NCBI RefSeq assembly: GCF_910596095.1
Contig: NC_056538.1
Coordinates: 20,384,501-20,448,500, forward strand
Direction of reading: 5' to 3'
Length of the DNA: 64,000 bases
Source of the DNA: Thunnus maccoyii
Lineage: Eukaryota; Chordata; Actinopteri; Scombriformes; Scombridae
Part shown: positions 1-64,000 of the stretch, in pieces
How positions within the stretch are numbered: the stretch's first letter is position 1
How the letters are laid out: each line of letters opens with the position of its first letter
Translations under genes and position numbers: made by a program
The notes under the pieces: generated by a model
Told to the model about the DNA's origin: nothing
The model's input: the letters and a program-made list of their open reading frames with translations, nothing else
Database searches by the model: none

Positions 1-860
1 CAATTCTTTGTTGATTGTGACCATCTGGCCTCAGTTGTGTCGTTTCTGTTTGCTGATTGTGTGCTTGTCTGATTATAAATGTTTCTTGTTCTCACGTCTC
101 TCTCATGAAAAACGAGATCTCAATCTCGACAAGACTACCTGATTAAATCAAGATGAAATAAAAAATAAAATAATCTTTGACAATGTATTCTATTTTATAA
201 GATGATTGTGTTCGTTTTTTTTAATCTAAAATCTAAAATCTGAAAAATAACTAGTAAATACAGCTGTCAGATAAATGTAGTAATATTTCCCTCTAAAATA
301 CAGTGGAGTAACATACAGTAGAGTAAAATTGTACTGAAGTAAAGTACACAGCTACTTAGTTACTTTCCACCGCTGTACAGAATGAATGTTACTGCATGTT
401 TCTCCTGCAGCAGATGTAGATGTTCACTGCTACAAAATGCACACGCAGCATTACCTCACTGTTGGCCCGTTCACGGACCTCTTAGCCTTATCATCTCTCC
501 AATCACCCTCCCTCTTCTCTCACCCTTTCTTCCATCCTCTGTATGCGCCTCTCCCTCTCTCGGTCTGCCAACTGATACGGCAGGTTAAGACCTGTGGGAA
601 GTCCAGAGCCTTTTATCCCCCACACCCTCACCTTCTCACCCACAAACGCACACAGCCAGGTAAGTCATTGATACAGGAAGGGTGTATTTGGCAGTCAGCC
701 CTGCTGCTAAGTTCAGGGTCTTCTATGAAAGCCTAGAGGGGTCACACTAACCATGGTTACCGAGTTGAAATCACAACAACAGCTGATAAGACTCGGAATA
801 TGTGTGTTAACAAAGTTTAAGGGAATCCGCTACAGTAAGCTCTTCCTGACAAGCTTTCCA

Positions 861-862
861 AA

Positions 863-890
<28 letters not shown>
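861..890. repeat. (CA)n microsatellite
   Basis: Uninterrupted CA dinucleotides in presumed Jagged intron 2. Confidence 0.9.
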
Positions 891-895
<5 letters not shown>

Positions 896-2457
896 GACAC
901 CGCAGCAAGTTGTTTTACAATCACAAAGCTTATGACGTCAAAGAGACCGGTGGCCATTAGAGAGGCCAAGGCGAGGCGGAGTGACCCTCATAGTGTGTTT
1001 AAGAAAAAACAACACGCACAGAGAGGAAAAGAAAACAGTAAACATCACAAAGTAGAGGCTGATAGGATCACAGCCAGCCATGAAGTGATATTTTTAACTT
1101 GTTCTGACACAAACAACATCCAAGTGTTATTTGTGCCATTTGTGGCGACGCCGGCCAAAGCGATGACAGCAGGGAAATGACATAATGGGACAGCTGTGTC
1201 ACGGGCGTTGCTTGGCCCGGGCATTCAGAGCTGTAGCCCCAAAGATTTTTTCTTTAGCCCCAAATAATTCTCCTCTTTGAGTGGTTCGTCAGTAAAGAAG
1301 ACGACAGTGTTGTAATTTTGTATCTTCAGTGAACAGAAAGACCAATCAGGGAGGGTTTACAGGAAATAAGTGGAAATACTTATGTCTTATTGGCTGATAG
1401 GTCTCTGTAAATTCTTCAATTGATGGGGTTACTATGCCAACGCTAGCTCACACAATCAGTCAGTGTGAGAAAAAAAATGGATATACAAAGATTTTTTACA
1501 GTGGCAGTGGCACAAACATCCCCTCATGCTGAGCCAGGAACACAAGGTGTGTAAATAATAATAAATACGCAAACATGATATGAGCAGAGCATAAGTCATT
1601 TACAACTAACGTACTTTATCAATGAAAGGTTAGTTGCACCACCCCTTGGCTAGCAACACCAAACTAGCCTAGTCTTGTGTTAGATAGCCAAAAAGTTTTA
1701 TATATTATAAGTTTAGTAGTCCTACAAACAGTGATAACACCCAAGGCGAGTTTTATGAGCAATCCAACTTTTTTTTTTTTGATTATGTCATACATTGACA
1801 GCTAAATTACCACAGCTTCCAGAAAACAAAACAAAACAAAATTTCTTTTCTTTCTTTCTACTTACAAATAAATTCAGTCATTTCATTTAATCTTAACCTT
1901 ATGTCTGTCTCTCTTCTTATATTGCAGCCTGGACAAGTTGGGTTGTAACAATACTGAAGTAGGTAAATATTTAACAAGATAATATAATTTTAAAAAGACA
2001 GAATTCAGTCATTGTCTTCATTTTTCCGCAGGTAACAATATTTTCTCATGTTTTACTAGCTGCACCATTATGGTTCATATTAAGTAGGTCCATCAGCAAT
2101 AATTTTGCTTTTGTTTTTGTTTTAATAGCCTTTAGTAGTAGTCTTTCATTAACTATTTACATATTTGTGTGTGTATGCTTTGATCATCATATATCGTATT
2201 GTTATTTATTGTGCTATTGATTAAATAAAGGTCATGAAATGAGTGGCTGGAATATTCACATGCAGATTATATGGTGAATCAAATCCAAACCCCTCCTTCC
2301 TTCTCCAATTTTCACATTTTTTAAGGAATGTGTAACCCTCACATGCAAGAAAAAAATGCATGGAAACGAAAAGTTTTTTGATGGAGGAGAATCTGGGCTC
2401 AGCCTCTGATGGTTAACAGTTCAGCCAACGCCCCTGAGCTGTGTCTCGTGCACTGCA

Positions 2458-2465
2458 GTGTGTGT

Positions 2466-2515
<50 letters not shown>
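2458..2515. repeat. (TG)n microsatellite
   Basis: About 29 TG units, interrupted once by TATG near 2468. Confidence 0.92.
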
Positions 2516-2518
<3 letters not shown>

Positions 2519-2700
2519 GATCATTTTAGAAGAGATGGAAGCTTGGCTTGACAGTGGACAACAAGCCCTCAGTGATAAGAAACAATATTACAAAATGACA
2601 AGTATTATTTTATCTTTATCTTCTCACTGTTGACAGCTGAAATGAAAAAAGTAAGATCTGAACCTCACAATGAAACAAGAGTCTGTGAGGCTGTACTTAA

Positions 2701-3260
2701 AGGGGACGTATCATGTATTTGTATTTCCAAATTCAAATTCAAATTCAAATTCAAATTCAAATTCAAATTCAAATTTCCAGGTCTATATTTATATTCTGGG
2801 GCTCTCTATCCTATACTGACTCTTTATGCAGCCCCTCAGTTCAGCCTCTGTCTGAAACAGGCCGTTTTAGCTCCTGTCTCTTTAACACCCCCCTCCCGAG
2901 GAGCCCACTCTGTTCTGATTGGTCAGCTCATACATAATGAACCGTAATAGTAGGATTTCACTTCCTTTTCTCATTCTCTACTCAAAATGTTAACTTCTCA
3001 AATATACAAGTGAACAACACAAACAACCTTACCAAGAAAGGCTGTGGGTACATATCAACAATCTGATGTCATCACAAGGAGGAAGTAGAGGTAACGTTGC
3101 AAAACGAGCATTCAGAGCAGGTCTGGACTTTTGACTTGCAGGAAGAATTTTACATATATTCACCTCAAGTTTTGGACCTTTGACTATGTTTAAGATAGAT
3201 ATCCAACATCATAACAGTATAAAAACAGCAGAAAATCCCCATAAGCATGATATGTCTCCT
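2701..3260. mobile_element. TTAA-flanked inverted-repeat element (AGGGGACGTATCATG termini)
   Basis: The left end AGGGGACGTATCATG matches the inverted right end AGGAGACATATCATG, with TTAA at 2697-2700 and 3261-3264. It is 560 nt and non-coding. A six-base array (AAATTC repeated about eight times, 2729-2775) lies just inside the left end. It shares its target and AGG termini with the elements at 27613 and 58511. Confidence 0.78.
2729..2775. repeat. (AAATTC)n hexanucleotide array
   Basis: About eight near-perfect copies inside the TTAA element at 2701-3260. Confidence 0.9.
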
Positions 3261-4719
3261 TTAAGCACAGAAGTGCTTCTACCAAATGCTAATATGTACA
3301 CAATGACAACGTTAACATGCTGATATTTAGCAGGTATAAGCTTCACCCTGTTAGCATTTGTCTATTAGCACTGAAGACAGAGTACGGCTGAGGCTGATTT
3401 AGTTAAAGGCACCTGTTTTTCTTTCCTATCAAAAATCTGTCCATCTTTGCTTTGCTAAATCTCGCCAACATGAATCTTTATAACCTTTCGAGCATCAGAG
3501 CATTCTTGTTTCTTTATGGTCCCAGAATTAATCACACTCATGGGCCTTTTTCACTGCAGACATTTTGACAGGTGGAACTAATAATCAATGATGTCTCTTC
3601 TCCAGCAAATAATGTAATGCAATGCAGCAAATTATTGTTTATTATTTATCTGTGTTCAACAAGTCAAAATATCTGCTGCTGACAGTTTTATATTTTAGTT
3701 TTACTTCTGGTTTTTGCCTTACGGTCCCTGGTTTTTCAGACAGAAACTGAAGCTCCACGTCGACTCAGCAGCATTGTTTCCTGAACCCTGAAAAAGAGCA
3801 ATTGTGTGTCGTTGGACCATGAATTAAATTCTGGGGTACATATTTAGATGGTTTAATTATTTATTGAGGAAATAAATATAAACTGAACAAGATAACTCCT
3901 CCTCCTTCCTGTTTAAACAGCACATAGTCTACCAAAAACTGTTTATAGTTTTACGTAACTGAGATTTGAGACTTATCAGTATTTCAATGTACTTTTATAA
4001 CATAGTGTATTTTTTTTTGGATGTGTCCAAATATGAATCTGGTCACAAATGAGCAGATACACGTACATACAGTCAGATAATTGGAAGAACACTGCTTTAG
4101 TCACCAGATGTGAAAGTACATTTTTTAATCTGCAAGTGGATATTTCTTGCACAACATTTTTTCATGTGTTTATCTGAATCACTTCCACTCTGCAGCATTA
4201 TGGATTGTTTTCTTTGCAACATCTGAGTCCAATATCTCTGCAGGTTCAGGTCAGTGACTGTGTCTCCTGTACAGAAACAACTCATTATCAGTCACATCTC
4301 GCTCTGATTGTTGTCAGTCATGACCTGCGCTGACGGTCTGAGTTTGGCGAATTGCCTGAGAGAACAGGGGTTTCCCAAAAAGCAAAAAAAAAAAAAAAGC
4401 AAACATCAAAACAACAGAATTATAAATCATCCCTTCCCTCAGGCTGTAGGCTGTCTGGTCGTCTGGCCCTGTCCCTTTGCCTCCAGCCTCACACCAGTCT
4501 AGCAGCGTTAAAGCTCAGGATTAGAGCGACTAGAGCGGATGATGCTAATTCAAACCACTGTGCAGACATTTGTGATGGCGTGCTTCTAATTCTATTAAAT
4601 TAAAGTTAAAAGAAATCAACCTTGTTTTCTACACTCAAAAATCCTGCCACTGCTCTGATTCACCTCTTACTCTATCAGTGCCCCCCTCTCTCTCCCCACT
4701 GTCATCCCTCCCTCCATCG

Positions 4720-4721
<2 letters not shown>

Positions 4722-4754
<33 letters not shown>
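4722..4754. repeat. (CT)n microsatellite
   Basis: A pure CT run within a longer pyrimidine tract starting near 4680. Confidence 0.9.
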
Positions 4755-4756
<2 letters not shown>

Positions 4757-6176
4757 ACATGGGCAGGGTAGGATATCCCGACAAAGCCAGGCTGTACAAA
4801 CACAGCTCTACGACAGGAAGAACTCCCAGCCCTGAGAGAGGAATTTCCCCTCAGAGCTCACACACTAATGCATACATACTTACACGCACACACACACACA
4901 CACAAGCAGACAACCGCATGCTCATGTACACGCAATTCAGACACACACAGGCATCCATTATTACACTGGTGGAAATCTCTATTTTTCCATGTATAGTAAA
5001 ACTCTCTCATTCAGCCCTGATTTGCTTTAATCAGTCAACAACATCTACCTGCTACGGAGGCCCAAAACTGACAAAATGTAGTAAAGTCAAAACTGTAGCT
5101 GAATACATCAATACATTATTTTGTATTTAAATAATTGAGATAGAGAATAAAAACAAATATAAAGCCTTATACTTTTCCTCTAACATCCAATCAGTAATAA
5201 AGAAAAAGCTTTTTATTTTTTGTTTTACCACCAATCAAGATAAAGTAAATTAGCATGTAATAAATTCTTCTATTCTCCTTCTTTATATCTTTCATAAGCA
5301 CTTGTTTCTTTGTTTTGTATTTTTTGGGGGGAAGGGGGGGTATCAATTTGTTTCTACATTATAGAAAAAATTAAAAGCATGTCCATATGACGCAATAAAG
5401 TAATAAATCATGATTTTTATATTAATTAATATGAATATTTTTTTAAGGGAGAACAAAATAATGTTATTGCTCAATTCTTCGCAGTAGGGTGTGAGTGTTT
5501 GTATGCGTGCTTCACTTTACATGGGTATAATTTTATGTAATGATGCTTTTACTAAGATTAGTTCAGAAAATACAAAAAATCATTTATCTATTCTCATGTT
5601 CCCCTCTTAATATTTCCTTTCCTTTCCACATGTCTAATTTTCCTCAAGCTTGCAGTGTACATGACAGTGAGATGGGCGTGTCTATGTATTATTGATTAAT
5701 GTAATCAGTGACCTTCGAATCTTCTTTTTTAATGTTTTACTGCATTTTGAATTTCTATATGAAATGTGTAAAAAACTTGCCTTGTCTTATACTGTCTTTT
5801 GTCTCTTTTGGGGCTCTGTAACCATTCAAACATAAGTAATCATGATTGATAATCAGGTGCCTGTTTGTTTCACAGATCTGCACTAAAAAAAACATAAAAT
5901 AAAACCTGCATGATTAAGCAAATGCACTTAAGCTTTTCTGCACATATAAAACATCCATCAGCACTGCAAGCAGGAGACTAATTGAAAATTAAACTCACAC
6001 TGTGTGCATGACGGAGAAAATTAAATCAACAGCAAATGTTTCCCTCAACTTTTAATATTCATAATCTGATCTGCAGCTGAACCTTCGCTGTTTATCACAC
6101 ATCTGCCAACTCTCACCCTCAGTATCTGAAGGCTAAGATAATTACAGACACACACATGTACAAACACAGCGGACAC

Positions 6177-6177
<1 letters not shown>

Positions 6178-6216
<39 letters not shown>
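6178..6216. repeat. (CA)n microsatellite
   Basis: About 18 CA units. Confidence 0.9.
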
Positions 6217-6220
<4 letters not shown>

Positions 6221-9200
6221 TACTAATGGTTGTCATGACAGCAGCTGTTCCTTCGCCGGACTGGGTGGCTCACACCTCACCTGCGCTACAAATTAGTAGT
6301 GGAGGTAACCACAGTAACAATGCTATTACTATTCCAGCGGCAAAGCTCTGAGTTTACATCATGTCAAAACAGGTACAGACAGTAAAAAATGAAAGTCTGT
6401 GGATGTTGCAACACATCGTTAGTTTCATGTTATCTGTGTGAGAGTGTGTAGTGGTAAAAGAGCTGAAAAGCTACTGGACTTCAGATTGATTTCCACTCCA
6501 CTGAAGACCAAAATAAAATATTATCTGGCCACTGAGACCCCCCGAAGACCCGCAATCTAAGCAGCTTCTTGTCAACATGATTATTGTGTTATTGATTGAT
6601 TCTTGGCTTACAATAGCAAAGAAAAAAAATCAATCTCTTTGGATCAAAAAGTGGCTAGTTTACAGGAGAGAAAGAGATGGTGTTGCAGTGGCTAATCTGT
6701 GAATTTTAAAAGTCACCAAAGATATTAATGAATGCCTGCCATCGCCCAGCCCTCAGGTGGAAAACACACACATACACACACACACACACACATACACTGC
6801 AGTGCATGAAACGTGGAATTAGACCCCCGGTGTGCAGCCGTCCACCCCACCTTGCTCCCATGACCCCCTCCCTATAATTACACATCTCTGTTCTTACATT
6901 CTTGATGTTTCCTGTTTTTCTTTCATTCTGGAGATAATTAGCATCATACTTTATCTTCCCTATACTCCACCCTCACCCACTTTCCATCTGCACACCACCT
7001 TCTTCTCATCTCTCTGTCTTCCTTCAAAGTCAGTCAGTAGCAGAAGAAGAACTCAAATCCTTTATTCAAGTTATGTAAAAATACTCTGTTACAAGTGAAA
7101 GTCCACTCAAGTAAGGTCAATAAAAGTATCAAAAGTAGAGTGTACTGGTTCTGCACAGACATGGCCCCTGTGACCAGTGTATTATTACATTTTTAGATTG
7201 TTAATGCTGCATCAGTGCATAAGTAGTATTTTACTGCTGGACGAGGTGGAGCTGGTTAATCTACCTTAAATACAGTTCACAATCTAGAGGGTCACCAGAT
7301 AAATCTGAGGGGTCGTGAGATGATAAATGGGGTAGGAAAGAAGAAAAAACAATGTTCTGCTACACAAATTTGTTTTCATTGTTTGGGATTTTTCTCTAAT
7401 CTTTGCTGTTTTTGTTGAATGTTAGATCATTTATTACAGCTTCAACAATTAGACGATTAATCAATTAGTTTCCAAATATTAAATTAATCGCAGAAGAACA
7501 GTACTTGAGTGAATGTTCTTTCCACCACTGTCTGTCCCTCTCTGCATCCTCGCTCCCTCGCTGTCTGTCTGACAGTCACATTCCTGTAGGGTTAATTGGC
7601 TTAAACTAAACTATGCGAATACTTCAAACGTAGTGGAACAACAGAGGCCTCTTGACACGAGGTGCCCCCCCCATCCTCCATGTTGCCCTGGCTCATCTCC
7701 ATCCTGTCTACCATCATCTCTCCCCCTTCTTTACCTCCTGCTGCTGATGATTCTCTCAACGGTGTGAGTAAGCCGCTATGACACACAAACACACACACCT
7801 CCCTGTCTACATTTACACCCCCACCCAAAACACCTGTGTCCCACTCTGAGATCATCAGCAGTCCACCCTGCTTCCTCTTCTCCCCTTATCTGACTCTCAC
7901 TTCCGTTTTCTTTACTCGGTCTCCCCTCTGCAGTGCTTACATCAACTTTACCCTTTTGCCCATTAATCTAAACTCTCTCAACCCAGACTGACTACCCTCA
8001 ACCCACCGCCCCCCGCCCCCCTCCTCTCCGACGTCCGCAGGAAATTACCTTGTCTAGCCGCTGAACGCTTCACATCCACGGCTGCACTTAGAAAGAGGCA
8101 TAACAAGGGAGAAAATAGAACAAGACGGGGAGCGCTGTGGTGTGTGTGTGTTTACAGCATATTGTGTGCTAGTGTGTGTGTTTTTGTTCTCAGATTACTA
8201 AAGTCTTGGTGAACAAATAGCTTCGCAAAAATAGAAAAAATAGGAAATTAAGTGGTACAAATAAGGGATATTTTACTGGACTTTTCTTCTTAAAGAGCTG
8301 ATTTGGGAGAATAATGGTGGGATTTCTGGGGTTTAGGGGTACAATTAAGATTAATAACAGGGTAAAATGGAAAACCTTCATTGTGCCATTGCACAAAATG
8401 ACCGTAATACTTCTGTACATATTTTAGCCAAGCTAATCAGCCAGTATAAGTGAAAACACCTGTGTTATTAGTGTTTATTATAGTCCTGCACATCGAGATG
8501 TTGTTGATGTTCATAAAAGTCATGAATTACTTATGTTGCGTTCCAGACAGCTCAGTACTCGAAAATTTCCGACTGGTTGACGTTTATGACCTTTATGGGC
8601 ACACAAGTCTGCAGTTTTTGTTCAGAAGAATAACCCACAATGCATTGTGTTGTGACATTAAATAACTGTGGCAGTGGCAATGACAATGGGATTTTGTGTA
8701 GCAAAAAGAGAAACAAACAAATCCTGGAAGAGGCGAGAAGAGATTGTCCAATTCACACACGTCACTAACGATCACAATGTGTGCTTGTGTCGTCTCATGA
8801 TATGATGCCATAATGACTTCAAAATATGTTAATTTGGTCCAATAATTTTGATTATAAACATGGAGCAAATAGCAAACTATGTACCTTACAAAATATAAGC
8901 CTGACACTTTTACCATCTACAGTCTGAAGCGTCTCTGTCCAAGTAACATGATTTAAGAAATAGTGATGTCAATTAAGTGCACATTGTTTCAGTAGAAGAA
9001 TGCACAAAAAATATTATGTATGTGAAAATACTACTCAGTCAAAGTAGAAACAGCCTAAACATCACATAAATCTAGTATTATTAAAACATTACATAGCTTT
9101 TCATTGATCTGACATGACAAGTTAATCAGATAGATGAAACCCATTAGATGGACAGAATGATTGCAGGAGATTATAATGTGATAACGAGACATAATGTGAG

Positions 9201-10498
9201 TTATGTATATATGTAAATGTTAATCATACTGAGAACTCTGGTCAGACTCAGATGTTTCACAATGTGACGACTTGAAAATGTCTGCGGTCGCTCTTGTCGA
9301 GCTCCAGAAAAGCGAGCAACCGCAGGGAGAAAAGGAGGATTTATGACAGATACACTGTAACTCTGCCCTGTTCTGTCTAATCCACAGGGACAAGATGTGG
9401 TTGAACATCACTGGAGAGCGATGATACTGAGAACAAAAGGTTTACAATGAGGGATTCCAACAAGAGAGAGAGAGAGAACGAGGGTGTGTGTGGGAGAGAG
9501 ATGACGGCTGAGAGACTTTAGGAGCTAGGATAGGTGGAGGAAGGAGCTATAACGAGAAGACAAATAGATCGATGGCACTGAAAGGAAACTATTTGCAGTG
9601 ATTACACCTGTGTATCCATTTAAAAGATTGTAGACCTGCAATCTGCATTCAATGACACACAATGACATCCAGAGACAGACACACACTGTAATTTCAACAG
9701 CAATCATGTAAATCAAAGTTCTCTTTGCCTCTTCTCGCCTCTAATAAAGAGACTCCTACTCTCAATCCAATTTGCACACAAATGAAATCATTAAAACATG
9801 TTTCCCTAGAGACGTTTACCCCCGAGTTATTAACTTATCTCTAAAAAACACAAGCTCCAAATCCTGAAGGAATTAACCTTCTTTGTGTTTTGCGTGTGTG
9901 TGTCGGCTCATGAATTCATGATCTGTGTGTTTGGGTGTGTCTAAAGAGGGAAAACTGAAAAGGTTTTAAGGAGAAATGTGTGTGTGTCTATGCACCTGCC
10001 CGCAGGTGTGTATGTACGAACCATGCACACAACAGTATCAGCGTACACGCAGGTATGCGAGGCTGCATAGGAGAGTCAATTAGGGGACAAAAGAGAGGAG
10101 GGCACAAACGACAGGAGGAAAAAGAGTGAAAGAGAGACTCCGGAGAGAAAGAAAGCTCCAACTATGCTGCTCTCTTTTCGTTTCCCTCCACTGACTTCCC
10201 CTGCTCGGCTCCCACACAGCAGGAATGCACATGTTACAACGTTCTGTGTGTTTGTGTCCTATATAGATGTGTGTGTGTGTGTGATTGTGTGTGTATACAT
10301 ATATGATGGTATAGGTCTCTTCTGTTCAATTTCAGAGGTAAAAAGTCATTTCATTACTAAGTGCTGTACATAACTTGAGTATTTCCATTTTATGCTATTT
10401 TATACTTCTACTCCACATTACTTTGACAATTAAACTTACTAGTTACTATCATTATATCATGAGCTTTTAAGATACAGTACATTGCTAAAGATTAAACC

Positions 10499-10790
10499 AG
10501 TGGTTCCAAACCTTTCTGGCACGTTGCCCTTCCAAAAACTGTCTAGTTGGAAATCATTGTCACTATGACTTTTTTACATTTCCAACTGAAAGAGATTTTC
10601 CCTCTAATCTTCTTATATGGTTTAATTCAAATAACGAACAAAGAAAAGTCTGAAAATTATGAATAAATGTTTGTAAAAGAACTTAATTTTTTCTTCTCCC
10701 ACATTAATCATCTCACAACCCCTCAGGTTTATCTTGTGACCCACTGGAACCACTGGACAAAACTACCAGAATATGAACTAAAATTAAAAC
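10499..10790. repeat. hAT-like CAGTGGTTCC repeat fragment
   Basis: CCAGTGGTTCCAAACCTTTC is followed by an AT-rich body and TTATCTTGTGACCCACTGG. It is non-coding and ends near a TA microsatellite. Confidence 0.45.
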
Positions 10791-10800
10791 AATTGAATAA

Positions 10801-10801
<1 letters not shown>

Positions 10802-10860
<59 letters not shown>
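10802..10860. repeat. (TA)n microsatellite
   Basis: About 29 TA units following an AT-rich repeat. The repeating Tyr-Ile reading frame through it is spurious. Confidence 0.92.
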
Positions 10861-10862
<2 letters not shown>

Positions 10863-10989
10863 ATTAAAGAGAACACTTTTCTGCAAAACAAGTTCATTTA
10901 CTTTTCATACTTTCAATTCATTTTTACTGATATCACTTCTGTACTTTTGCTACAACTAGCAGGATTTTGAAGGCAGAAATTGTACTTGT

Positions 10990-11340
10990 AATGGACTGTT
11001 TTTAGCCATGCTAGCAGCACGTCAATCTGTTGGTCCACGGCTTTGCTCCAGACTGAGATATCTCATAAACCATTTGATGGGTTGCCATGTATATCAGGTC
11101 AAATGTATATTTTGTCCAACACTGGTTTGCAACCAAATGCCTGTCAAACCAATGACCTCCCATCAGCCTCAGCTGTACTTTGCAAATGTACTAAGATGAT
11201 GAACACTGTAAACATGACACCTGCTTAACATCAGCATGTTTGCATTGTCATCGTTAGCATGTTAGCATGCAGACGTTAACATTTAGCTCAAAGCACCGCT
11301 GTGTCTGAGTACAGCCTCATAGACTGACTAGCATGAAGTG
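10990..11340. repeat. Inverted-orientation copy of the ATGTTAGCATG dispersed repeat
   Basis: GTTAGCATGTTAGCATGC and the TGGTCCACGGCTTTGCTCCAG / GATGGGTTGCCATG blocks are the reverse of motifs in the 18830-19325 copy. A shorter fragment in the forward sense is at about 3270-3390. Confidence 0.5.
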
Positions 11341-12538
11341 ATGGAGTGATGCAGCTAGCTTGGTTCTGTTAAAAAAACTAAAAGATAAGCTAAAAGTTTA
11401 TCTATTTTGTAAAACCATACATGACTGTAACCTCTCTCTTGTTACATACTCATAAAAGATCTGAGAACTTCTTCCACCACTGTTCAGTTTGAATGAATTC
11501 ACTTCAGCTTTTCTACACAACATTCATAATGAAACACAAAGACATCAGAATAACAGCAGAGCAGACAGAGCAGCAGTGGCTACACCTGAACTTATTTGCA
11601 TGACGGCTGCACTTTGCATGTTGAACTCAGTCCTGAAGCTGCCGTCACTGAGGAGGATGTTCTTTATTCAGCTAATGCAAGCCTGGATGAATTCATCCCA
11701 TCTACGAAAAACAAAACATATTTTCTTTCATCTCCTGGTGTTGAGCATTTTGGTTTGGATTTGTGTGCCGTGGTTTTCATATATCTGCCTCTGAAGCATG
11801 AAAGGAATGTCATTTCTGTTTTTCAAAGCATAAAAAATACATTTGAGAAACTCAACAACAATGTGTCTTTTCAGAAACAATGTCCTGATTACTCTGGATA
11901 TTCAATAGGGATTTCTATACTGTACGCCTTTGGTAAAAAGTTGTTCCAATGAAAACTGTCCACAGCAGTCTTGGACTATTTATTTTCTGTGGACGATTTA
12001 TGACATTTTTCTAATCCTCTACATTTTAGAGGGAAATATTATACTCCACTTTTGGCCGCTAATTAGTTTGCAGATGAAGATATATGTATGCATACATAAG
12101 ATGCTCTCTGTTAGATTGAATAGTATGTAAAGTATTTAAAATTAGCACCATGTTAATGCATCAGTAATCATATCACAGTGACATTTAACATTTCAGAAGA
12201 AACACTTTTGTTAAATGAATTTTTTTTTGTTTCGTTTTTACATTTGAAGTACATTTGATAATACTTAAACATGTTTCTTTTTAAAGTTCATTCAGGTCAT
12301 TAAACCAAAACGTTAAAACTGAAAGATGCTAAAACGCTCCATAGAGAGTCAGGTGATGATTCTTTTTGGGTTCATCATTACGAGCAGCACCATTCACATT
12401 ATACATAGTTATTTCATCCACTGTTAATGACGAAATATTGATTGGAGCAGCCTCAAGTCAACTCGGGGGTAAGATTTAATGTATTTCATATTTTAGAGAA
12501 AATAATCTACATATTTTGGCTCACAAGTATCAAACAGG

Positions 12539-13079
12539 CAACCCTGTCTCCTAGAAATTACGTACATATACAAATAATTTGCTTCCCTAATTACGTTGCA
12601 GTGGCGAACGTAATTGCTGCCTGGATTATGTTCACAGGTAACATTTTCCCTAATAAACATTTATGTATCTCTCAACAAAGCACTTTGGTTAAGGTTAGTG
12701 AAAGATCACTTAAATGTTAATAAACCTGTTACGGTTCAAGTCACTGCTGACTTTTTCCTGCTTTAAACCAAGACCATGATCTTTCCCAAACCTTAACCAA
12801 GCGCTGCCAGTGCCTAAACATAACCATAAAAAGTTCAATGATGCTGTTGTTTCTACTAGTGGACATTGTGCTGCAAGATAAGATATTCTGGTGGACTGAA
12901 CATTTCACTCATACATTCAGTATGAACATTTTTGCAACTTGCCGAATACTTTAAATAACAACATTTTCTCATATGACTAGTGAGAGACTAGTAATTTGGC
13001 CAGGATTACGTTTCTGGCAAAACGTATTTGCTGTTGCAACTTTGTTGTATATGAACATAATTTCTAGGAGACAGGGTTG
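12539..13079. mobile_element. Inverted-repeat element with CAACCCTGTCTCCTAG ends
   Basis: The left end at 12539 and the inverted right end at 13079 match over about 35 nt (CCCTGTCTCCTAGAAATTA, then ACATATACAA or TCATATACAA). It is 541 nt with no coding capacity. The interior carries AACCTTAACC and CCTAAACATAACC motifs common in fish repeats. The superfamily is not assigned. Confidence 0.75.
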
Positions 13080-14317
13080 AAACAGGACAAACTGAGGTAT
13101 CTGTTGACTGTATTTCTCCGAAAGCGCTGCATTAATTAGCATTTAGCTCAGTTTGTGATTATACAAACATAGGCTATAAGACTCACATCTATGCAAATAC
13201 ACAAGATACATTTCCCATGAACAGAAACAAAAGACAAGACAAGAGGACCACACAAAGCTCACACACATTCACGCACACACTCTCAGCCGAATGTGAGTCT
13301 TTCCCAGGAACAGACAGTATGGCCCCTGGCAGTGAATCTGACCATGAATGAGCTTTAACACTTGACATGAGGATTATAAACAGTGGGGGCTTTACTCCAT
13401 TCACTTCATCTTAACAGTATTTCTATAGCACCTATCATATTGTCATTTGTCACAGGTCATTTTAACAAAAGAACAGGTCTTAACCAGACTTTGATGAGTT
13501 AGTTCTGAATGACAAAGGGTCAGGAAACATCAGATTCTGTTCCCATGATGCAAAGTAAAAGGTGGTCTTACGCTGTATACACACATATAGCATAAGTTGA
13601 GGAATTAACAGAAAGAAAGCACATCTACTGAAGGTTTGTCTTTATACTATTAACACCTGGTCATTAGTCTGTGTACCTGCCAACTAGCCTTTGTTTTACC
13701 TTTTCATTCATCCTCCTGATTCATTCACTGGTTTGTTCCCTCTTCTGTCAGATAAACAGATTCATCAGGAACAAACTGAACTCTTTCTTGGCAGCTTGCT
13801 GTTTCCCTTCGTCATCCAAACAGATTCAACAGTGAAACCACCAAGGGAGAGATGGGTTTAAGAAATGACCTCGCAGTTATGAAGTTTTTGAACTTTTCCC
13901 ATCTCCTCGGAGGCGCCGCAGCTAAAACATCCCAGACCGCTGAGTCTCTGTGATTTTAACGCTGAGGTCAAAATGAAGCCATGTCCTAAACCTATCTGTA
14001 AGATTACAGATGAGCAGGAGAAAAAACTTAATCTGGTTTTCACATCTGAAAACAGACGGGTCAAACAGCAGAGAAACGCTACTCCATGGTCGTCTGTCAT
14101 TCCAGCCATGACCAGGATTATTTACCTGCACTTTTCCCAAATGAGACACCATCTGGTAGCAAGTTGCATTGCTTTGATGAATGTGCAGCAAAAAATATAA
14201 ATATGTGTGACATTTTTGTAAAGTTGGTCCACTAAAACAAGCAAAAATGAGATGAGAATGATAAGATTTTAATGTTTGTACGTTAAACATAACATACAAA
14301 CGGAGACAGGAGGCAGC

Positions 14318-14648
14318 TAGCTAACGTTAGCTTAATATAAAAACTGGAAACATCTAGCTTGGTTCTGTTAAAATAAACTAAAAGAAAAACAAACTTCATC
14401 TCATTTGTTTACTATGTACACAAAAAGAAAGAGTTGTGGTTTTAGAGTCACATAGTAACTACTTCTTGATAAGCAAAAGTTTATCCATTTTGTAAAACCA
14501 TGTTATTTTTACATTTCTGTGTTTACAGATTTAAAAAGACAAGATACAACATGTTCATTAGTTACATTTACTTTACAGCTGTTGGTAGATCTGTATTTTT
14601 TAACTTTAGACAAACGCTAGCCTGTTTCCAGTCTAAGCTAACTGGCTA
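14318..14648. repeat. Dispersed repeat sharing blocks with 11345-11410
   Basis: CTAGCTTGGTTCTGTTAAAA followed by ACTAAAAGA occurs here (about 14355) and at about 11357. A TTTATC.ATTTTGTAAAACCA block follows in both. It sits directly left of the hAT relic. Confidence 0.5.
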
Positions 14649-15570
14649 CAGTGACCAGATGTCCTGGTTTGTCCGAAACTGTCCCTGTTCTTTTCAGCGC
14701 TTACATAGACGTTTATCATGTTTTGTTCCCCACTCATTATTATCTAACCCAATATAAAAACATAAACAATGCACCCTGTGTCTGAATTCAACACTGATTT
14801 GTCTGTATGTGTGTCAGTCAATCAATGTGTCATTGTCAAGGCTGTTGCTATAACACTTGCTGCTTGCTGACAGAACCAGCCAGTATGCTAACAGTTAGCT
14901 ATCATGGCGAGAAGAGAGTCAGTCTTTTCTAAAGAGCTCCAGCTCCTTCCTTCGTAAAGTACCCGGCAATTAAAATGCTGCATTCTGCACAAACTGCAAG
15001 GGTACATTTTCGGTCATGCACGGTCGAAATGCCGATATAAAAGATAATATTAAGACTGCCAAACATAAGCTGTGGTTTCCCTGAGAGCTGAGAGCTCTAG
15101 AAAAGAAACCCTTAAGTGAGAGGAAAAGAAGAAGACTGCAAAGCGTAAAGTAACTGGCAAACTTCTTAAAGGTAACTTTCTTTAAAGGCTCTTTCTCGGT
15201 TTTTGTTATTGATGAGGTGCAATAGTGATTTAATGTTTTGACGTTTTAATCTTTGTAAACTTGTGACCAGCTTGTGGCATAGCATTGTGAAGATGTTAAG
15301 TTGGCCATTTAGCCGGTAGCCTGCGCTTGTGCACACTGATAAATACCTTTGTGGATTTTGGGAGACAAAACATAATTTTTCGTCTGCTGAGGCGCTATTC
15401 ACAGTGTTGAAAGGTGTGCTCGGTAGGTGTGCTAAGCGCTGAAATAATTGTCCCCCATCCAGATGAAAATGCTTATTGTGTGTGCATAAACACATACATG
15501 TGCACATGCATGAACGTGTGGGACACTTAAGGATCCTGGTTTGGGGGTTTAAAAATATGGTCACTCTATA
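14649..15570 (+). mobile_element. Decayed hAT-like transposon
   Basis: The element runs from CAGTGACCAGATGTCC at 14649 to a right end reading GGTCACTCTATA at 15570. ACTGGCTA (14641-14648) and ACTGCCTA (15571-15578) flank it, an 8-bp target duplication with one mismatch. A broken BED zinc-finger reading frame lies inside. Confidence 0.6.
14904..15080 (+). pseudogene. Broken BED-type zinc finger fragment of a hAT transposase
   Basis: An ATG at 14904 opens MARRESVFSKELQ and soon hits a stop. In other frames the same stretch reads KCCILHKLQG, then SVMHGRNADIKDNIKTAKHK. The C..C and H....H spacing with ADIKD.I.TAKHK resembles the BED finger at the start of hAT transposases. Frameshifts and stops show that it is dead. 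Confidence 0.5.
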
Positions 15571-15863
15571 ACTGCCTAAGCTCTAGCCCTAGCTTCATAC
15601 TTAACGCATTGACATGATAGTGGTATTAATGTTCTCATGTTACTCTCTGCAAGAAAACAAATAAGCATATTTTCCAAAATAATAAACAATTATTTTAATA
15701 CGAATTTGAACTGATCAGATTGCAACCACCACAGTGTGTTTTGTAAATATTACCAGTCTGTGATGTTTTCCTGATAAAGCCTCACAAAGCTCTGTCTTCA
15801 GATGGAAATGTTGCTCCATTAAATTTATAGTGAGCTATTAGTGTGAGGACATTTTGTGTTTTT

Positions 15864-16245
15864 TACACACTAAGAATCACTGGATTAAAATTTTACCCAG
15901 TTTGGGTCAATATAGCGCCAATACAACATTGACGTAACTCAGTAACACGCTGCTTTGACCCAGTGTTACACACAACAAGCTTTAGCTAAAAACTGTCACA
16001 AATTTATTGTTTCTTGCACAAAACGATGTGCATATGACATTCAAAAAATTATCAACAATCAATTACAAATCATGATATGTAAGTTGAAAAAGACTAGAGT
16101 GGATTATAACAAGTTTAGTTTGGGTAAATAACCCAATGGTAAAATAAAAAATAACACTAAAACTGGGTCAAAATAACCCCTTGTCTTTTTCTAGTTAACA
16201 TTAACCCAAACTGGGTAAAATTTTAACTCAGTGATTTTTAGTGTA
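15864..16245. mobile_element. MITE with about 48-nt terminal inverted repeats
   Basis: The left end TACACACTAAGAATCACTGG continues into ATTAAAATTTTACCCAG; the inverted right end is TACACTAAAAATCACTGAG with the same continuation. It spans about 382 nt and is non-coding. A TA dinucleotide sits at each end, so a TA target is possible but not proved. Confidence 0.78.
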
Positions 16246-17192
16246 TACAGATGGCAAAGCAAATTTACCAGGAGGTTCTGAATCATTATATTAGCCTAAT
16301 AATTATCCAATCTATTAATAATGTTAAACATAAAGTATTCTTGACATAAGCATATTAGTCCCATCATTTGTCGGTGTACATTACTGCCCTCCAGTCATAG
16401 AGTTAATCCTCCCTTTGCTTTAGACAAGGTAGGATCTTATGTGCGTTGTTTGAACTTGTTATGTATTCTCTTATCAAGGCTTTATGTGGGACCCACATGT
16501 TAAAAAATACTGGGATAGATCGAGTTATTTACAACGACCGGTAAAAAGTGAGACATCAAGACCAGAGCTTTAAGCAGAGCAATCACAACACAGACTTACA
16601 GCAGTCTAACAGAGATAAAAACCTCCAGGTAATCCCAATAACACTATACAAAAATCAAATACTTCAAACACAACAAATTACAGCTTTGTGCACATACATC
16701 AGCAAATACAGACACACACATATGACTGATCACACACATATTTCCCTGAAGAGATTAGTGAAAGAAAGAAAGAAAGACTGCACCAGTGAGGGAGGGCAGG
16801 AGACAGAGGGAGCTCACCTTTCCTCATAATGAGTATGCTCACCTGTTCATCCCCTCACCTGGGGCAGGAGGATCACTCTCCTGCCCAAGCCCGCCCTCCT
16901 CTCCCCCTCTTCCGCCCCCCTAACCACCACCACCCTCCACCTCCCGGAGATGGCCAGATAAAGCGAGTCTTTCAACCGAAAATGCACTGACGCTGCCACT
17001 GTGTGTCCCGGCTCTCTCTCCCCTGCAGCCCAGCCCAGCCCGCCCCGCGGCCTGGCCCTGAAACTGATCCAGGTAGGTTTTCTGACAGGGAACTTTCTCA
17101 CACTCGTACCTGCCAATCACAGACCTTCCCAACGTGCAGGAGAGAAGAAACAAAAAACAAGGAAAGTGTGACACACGTAGTATGCACACAGT

Positions 17193-17228
17193 ACACACAC
17201 ACACACGCACACACACACACACACACAC
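17193..17228. repeat. (CA)n microsatellite
   Basis: CA run with one CG interruption. Confidence 0.88.
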
Positions 17229-18632
17229 GGACGCGCCCAAAAGCAAACTATACACAGATAAGAGAAGATAATTGGCTCTGGGACAATGAGTCTCACAGGT
17301 AAATGGGCTGATACTAATCAAGAAGAAGAAACCTAAGCCAACTCTGTAAAACATTCTGGTGTGTGTGTGTATGCATGCGCGGAAGTATTTGTGTGTGCAA
17401 GCAGGTCATTGTGGATACATGAGGGATTTATGCGTGTCACGCTCTGTGTGTGAAATGGCACAGGGCTGGAGACCCGACTGAAGCTTCACCTGGGCTTCGT
17501 GCAATATTGGAAACATTATTACAGCACAATATGATCAGTATTAGAACCACATGGCCTCCTGTTGCCATTTCTGTAATTCTTTCATTATTAAGAAGTCATC
17601 CATGCTCGGAGCGATCAAAGTCATGCAAAGAAAGTAAGAAAAGACAGCTGGAGCATTCCTCTCTCTGAAAGAGAACAGCGAAGAAACCTCTCAAATTGTC
17701 TCACTCCTCTGTGTCCCTGCCAAGTCATTTTAAAGGGATTCTCTCTGGCTCCCATTTGATTGATAAACAAGTATTAATTGCTGAAAAGAGGAGTCCAGGA
17801 AAGAGGCTCCTAACGGCTCATGGTGGATTGATGGATTGATGGGTATAGTTTGAATGGAGGAAATAAGAGTTGCCAAGTGAGAATATTTGTGTCTTTCTAT
17901 GTGGGATTGTAAAGATTTCAGGGCTCAAAGCAAACCAATAAAACAATATGAAATAAACAGATGTGCAAAGAAATGTGTGACAATAAGATGTAGTGAGGAA
18001 TATGTGGCATAACACACACAAGAAGTTATCGCAGGGCATACTCAGAAATACGTCATCAGAAATAATCTTAGCTTCTTGCCGCAACTATTGGAAAGAAAGG
18101 AGAAGAAAAACAGAGAAGGAGGGGAGTCTAAAGGAAAGAGAAAGGTGGATTGGATAATCGATATGTCCACACCTGCCTACTGTTGTTCTAATGGAAGATT
18201 AATAGCTCTGCTCTTGAATGAGGACACGAGACGGAGATTGTTCGATACTCCCTGAAAAAGTGAGTAAAATACTAAAAGTTTCAACACTAGAGTAGCAAGT
18301 TGAGGATGGAGGGGAGGAGGAGCGAGGGAGCAGGAAGAAAGGAGGGAGAGAGAAGACAGAATGTTGCAGAGGGAGGAAAAGATATGCCACAGTGCGGATC
18401 AATGCATAAAATTACTTGCTTTATATAAATATGGCTTCACAACATTGAAATATAGGCTTTATGATGTTGTGGAGTAAGTTTATCACAAATTTAAACTAAA
18501 TCTAAACAATGTATCGGGTGCTTTCTACCACGTAAGGCTGTATGTTGAACTTCTTTTTATTGTGAAAGCAGTAAAATATTTTATTGTGGTCGTAAGCTTG
18601 TGATTATTTTAGTTAGTTGATGATGGTGTAAA

Positions 18633-19448
18633 TCAATAGTTGCCAACCATCATGACTTGTGACACATTCAACAAAGCAGAGTCTACTCATGACCCCTAGA
18701 CATAGGTTATATCCTCAGTTAAATAAGTTTCCTTCTCAGGTTGTTTAATTTATAGGATTTTTAGAGAGCTGAAGGTGTGAAAATGTGCAATATTTCAAAA
18801 ATAAAAAGCAAACATTAAGGAGCAAGATTAAAAGTTTACAGCTACGCTTACAGCTCTGTGAGGCTGTAGTTAGGCAAAACTGTGTTTTGAGCTAAATGCT
18901 AACATGTTCATGTTTAGCAGGTAAAATGTTTAATATGTACCATCTTAGTTTAGCATGTTAGCACGTTAACACTTGGTGAGGCTGATGGGAATGTTATTGG
19001 TTTTGCAGGTATATGGTAATATAAGACAAATTTAGAGAGGGGGATCAGGGAATCACCAAAGTTATAACAATTCATCCTGAGGGAAACATGAATGTCTGAA
19101 TGAAATTTCATGGCAACTAAGACATTTCACTCAAAACCACAAGTGTGAACCTCGTGGTCAGGGGGTCACCAACGTCAGAGGGATGGTTCCTCTGGGGACC
19201 ATGAATGTTTTCACAAAATTTCATGGCAATCATCTCATAATATCATCTCATGATATTTCAGTCTTGACCAAAGAAGGGAACCGACAGACCGACACTGCCA
19301 TCCCTTGAGCCACAACATTAACGTGACTAAAAACTCAGAAAAAAAATTGGCTAACAGAAATATAATCTAATCTATAATCTTGTGACTCCTCAGAGTTACC
19401 TTTGGACCCTGTTAGAGGGCCCCAAACCCTAGATTGGAAACCACTAGT
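18633..19448. repeat. hAT-like repeat with another dispersed repeat inside
   Basis: The left side reads AGTTGCCAACCATCATGACTTGTGAC and the right side ATTGGAAACCACTAG, resembling the inverted CAGTGGTTCCCAACC ends of a common fish hAT family. The middle (about 18830-19325) is a different dispersed repeat rich in TTAGCATGTTAGCAC and CATGAATGT..CAAAATTTCATGGCAA. Boundaries are approximate. Confidence 0.45.
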
Positions 19449-19934
19449 CTGAACAATGACTGCACTCATTAAATAAGAGTGAATGAAGAGAGAACAGTGC
19501 CTCTGCTTTTTTTCATGAAGGTTATTATTTTATCTCATGAAAGTGTATTAGTAGTTTGTGGAGGTGGTAAAGTGACCCATCTCTGCCATAAAACACTGTG
19601 GGAGACCCTGAAATTTTGATTTAGTTTTGTAAAATTTCTCCCAGAATGATTCCTGAAATATGACTTTCTATTATTAGGCTTTCAAATGTGATGGACATGA
19701 ACTAGTCACTTTAACAGGAAATATTCATACACAAGCAGATATTGTGATGTATGAAAAAGCTGTTTTGGATATTGTAATTTTCACCAGTTGGCAAGTAAAT
19801 GTGTAAAAGCATGTGAATATGAACAGTGTCATTGTTATTCCACTGTAGCCTCAGTTCAAGTGTATTGTTGCACTTGAAGCTAAGGCTGTTCCCTTGGTAA
19901 CCATACAGATAACCAGCTCTGCCCCTGTACTTAC

Positions 19935-20282
19935 TGGCCAGGCGTATTTGAAGGGAATGACAATGTGTCCATTAATCCCATCCTCTCCTCCTCCTCCTCC
20001 TCCTCCTCCTCCTCCCCCATCTTGACCTCGGTGGCGGAGCGACTGGGAGTTTCCACCTAGGATCCCCGTCGTGCCTGACCCAAAAGTACAGGCTCCAGTT
20101 GGGGCGACTCGGGCCTGGTACTCCTTGAGACAGGCTTGAAAGAAAGTGTCACACTGGTCCCTCGAAGAGCAGCGCTGCCCGCCACTGGCCTGGAGGTCGC
20201 AGCAGTCTCCAGTCTGCAGAAGTCCATGTGGGTTCTGGAAGTGACGGATCTGAAGCTCGAACATCCCGACCGCACACACAGA
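19935..20282 (-). CDS. Jagged exon 2: MNNL (Notch ligand N-terminal) domain
   Basis: This exon of 348 nt has an acceptor ending CTCAG at 20283-20287 and a donor starting at 19934, both in phase 0. It covers residues 28-143 of the predicted precursor. A CTC trinucleotide run at 19986-20018 encodes 11 consecutive glycines in the loop before the last strand (IVIPFKYAWP). The open frame reads on past the donor to 19851, but that extension resembles nothing and is treated as intron. In the family this domain binds membrane lipid and contributes to Notch binding. Confidence 0.88.
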
Positions 20283-22476
20283 CTGAGTCCAGAGAGAGGA
20301 GAGGTGAGCAGAGAGGAGAGGGGAAAAGAAGAGAGTTACATTAAAATATTTTCTGTTACAGAAATGAGCGCAGAGCGCGGGAAAAAAGAAAGTACGCAGG
20401 TTCTCATGGGTAAGAGCCAGAAGAGGGAAGGAAATTTCAGTGTTATTTCAGGGCACTAACTCCGCACAGTGGACACATTAAAGTCTACTTCATCTGGACA
20501 TTATAAAAAACAACATTATTAAGGCTTAAAGTTATGTATAATAAAGGGTGTGGCTGCTTTGAGTGACAGATTCAGAGTACAGGCATAGCCGTAACTGTCG
20601 CTATTTCAGTGTGTTTTCAGTTCATGAAAGTTAATTGTAACATTTTTGTCGCCTAGAGAAGTCTTGTTCACCATTTGGTTGTACTAAAAGACCCTCTAAG
20701 GTGTCGGATGTTCAGTTTTTTTCCAGTAAGAACTTTTTGTTTTAATGGTTTTAAGCCTGTTTTTCGGCTAGCAATAGTTAGCATTAGCATTAGCATTATC
20801 ACAGTTATCTATAGACTGTAAATGCACCGTGCTAACCAAGCTAGCGACTAGCGTTAGGGTCAGTTCCACCTTCTCATCCAAATATGGTCCGAGATGGTGA
20901 TGGTCAAAATGCAAACTCAAGGCCTCAAAACAGGAGCCCACTAATCAATGGGTGACATCATGGTGGCTACGTCAATTATTTTTATAGTCTATGGCTGGTT
21001 CTAAAACATCCCTGGCTCCAATGGACTCCCATTCGAAAAGCGTCAACTCTTTTCTAGAAATATTAGGTCAATAATATTTTTCAACAAGTAATTATGGTCT
21101 CAATCGCTAAATTCAGAGCCTCTAATAACTGTACCAGTGGTCATTTTGGAAATGATTACTCTGTTAATAAGACTCCGTTGAAGACTTATAGAAGCTTTGA
21201 TGTCTGGGCTCTGGGCTTCAAACCAGCTCTAATGCAAACCAATGAGTGACGTCACACCAAGCTACATCCATCATTATATACAGTCTGTGGTCATCACAGT
21301 GAAGTTGTCAGGTTCGGTACCATCGTGACTCAACAGAGAGCTTTACCAACTCACGCTATAGCTAGAGACGCTGCAAAGACACACTGGGCAGATGAACAAA
21401 CTGTTGTTCGTTAAGAAATAGTAAATCACAAGTTGCTGTTTTTACATTTCAAACAATATACAAAGTGTGAATTTTTTAGCTTTAGAGGTATTGGTTAATG
21501 TATTTTTGAATGTTAGTTGCTTCCAGTTCTCATGCCACTCTAGGCTAACCACACCTCAACTCCAGCTCTGTACTTAACACAATATACATGAGATTGATAT
21601 CAAACATCTCCTCTCACTCTCAGAAAGACATCAGATAAGCTAATTTCTCAAAATGTTGAACTATTCCATTTAAAGAAAACTAGCTCAATCAGCAAATTTC
21701 TTGTACATAAAAAACATTGCAGAAATTCTGCACACTGTCGGCAACTTGTACTCAATTTAGCTATGATGTCTAAATTGATAAAGCTTCAACAAATAAGATC
21801 GATAACAGGTAAGAATCTCACGTCATAAAAGTGGGTACAAGTGACCGACAGTGCAGGATTTCTCGTTCCTTTTCATAAAGTATTATTGAAAACAATGTAC
21901 AAACTTGCGTCATGATTTCATGTTTCTACTGTCCTGCTACATCTGGGAATCTGCGGTGGGCTGCGTGTTCCCTCTTGTATCATCTGTTTATCAGTATGTT
22001 TCAAGACAACAGCCATCAGACAGCAAGTAAGAAGGAAAGATAGAAGGACGTAACTTTGATTCCCACAACTCCATCTGTAAGAAATAAACCCTTCCACGGC
22101 ACCCCGGCCATGTAATCCTCTAACTGTTTATCTCTCCATCTGTCTCAGTCGTCTCTTCCTTTCTCTAACTCTTTCTTTACTTTCTCTCTTTCTTTCTTTA
22201 CTATTCCTATGTGCCACTAGTACCACTCCCTTCTTATTTCTCACTCTCTCTTCCCAGGGGACGGTAACACTGGGAACCTGCTCACACTCTCTTCCACCTC
22301 CTCCTCCTTCTCCTCCTCCCTTCTTTCTCTATGTGGGAACAAGCTGTAACGCTCCTGTCATTTCTCTTTCTGTAGCTATCAGCTCTTTTCTGCATTGTTG
22401 CCATTCTCCTTTCATCTGCTTTTCCTTTTATTTTCTCTCTCTCTGTGTTCCCCCTCCCTGTTTAGAGATGGGTGGA

Positions 22477-22518
<42 letters not shown>

Positions 22519-25500
22519 CACTTCCACGCACACTCTAGCCTTAACAAGACCCCCTGAGAGTCTCAGAGCACCGGGGTCAGGTATGTGCGTGCATACATTT
22601 GTGTGTGTGTGTGCTCCTGTCTGTCTGTATGTCACTGTAGCAGGAAGAAACAATGGATTTGGCTTCTTCCAACAACTGCAAACACAAAAATAAAGCCACT
22701 GTTATCTGCAGTTTGCCATGAAACCTCGATCGATGAATAAATCTGAATAATTCACATCCCTTTTGGCATTCTTGCACAAACACTGAACTAATGATAGCTC
22801 ATTAAGTCTAAGAATTGGAATCATGTATCCCCTGCGGAAAACGAACCGTAACATTAACAGAAATCACAGCAAAATGCGTCGGCTGTCTTTTAGCCAAGCT
22901 GCCATGCAGACCTGCCCAACACTGAACCACAATCTCAGTCGCCCCATTGTTACTGGTTGCGTGTCCCTCTCCTGCCCCTGTCCCTGAGCCGAGAGGGGGT
23001 GAGGGGGCGATGTGGGGGGTGGGGGCGGGGGGGTGGGGCAGGAGGGTAAACTCGTCTACATCAAAAGGCTTGTGGAGATACAGTGGCGCTCATCACTCCA
23101 CATCCTCCTTTCTTCCTCTCCTCCTCTCTGTGCCTGAGCCATTCCCTGCATACCAGCGTTTCAGCGCTCAGTCTGACCAGAGAGAGAGAGAGATCCCAGC
23201 GAGGCTCAGACCATCTCTCCAGGAGAGCTTTTAGCAGTTAAAGGCTCACTGCACTCAAAACTCAGGGTGGGTCACAACAAATCCCCTCCATTCAAAGACT
23301 GATGTTCATGGCTCAGTACCTGAACTCCATTAAACTGTGCAAGGTGAGACTGGCTAACTGTTATAAGCTGTTACAGCTGTTTGAACAGGGTTAAATGGAG
23401 AATTCGGGGAAGGGAAACACCACAGTGATAAAGCATAATTTTTAAACAAAGTGCTGAGGTTTGAAATATTGGATTTAGTTCCAACCAAAATGTTATCATG
23501 CTACAATTCAAACTATAAAACTCAACTAACCTTACAAGTATGAAACGGTTACCCACAGTAATCATAAACCTTGCAGTGAACTGATTCATTGAGACTTTAT
23601 TGGTACATATCACATTTATTGTATGTAATTATATTCAAAACAACATTATTGTTGACTGAGATTTTCAAATATGATTTTTGTGGCACTTTAAATACCATCA
23701 AGCTTCACAGAGGCTATCTAGATGGATCTATCAAACTCTTTTTATTAGGGTTTTGCATGAAATTACCCTTTAATGCCAAAATTTTAATTTGATTTATTTC
23801 AGAAAATAGATTTTCCCTTTGATTCTTCAGAAGGAAATAATTTGCTTTGTGAGATTGTTCTGTCTAATCAAGATTATTAAAATGATTTTAAACATCGTTA
23901 AACATTGTTCTCTTTTGATTGAAGACAAATTTGAGATAAATCTAGAGTAAACTAATCTAGCCTGATCTGAAAGCGCCCACTAATTTGCCTTTTGAATTCA
24001 ACAAGCTGAAAATGATCTGAGCCTAATTTTCAGAAGACACAGCTGAAAACACAACACTGTAGTGAGCATCTTGGGAATAATAAAACTGGACAAAACACAG
24101 CATGTAGTGACTGCTGGACTGTCAAGAAGCTTCACTTGTGAATCACTCTATTCAAACAGGTCTGGGCATCTCCTGAAGATCATACTGTTGTGCCTTATGC
24201 ATTATAACTGGTCATCAGTGGCAGCAGATCCTGAGTGTGTGTTTCACACTGCAGTGCATACAGAGAATGGAGGGAGTGGAGTGTGTTGTTCCTCAGCTGT
24301 GAGGGGGTTGCAGAGGTGCAGGGAGAGACATGCAGAGCTGACCGAAACGTTCAACATTCACACGCCCCGGAGTTTATTGGGCTGTGGCCCTGGGCTTCAC
24401 ACACACCCAAGACACAGATGCTGGATGTGAGCTTGGTGTTAAGAAAAAAAACACACACATACACACACACACATGTGCACACATATGCAGACATGCACAC
24501 CGTGGAGCACCTCTGGGCCTGTTCTTGCTACTGCTGAGTCCTGTCACACATCCTGATCAGACCACCAGCTTCACTGACAGCTCACAGGGAGAAAAGTTAA
24601 AAATATATGTTGCTGGTATCGCACCTCCATGCCCAGTATTGTGCTGGTATGAAACCAAGGTTTTATATTGCCAGAATAATGCCTATAATGCTTCGAGAAG
24701 CTTGTCAGAATCATTTATATAGGCTATATATAAGTTATTGCAGCCATTATAACACATCACTGTTCTCTATAAAGCTCAGTAACACATCAAAGACAGTCTC
24801 CATCCATGTAACCTATTAGGTAAAAAGAATTATGTATAATGTGTAAAAAAAAAATTTTAAAAAAGAGAGAGACAATGGACCAGCAGGCAAACGTGCTCAA
24901 GATGGAGATGCAGAGAAATGCAGATGCAAATAGGCTACTCCTTTATTAACCAGTCAATAAGGACTGGATGCTGATCAGAGGGTGTGTTGTTGGTGATGAA
25001 AGTGTAACCTTTTACACTGAGTGCACAATGCAGTCCCCTCCAAAAGGATCTAAAAGATTATTTACCACTGAAATCCCCAATATAAATTGCATGCCGCAGC
25101 TGTAGACTATTCGTTCTGCTTGGTTTATTACCCTTTAGTCTTGTGTGGCATACACACATTGGCATTGTAAAATGTGACTTTTTCTTGTAATCCTAAAAAT
25201 ATGATGTTGATTTAATGTTCTTAAACCGACACATATTTTCGCTGTGATGTTGCATCCCATGCTTCTAAAACAGGATTACTGTAGTTCTCTGTTGCGTGGG
25301 ATAATAGACACCAGAGGGCTGAAACAACAGGTGGGCACAGCGCCATATAGGAGCGGAGCGGAGCCGAGCCGGGAATGAGGGCAGTACAAAGGGTAAAGAG
25401 ACAGTGTGTGTGGACTCCATTATTGACTGTTTTCACGCAGCTGTTATAAGAAATACACCCCAGATAAACCACAGTTAAAAGTCAGCTTCGGGGGTTTAAG

Positions 25501-25615
25501 TGCCGCCCGAAATAGCACTTAATCGGTGGCTTACCTGCGGTTGTATCGTGAGCGCAACGAGAAAAATCACAGTCCGCTGCAGGTGGAGGTGTCCCCGGTG
25601 TCGGTCAGTCCTCAT
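19935..25615 (-). CDS. Jagged-type Notch ligand, 5' portion (exons 1 and 2 only)
   Basis: This is the start of a membrane Notch ligand of the Jagged/Serrate family. Coding exon 1 is 25615 down to 25535: 27 codons with a basic start, a hydrophobic core (TVIFLVALTI) and a GTAAGC donor. Exon 2 is 20282 down to 19935: 116 codons in phase 0, ending in a GTAAGT donor. Exon 2 encodes the N-terminal MNNL/C2 module. Family marks are FELQI, a CC pair, CDTFFQACLKEYQARV, CTFGSG, LGGNS and VIPFKYAWP; CDT.F..CLKEYQ separates Jagged from Delta ligands. The PTG after EYQARV and the long Gly-rich linker lean towards Jagged-2, but paralogue assignment is not secure. From memory, human JAG1 exon 1 also has 27 codons. 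An in-frame upstream ATG at 25780 would add a non-signal leader, so the ATG at 25615 is preferred. DSL, EGF and transmembrane exons were not found and must lie left of the window. Confidence 0.88.
20806..21300. repeat. Dispersed repeat with TATAGACTGTA / TACAGTCTGTGG ends
   Basis: CTATAGACTGTAAATG at the left and TATATACAGTCTGTGG at the right are inverted relatives; TTTATAGTCTATGG lies in the middle. It is non-coding, in Jagged intron 1, and may be two fused elements. Confidence 0.4.
22480..22517. repeat. (CA)n microsatellite
   Basis: About 18 CA units in Jagged intron 1. Confidence 0.9.
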
Positions 25616-27612
25616 GTCTGGCTTCCCGGTGATCTTTACACTCCCGTTTGTGGGATCGAGCCGAGTTATCCTGTGCGCTCTTGTGCTCTCCATCCCTGCG
25701 TCAGGGAATTGGGGACCGTGTTGTGCGCTTTGGCGGTGGTGGTGGTGGTGTCCCCCCACCCCTCCTCCTCCTCCCTCCAATCCGTCCGTCCGCCCTCTCC
25801 TCCTCTCCGGTCTAAACCCTGAAACTCCCGCAGAGCCACTTCATCGTGTCCAGTTAAGAGAAACCATAACTACCTCTGTCTGCGCTTGGATTTAACCCCC
25901 ACCCACCCACACTCACACCTGATCACCCCTTGCCGCTGTGTCCAGGGTGGATTTCCACTGGGAGCGAACACACACACACACACGACACATAAACACACTC
26001 CCCTTGCTTCTGTATTCCTTCCTCCACCTGCGTTAAGAGGCTTTAAAGGTCCAATCTGCCGGCTCACTTGACTTGAACTCTCATCCCAATTAGCTGACAC
26101 TCTCTCTCTTCCTCTGCTGTCTCTCTCCAAGCCTGATCCATGCACCAAAAATTTTTTTAAAAGCCTAACAACATCTATATTCCTATATGATCAATACAGA
26201 TATCGTGATGAATGTGTGAAAGCAGCCGCCAAAAGTTGTTTCTCTCCGGCGGAATGATTTCACTTTGCGCTCTTCTCATCCAAGCGGCTGGCTGGTGATT
26301 TGTCAACCCGATACGAAGCCCGGCGGCGACAGAGTCAGTGTGGGAAACAATGAGAGGCAGAGAGAGTGAGAGAGAGAGCATGGAGGGTGTGTCCTGAGGC
26401 AGGGAATATCCGTCTTTCAGCTCTTGTCCGGATGGTTCCCAGCGCGCACCAATGTTCTCACCCCGTCCTCTCTCTCTGCAGTCTAACCAAGAGACCAACC
26501 CCAAACTTTTATTTTTTACTTTCAGTATGTCACATTTACGCATGGGATTATTCTGAGCACGTTTTTCATTTTTTGCTTTCTGTAGGTTTTCTATTTCCTC
26601 TTTACCTTTGTGGCACTTCACTGGTTCCTCTCCTCCAGTTTCAGGCCTCTGCTGTCCCCGGCGCACATCAAAGCCCCGCTGCGCCAATTAACTGTTTTTC
26701 ACAGTTTTGATCGGGCTCGGGTGGCCTCTGAGTAGGAAAGTTTCTATAGGCTTTGATGCTGAAGCCCTCCGCAATTAAAAAACCTCTCTTTTGTGGATGA
26801 TGAAACTGAAATTATTCAAAAATAGAATGTATAAAAAAGGGAAACAGACACCAGTAGTTTCGTGGGGCGTTTTCTCCAATTACGCACACGGTCAGAGCGA
26901 ATGGCACAGGAGACCAAACGCACCTATCACCCAACTGCAGACTGATTTCTTATGAAATGTGATCATCCTGCCCACATTTATGATGAAACTTGCTCCGACA
27001 GCTGCCGGCCTGTATACTGTACGCACATGCCGCTGCTCAATGACGCCGCCGGCTGCAAATACTAACCGGCTGAGCGCATAAATATAAAAGAGAATTGTAG
27101 GGTATGGGCATCTTTTGAATATTGGCACCGGTCACATGGCATATTTTCCACATCTGACTTCCAGTGTTCGTCTTGTTGGTCCCAAGACCTCCACACAATG
27201 TACCTTCTTTATCAGAGGAAATCTAATGAGATTCTCACTCCCTCCTCCTCCTTAAGGTCTATCACTGGCTTGTTGCTCAAGAGCTTCCCTGACAACCGCT
27301 TGTGTTTCCACGGCCCGGCGCTCTGCAGTGACCCCGGAGCAGAACAGAGGGCTCTTGAAGAGCGGAGCAGTGATTTGCATAGAGGAGCAGTGACCTTCCG
27401 AGCATGAGCTGAATTCTAACCAACCATCCAGAAACACACTGACATCACTGGACCTGCTCACAGGAGTCTGGGTACGGTTCACCTGCGGAGGTGTCACCGA
27501 AAAATCTGCAACTCCAACGCTATCTGGGTCCTGGTGCTTACGTGGGAGTATTATGAGTTGTGTATTTGGCACCATCTAATGGTCACATGTGTCCTCTTGG
27601 GCAGAATTTTAA

Positions 27613-28175
27613 AGGATAGGCTCACCTTTTTTTCAACTCTGTCTTAAAACAATAGTCAGGTCCCCAAATGAACATTGTAATAGGTTTTGCTCGCTGTAAT
27701 CAGTCCTCTTGTTCATACTGACCATTAGAAGATCATATCCTAATGTGCTTTCAATGTAAGTGACACAAATACACACCTGAAGCTCATATAAAGCTTCGAC
27801 CACCTCAGTTAGCCAAATCAAGTAGATATCTTTCAGGTTGAAGTGTTTTTAATACAAAATTCCCTCTTTGTGTTTGGACAGCGTTTGAGGGAAATTTGTG
27901 CCAAACAGGCAAAAACTTTGGAAGATATCGTATATCTACTTGCTTTAACTAATTTGGACAGCTGACATTTCATTTTAGCCTCACATAAACATTGTAATAC
28001 TTTTTTACACAGAATGAAATCTGTGGATTTTGTCCCCATCACTTACATTGATGGAAGAGGATCTCCTAATGGTCAGTATGAACAGGATGAATGATTACAG
28101 CGAGCAAAACCTGTTTCAGTGTTCATTGGGGCACCTGACTGATGTTTTAAGACAGAAAAATTGTGAAGCTATCCT
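27613..28175. mobile_element. Fully palindromic TTAA element (AGGATAG termini), intact copy
   Basis: TTAA lies at 27609-27612 and 28176-28179. The two halves are inverted copies of each other over most of the 563 nt. Examples are TTTTGCTCGCTGTAATCA on the left against its inverse near 28096-28116, and GTTCATACTGACCATTAG against its inverse near 28070-28090. It is a fold-back element with no coding capacity. Confidence 0.8.
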
Positions 28176-28427
28176 TTAAGATGCATGTCTTCAGAAGACA
28201 TCTATACAATAAATCAATCAAAGAAAGTGACAGGGCTACAATCAAGTTTTCAGTTTTTCTCAGAACAGCTTTCTTGTAAAAACAATTTCATCCATCTATC
28301 AGTGAATCTCCTAAACCCGGGACATCAGGAGGGTGTGAAATGAGGGGCTGTGTTGCACATATTGGAATGCACTTGATGTCTGCACTTGTCTGAGTTATGC
28401 ACTTTATTTTATTTGGCTGCCTTTATG

Positions 28428-28470
28428 TCCAAGACAAATTTCCCGAGAGACAAATAAAGTAATCTTGAAT
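28428..28470 (+). repeat. LINE-type 3' tail
   Basis: GACAAATTTCCC..GAGACAAATAAAGTAATCTTGAAT resembles the short 3' tail of fish non-LTR retrotransposons. Nothing longer is attached. This is a recognition from memory only. Confidence 0.4.
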
Positions 28471-28734
28471 ATTGAAAAGTGAGGGTCACTGAGGCAAAGT
28501 GTTTTCAGAAGCATGAAAATGCAACATCCCTAGTTTGACTGTGACTTGAGACCATAAACTATGGATCCCAAATCAATATTCTTCATATATTTTTGCAACA
28601 TATTTACCTAATATCACCACTCTGTTTTCACATATTGCAATTTTACTATTTTTGACAGCGTAGACAGCCTCTGGCGGGTGGAAGGGGGGGTATATCCGAA
28701 CTGAGCATCTAAAGATAGACGTAGACGGTGTGTG

Positions 28735-28803
28735 CTGAACACATTGTAAAGCCCTTTGAGGCAAACTTGTGATGTGTGATTTTAGACTATATAAATAAAA
28801 CTG
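28735..28803 (+). repeat. L2-like LINE 3' tail
   Basis: TTGTAAAGCCCTTTGAGGC, then GTGTGATTTTAGACTATATAAATAAAACTGA, is the pattern of the conserved 3' tail of fish L2/Maui-type elements. No reverse transcriptase remnant was seen. Confidence 0.5.
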
Positions 28804-30944
28804 ACCTTACTAAACCTTGGCTGCATCTCACTCTCCCTTTCTTTCTCCTCTTGTCTCTCTACTGTAAACTGTCAGATTAGGCAAGAAGCCAAAAATAATC
28901 TCTAATGTGCCAAATATTTTTTTTTAACTGTAACATGCAAACAATAGCTGTTTCTTGTCACCTTTGATACAAACGTTGACACTACACGTGGTGCAAGCAG
29001 TTTTAGAAGTGAACTGTGACCATCTACAACACACAGAAGCCTTTAGATGTCAAGAAATATAACATTCAATCCAACATACCGTATCAGAGAAGCTACAGAT
29101 TCAGATAGGAACTGTCACATGCTAATATTGTCTCAAGACAATTTTTTAATCTTGCTCTGGAGTGACACTAACACAGACGACTCCCACACATAACCCACCA
29201 AATTAGTGTAAGTTGCCTTTCAGTCCCTGCAACTGAAAGATCACTGTGCTGGTGAATGGGAAGGCGCTAGGCATGTTGCCAAGAGCATGCGACACTCACA
29301 CACACACACACACACATATGGCGCCCTGGCGGCTAAGGTCAGTGCTTTCTCAAGGCAAAATAAGGGAGTGTGGAAAGGCTTGGGAAACTGCAGAAGAATG
29401 TGCATTTCTGCGTACACTGTTGAACTGACCTGAAGACAATTACTCAGGGCACAGTTTAAGTCCACAACAGGAGAGGCCCTGTGTGCACTGGGCACAGATG
29501 ATGATGGTGCGAGTCTAAATTAAGCTTTTCAGGCCTAATTCACACATCATTCCACCGTACCCTCATGAATCCAGCCTTTGAGGGGAGAAGGTGGTCTTTA
29601 CTGGCATGTAATTACTCTGCAAACCTACAGTATTTGAAAGGCTGAGAGCGGCCTTTGCTGCAAAACATACAGTATCGGCATTCACTAATTGGCAAACTGA
29701 GACAATTATGAACATGTGAGTAACGATTGGCACTCATTAGATGTTTTTTAAACACCAATTACTCACATGAAGTCCTCATAAAAGGACACTTTCAACAATT
29801 TTTGTAAAAAGTAAAAACCGCATTCTTGTGATAAGAGATTAGAGTAACACTGTAATGTTCTGTATGTCAGATAAATATGTTTAACACAAACTCCCACACC
29901 CAGAAACCACAGGGCAGACAACAGCAGAGACTCATTTCGTCAGTGGAGTTTCTCCAGAATATACAGACTAATCACAAACATACAAAAAAAAATGCCAAAA
30001 TGTAATTTGTTTTCCGGTTTCTGGATTACTGCTGGGGGAAAAAAAAGCTATTAAGCCTCAAAACAGAGACAGATGCAGGAACTACACTTAAAATTGCAAG
30101 GCACGATGGTTCAAGACTAGCCAGTACATGATGTAATCTAATTGAGAATTTAGAAATTAATCCTTCTGGTTTATTGCACTGAAGCACAAAGGCCAAATAA
30201 AGATAAAAATGGTTTGCTCAGACATGTAATGTCTACTTCAAAGCACAAATTGAATGTAATTCCACCTGGTTTTCTGTATAAGCTGGAGGCAAATGATCAT
30301 TTATAAGAGGTGAATTCATGCTTTGAACAAAATAGCCAATATAAGTCCCAATAAAACCAGGACTGATCGGATTTTTATTTTTTTTTCTGTTCCCAAAGAA
30401 TTCAATTTTCTGCAAAGCATCAATTTTGTGGAGTATGTGGGTGGCCTTCAGTTTGAAGCGTGCACTATGTAACCTCAGCATCCTGAGACTGCATCTGGCC
30501 AAGGACCTTTGTTGCATCCTGATCTCTCCCACACGAAATCCTGTTTGGAGCTTCACTGCTGACAGAACTATTGATAATCTGTTTTGTCCAGTAGTGCTGT
30601 GTTTCAAACAAAACCTAAACCACAAGTGATTTCACCAAATATTCCTTTCCATGGCTGAAGATGTAGGAAACGGTTTGATACCTGTATATTCACAGATAAT
30701 CACTGAATTTTCAAGGTTTCAGCAAAATCTATGACACCAGGGACGAGACTGAAGGAGTACTGGGCAAAAAGAATCAGGTGACTCATAAACCAGTTAACTA
30801 AGAGACTTTATTCCATCAATTCTTGTACCCACTTTCTCCTATTTAAAGCCACAGGGAGGCTGTAGCCTTTGTTCACTCCCACCGCAACATAAACACACAA
30901 AACACACCAAACAAGTGAGGCAGAGCAATGTATCAAATAAGAGT

Positions 30945-30950
30945 TTTAAT
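30945..30950 (-). terminator. snrpa: snrpa poly(A) signal ATTAAA
   Basis: ATTAAA on the minus strand lies 22 nt past the PIE. A GT-rich tract at about 30917-30889 follows, which fits a downstream cleavage-stimulation element. This puts the mRNA 3' end near 30925 and the 3' UTR at about 0.5 kb. Confidence 0.8.
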
Positions 30951-30962
30951 TATAAAAAGAAA

Positions 30963-31012
30963 AAAAGCTCCAGGTACAATGTCTGGTGGACCAGACTCTG
31001 GGTGCAATGCTT
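30963..31012 (-). promoter_or_regulatory. snrpa: U1A polyadenylation inhibition element (PIE) in the snrpa 3' UTR
   Basis: Read on the minus strand this segment folds as three stacked stems. The outer stem is AAAGC/GCTTT, the middle stem CCAG/CTGG and the inner stem GTCTGG/CCAGAC, closed by a TCCA loop. The two asymmetric internal loops are ATTGCAC (31007-31001) and ATTGTAC (30979-30973), each opposite a single A. In vertebrates two U1A molecules bind these two boxes in their own 3' UTR and block poly(A) polymerase. The element sits 22 nt upstream of an ATTAAA hexamer. Box sequences, fold and position all match the known element. Confidence 0.93.
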
Positions 31013-31432
31013 TAGTAAAAACAGTAAAACAGAAATATATATATATAAAAAAAAAACAACACATCAAGTTGCTTGTGGATTTGAGTGTGAACCCAGAAGA
31101 AGAAACTGGTACTTTTGTGAAATTTATACCCGTATGATGCAGATTTCCTAACTTCAATATTCAGCTCTTAATTTATGTACAGTTCTGTCAGTGCAGCACG
31201 ATAAAACAGCAACTTGATGCAAAGAACGTATACTTACATGTAAATTCAAAGTATACTTACATGTAATCCTGGAAGAAGGGAAAAAAAGAACACTGATGCT
31301 GTACTGTTCAACTGTTCATTTCTAAAACGTTTTCCTCAGTTTGGGTCACTGCTGTACATTTAAAAAAAGACCACCTGTGTGTTTGTGTGTGTGTGTGTGC
31401 GTGTGAGAAGACGACTGGTCGTGGGAGAGGTG

Positions 31433-33098
<1,666 letters not shown>

Positions 33099-33411
33099 CT
33101 TATAACCTGTCGAAGGTGAGTGGTTGAATTAACACGACCGAAAAGTTATTTTAAAACCAGCTAGAAGCAGAATACCGGATCAAGCAGCTAATTCAGCAAA
33201 CAACCATCCAAAATGAATAACGTGGGGTAGCCGTTAGCTTCAAAGCTAACGCAGTTTAGCGAGCTATATTCTTCTATCGCTCAGGCCTGATTCATTCCGT
33301 ATTAACGAATAACTTCCAGCAGGATCATCTACATCAGCGGATGGTTTGCAAAAATGATCTTGATATCTTAAAAATGACACAACTGTTCAGCGACGTGAAA
33401 GAAATACTCAC

Positions 33412-33470
33412 CTCGAAGTAATGAATACAAATCCCGCACTGTGATCTCGCGTTAAGAAAGAACACAACGG
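33412..33470 (-). other. snrpa: snrpa 5' untranslated exon (right edge approximate)
   Basis: The sequence reads CTTCGAG followed by GTGAGT at 33411 going left, a strong donor. It pairs with the CGACAG acceptor about 10 nt before the snrpa ATG. The transcription start is not visible; the right edge is a guess near the end of the GC-rich stretch. Confidence 0.55.
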
Positions 33471-33901
33471 TCATTTCCGGTCTGTGTTACACCAAATCCT
33501 GTGACCCAGTAGATTTTGTGCAACATTGCAAAGCTTTTATCTGACTTTATCACGTTTATTTTTTACAGTAGCTGTTACCAAATATTATGTCACCGTAGTA
33601 TTTAGATTGAGTCGCACGGTACCCCTATAGAAACAGAGAGAGTCACGTTGTTATAGTTCAGGTCACAGAAACTGATGGGTCACAGAATTATCCGCAACAC
33701 CGATTCGTGTTCAGATTGGTTTAGCGCTCTTATTTTAACCGACTTTTAAATAGTTATTATGCCTCTCAAGTGACAGTTACTCGGACAGATAGTAGTTCAT
33801 CGTGCAGTTGATACTGAAATGATTTAGTACCATAATTTTGAACTATCTTTGCCCCAAACTCTGTGGACTCAGTGGAGGCGGTATGAGGCGCCACACTACG
33901 A

Positions 33902-35105
33902 GCTGAAGTCAGCTTCCAATACGTGGTTAAGGGAAAAGTTAAGGAAAATATAAATAATGAGATTTAGCGGCTCATTCTCCGTTTTTCCCCCCATCACTTA
34001 CACTTGTGAAAAAGTGTTAGACATCGTATCAAAAACCTTAATGCTGTTTAAACCCAGCTTTTATTCTATTAGTGAAAAGTGAAAAAAGGGTGATTTCACT
34101 GATCTTGTGGCTAGCAATTCACAGCATTATTCCATGTTTCTCCATTTCATTGGTTATGGCCATGTAGAGCTCCTCTTTCTCACCTAAAAACAAATGTACA
34201 AAATCTATTTTTACATTTTTTAAATTACAAAGTATCATCATCATCATCACAAAATATTTTTATGGAGTATTTTTTCTTCATTCACTCCTCTAATATTTCT
34301 TTATAATACAAAATGATTGTTGTTCTCTTAGCTGTCCTCAAACCAACCAGAAATATCAATAAAATCGCCATTTTTCATTTTCCACAAATAGAATAAAGGT
34401 TTCACAAATCGGAAACTATGTTTTATGGAGTCTCTGGAGTCTCTTTGTTAATCTAGTCCAGATTTAACAGGTCTAAATATAGCAGTTTTTGATCTGGACC
34501 TGGTCTAATGTGGTCTGGATGGGGGAAAAGCTGTGAAATTACCCTGTTGTAAGTTTTCATGAGCAAAATAAAGGTTTCCTAGATCTGAAACTGTGTTTTA
34601 ATGAGTCTCTAGAGTCTCTAGAGTCTTCTTGGTAATCTAGTCCAGATTTTACAAGTCTAAATACAGAGGTTTTTTGATCTGGAGCTGATGTAATGTGGTC
34701 TGAATGGGGAAAAAGCAGTGACATCGCCCTTTTTTCTGTTTTCATAAGCAAAATAAAGGTTTCACAAATCTGAAACTGTGTTCTAATGAGTCGCTGGAGA
34801 CTCCTGGTTAAATTAGTCCATATTTAACAGGTCTAAATATAGCAGTTTTTTGATCTGGCCCTGGTCTAATGTGGTCCGGATGGGGGAAAAACAGTGAAAT
34901 CGCCCTTTATTCTGTTTTCATAAGTAAAATAAAGGCGTCACACACTGAAAGTGGGTTTAAACAGCATTAAGGCTTTTACTACGATGTCTAACAGTTTTTC
35001 ACAAGTGTAAGTGGTGAAAAAAAAACGGAGAATCAACCGCTAAATATCATTATTTACGTGTCCCTTAACTTTCCCCTTAACCGCGAATCGCAAGCTGACT
35101 TCAGC
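33902..35105. mobile_element. Long terminal-inverted-repeat element with internal tandem repeats
   Basis: The left arm begins GCTGAAGTCAGC at 33902 and the right arm ends GCTGACTTCAGC at 35105. The arms match in inverted orientation for about 160 nt, including CTTACACTTGTGAAAAA, TTAGACATCGTA and CTTAATGCTGTTTAAACCC. Weaker matching continues inwards to about 34102 and 34888. Between the arms lie three tandem units of 175-185 nt, marked by ATAAAGG at 34393, 34568, 34753 and 34929. There is no coding capacity, so it is a non-autonomous DNA element of unassigned family. No clear target duplication was seen. It occupies most of the gap between the divergent snrpa and actmap promoters. Confidence 0.8.
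34393..34935. repeat. Three-unit tandem repeat, about 180 nt per unit
   Basis: Units start at 34393, 34568 and 34753 and stop near 34929. Each holds GGTTTC..AAATC, a GAGTCTCT segment, CTAGTCCAGATTT or a variant, GATCTGG and TAATGTGGTCTG. The end of each unit resembles the inner end of the element's right inverted arm, suggesting that the arm edge was duplicated repeatedly. Confidence 0.8.
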
Positions 35106-35589
35106 GTCGTCTCTGCCTCCCGCTAACACACACGAAGAAGAAGAAAAAGGAGAAGAAGAAGAGGAAGAAGAAGCTGCTAAATCCCCCGCCAACACACGAA
35201 GAAGAAACTGCCAAATATAACGTCCTACCTCCCGCCAACGAGCACGAAGAAGAAGAAGCTGCCAAATATGGATAAAACGCCGGTGTTGTTAGCTGGCAGT
35301 GCTAGTCTTAAAAGTGGTTGTATGAACCAGTATGTGAAATATTACAAGCTTATAATTTTTTGTGACCGATAACAGGAGAAGATTTTGTCACCGAACTTGC
35401 GAGTTAAGATAAAGTGAGTCAATTATATATACTCTTATTTTTAGCTTAGTTATCAAAGTAAGCAGTGAAGGTGGGGGGAGTAGTTTGTATATGAATTAAC
35501 GTTAGTGTTTGTCGAGTCTATTGAAGAGCAGCTGCAAAGATGTTAAAAATACTAACTAAGCTTCCCTTTCTGTAAGGAGCTCAAAGGAA

Positions 35590-38500
35590 ATGTCTATGGA
35601 GTGCTCCCTGTCACCTCCTCCACCCCCTCCTCCTCCTCCTCCTCCTCCTCCTCCTGCTCCAGGTCCACCACCTCCTCCAGCTTCAGCCCCCAAGAAGAAG
35701 CTGTACCAGACTATAGCCAGCAGCAGGAGTCCTGTTGAAGGGGACCACACAGAGGCCCTGTCACTGCTCCGTCAGAGAGAGAGCAGGTGAGATATAGAAG
35801 TTTATTTTGCACATTTTAGGATTTATTTTTTTACCACCATGTCCCTGTTTAGATGAAGTGATGAACAGCAATTTACTTTGTGCACATGCAACTGATCAGA
35901 TCCTCATATAGCTGGACAATAAAATTCATAGTCCACATTTGACACACACACATATTGTCATGATTACCTAAATTTTACCAGATGTTGCTGTTCTTTTTTC
36001 TCTCTCAGGAAAAAAAACACATTCACTCCAATTTCCAGTTCATTAGATTCACTTGTGCAATCTATTGCAATTCAATTCAGCCGTGCAATAAAAACCTACC
36101 TTTGTGTCACAGAGGTCATAGTTTGTGTTGGTGTTTAGAGCTTGAACAATTAGTTGATAGATTTATTAATTAATCTAACCTCATAAATTTAATAAACAAC
36201 AACTGTGGTAATTGATTTGTCTTATGTAATACTTTAGAGCTGCAACAATGAAACAGATTAGTTGCTAACTATTAAATTAATCGCCAACTATTTTGATAAT
36301 TGATTCATTGTTTTGAGTGTCAATGTTTATTAGTGATAATAATGTATTTCCTGGAAATTCAATTTTAAAAAGCAGACAAAAAACACGGGGGAGAAGTTCT
36401 GTTCTTTCTGGTTTATCCAGAAGTTTTTCACCACATTGATGCAACAACCCTCTTTTTTTTTTTTTTTAAATAACGTTGCCTTTATATTTTGTCCACCGAG
36501 GCCAACAGAATATTAGAAACACATGTGGTAAAGTGATCCAGAACTAACACTTGCTGAAAATGAACACACCTCTCTGATACAAAGTCTACAAAGATGGGAT
36601 TTATTGCAGCAATAGATTGTACAGTTATGTCTATCAAACTGGTAACTGAGTGTAAGGATAGAATAATGTATAATTATGTCATGAAGTGTGTTATTTCTTG
36701 GTGCTTCAGTTTCAGGAAAGATCTGCAGTGGATACTGATGAACACATATGTGCCTTCCCTGATCCAAGATGGTCCACAGTAAGTCCAGAAACTTCAAATA
36801 CTTGTCAAGCAACACTGTGATCCACATTAAACTGAGAAAGCACTTATATAACGCAAATAAAACTGTTTCCGCAACCTTTGTATGTGCACTGGAAACACTG
36901 GTGCCTATTGTGTTATTGGTTTGACCTGAATGCTTTTAAGTCATTAAACATGACATATTTTACAAGGGTGTGACTGTGAGTGTGTTATTAATTTACCTTC
37001 AGGTGTGGTTTGGTGGCTTTATGGATGGCTGCACACCTTCAACAGCCACAGCCGAGTATCGACATGGACACAGTCGTTCAGACGGCGCTGAGCCGGGGAT
37101 ACACGGCGCAGGGTGAAATGTTTTCAGGTAACAAAGGATATGTGCTGTTTTGAGCCAGTCTCTACCAAGTGAACAGTTTTGAAACGTGTAGGAAATTTGT
37201 GGGCAGCAAAAGTTTTCTGATAGTGTGGGGAATCTTCATCCCAAAGGCAGAAAACATATGTTGACACCACTGGGTGCTGCTAGAGCTGCAGCAGTGACTC
37301 AGCCCTTATAAACAGCATCAAGATGTAATTTGAAATGTGGAAATGTGGAAGTTATATAACCAGATTTCCAACTTTTCTTTGTTTTAGTGGTGATTCAGTC
37401 TTTTGGGTTTCACAAGCAACTAAATGCAATTTCACAGTGTTTTGATTTTATGGGTTTCCTTATGTCCTCATTAAGATTTTTTGTTTTGTCAGCTAACAAC
37501 ATGGCCCTGCTGGCAGAAGCGGTTTGCGGCTGCAAGGCAGAGCTGCTGTCAGGTGGTTTAAGTGGTAAAAACGCTGCAGCCATCGTCACGCACCTGTGGG
37601 GAAGACAGCCTGTTCTCATCCCGTATCCTAGACCCAAACAGAAGCATCATGAGTGTTGTTTTGTCAGGAATCATTTCATTATGTTTGGTTTTTACTGCTA
37701 AGGATTGTCATAAAAGATAAAAAGAGTATCTGCAGGTCTTGAAAAGTCTTAAAAGAAGCATTGAATTCACTTAATTCCAAAAAGGCCTTGAAAGGTAATT
37801 AAGTCTTAAATGTTTTCTGTTGCCTGCCGTAGAAACTAGTGTTGCTTATAAAAATATATTTTTTGTATTGGGTTGCAGGCTGTCAGATGTTACACATCTA
37901 TAAACTAAAAGTGGGATTGTTTCCATTGTTGATTGTGCTGCAGGAAACCATTTAAACCCTTTTTTGTGAAGTTTCAGTCAGCACCATCTAGACCTGCAGC
38001 AAACACTATCACCACAGTGAGCTACACCAGCGAGGATGCTCATCCACTCAAAATGAACAAGTGTCAGTTTATACAAAAATTTAAATGAATTAATAATATT
38101 TTATTGGTTAATCCATCCATTTTTTGCCACTTTTCCAAGTCCAGGTCACATTAATTCAGTTAATTATATCATTAGGAATTATTGTTACACACTGCTTGGA
38201 AGTACAACACTGATAAAAATGTGATATAAATAATTGTAGGTCATATCGTTCCTACTGTTTCCATCATACTTTCATATTTTGGACAATATGATTTTGAAAC
38301 AAGTCTTCAATTTCACTTGTATGAACACTGCAGAAACCACGAGAAAAGTTTATGATGACACAAAATGCCTTGACAGTATGTACAGATACGATGAGGATTA
38401 CAACCATGAGCCGTGCCAGCGTAGCGGCCACAGGGCGCACTGGGCTGTCGCCTCAGGTAAGACCATGTAGCTAAGTCACCTGCTCATTCAGCCAGTCAAC

Positions 38501-38859
38501 ATGCCCCACATTTACCACATCCACCTCTTCCAGGTGTCCTCCTTGGTCTGGACCAGGGTAGCTTGAGCACTGAGCACACCGAGCCTGATCCCACTCTGCC
38601 TTGGCTTCACCTGCCCAGTGACACCAGCTCACCTTGTCCCGTCAGCCTCAGAGAGGTTTACGTCCTGGCTAAGCAGGGTAAAAGCCTGCGCTACCAGCTG
38701 TGGAGTTTGGATAGCATCACTCAGAGCAACGAGCAGCTGAGGACAATGGACCCTCAGAGGGCCAGTGACGGGACGCAGTATGTGGTTCCTCAAGGAGGGG
38801 TGGAAGCCGGACTGGCTGGACAGGCGGTCTTACTCCACACACGGACGAAGAAGCAGTGA
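35590..38859 (+). CDS. actmap: Actin maturation protease (C19orf54/ACTMAP family)
   Basis: ACTMAP is a cysteine protease that removes the acetylated N-terminal residue(s) of actin during maturation. Six coding exons are 35590-35786, 36710-36778, 37003-37127, 37493-37622, 38386-38456 and 38534-38859, giving 305 residues; from memory the human protein has about 351 and a longer Pro-rich N terminus. Residues 9-22 are 14 prolines, followed by PGPPPPP, a likely profilin-type ligand. The catalytic region has SLIQDGPQ then CGLVALW (Cys90 presumed nucleophile), GYTAQGEMFS, LLSGGL, LIPYDEDYNHEPCQ and HRAHWAV (His192 presumed catalytic). The tail has LAKQGKS, YQLWSLD and YVVPQGGVEAGL. Exon 2 has two acceptors six bases apart (AG at 36708-36709 and 36714-36715); the first keeps the FR dipeptide seen in the human protein. 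The gene faces itpkc tail to tail. Confidence 0.95.
36238..36330. repeat. Fragment of the GCTGCAAC hAT-like family
   Basis: AGCTGCAACAATGAAACAG followed by AATTAATCGCCAACTATTTT matches the left part of the copy at 51990. It lies in actmap intron 1. Confidence 0.5.
37725..37830. repeat. Short dispersed repeat in actmap intron 4
   Basis: CTGCAGGTCTTGAAAAGTCTTAAAAG with further CTTGAAAGG and AAGTCTTAAATG blocks. This AAGTCTTAAA-rich repeat is a familiar fish intron repeat; the family is not assigned. Confidence 0.4.
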
Positions 38860-39180
38860 TGAGACTGCTGGTCAACAGAAACCAGCTGTGCAGTAAACAA
38901 TGGACGGAGAAAACACTTCATGTGTATTTGTTGAGAGGGGCTGCAGTGACATGACGTGAATGATACAGCAGAATATCAATCATGGATATTTACAGATGTG
39001 GATCTGTCTCAGCGTGACGACCACATGTTTGACTTCCTCCCACAGAGCTTTGAAAAGGGCTTCATCAACCAAAGTGTTTAACTGTGATGATACCGTATGT
39101 GCCACAATTGTGATGTTTTGTGGATCCTGTTAATATGAGACAAAAAAAAAATTTGTCTCACGATTTTGTTATACTGAGTC

Positions 39181-39531
39181 AGGCTGCAACCAACGATTAT
39201 GTTAATTATTGATTACTTTGTTGATTATATTCTCAATTAATCAATTAGTTGTTTGGTCTTTAAAATGTCAGAAAATGGTGAAAAATGTCCATCACTGTTT
39301 CCCAAAGTCACAGATGCAACATAAAATGTCTTTTTCTGTCCCGACTGATAGTCAACAAAGTTTACTATCATACAAGATTCAAGAAACCAGAAAATATTCT
39401 CATTTAAGAAGCTGGAACCAGATAAGTTCAGCTTTTTTCCTTAAAAAATGGCTTCAAATTAATAAATAATTGAAATAGTTGACAATTAATTTTCTGTTGA
39501 TCAATTAAGCAACTAATAGTTGCAGCCCTAC
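39181..39531. mobile_element. hAT-like non-autonomous element (AGGCTGCAACC..TTGCAGCCCT)
   Basis: The inverted ends are AGGCTGCAAC and GTTGCAGCCCT. TACTGAGTC occurs at 39172-39180 and again at 39532-39540, an apparent 8-9 bp target duplication. The interior carries the TCAATTA-rich and TGTCAGAAAATGGTGAAAAA blocks seen in the other copies. It lies in the presumed actmap 3' UTR. Confidence 0.7.
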
Positions 39532-39954
39532 TACTGAGTCTATTATCCGTTTAATATTTCTAGTTGTATCAGGCCTTTGCAGGCAATGTTATCCAAACAA
39601 GGATTTAAAGGGTTGTTGCATCAACATGAAAAAATGAAAACATTTGAAAAACTTTGAAAAAGAACACCTGTTTATTTTTATATAAACAGTTCTTCCATTG
39701 AATTTCCAGGAAATACACTATTATCACAATACATATTGTCAAAATGACATCATGTTATAGAAGATTTTCTCCATGCTGCCAAACTTTAGATCCTAGTATT
39801 GCTTTATTTAAACTGAGCAGCTGTGTGAAGTTTGTTTTTGTCTTTCAGGTTTATAATATAAATTTTCATCACCTGCAATCGATTTAAACAATAAATCGAT
39901 GTAACATTTTGTCATTGTGATTGTGTAAATGTTTTGGGGTATTTAGTCAAAAAG

Positions 39955-40300
39955 AATATAGACAATTAGTCGATTAACGGATTGACAGAAAACTAATCAT
40001 TGATAATTATTTTTAGTCAACTATTTTGATAACTGATTAATTTTTTTAGTAATTTTCTATCAGTCTCAGCTTCTCATATGTGATGATTTAATGTTTTTCT
40101 TTGTCAAATGATATTAAACTGATGATCTTTGGGTTTGGGATTGTTGGACAAACAAAAAATGATACATGAAGATGTCACCTTTAACTCTTGGAAATTATAA
40201 CGGGAATTTTTCACTATTTTCTGACATTTTATAAACATGATGATTAATGGAGACATTAATCAGCAGAGTAATCGATATTTAAAATAACAGTCGCCACCCT
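39955..40300. repeat. Truncated copy of the GCTGCAAC hAT-like family
   Basis: It holds TTAGTCGATTAACGGATTGAC, CTATTTTGATAACTGATTAA, ATCTTTGGGTTTGGG and TTTTCACTATTTTCTGACA blocks, as in the copy at 51990. Both ends are eroded. Confidence 0.6.
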
Positions 40301-40768
40301 GATGGAATATCTTCCCAGTGAGGTCAGAGCAGCAGAAGTGTTTTAATAGACAAATAGTGTATCTGATGTTTGAGTTGTGTGTTTGAAGAGGAAATAAAAA
40401 ATAGAAAAAAGTCTGAAAACTCTTATTTCCAGTTTATTGCAATCCATGACCTTCTGGACAAAGCAGGGATTTAATATCAATTTTCACCAGTCACACTGCC
40501 TTTAAAAATACAAAGTGTGCTTATGAATCCAGTTTACATAGAAAGCACCCAGTTTGAAAACCTGATAGCTTGCAGCCACATTACAAATATAGAGAATTTG
40601 TGGGCAGAAGAAATATAATACTTTGTAAACACTACATTATTCCTCTCTCCCAGGTTATGGTCACTGTTCAGAGATGGAAAGACTGAATTCCTGAAGTAGA
40701 ATTCCAATTTCATTAAGTCAGATGTTTGCGGCACTCATTTAGAAAGCTTGTCTGTACTGGGTGAGCCG

Positions 40769-40771
<3 letters not shown>

Positions 40772-40805
<34 letters not shown>

Positions 40806-40844
40806 ACACCCACACCCACACGCACACCCACACACACACACACA
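40772..40844. repeat. Compound (CA)n / (CCCACA)n microsatellite
   Basis: CA units give way to CCCACA units near 40801 and return to CA near 40830. It lies in the actmap-itpkc intergenic or 3' UTR stretch. Confidence 0.88.
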
Positions 40845-42289
40845 GCTTCCCGACACTGTCAAAGGGCGTCTGGAAGATTCACGGCTGTTATGTTTGCCAA
40901 CCGGCTGCATTCCAATGAAGGAACCTCAAATATGGTCGTAAGCACTTCCTTAATATCTGAATATAACAATGTCACATATTCTTGTTGCTATTTTCTTTGT
41001 AAACCCTCAACAATTCAAACTGTTTAGTGTAGCTAAATGAGGTTTAAAGCATCGTCCTCGTGATTTACAGTTGATATTCTCGTATTCGATTATGCGTCAT
41101 CCCTAGAATCATAAGATGTTGAAATTTTCCAGTTTCAAGATCACATGTAGGTTGATACATAGGTGAAACTTCACAAAAGCCTAGACTAAGACTAATCAGT
41201 TTAAATCAGGTAATTCCAGTTTTCATTTCACCCGTTTACACCAGTTTAGTGTAAGACTCTGTAGCCTCCCTGGAAATCTATGAGCAACACTGATCAGAGA
41301 GAACTGAGCGTTTGTAAACTCAGTGTTTGAGTGCTGCTTCCCATCTTAACGCACAAAGAGGCACCGCTTGTTTTGTTCAATGGCTTTGTGAGGATCCATA
41401 GTGCAACAAATTCCAGACAAACAAGGCTGCCAAGCCGCTTACTGTACAAATTAAATGAAGAAAAAATTATCCCAGACACTTTCACTACATTATCATACAA
41501 AAATCCAATTTAGAAAACACTTTCAGTTTCTATCAGAAGTTCAACTTTGGGATTAAATGTAAATCAGTTAATACTTGGGTGAACTCTTTGGAAGAAAAAT
41601 AGCAGGAGTCCACTTGCACTGGAATGATCACACAGCTCTTTCTTTAAAAATGCTAGGCACAGAATTGTACAAACAAGGTAAGCAGGTTATACCAAGGCCA
41701 GAAAAAAATTAAATTAAATTGTATTTACACACTTGAGTTAGTTTACACGTGGTTTGACCAGTGTTTTAGTGTTGCTGTATACTTGCACTTAAACATCAAA
41801 AGTTCAAAAAGTGGTCCATGACAAAAATAAAACTCCCATTACACCAGTTCCTCGAAGGCAGTGTAAAATACCTCTGCATCAAGTTCCTGGTTATGAGAGT
41901 GCTATGTGCACATCTAACCAGCAGGGGGAGGTGGTGATGAGGGAGATGGGATATTTTACATGTGTCCCTTTGCAGGCAAAAGTGAGTCACAAGTCCATAA
42001 ACTCAAGACTGTCAAAAAGAGTCTCAGAGACAAACGGAGCACGATGCACGATGTCGGCCTTTGGCAAATTCAACTTTGCAATAAAAATTCTGTCTTGTTT
42101 CCTCTTCTTGCACAGGTACAACTGGAATAAGACATTTGGATATTTTGCATCACGGTGTGTGTTTGAAAAAGTACTCAAATTGATCTTCTAATGATTCCAT
42201 CCTTTTCTTCAAATTCTTCTGCTCCTGCATCTCTTCTACCATCAGAACTTGGGGGTCCATCGTTCACTCATGTCCTCCTGTCTTCCCTC

Positions 42290-45200
42290 TCAGGGCGTCT
42301 GTGGGAGCATACTACTTAAGATGTCTATGAGGTTGTCCAGTCCCCACAGGTAACCGTCCTCCCTGTTGCCCTCCACCCAGGGGGTCCTGTGGTCTAAGGT
42401 ACGAGGGGGCGGCACGGGAACCGTCTTCCCGAAGTCGATCATCCACACTCTGGCTTTCCCCGAAGCGTCGTGCACGAACAGAAGAGAGCTGCCCACGACC
42501 TGCGACGACAAACCGGTGAGACAGGTGAGTTTAGGCATGCGAGCGATTCACTACAGAAGCGGTGATGAGATCACAAATCTTCAACTCGGCCAACAGGTTT
42601 TTTGGAACATGAAAACTGCGAGTGTGTCTCACCTCGTGTGTCCTGAAGAAGTGCGACTGCTCCAGCGCTGAGCGAAGCTCCTCCAGCCGCTGCAGGTAGA
42701 GTTTCTAAAAGAAAAAGTGAGTTTAAAAGTTAGAGGTGTAGAGCAGCAGGATGTGAGAACAGAAACAAAAAGGAAGTTAATCTTTAGACTCACTAACCTT
42801 AGGTCAACAGTGAGTCTAAAGCCTTTCTTCTTAATATTCATAAAGATAAAAATATCACTGACTTTTGATGAATCATGTGGTGAAGTGGAAACTTACCAGA
42901 ATTTGAGTGTTTCCATTGACAAAGTCCTCCAAAGCCTGCATCACTTGCTCTCTGTGTTTTGTCTTCTTAAAGTTGGTGTTGCAGGTCCCGTCAGCTTTCT
43001 GCAGAAAAAAAAAGAAGATAAGATACAGTTTAGCTTGTTTGTACTACCCCTATTTTTTTTTTCTCTAAGTCGGATATTTTCATTCATGTCCAAGTAACAT
43101 GCAAATTGGTACAACCTGATATACCAGATAATAACCAGCCCTGTATTTATTGTCAAAAGAACAAACAGTCTCTTTGTGGCTGCACATCCAGCCAAAACAT
43201 TTAATAGACTGTGTTGTTTTCAAATTCCACTTCAGTATGTGCACTTTCCTGATGACACTGATAAATATTTACTCTCATTGATCGGTTTACTTCCTGCACA
43301 AACTATTTGTTCTCTTCACTAACACTGACTAACACAGTTAGGCATGTTCAAAGCGCTGGACGACATCTGACCTTAATGCCTTCGATGCGGAAGCCCAGAG
43401 TGGCTGTGGAGCTGAGCGTCTCCCTCCACTGCATGTATCTAGGTTTGAGGACGCCTTGCTGGGTCCTCTCCTGCTCTGTCGGGGCCCCGGGGTCCACCGC
43501 GACCATCTTCTCATACATGTCCTTCCGCAAACGTGGACGCTCTCTGGCTTTTATCAGCTCCTCCTCCAAATACGTCCTGATGCGAAAAAACGGAAAACAT
43601 GTAATTAAAACTTTTATTTAATCAAGTTTCTGCTTTTATGCATTTTATTTTCCTTCCCCTCGCTCGCTATTTGAATCTTTTTTTTCTCTGTACTGATTTT
43701 TTGTTCTTATTGAGATGTCTATTGTAATTTCACTGTTTTAGTCTCACTGTTCTCTTATTTTAATCCTGTGAAGCATTTAGTTGACTTCATGTTCTAAACA
43801 GTGCTGTACAAAGAGTTATTACTACTATAACGAAGCAGATCACCGATGGGAGTGAACTGTTTATAAAAGATTATTATTCAAAGCTCACAGTATCTGCCAA
43901 AAAACCCCACAAGATAAGCTCTGATAATTTGTCTTCTGCAGTCGACATCATGTTGAAAAATGTTTGTCACACTGGTTTCTTCATCCAGTGTTGATGCTTA
44001 CCTGCTGCCCATCTTACAGTCCATGATGGACGGTGAGTCAAAGTCAGCCAGCAGGTCATCCATCAGGTTGTAGTCCTGCTCATCTCTCTGCACTACACCA
44101 TAATAACCAGGCACATATGGGCGCAGAGTGTCCTTCATCAGCTCCTGTAGGCACAGCTGCTCACACTCACAGTATCGCTTCAACAAGCGCCCGAACTCAC
44201 CAGCCTGGAAGTTACCTTAATGAAGGAGACAGACAGACGAGGAAGATTAAAGACTGAGGATAAAGGAGTGCATGTATAGGTATGTTATGCACAGACAGTG
44301 TATATCTGCATACCTGCATGGCCAGCTAGCTGCACCCACGGGTAACGCTTCTTGAAGGACACGACGAAGGGGGACCAGTGAACCATGGTCTTCAACTTCT
44401 GCCAAGACTTATTCTGGGAAAAGGAAAACAAAATTCATTGTCAAACAAACCAGGATGTTGGTCACACAAATGACAAATCTGAACCACTGACTAATCAGCG
44501 TGGTTTCAAACAAAGCATTGAGCTAAATACAGACAAGTAGGCATGATTATCCATTAAAGGAAAACACACCCTGTAGTGAGAGCATACTGACACACATACA
44601 CACACAACTCAGTAGACATTGGACAGATCCTCCCCTTTAGACAAGGCCAGGTGCACGACGTACGTGACAAAAGCCATTCATAAAACATTTACCAAAGCCT
44701 CCACTGGGGTGTCGTAAAACAGGGCCATACTGTCTGAAACTGTGTGTGTGTGTGTGTGTATATAATGGTTATCTGTGTTGGGAAACACCAGAGCAAGGAC
44801 AGTGTGCAACAGGGGCTTTGACGCAAGTATTCTGAAACCGATTGATTAAAACATGTGTGTGGGAAATCACAACAAACCCACAGCCAGTTTAGGATGTGTG
44901 TATGTGGGTTTGTTATACATTATATTACAGCATGTACTTTTCATCATTCCTGTACTTTTTTATGTGTGTCATACTCAGATGAATGTTTAACAAAGAAACA
45001 CTGATGATAGAAAACACATGTGAGAAGCCAAATAGGATGATGTGAGTAATAAAGTGATAAAATTAATCTTTTTATAGCTGAATAATTTCTGTCAACGTCT
45101 GCGCTCCTCCCTGCCGGGCCTGCAGTATCTCTGCCATGTTTACATGTCAGCCTATCTCTGCCGTCCTCAGATGCGTTCTTTCCACAGCTGCTGTGTTGAA

Positions 45201-48200
45201 ACTCTGTCACAATAAAACAGGAATATACACACACAGCGGAAACAGCGAGTCTGTGTTTACCTGACAAACAGGCTTTATTTGAGTTGAAAGAGTGCTGTTT
45301 TGTAACTCAAAAGTTTAACAAGCTTCTTAATATGAGCGATGGAGTCCTACATGTATACAAAATAATCTGTTTAGAGGTTTTGAGTGTTTTACTTTGCGAA
45401 GTTGTGAATATGTAATCAAGAGAGACATTTCATTTTTCAGGAGCTTTAACCATTTTAAAGTCCAGAATTAAGACAGAAAAGAGCTTTTACTACATATATT
45501 ATGGGCTATTTACTTGCAACTTAATTTTTCAAAGTGACCAAAAATATTTGCACCATCCCTTAGTCATTAATGAGATATAAAATAAACACCTACATCTTGG
45601 ATGGAGTTGCATATAGTTTGACTACAAGATAAAGAATGAAACCATCATAACTCAACATAAATCATAATGGTAACACTTAATAATTAAAGTCCTCCTATTT
45701 AACATTTATAAACAGTATATAAACATGTAATTAATGGTATATAACACACTATAATATAGTTGTAAGGATGTTTTCTAAGTGTTTATTAATGTAAAGTATT
45801 TATTAACTATAATTTCTTCTATGAATACATATTATACAGTATTACAACTGTATTTTACTGTATTTTCATTCACCATACATCAGCATCCAGTTATGGGAGG
45901 AGTTATAGTTGTTGACAAATATCTGCTTACAACAACATTATAGTGTGTTATAAACCATTTATTAACTGTTTATATTCTGCTTACAAAGGCTAAATAGAAG
46001 GACTTAAAGTGTTGCTAATAAGATTTGATGTATTTAACATAAACAATTAATATTGCCACCAGTTTCTTTCATCAACATCATTAATTCTACACATGTAAAA
46101 ATATTACAGGTGACTCATGTGACTACAGTCTTAGTCCTGAAATGGATTTGAAATGAAGAGGGTTGAAAACTAGACTTTCTGACTGTATTCTCTAACTGTG
46201 TATTGGTTCACTATGGGAGGGAATTTGTGTACAACAGGTTTGTGCTTCGTCAGACAGCTGGTCAATGTCAGGAGTTGAGTAATGAGAGTGAATGCTAGAC
46301 ACCTGTGACCTGATCCTTCAATCGCATCAACAGATTAATCCCAATATAACCTCTGCTGCGTCAGGATGAAGAGCGGTGATGAAACAGACTGCATTTTATC
46401 AAATTTGCAACATGCAAATTGTTATTTGCAATACGAGATGATTTCATCTGATTCACATGTCTCTGCAATTTGTCACTGAAAATTAAACTTTTTTTCCTCT
46501 TCTTTTTCCATAATCCTCTCCCTGCTTCAGCGAGGGTGTAAACTACAACATGAGTCTTTATGACGTTTATTTCTTTACTTCCCCACTGTGTTTCTCCTGG
46601 AATTCGAAACATTATCTCCCCCCAAGATATCTCCTCTACAGGGATGAGGTGGTGTCTTTTCTTTGTGCTAGGTTCTTCTATCTCCCTGGATTTGGTTGAG
46701 TTTGTTATTTCACTCAGGATTCTTTCAAAGCAAGTGAACGCACCAGTATCCAACATTAAACTCGAGAGGCTGAAAATAAATAATGAAAAAAACAGGGAAA
46801 AACCCCACCTCCTTGTGTTTCCAGTATTTATCCTTGTTTCTCTGTTTCCAGCAGGACAGTTTTAACTGAGCTTTACAACAACTAACCCCTAATAACCTTA
46901 ACCCACATAACAACACAACAAGCAGTCCACCTTCAGACACTCCAACCCGGTCAGAACAGTAAAAGTGCTACTGTAAGGGATAATTATGAGCCTGTTGTGT
47001 AAAGTTCAAAACACAAGAGTCCACCTCTCTGATTGGAGGAAGCAACAGACATACATGTACAGATCTGCTCCTTTAAAAGAACAGGGTTGTACTTGACAGT
47101 GAGGACATATTTAAACTAATCATTTAAGTAAGAAAATAGATTTTTGTCATTGTTGGTGTCTGTAGATCTGTTTTTCTTTTATTAAGTTAAATACATTTCA
47201 TGTACAATCACATGATATTTATAATTAAACTGTCAAAGATTGATATTTCCTGACTGCTGGACCAACAAACAGTGGTTACTGTAAACAGACTGAGATCTGC
47301 TTTATAAAACACTGCAGTCCAAAAATAATCTGCTGAAATAGCATCCGTTTATGGAAAAAACACATACTATGTTTACCCATCAGATTACCTCAGCTTCTTT
47401 ATATTTTAGCTATAATTAGCAGTATCTGTGCTCCTCTGAAGAAGACGTCAGTGACAGATGAAAGCCCAGGAGGGGGGGGGACAGGAGAGGAAATCTTCAG
47501 CCTCTCCTCTTTCACTTCTATTATCCACATGCCATCAAGCTCTCTCTCTAATTGCTTCAAGCTGACAGCTTAATGTGTTGCTTCTGTGGGGTCAAATGTA
47601 TCTGCCTAATATCACCAGACGCTGTAAGAGCTAATGCTGCTAATGTTCTGCATGAAGGCGTTTTTTGAGAAAAAGGTTTTGATAAATGCTGAGAATCCCT
47701 ACAGACTATGTGTAAAAAGCCTGGATTGTTGCTTCGGTTTAAACTGTTGTGCGCTGCTCTCTCACTTTGTCTCTTCATCCCACACATTTGTGCATTTTAA
47801 AGACACAGAGGTTACATTTCACCTCACACTGTCCAACCTTCACCATCTCCGCTTTCTCTTTATGCATTCCCGTCCAGAGTTATATAACTCACCTACATAT
47901 ATATAACAGTTTCATTTCATCATTCTTTGTTTTATAAGCTTCCTTCTCATTCCCCAAAGCTTCAATGCTGACAAAAGTGCTCCATCAACCTATTTCTCCC
48001 TTTTTTTCCAGTTATTTTTGGATTTTCAACATTATTTTGTCCTCCTAATGGCCTTCTTTTCTTTTCTTTACTCTCATCACAATCGTTCTCTCGGATATTT
48101 TTAAGCCCAATTGTCTTGTCTACTAGACTTTTGGGTTGGCAGGGTTACCAGGGATCTCTGGTGCCTGAAGCACACACATACACACACACTCCTCTGTGGT

Positions 48201-50025
48201 TCACATGACAATGGTCATTCTGGGAGATGTCACATTGACCACAACAATGCTCATTTATAGTCTTCCCCACTTCCTCTTCACCTTTCACACATGCACACGT
48301 TCAAGCGTGATATGCCTTGGTGAAAAATGACCATCACTCGAAAGTTAGTCTTTATTAACTCTCTTACAGCGCTGTCAACTAATCCAGTTCCCAAACAAGA
48401 TGGATGAGCATGAAGTGTGTCTAAATTTAATGTCAGCACACAGAAATATTGATAACAGTTTCCTATGTTTGGTGGGATAGTTTTAAAAGTATTTTAAAAC
48501 TCCACTGTATTGGGAGTGGAGGGTTAAACTGAGGGCACCGTCATCTTAAGTTCATCAGTGTACTTTTCCTCTGGAAAGCTGCCTGGCACAGTAAACTTTC
48601 AGATACGGAAAAAGTTTATGAGGTACTCAAAGCGAAAGGTAATGCAATCGAACACAACAGTGCTGCAATAAATGCCACCTATATGAACATCATAAAGTTC
48701 CGTTTCTCTTTCAGAAAGGTGTTGGTCAATTTTGAGGGATGTAGTTAGTGGTGCTGTGTATTGCAATACGACGAGTGTCTCTAACATTTAGTTGTTAAGT
48801 AAGTGGTGTAAACATATATAATAATATCAAAATCACCTCTCAATATAAATCATTAGTTTTAGCAAGATGTACCTGATAAAGTGGCAAGAAATTTGGACTG
48901 ATTGCATAAATTACCCCGACAGTATTACAGCCTGAAGCATGATGATCCTGCTGGTTGGCTTACTGGCTTCTTAGAGAGATCATCACAGCTACAGTGTGTG
49001 CAGACTGCGCCAGACAACAGTCACATTACTGTAGCTGCAAGAGACCGGGACTATCAATCACATTATATTTGATTACCCAAACCTGTCTCCTGCATTTGAA
49101 TGTGCCCTTCTATCTTCTCTCTGAAGAAACCATTAGCAAATACGTATGGCCGTCTGTATTCAAATCTCTGGATAAATTTGTCGCCTTCTATTTCTTACCT
49201 GGCACACAGAGCAATAGTGTAGGAGGAGGCAGGCGCTGACACAGGCACACACGGCCCCAGAGACGAAGCGAGAACGCAGCCAGCACAAAATACCCTGCAC
49301 CATCAGCATGGGGTCTCCACAGATGAGCCCTGGCAGGGCCGTGTGCCTCTCTGTTGTCATTGGATCCCTCACAACCATCTATTACCTTCTTCCACCAAGT
49401 CTACTGTTAGCCCCTGGCTAATGCTCTGTCTAACTCCAGTTACTTTAGCTTCAGTCAGTCTGTTAACCTTCCTGTAAACTTGTATAGGCTTGTGTTGCCT
49501 GGTAAATAATCCTCCTCTGATATAAGCTCACACTGATCTCCTCTCCTTCTCTTCAACCTCTTTTTATGTCATACCAATTCAAAATTTCTCCTGTTTCAAC
49601 ATCCTGCCACTCCTCCCTTCCTCCCTTAACACTTTCTCAATGCTTGATATCTTCTCCGTTGTCAACTTAATGCTGTCGTTTTTCTCTCTTTCTGCCAAGG
49701 CCATCTGTCTGCTTGAACTACTCCCCTTTCCTTGTACTTCCTCCCCTAAATCATTCACCCTCTCTCCCCTGGAGCTACTAACCTTCACACACTGAGCTGT
49801 CTTCTCTTTCTCTCAATAACCTTTGTTCTTCTCTCCTCTCTCTCTCTCTCTCTCTATCCCCTAATCCTCACAGGGCCTATCCTGAGCCCCACGCTGAGCC
49901 AATCTCCTGCCAGATTCATGACTGACTGGCAGCATGGGGGTAGGGACAACAGGCCTTCCCATACCCTCCCAGTGCTTTCCTTTTGTCTGCATGACAAATT
50001 CCTCGGCACTATGTAACCTACAGAG

Positions 50026-50059
<34 letters not shown>

Positions 50060-53000
50060 ATGTGGAGACAAAGCCGAACCTGTCAGACAACTATCATCAG
50101 CTACAGGAGTGGCTACATATATATACACACTCAGTGTGTTTCCAGGTACTGTCAAGAGCTCTTTTCTCAAAACTAGTTTATATGAAACCACATCCCTTTC
50201 CCCCCTCAACTCTTCAGTTTTCAAGCAGCTCAGCTGTGTGGCGAATCCTTGAAGGTATGGAAGATGGCACAGTTTTAAACGTCATTGGAAAAGAGTCTTC
50301 AGATAAAATTAAAGAAACATTTGCCTTTTAGTCTTTGCCGTTGTGACAGTACTGATTATTACAGTATTTTCTTGGAGCTTGTCTGTGTGTCTTCTCATTG
50401 TATAAAATGTTAAATTGTATGTTTATCACTGCTGAAACAATTAATCCTCAACAATTTGGATAATCAAGTACTCGTTTATGCCATTTATCAATAAAAAATA
50501 CCAGATATTTGCTGTTAATGTCACCATGAGTGTAGCTGTTGTATGTTGTATTGTGAGTTCTGTGTGTCATCCTGTGGTTTTTTTTTGTTTTTTTTAAAGG
50601 AATAGCTGATGTGATACAACAGCTACGGAGATCCAAAAAGCACTAACTGCATGGAGTTTCATTTTATTTCCTTTTTAACACTGCAGCGTGGATTCAAATT
50701 TCGCTTGCACACACCAGCATGTATATGTCTGCTGTGGGAGTGATGTGTGGGACTTCTGTATAATGAGTAGTACGGAAAACAAGTCCACAATTGTGGCTCG
50801 TGTGAATAAGCATGCATAAATAAAAAGAATCATCATCACGTGTAGGCCACATGTTCGAAGTTTCGGTGACTGTTTTTGTCTGTTTGTGTTCCATCTTTAC
50901 TCAGCTTACACTAATTTTCCTTGTTTTCTGTTCCACTGTGTGTCTCAGGGTGTTTCGGGGGAAATTATTAAGCTTTTGTGCACGGCCGAATGTGGGGGGA
51001 GAAACTGTGTCTCATATGGGAGAGAGAGAGTAAGATATTAGTAGTATTGTTTGACTGAGGAGACATTTGTGGGCATTTACATCTAATAATATTCAAATGT
51101 CAGGGACAGAGTAGATACTGTCGGTGTGAAAGAGAGAACAAGGCAAGGAGAGAGAGAGAAAAAAAAAAGTACCATATATGGCAAAGACGTCGCCTAGCAA
51201 CCGGCTCTGCCTTCAGCCCTATTTTCCATGACACACACTGAACACTGAATGCAAGCACGGCATCGCAGCGAGAGTGTGTGTGTCTCTGGGTATGCATGTG
51301 TGTGCAAGTATTTGCTCACGTCACCAAGTGTACCAAATGTAACTGGTTTGGCTGGGAGCTGACAGCATGGCCACAGCTTTTTAAAGCCAACAACAACAAT
51401 AATAACACACGCCCTCATTCTATTAGTTACTGTGCAACCGACAACTGAGCTTTTACTCAACTGCGGGAGGACAAAACATGCCCGTTAAGACCCTGCTCTT
51501 TTCAGAAACCAGCGTCATCCTGTTTCTTACGACAACTCAAATGCAACTCCTCAGGTTGCTTATTTCCTGGCTGTTAGTGTAATAGCCAGGAAGTTACTCT
51601 GACCACTGATCTCTTAATTCAAATGAGCATTACTGTAAATTATAGCCAACCAATACATTTTCCATGTGGAGAAATGTCTGTTTGAATGTGACGGAGGTAG
51701 TCCAATGATTGAGCTCAAAATCAAAGACTGACGCAGGGACAGAAAATACAATAGAGACACATTAATGGGAGCTGGATTGTTCTTTTTTGTAACATTTATA
51801 TTAAAAAACATTGGAAATCCACGTCTAATTCAACATTACAACACTGGATTAAGGGAATAATAACCAATTTAAAAACATACTGGGAGAAGTCTGAAGCCCA
51901 GACATTAAATTGGTAATCTGAGGCTTTAGGATGTATAATAGGATGATAATAATGAAGCCAGAATTTGTGTGGGCTGATCAAAATGTTTAATACAGCTGCA
52001 ACAATTAGTCGATTAATTCATTAGTCAATCAACGGAAAATTAATTGCCATCTATTTTGATAGCTGATGCATCATTTTGAGTCATTTTGTAAGAATAAAAT
52101 ACAAAAATTCTCTCATTCCAGCTTCTTAAATGTTAATATTTTCTGTTTTTTTTAGTCCTCTGTGATAGTTAATTGAATATCTTTGGGTTGTGGACTGTTG
52201 ATCGAAACACAAAAAGACCTTTTGCACCTTGGGCTTTTTTCACCATTTTCTGACATTTTATAGACCAAACCAAATCTAAACCAATTAACTGAGAAAAAAT
52301 TATCAACAGATTGATCCATAATGAAAACAATCGTTAGTTGCTGCCCTAATGTTTAGACTGGTTTGACGATAGACGGGTGTGCTCATATACAGGAAGATTT
52401 AAATTTGTCTTATGTTCACTTATGTACATCAATTAAGCTAACAAGATATTAAGATACAGAGATTGTTTGTTTCTGTTGATATGAGCTACATAAAATCTTA
52501 CATAAAAAAGCAAAGCTATGCTAATTACACACTGCTGACTGTATTTTTAGACATGTGTAGACCTGAGCACGCTCATTCTGTCACACATGTGCAAACACTT
52601 GAGAATTAGTTCCCTCTCAGTGGAAAAAAAGAAATTAAATACCAGACAAGGGTGGATCGTTCATTATGAAAAAATAACTGGGCCTATATTATTAAAAAAT
52701 ATGAGCCCAACTTCTTCCGGGTTTCTAGGTTTTGGGCAGGGCAGTATGTTTATTAGCATGTGGACAATTCATCTTTCAATGTGTGCGCTCAGTGACGTGG
52801 CCTAAATGGGACATCTTGACATTCAGGATTCACACATTGCCGGGAAAAGAGGAGGAGATACTGGAAGACTGTCTCCAGTGGACACATCCTGTTTTTAAGA
52901 CTAGTGTCATTCCAAGCATTTCTACTCAAAGCCTCCTGACTCAGCGGGGGAAACATCACAACTTCCTACTTGGAAACTTTAAATTGAATCTTGGGTGGAA

Positions 53001-55352
53001 GAAAGAAAAAACCCAGCACCTCTTGTAGCAGAGTCAACGTCTAGATCGCTCTGATAGCAGTTGTTTAGTCTACTGTATATGTACAATAACAGCTGAAGTG
53101 GCAACTGTAATGTGATGACAAGTTATTCAAACATGCACCCAGACAGTGTTTAAATGATCCTACGGCTGAGCTCAGCAAAGCCATGGGAGTTAAGGGACAG
53201 AGGCGTGGGGGTTAGAGATAAGAGCCAGTTTCCTCTTCTTTGGTTCAAATTTGTTAGAGTCATGTTCCATTTATCAGGGTGGTGCAAACCCGAGTGTGAG
53301 ACTTAATTTGAATGACACATTAGATAAATGGTTTCAAATGAAAAACTTTTCAATTTCAATATTCAAATTTTTTTTTTAGTTCTTTAAAACAAACAAATTC
53401 ACCGAAACCAAATGAGGTACGCACATTGTTCTGACTCACTGATGGCTTCTTTTATTTAATTTGCACACCAGCACTTCAGGGATCATTCTATTGTGATCAG
53501 TGTGTCATAGTTTGAACAGCTGTTAGAGTACATCTGACCCCTGACATGCACTTTAAACCTGTGACTTGACCGACATCAATGTGACGAACGTGACATCTGG
53601 AAGTGTATATTCCACTGACAGTGACTGATGTGACGGTCATTGTGCAATGTGTGCTTGTGCACATCGTCTGGGTAAAGGTCCAAAGAAAAAATGGAAATAC
53701 ATGTGTGTCTTCATTCTCCTCTGAGCCATCTGATGAACAAAGTGCCTGTGATTAAATCTCTTACAGGATATAGGCTTGTTGACCTGTATGTGCCCTGTGT
53801 GCACATGTAGTGTGTGCATGGATTTGTACATGTTAACATCCATTATATCACCTTGGTTTTCTCTAACTGCTTCTTATATAGCTGTTTAGTATTTTTTTGC
53901 ATCTGACAACAAGGTTTGTTCAGTTGATGAATGGCCCTTAAGCACATGTCTGCCTTGGTTTACCGTCAATTTCCCAATATTAACATTTGCTATTTTTTTC
54001 TATCCAAATCAGTAAGACTAGTTTATGTTTTTTGTCTAGGAGTACAGCTGTGGGTGTTTTATTAGTCAATAAATATTAAAGAAACACTTAGAATCAACAG
54101 CACTCATGTGATTGTTAATAACTGGACTGCACAGAGCATTTTAAGAAATTGAATTGTTGAGGAAAAAGTAGAGACTCACCCCTGAACCGTCGTCCGGGCT
54201 GCACAGAGACCGGGCCGGAGACAGACTGGACTCGATGTCGCTCCCGGTAAAGTCGTCCTCGGACTCCTCGAAGGAAGAGGCGGAGGACAAGCCGATGGAG
54301 GACGAGTTTGACAGCTTCCTCGGTGATCGCATCAGCGCAGGGGACCCTCCGCAGCCGCTGTCCGAGCAGGGAGACTCGTCATCGGGGTGAGGATCCAAAC
54401 ACGACCCGGCGCTGAGCTCCGTTGGCACGGTCAGCAGTGTCGGTGTCCCCGTAGAGCGGCTGGGACTGGGGTCCCTGGTTATGATGAGTTTCGGTATGGT
54501 GCCCGGGAAACTTTGGCCTCTTGGAAGACTCTGGGGCGCCTGATCAGAGTCATCTCTTGCCTCAGTTTCATCCGGACAACAGTTGTTTTGGTCACCGGTC
54601 GCTTTAGGCGGACATGAAACGGTAGTACAGTCGCTTTTTGTCATTTCACCAACAGCGTGATCGTCCGGTATCGACAGTCCAGTATCCAGAGGTTTATCCG
54701 AGAGCAAGCTAGACAAAGTCCGCTCCGTGTCCGGGTCAGAGGTGAGCAGCGGGGCTGAACTCTGACTAGTCCCCGTTAATTCCCCAACTTCAGACACAAT
54801 CCGACCCTGGTTGTTTCCCCCCAGTGGCTGATCTTCCATGGCCCTCGTCGGGGGATCCGAGGCATTGTCCTCTCGGCCGGGTTTCGGCTCCTCACAGCCC
54901 GCAGCAGCGCTGACTTCACCGGTCCGTGTTTCCAAACCTGACGCATCGGACGAGCCAACCGTCGCCTCTCGGTTCACAGCGTCAGCATCGGTACTAACAT
55001 GCAGGCCGGACGGTGTCTCAAAACAACCCGGGGCTCCTCGGTGCTCCCCAACCGCCGACACAACCTCGTCCCGCGGCAACTTTCCTACTCTATGATCGCG
55101 GTGCGTTGCTGGATCTCCGGCTCCGTTTCCGCAACCTAAATCCCTTTCTGTTTGGCTAGAGTCTCGCTTTCTCCTACCAAGACAAGACAACACTTTGTTT
55201 TTCATCGGATTCCTGTTTAACTGGTCACCATGTCGCTTTTCTCTGCTCCTAAATCTGCGGATCCGGAGCCGCTGGGCTGTCTCTCCTGCTTTCCATTTCG
55301 CTGTGCCTGGAGTGGAGGTGCTGTGCGATAGATCTGAGCGAGTTTGGCCCAT
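42290..55352 (-). CDS. itpkc: Inositol-trisphosphate 3-kinase C
   Basis: The enzyme phosphorylates Ins(1,4,5)P3 to Ins(1,3,4,5)P4, ending calcium-release signalling. Seven coding exons (minus strand) are 55352-54180, 44413-44314, 44215-44002, 43576-43372, 42998-42897, 42704-42633 and 42499-42290, giving 691 residues with consistent phases. Exon 1 encodes a long divergent N terminus ending in a Ser/Asp-rich stretch ([13 protein letters not shown]) typical of the family. Residues 392-412 ([20 protein letters not shown]) match the calmodulin-binding segment. The kinase domain follows with [18 protein letters not shown] (486-494, Asp490 and Lys492), [43 protein letters not shown] (Asp644) and [20 protein letters not shown] and adjacency to actmap and snrpa favour the C paralogue over A or B. 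The ATG at 55352 is chosen because an acceptor lies at 55383-55384, which excludes the ATG at 55424. Confidence 0.95.
45669..46013. mobile_element. Long imperfect palindrome, MITE-like
   Basis: Left blocks GTAACACTTAATAA, AAGTCCTCCTATTTA and TATAACACACTATAAT recur inverted on the right (TAGTGTGTTATA near 45941 and AAATAGAAGGACTTAAAGTG near 45993). The arms are about 110-120 nt. It is non-coding and lies in itpkc intron 1. Confidence 0.65.
50027..50060. repeat. (TG)n microsatellite
   Basis: TG run with TATG interruptions in itpkc intron 1. Confidence 0.88.
51990..52347. mobile_element. hAT-like element with perfect 8-bp target duplication
   Basis: AATGTTTA occurs at 51982-51989 and 52348-52355. 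The ends are CAGCTGCAACAATTAG and, inverted, GGGCAGCAACTAACGATT. It is 358 nt, non-coding, and lies in itpkc intron 1. Confidence 0.8.
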
Positions 55353-55382
55353 CCCGCATGCCGTAGTAGTAGTAGTAGGCAA

Positions 55383-58031
55383 CTGAAACAGACACACCAG
55401 ACATGAGAAGGGACACACCCTCAATGGTTGATTTTGAAGATAGTTGAAACCACTTAAACCATGACTCCTACAATGTACAGTAAGCCATTAGTCACAAAAT
55501 CCATTTATTAAGCCTGGGAAATCTTAAATTGACACACCCCTTAACTGCATCTGAGGATTGGTCATATCTGTCAGAGCAAACACATTATGAGTAATGTAAT
55601 GAACACATTAACTGCATGACCAATAGATAATACACTGTGTCACACCTTTCCTTTTACTCCATTTATCAAGACTGATATTGTAATCATTAACAGCACACAT
55701 AAAGCTCCTGGATATTGTCAACAGTCCCAGTAAACATTCGCCGTCATTAATCACAGTGTTTTGGTTCAACGGTGGTAATTAATCTGTGATTTAGCAGGTC
55801 AGATTTACAGATAGTATGTCCTGGGGCAGGCCAAAGGACAGAGAAACTAACAGCACAACAACTTGCACTTAGAGTATATTTATAGGAGAATTTTGCAGAA
55901 TTAGTGATTTAACTTCTGATATTAAAAGAGATCATTGCAGAGAAATTCAAAGTTTCAGACTGATTTTCATCAGTGTAACACTGCCCTCCTGTGTCTGGAC
56001 ACTGTCCTTCACCAGTTGGTTTGTTTCATCACATCACAACATCATTTCAACACATTACTTTAGATCTAAATGGCTGTCTGTAAAAGGTCTTGTTTCATTA
56101 AAAATGCCAAAAAGTCAACTCGAAAAGCAATAGCTGTATAGGAAAAGAAAGTTTAAATGTGTCCTGGGTAAAAAATAGAAGAATATGTTGACTAAAATAT
56201 ATTTACAACACTGTTTTCAAGCAAGCCTTCACAATAAGCAAGGGGTGGCTGCAACCAATGATTGCTTTCATTATCAATTAGAGCTGCAACAAGTAATCAA
56301 TAAATCAAGTAGTCAATCTAAAGAAAATTAAATCGACAACTATTTTGATAATCTATTAATCTTTTCAGTCCTTTTTCAAGCAAAAATGCCAAATGTTCTT
56401 TGGTTCCAGATTCTCAAATGTGACAGTAAATTGAGTATCTTAAGATTTTGGACTGCTAGTCTGGCAAAACAAGTACATTGAAGACATCACTGTGGACGCT
56501 CTGACAAATTGTGAATGCCATTTTTTAAACTATTTTTTAACAATTAACAAAAAAAATCAGCAGATTAATTAATAATTAAAACATTAGCTAGTTTCAGCCC
56601 TGTAATCAATTAATGTCTTGATTATTTTTCAATGACTTACTGTGTCTAGAGACAGAAAATAGTAAAAATATCACTTGAGCCCAAAGTGATGTCATCAAAT
56701 TGCTCATTCGGTTAGACCAAAATATTCAAACAAAAACTGAATGTAAAATGATATAAAAGAAAGAGAAAATAAGAAAATCCCCACATTTTTAGAAGCTAGA
56801 ACCAGCTAAATAAATTACTTGAACGATACATCAATGATCAAAATAGTCGAATAATTTTCAATCAATCATTTTAATCAATTAATCATCAAATTATTGTTTT
56901 TGTGCTATGTGTCCAGCACATACAAGCATGTTAGAAAGCACAGCAAACACACAGTATTTAGGCTTTAGCTTCTGGGTTTGGTCCTTATTGGAGGTAAATA
57001 AGATAAGACTGCTAGGTAAATAAGAAATCCTTAAAGAATTCAGTAATTGTAGTCTGCAGGCAGCTATCTTACATGTTGATACTAAAAATAATGGCACCTT
57101 TCCTCCTATGAAAGACACATTTAATCATTTTAACAGACATATGGCATCCTAGAAGAATCCAGAGCGTTTTACATGAGACGCAGTGAGCTGCTGAGTGTTT
57201 TCACTGTCATGTACTGTGTGACAACGCCACAGTCACCCTGCTGGCTGGAAGGAATGCTCACAGAAAGGAAATGAGACAGGAAGGACAACAATGGAAAGAA
57301 CAGCTCATCGTGTACAGTACACACACAGACTCTCGAATACACATACACTTTGGCGTAATCAAATATAATTAAAAAATAACCATACATCATGACTCATGCT
57401 GGGCTGAATGACTGAGAGACATACAGTCAACAATGAGACACACACTTTACGGAAAATCATTTCATGGCAAACTGATATAAAACACTAAAAATGAGTTAGA
57501 GCAGTAAATGAAAGTCATATCCGTCAATCAGTCGCAAACAGTTTATCAATTATCTGCTTGTTGAGATAGGAAAACACACTATGTGGCCACAGTGGATAAT
57601 ACTCGAAACACTTTTACTTTCGAATAAAATATGCATTTTTTTTAAAGAAAATAATACCCACACTACAATGTAAGTTAGTTTGGAAATTAATCACTGAGAT
57701 GTGAAGGTTTGAAGTTCACATTTGAAGACAGAGTTTGCTGTTTTACCTAATGTTGCTTGATGAAGTTCAGGGTGGCATTTTTGACTTAAATATGTACATT
57801 TAGTGAAACTTTGATCCTAGATTAGACACAAAACAACGATATATAGTCTATAAAAGTAATCAGGACTGGCTTAAAGATTAAAAGACTAGTTTCTGATAAA
57901 AGCGACTGAATGTGTCCTTCATCAACTTTAACTTTGACGACAGCTTTTTGACAACCAAACTGATTAATAATGGAACTAACACACAACAAAACATCCCAAT
58001 AAACATAAGACAATGATTTGTCAAAACCTAC
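55383..58031 (-). other. itpkc: Presumed itpkc 5' UTR intron
   Basis: AT-rich DNA with a nested pair of hAT-like copies (about 56247-56890, inner copy 56281-56604). No coding exon is visible on either strand. Confidence 0.45.
56247..56890. mobile_element. hAT-like element split by insertion of a second copy
   Basis: The outer copy starts GGCTGCAACCAATGATT at 56247 and resumes at 56605. The inner copy is 56281-56604, beginning GAGCTGCAAC and ending CAGCCCTGTA. ATCAATTA flanks the inner copy at 56273-56280 and 56605-56612. Confidence 0.65.
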
Positions 58032-58300
58032 CAGACGGATCCTGTGTTCCTCCTCTGCTGTTAGTTCGAGGCAGCTGTTAAAAGGTTGGCTGGATGTGAA
58101 GGTTTATAACTTACAGCAGGGGTGTGAAGGGGATGTGCCTGCGGCTTATCTATGTGCAATGTTGCTGTGTGTGTTACTGTGGTTTATGTGAAAGAGGAAA
58201 CGCTTGTCAAAACAGGAGCAGGTCTTTAAACCGGCTAACGTTCAAGCTCTGCTGCTAACACAGACTACCGTTAGGTTAGCTAGCTAAACTCAGGTTAAAT
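58032..58300 (-). other. itpkc: Probable itpkc 5' untranslated exon and promoter (right edge approximate)
   Basis: On the minus strand the sequence ATCCGTCTG is followed by GTAGGT at 58031 going left, a good donor. It could pair with the TTTCAG acceptor at 55383-55388 just upstream of the itpkc ATG, giving a 2.6-kb 5' UTR intron (55383-58031). This is inferred from splice signals only. Transcript data could instead place this exon in another gene. Confidence 0.45.
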
Positions 58301-58510
58301 AAAGTCTGCTAAAACGCGACGTTGTCCTTACATACATTGATTAGGAAGTGAAACAGTTCGTAGTTGAGGAAAAATGTTAACACCCAAATGTTAAGTTTTA
58401 TATACTGTGTCTAAAACATTTAGTAACGGTCGGCCTGTCAGTTGGATTTAAAAGTGCTGCCTTCAACTGCTCCCCTTAATGTCTGCTTCTTCTTCTTCTT
58501 TGAGGTTTAA

Positions 58511-59354
58511 AGGTCCAGTGTGTAGGATTTAGGGGCTTCTAGCGGTGAAGTCGCAGATTGCAATCAACTGAATACCCCTCCTCTTCATGGATGTATAAAG
58601 GGAACTGGATACATCGTCCGAGGCATGGCTGAGCCCCGTTCATTCCTATGAAAGTTGCTCAGCGGTGCATGAAAAAGTTCAACTTCTTCTGCAAACGCAC
58701 AAGTGACTCTCCTCAGCTGAGCCAGCTACTTCCGGTTTAGCCTTCCGGCTAACTTGAATGGGGATAAAACAATTAAATTGTGCGGCTCTTCTAGACTTTC
58801 AAAATGTGATCAGACTGAACAGATCAAATTATGATAGTGAACGAAATCATTTTGCGGGGGTTGTGTGATGCTCAAAAAATTGTATCCGCTGTTTTACAGA
58901 TGTCTACAATGTAAGTCTATGGGGAAGAGTCTTTTTAGGCCAGTGTGCATCATGTATTGTTGTAATTACGCGGTTTGGTCGCTATGTCAAATTAGCTTCA
59001 AAGCCCGGTGCTGTTCCTGTATCAAGTTCTTTTTATACATCCATGCTCCCCTCACCCTTCCCCTTCCAAGCGTGTAGGAGAACCTACGGTGGCTGTGAAA
59101 GTCACGAAAAATGTAAAAGGGCCTTTCTAGAGCCAGTGTCTGGTTTGTCCATTCTGGGCTACTGTAGAAACATGGCGGTGCAGCATGGCGACCTCCGTGG
59201 AAGAGGACCTGCTCTCTATGTGAGTATAAAGGGCTCATTCATAAAAAACAACAAATCTTGTTTTCATGGGATTATATACTAATTGAAACATATTTTATTC
59301 CATTTCTGCCAAGTCCATTCCACTAGATGCCACTAAATCTTACACACTGGTCCT
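58511..59354. mobile_element. TTAA-flanked inverted-repeat element (AGGTCCAGTGTG termini)
   Basis: The left end AGGTCCAGTGTGTAGGATTT and the reverse complement of the right end AGGACCAGTGTGTAAGATTT match over about 40 nt. TTAA flanks both sides (58507-58510 and 59355-59358). It is 844 nt long and non-coding. TTAA targets occur in the piggyBac and Kolobok superfamilies; AGG termini fit Kolobok better, an opinion from memory. It lies between itpkc and gfm1. Confidence 0.8.
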
Positions 59355-61162
59355 TTAAGTTGCTTTGCAATATTGCTTATTCACTTTTTTTTAAGTTATA
59401 TTTATTAATTATTATTAATTAATATCTGTATTATGTATCTTTTTACATTGTACAATTTTACTTCTGCTTGTGTTTTTGTGATTATTTTATTTTATCTTTT
59501 ATTATTTTTTTAATAGTAAATCCTAACGATTACTGGACACACCTGACATAATAAGACAAAAATGGCGTACAATTCAACTGTATACACAGTTAATAATATG
59601 GGCAGTACGTATGCATATTTCAACCTTGTGACTTGAACCTGCAACTGCAGAACCTGTAATATCTGTTGTTGGATCCTTCGATCCGTCAGTAAAACATGCA
59701 CATAGTCTGTATATTTGCATCCTGTATAACAATAAAACTCTCTCACTAAATCTGCATTTCTATTTCTTGCCTTAATTTGAAGCAATTCCAAATCTACTAC
59801 AAGCTACAAGCTTCTAGTATCCACAGAGCCGTAATTGGCCTTGTAACAACAATTGCAAAACTCCTTCTCAAATACTCCTAAGTCCCTCGCTGCTGTCCAT
59901 CCTGTCCAGCTGTCATCTCCTGTCCAGCCAAAACTTGACTTTGGTGTTTTCTCTCTTTCCCAGCAGGTCTGAAGCATTTTTTTGGTTGTGTGACTATATC
60001 CATGACCTCTCACATTTATCCAGTAGTTGACTAGAAGTTGTTTTCTATTAAGCACAGTGGAATTTCTCTTGTCTCAACTTGAAGGGCACAAACAGGGGAG
60101 GTCCAGCCCAGGCCTGGATCACATCTATACTGTGTACGTATTGGGATACAAGACAATTTTCAGAAGAATATTCTAATAATAAAGTGAAATCAAATCATAT
60201 GTAACACCCTGTATGGGTCTCATTTCTTGGTAACTTTTACATTTTACATACATTTTAAATGTAAACAATGTAGTATTATGCCTACTTAACTGAAATAAAT
60301 AAATTAATTCACCATTTTGATTGTTGGAAAAGTGCTCAAAGATTGTAAAATTTGCAATGTAACAATAAATTTGCAATGCAATTTTTTTTCTCATTTAAAA
60401 AAATCAAGCAGCTCATAGGTAAATCACTGAGTGTTCAACATTAAATGAATAAATAGCTAATTATGAAATGATCTCATTAATAGAGTAAGGTGGGGACAGT
60501 TGCTCAGTTATTTTGAGACTATTTACTCAGAACCAACACATTTTTAGTATATGAAACTCATATCTGTCAGCTTATTATCCACATCATTAAAATAAGTCTA
60601 CATATGACAATAAACCCAGGATTTGCATTTGAGGAGACAAAGTCAGGTGGTCTCCAAGGACAGTTGCAACGTAAGAATTTGTGTAAAATATAATACATGA
60701 GCAAATAATTGTGAAATAATTTAAGGAACTTATTAAAACTCACCTTGTTATTCGGTCTTATATTTTTATGATCTTCATTTGTTTTATTGGAGTTCATTTT
60801 GATTTAATTACATAAATGTTATATATGTGGCCTCAAGTGATTTAGAGTTGTCTAACAGCACTTGAACGCAGCATGTGCCTTTTCGCATTTTTGCATTTTC
60901 TTTGTCGTTTTTTTGTTTTGTTTGTTTGTTTTTGTTTTGGCTTTGATGTATTTAACTTGTATCTTCAAACCAAAATCATGCCTTGTTTTCCTTGATTCAC
61001 TGTGGGGGTTTTTTTCAACAAACGCGAACTTTTTTGGTACATCTGAGTTTCCGTAGACGCGGAAGTAGCGTTTCACAACTGTCAGGGCCCCGGCGTGACA
61101 TTCACCGGGTTGTGTAAAAGGAGGAATCTGACCACCCTGTGCCCGACTGAGCTGCAGCCAAA

Positions 61163-62985
<1,823 letters not shown>

Positions 62986-63367
62986 TAAAAGCAGAATCCC
63001 ACATCAAAATATTTGTTTTTTTATTGTATTCTTTATTAGTATGATCCATATCATCAATCCAAAAGTAACATAATTACAGAATCGTTTCTTAGTCACTGAA
63101 AGGCATCTCTCCTCAATGTGCAGATAAAACAGAAAGTAAAGGAAAAATAAAAATGTTTATATTTATAGGTAACATTTTTTGCACTTAATACTTCAGTGTT
63201 AATGAGTTAATGTTAATGTGTTTTCAGATGATATTTTATTAAAACTAGTTGGGTGGTATGATCCTATATGAGAATATGTCAGCTAAATCTTCATTGTTCA
63301 TTTCATTGAGCTGAAACAATTAAATGTTGTAAATCATAATATAATATATTAGTATATTACACTAGCA

Positions 63368-63368
63368 C

Positions 63369-63402
<34 letters not shown>

Positions 63403-63427
63403 TGATGATGATGATGATGATGATGAT
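63368..63427. repeat. Adjacent (TAA)n and (GAT)n microsatellites
   Basis: About eleven TAA units pass straight into about nine GAT units in gfm1 intron 4. Confidence 0.9.
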
Positions 63428-63629
63428 ACAGACTGTAAGATGAGGGGGAAAACATTATCTAAGCTATGTCATCAAAAAAAAATCCCATACATCTGATCTA
63501 AATACATGTTAATGTCAATAGGTTGAGCTGTAAATTCTACTAGTTTACATTTATGTTTTCTCATGAACTGCTGAGGATTGATTAGCATTCATTAAATGAA
63601 ACGACGGCCATGGATGCAGGGAAACGTAG

Positions 63630-64000
63630 TAGGGCTGTAGTCTCCCCGTCGACTGGTCGATTAGTTGGTCGATGTGCTCTCGTCCGACTAAATTCTCATT
63701 GGTCGAATAATCTCCGTTTTACTTTCATAAGGAGAGAAGCGCTACATCAACAGCCTTCCAGGATTAATCCATTATTCCCTGCGGCGGGAGGGACAGACTA
63801 ACAAATTACCTGTAAAAACAACGGGGATGTATTCAAAACACCCCCGTTGTTTTCACAACTTTGAACTCGCCCAACCTAATGGAGACTGCTGGGTCTAACT
63901 GTCCTCAACGTTTACTTAATGTTTACTCAACGCACTGAATGTTTATTGAATCAGCGTTTCTCCTGTAATAATATCAACGAACCCCCGCCAGGCCAAAAGA
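63630..64000. repeat. Left part of a hAT-like repeat running off the window
   Basis: Starting AGGGCTGTAGTCTCCC, then GACTGGTCGATTAGTTGGTCG, this looks like the left terminus of a hAT-type repeat. No right end is seen before 64000. It lies in gfm1 intron 4. Confidence 0.4.

Follow-up and report, generated by a model that had tools for sequence, protein, structure and literature searches.

The window, by which we mean the whole 64,000-nucleotide stretch of Thunnus maccoyii DNA analyzed here, carries on its minus strand the gene snrpa, which encodes U1A. Its 3′ UTR contains a U1A polyadenylation inhibition element (PIE) recognized by the Rfam covariance model RF00460 (U1A_PIE), two poly(A)-signal-like hexamers and, upstream of the PIE, a tandem pair of sites complementary to U1 snRNA.

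The snrpa gene, its product and its paralogue

The 281-amino acid coding region of snrpa (31433..33098, minus strand) is distributed over six coding exons at 33098-33026, 32934-32762, 32608-32435, 32057-31881, 31770-31682 and 31592-31433; all introns are GT-AG and the reading frame is intact. Residues 1-281 of the predicted protein align with residues 1-282 of the U1A chain in PDB 3pgw (E 6e-152), a chain that we take to be human. Pfam reports two RRM_1 stretches, and the alignment with the 3pgw chain indicates that RRM1 and the basic segment behind it are both kept. The 12 residues following RRM1 in the fish protein align to ERDRKREKRKPK of the 3pgw chain; presumably it is this segment of U1A that contacts poly(A) polymerase. 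Elsewhere in the window, at E 0.001, Pfam matches nothing in an open frame of 448 codons on the minus strand (54141-55487).

A genome search with the snrpa protein returned 10 matching pieces, six at snrpa itself and four on contig C2 with 52-74% identity, which we read as the paralogue snrpb2. Within the 5 kb around and beyond the last exon of this paralogue, the gene's strand contains neither an ATTGYAC box nor a U1 site with at least 10 matches, and RF00460, run at E up to 1, did not match these 5 kb. Also downstream of the paralogue, at positions 2889-2994 of locus L015, both strands show below-threshold matches to microRNA precursors (MIR7504, 46.8 bits vs 83), probably reflecting an inverted repeat.

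A PIE upstream of the snrpa poly(A) signal

The PIE occupies 30964..31013 on the minus strand, i.e., the sense strand of the snrpa 3′ UTR, just upstream of the hexamer ATTAAA. Read from 31013 to 30964, it consists of AAAGC, ATTGCAC, CCAG, A, GTCTGG, TCCA, CCAGAC, ATTGTAC, CTGG, A and GCTTT, with ATTGCAC as U1A box 1 (31002..31008, minus) and ATTGTAC as U1A box 2 (30974..30980, minus). In a search of the window, RF00460 matched 31017-30942 with 72.2 bits (E 9.3e-15) at a gathering cut-off of 50 bits, and the alignment spans positions 1-74 of the 74 in the model. Judged by covariance model, strand and gene, the minus-strand element at 31013-30964 is a U1A PIE. It was also the sole RF00460 match reported from the source assembly (782,140,779 bases in 54 contigs), in a search that scored 59 of 109,518 first-look candidates.

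The preliminary description of this DNA had proposed a PIE of the known vertebrate architecture, with two U1A boxes each facing one A and with the stems AAAGC/GCUUU, CCAG/CUGG and GUCUGG/CCAGAC. Both boxes and every stem are present in the minus-strand sequence, and the full-length match to RF00460 bears out the architecture. The element itself thus stood, whereas its position, given as 31012-30963, was off by one base. Its AT-rich surroundings were likewise as claimed: GC content is 0.50 within the PIE, 0.29 in the 100 nt preceding it and 0.363 over the entire 3′ UTR, taken as 31432-30945.

Individual boxes carry little information. Single boxes were found 23 times against a mean of 23.96 in shuffled sequence, i.e., at chance level, so the evidence for the PIE lies in the entire arrangement of boxes and stems. 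A further pair of ATTGCAC boxes at 36089-36083 and 36061-36055 (minus strand) has the same 28-nt spacing as the PIE boxes; as Rfam gives nothing for it even at E 5, we rejected it as a second element and judged it a chance occurrence. Five other Rfam matches between 30000 and 42000 all fell under their respective gathering scores. A PIE pattern had 0 matches in a viral contig collection and 0 in a prokaryotic one, the outcome to be expected there.

Compared with the RF00460 consensus, the fish element shares the two boxes, each lying in an internal loop of 7 nt that faces a single A, the same three stems, the same host gene and an ATTAAA close behind. It differs in box order, C then U in the fish and U then C in the consensus. 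By our reading of the alignment, both sides of the outer stem's second pair are altered, C-G having become A-U in a compensatory exchange, and the inner stem has gained one pair through an insertion on each side. The hexamer lies 13 nt from the stem, 4 nt further than the 9 nt of the consensus.

Thermodynamic folding does not favor the known architecture: the textbook two-loop fold is not the energy minimum (-11.3 vs -13.5 kcal/mol) and has an ensemble probability of 0.003. In the minimum-energy fold, part of box 2 is paired and replaces the CCAG/CUGG stem. When the larger segment 31432-30925 is folded, the minimum preserves the form of the inner hairpin region alone, and the outer PIE stem takes other partners. 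The same procedure applied to the consensus letters of RF00460 likewise fails to return the textbook structure (-11.0 vs -16.8 kcal/mol), which points to a weakness of the method where internal loops are large. A 66-nt segment around the PIE has a folding z of -1.77, with 9 of 200 shuffles equally stable. Energy-based folding by itself would not have proved the PIE.

The proximal poly(A) signal ATTAAA (30945..30950, minus) begins 13 nt after the PIE stem, a gap that had been put at 22 nt, and a GT-rich tract follows it at about 30913-30881 (minus), where one had been described. The stop codon ends at 31433, 419 nt from the PIE, in agreement with the earlier figure of about 420. A poly(A)-signal-like AATAAA (30807..30812, minus) lies 138 nt beyond the proximal hexamer; it might serve as an alternative site that yields an mRNA less sensitive to the PIE.

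Tandem U1-complementary sites

Upstream of the PIE, the word CATGTAAGTAT occurs twice on the minus strand, as site 1 (31253..31263) and site 2 (31230..31240), each matching the complement of the U1 snRNA 5′ end at 10 of 11 positions. Folding predicts that one copy anneals to the other as a 12-bp hairpin (31234..31266, minus) in which 31266-31255 pairs with 31245-31234 around a 9-nt loop. Just ahead of them lies an acceptor-like pyrimidine tract that ends in CAG (31269..31291, minus) and has 19 pyrimidines in 20 positions. On sequence grounds, the tandem sites look able to bind U1 snRNP.

Dinucleotide shuffles of the 488-nt 3′ UTR contained at least one 10/11 site in 84 of 20,000 cases and two in 0 of 20,000, at a match threshold that was chosen after the sites had been seen. 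Among 12,704 overlapping 488-nt stretches of the real window, taken on both strands, 147 held at least one such site and 45 held two. There are four 10/11 sites in the whole window, and only the pair in the snrpa 3′ UTR falls within 488 nt. Since both copies represent one duplicated word, the second site is not independent evidence, and neither is the hairpin, because the duplicated word is itself palindromic. The duplication was absent from the output of Tandem Repeats Finder at score 30. We dropped genome-wide uniqueness as an argument: the tandem pattern matched the genome once, with 11 matches for the backwards control in its looser form and 0 in its strictest, and a related pattern matched once against 9 for its control. 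Given the controls with 11 and 9 matches, uniqueness says little.

The sites are mismatched to U1 at the -1 position, and their predicted duplex energy is -7.4 kcal/mol, compared with -14.0 kcal/mol for a perfect site. This value lies within the range of snrpa's own donors, -3.1 to -10.5 kcal/mol, not all of which were cut to the same register. An 81-nt segment containing the hairpin folds at -12.1 kcal/mol (z -2.02; 3 of 200 shuffles as good), and the minimum fold of the entire 3′ UTR retains the hairpin. In the predicted structure, 2 nt of site 1 and 4 nt of site 2 are left unpaired.

Human U1A is reportedly subject to a bipartite U1 site, attributed to Guan in 2007, in which a U1-complementary site is partly hidden by base pairing. 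The fish tandem sites resemble this arrangement in that a U1-complementary site shares a 3′ UTR with the PIE and is predicted to be paired; they differ in that the two fish copies are predicted to pair with each other. It was the human arrangement that prompted us to look for U1 sites in the fish 3′ UTR.

The AG at 31269 is the pyrimidine-richest of 169 AGs scored between 33500 and 30800, with 19 of 20 pyrimidines; the next, with 17, is a real acceptor. Twelve YAGs in the window are preceded by at least 18 pyrimidines in 20, and only the one at 31269 has a U1 site (at least 9 matches) within 60 nt. With laxer tracts, a YAG is followed by a U1 site in 2 of 33 cases at 17 pyrimidines and in 4 of 84 at 16, the one at 31269 included.

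U1 snRNA genes of the same genome

A genome search for U1 snRNA gave 42 matches in two clusters, 8 on contig C6 (30.36-30.51 Mb) and 34 on contig C8 (3.67-3.72 Mb). The C8 copies form one run of about 51 kb, in which several are spaced 739 bases apart. The U1 loop ATTGCACTC, which contains the sequence of box 1, was seen in four of the six U1 loci that were fetched (L004-L007, plus strand), and the U1 5′ end ATACTTACCTG was found in the same four. In the two minus-strand loci (L002 and L003) neither word turned up in a search that covered plus-strand text only.

Discussion

The U1A PIE of the human SNRPA 3′ UTR is the subject of Boelens 1993, Gunderson 1994 and Varani 2000, as cited in the available text of PMC9977717. 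In mammals, according to the available portions of PMC9977717 and PMC6884704, a pair of free U1A molecules on the PIE inhibits poly(A) polymerase, and the mRNA drops. The element described here is very probably the vertebrate U1A PIE in a fish snrpa 3′ UTR, through which U1A would limit polyadenylation of its own mRNA, and U1A feedback most likely operates in this fish. U1A binding, polymerase inhibition and homeostasis in the fish are steps that we infer from the mammalian system. Free U1A in excess of U1 snRNA would bind the PIE as two molecules, occupying both boxes. Their basic segments behind RRM1, now paired, would touch poly(A) polymerase and keep it from adding a tail at the ATTAAA site, less snrpa mRNA would accumulate, and U1A would return to its set level. 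With less force, one may suppose that the tandem upstream U1 sites attract U1 snRNP and strengthen the repression, and that their pairing with each other restricts how accessible they are. The distal AATAAA could let some mRNA form away from the PIE, which would count against control by this element.

That the PIE is a chance resemblance has some superficial appeal, as single boxes occur at the frequency expected by chance and a second box pair with 28-nt spacing exists at 36089-36055. This second pair is, however, without any Rfam match up to E 5, while the real element, at E 9.3e-15, is located in the very gene that would be predicted to carry it; this already refutes coincidence, to which we assign a practically negligible probability. 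A non-functional relic would be easier to reconcile with an energy model that disfavors the textbook fold and with a distal AATAAA that offers an escape. Yet neither box and no stem pair is broken despite the AT-rich surroundings, one pair shows a compensatory change, and we consider decay of the element very unlikely. The tandem U1 sites could turn the 3′ UTR into a composite repressor, a fish counterpart of the human bipartite U1 site, in which the PIE is joined by self-pairing U1 snRNP sites that bring in U1-70K as an additional block to poly(A) polymerase. The available text of PMC3826338 summarizes inhibition of the polymerase via U1-70K when U1 snRNP sits on a 5′-splice-site-like sequence near a poly(A) site. 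From the accessible part of PMC3694450, the U1A stem is conserved in all mammals, and a foamy-virus donor structure with four unpaired U1-binding nucleotides is called “strikingly similar” to it; site 2 of the predicted 12-bp fish hairpin also leaves four such nucleotides free. Both fish sites are complementary at 10 of 11 positions to the U1 5′ end present in four of the six fetched loci, and no shuffle of the 3′ UTR in 20,000 contained two. Against this stand the origin of both sites in one duplicated palindromic word, which deprives the second copy and the hairpin of independent weight, the -1 mismatch with a duplex energy about half that of a perfect site, the backwards controls (11, 9 and 0 matches) that leave tandem uniqueness with little to say, and a site threshold set after the fact. 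A second repressor loop based on the U1 sites is plausible in this fish, and we hold the composite reading tentatively, at slightly less than even chances.

The same stretch invites a splicing interpretation: an alternative or decoy exon of 8 or 31 nt within the 3′ UTR would have its splice sites in the pyrimidine-tract AG and the U1 words, which would then serve splicing and not poly(A) control. The AG at 31269, with two donor-like words directly after it, is the sole case with a nearby U1 site among the 12 YAGs of at least 18/20 pyrimidines, but other cases appear once laxer tracts are admitted. For such an exon to be used, the terminal exon would moreover have to supply another donor before it and an acceptor after it, and the best downstream AG listed (31010, 15/20 pyrimidines) falls in the PIE stem. 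We find an exon of this kind unlikely. In a bolder variant, the tract AG, bound by U2AF, and the self-pairing U1 sites would form a decoy exon-definition unit that loads splicing factors able to inhibit poly(A) polymerase, as U1A does on the PIE. This idea derives from the available part of PMC6884704, which names U2AF65 among the proteins with poly(A)-polymerase-inhibitory motifs; we rate it as rather improbable. If it were true, snrpa would respond to the levels of free U1A and of free U1 snRNP together, with the hairpin fixing how much U1 snRNP is needed.

Returning to the preferred reading of a PIE under U1A feedback, the Thunnus element is an ordinary member of its family, since a curated Rfam family and a killifish annotation already exist. 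The available text of PMC5584509, the one fish PIE annotation among the literature matches listed, counts one U1A PIE in the genome of the teleost Nothobranchius furzeri, which makes the two fish alike in this respect; for the killifish, that text gives the count. Among the literature matches listed, which covered few subscription papers, none dealt with a U1 site in fish snrpa, and the tandem U1 hairpin is the only part of the 3′ UTR finding that could be new. What the locus and its genome offer together is a complete U1A feedback set in one fish, comprising the element, the poly(A) signal, the protein and a matching U1 loop. This is consistent with a U1A feedback loop that is old in bony vertebrates. 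If the tandem U1 sites were also found in other fish, they would indicate how a second U1A repressor evolved far from mammals.
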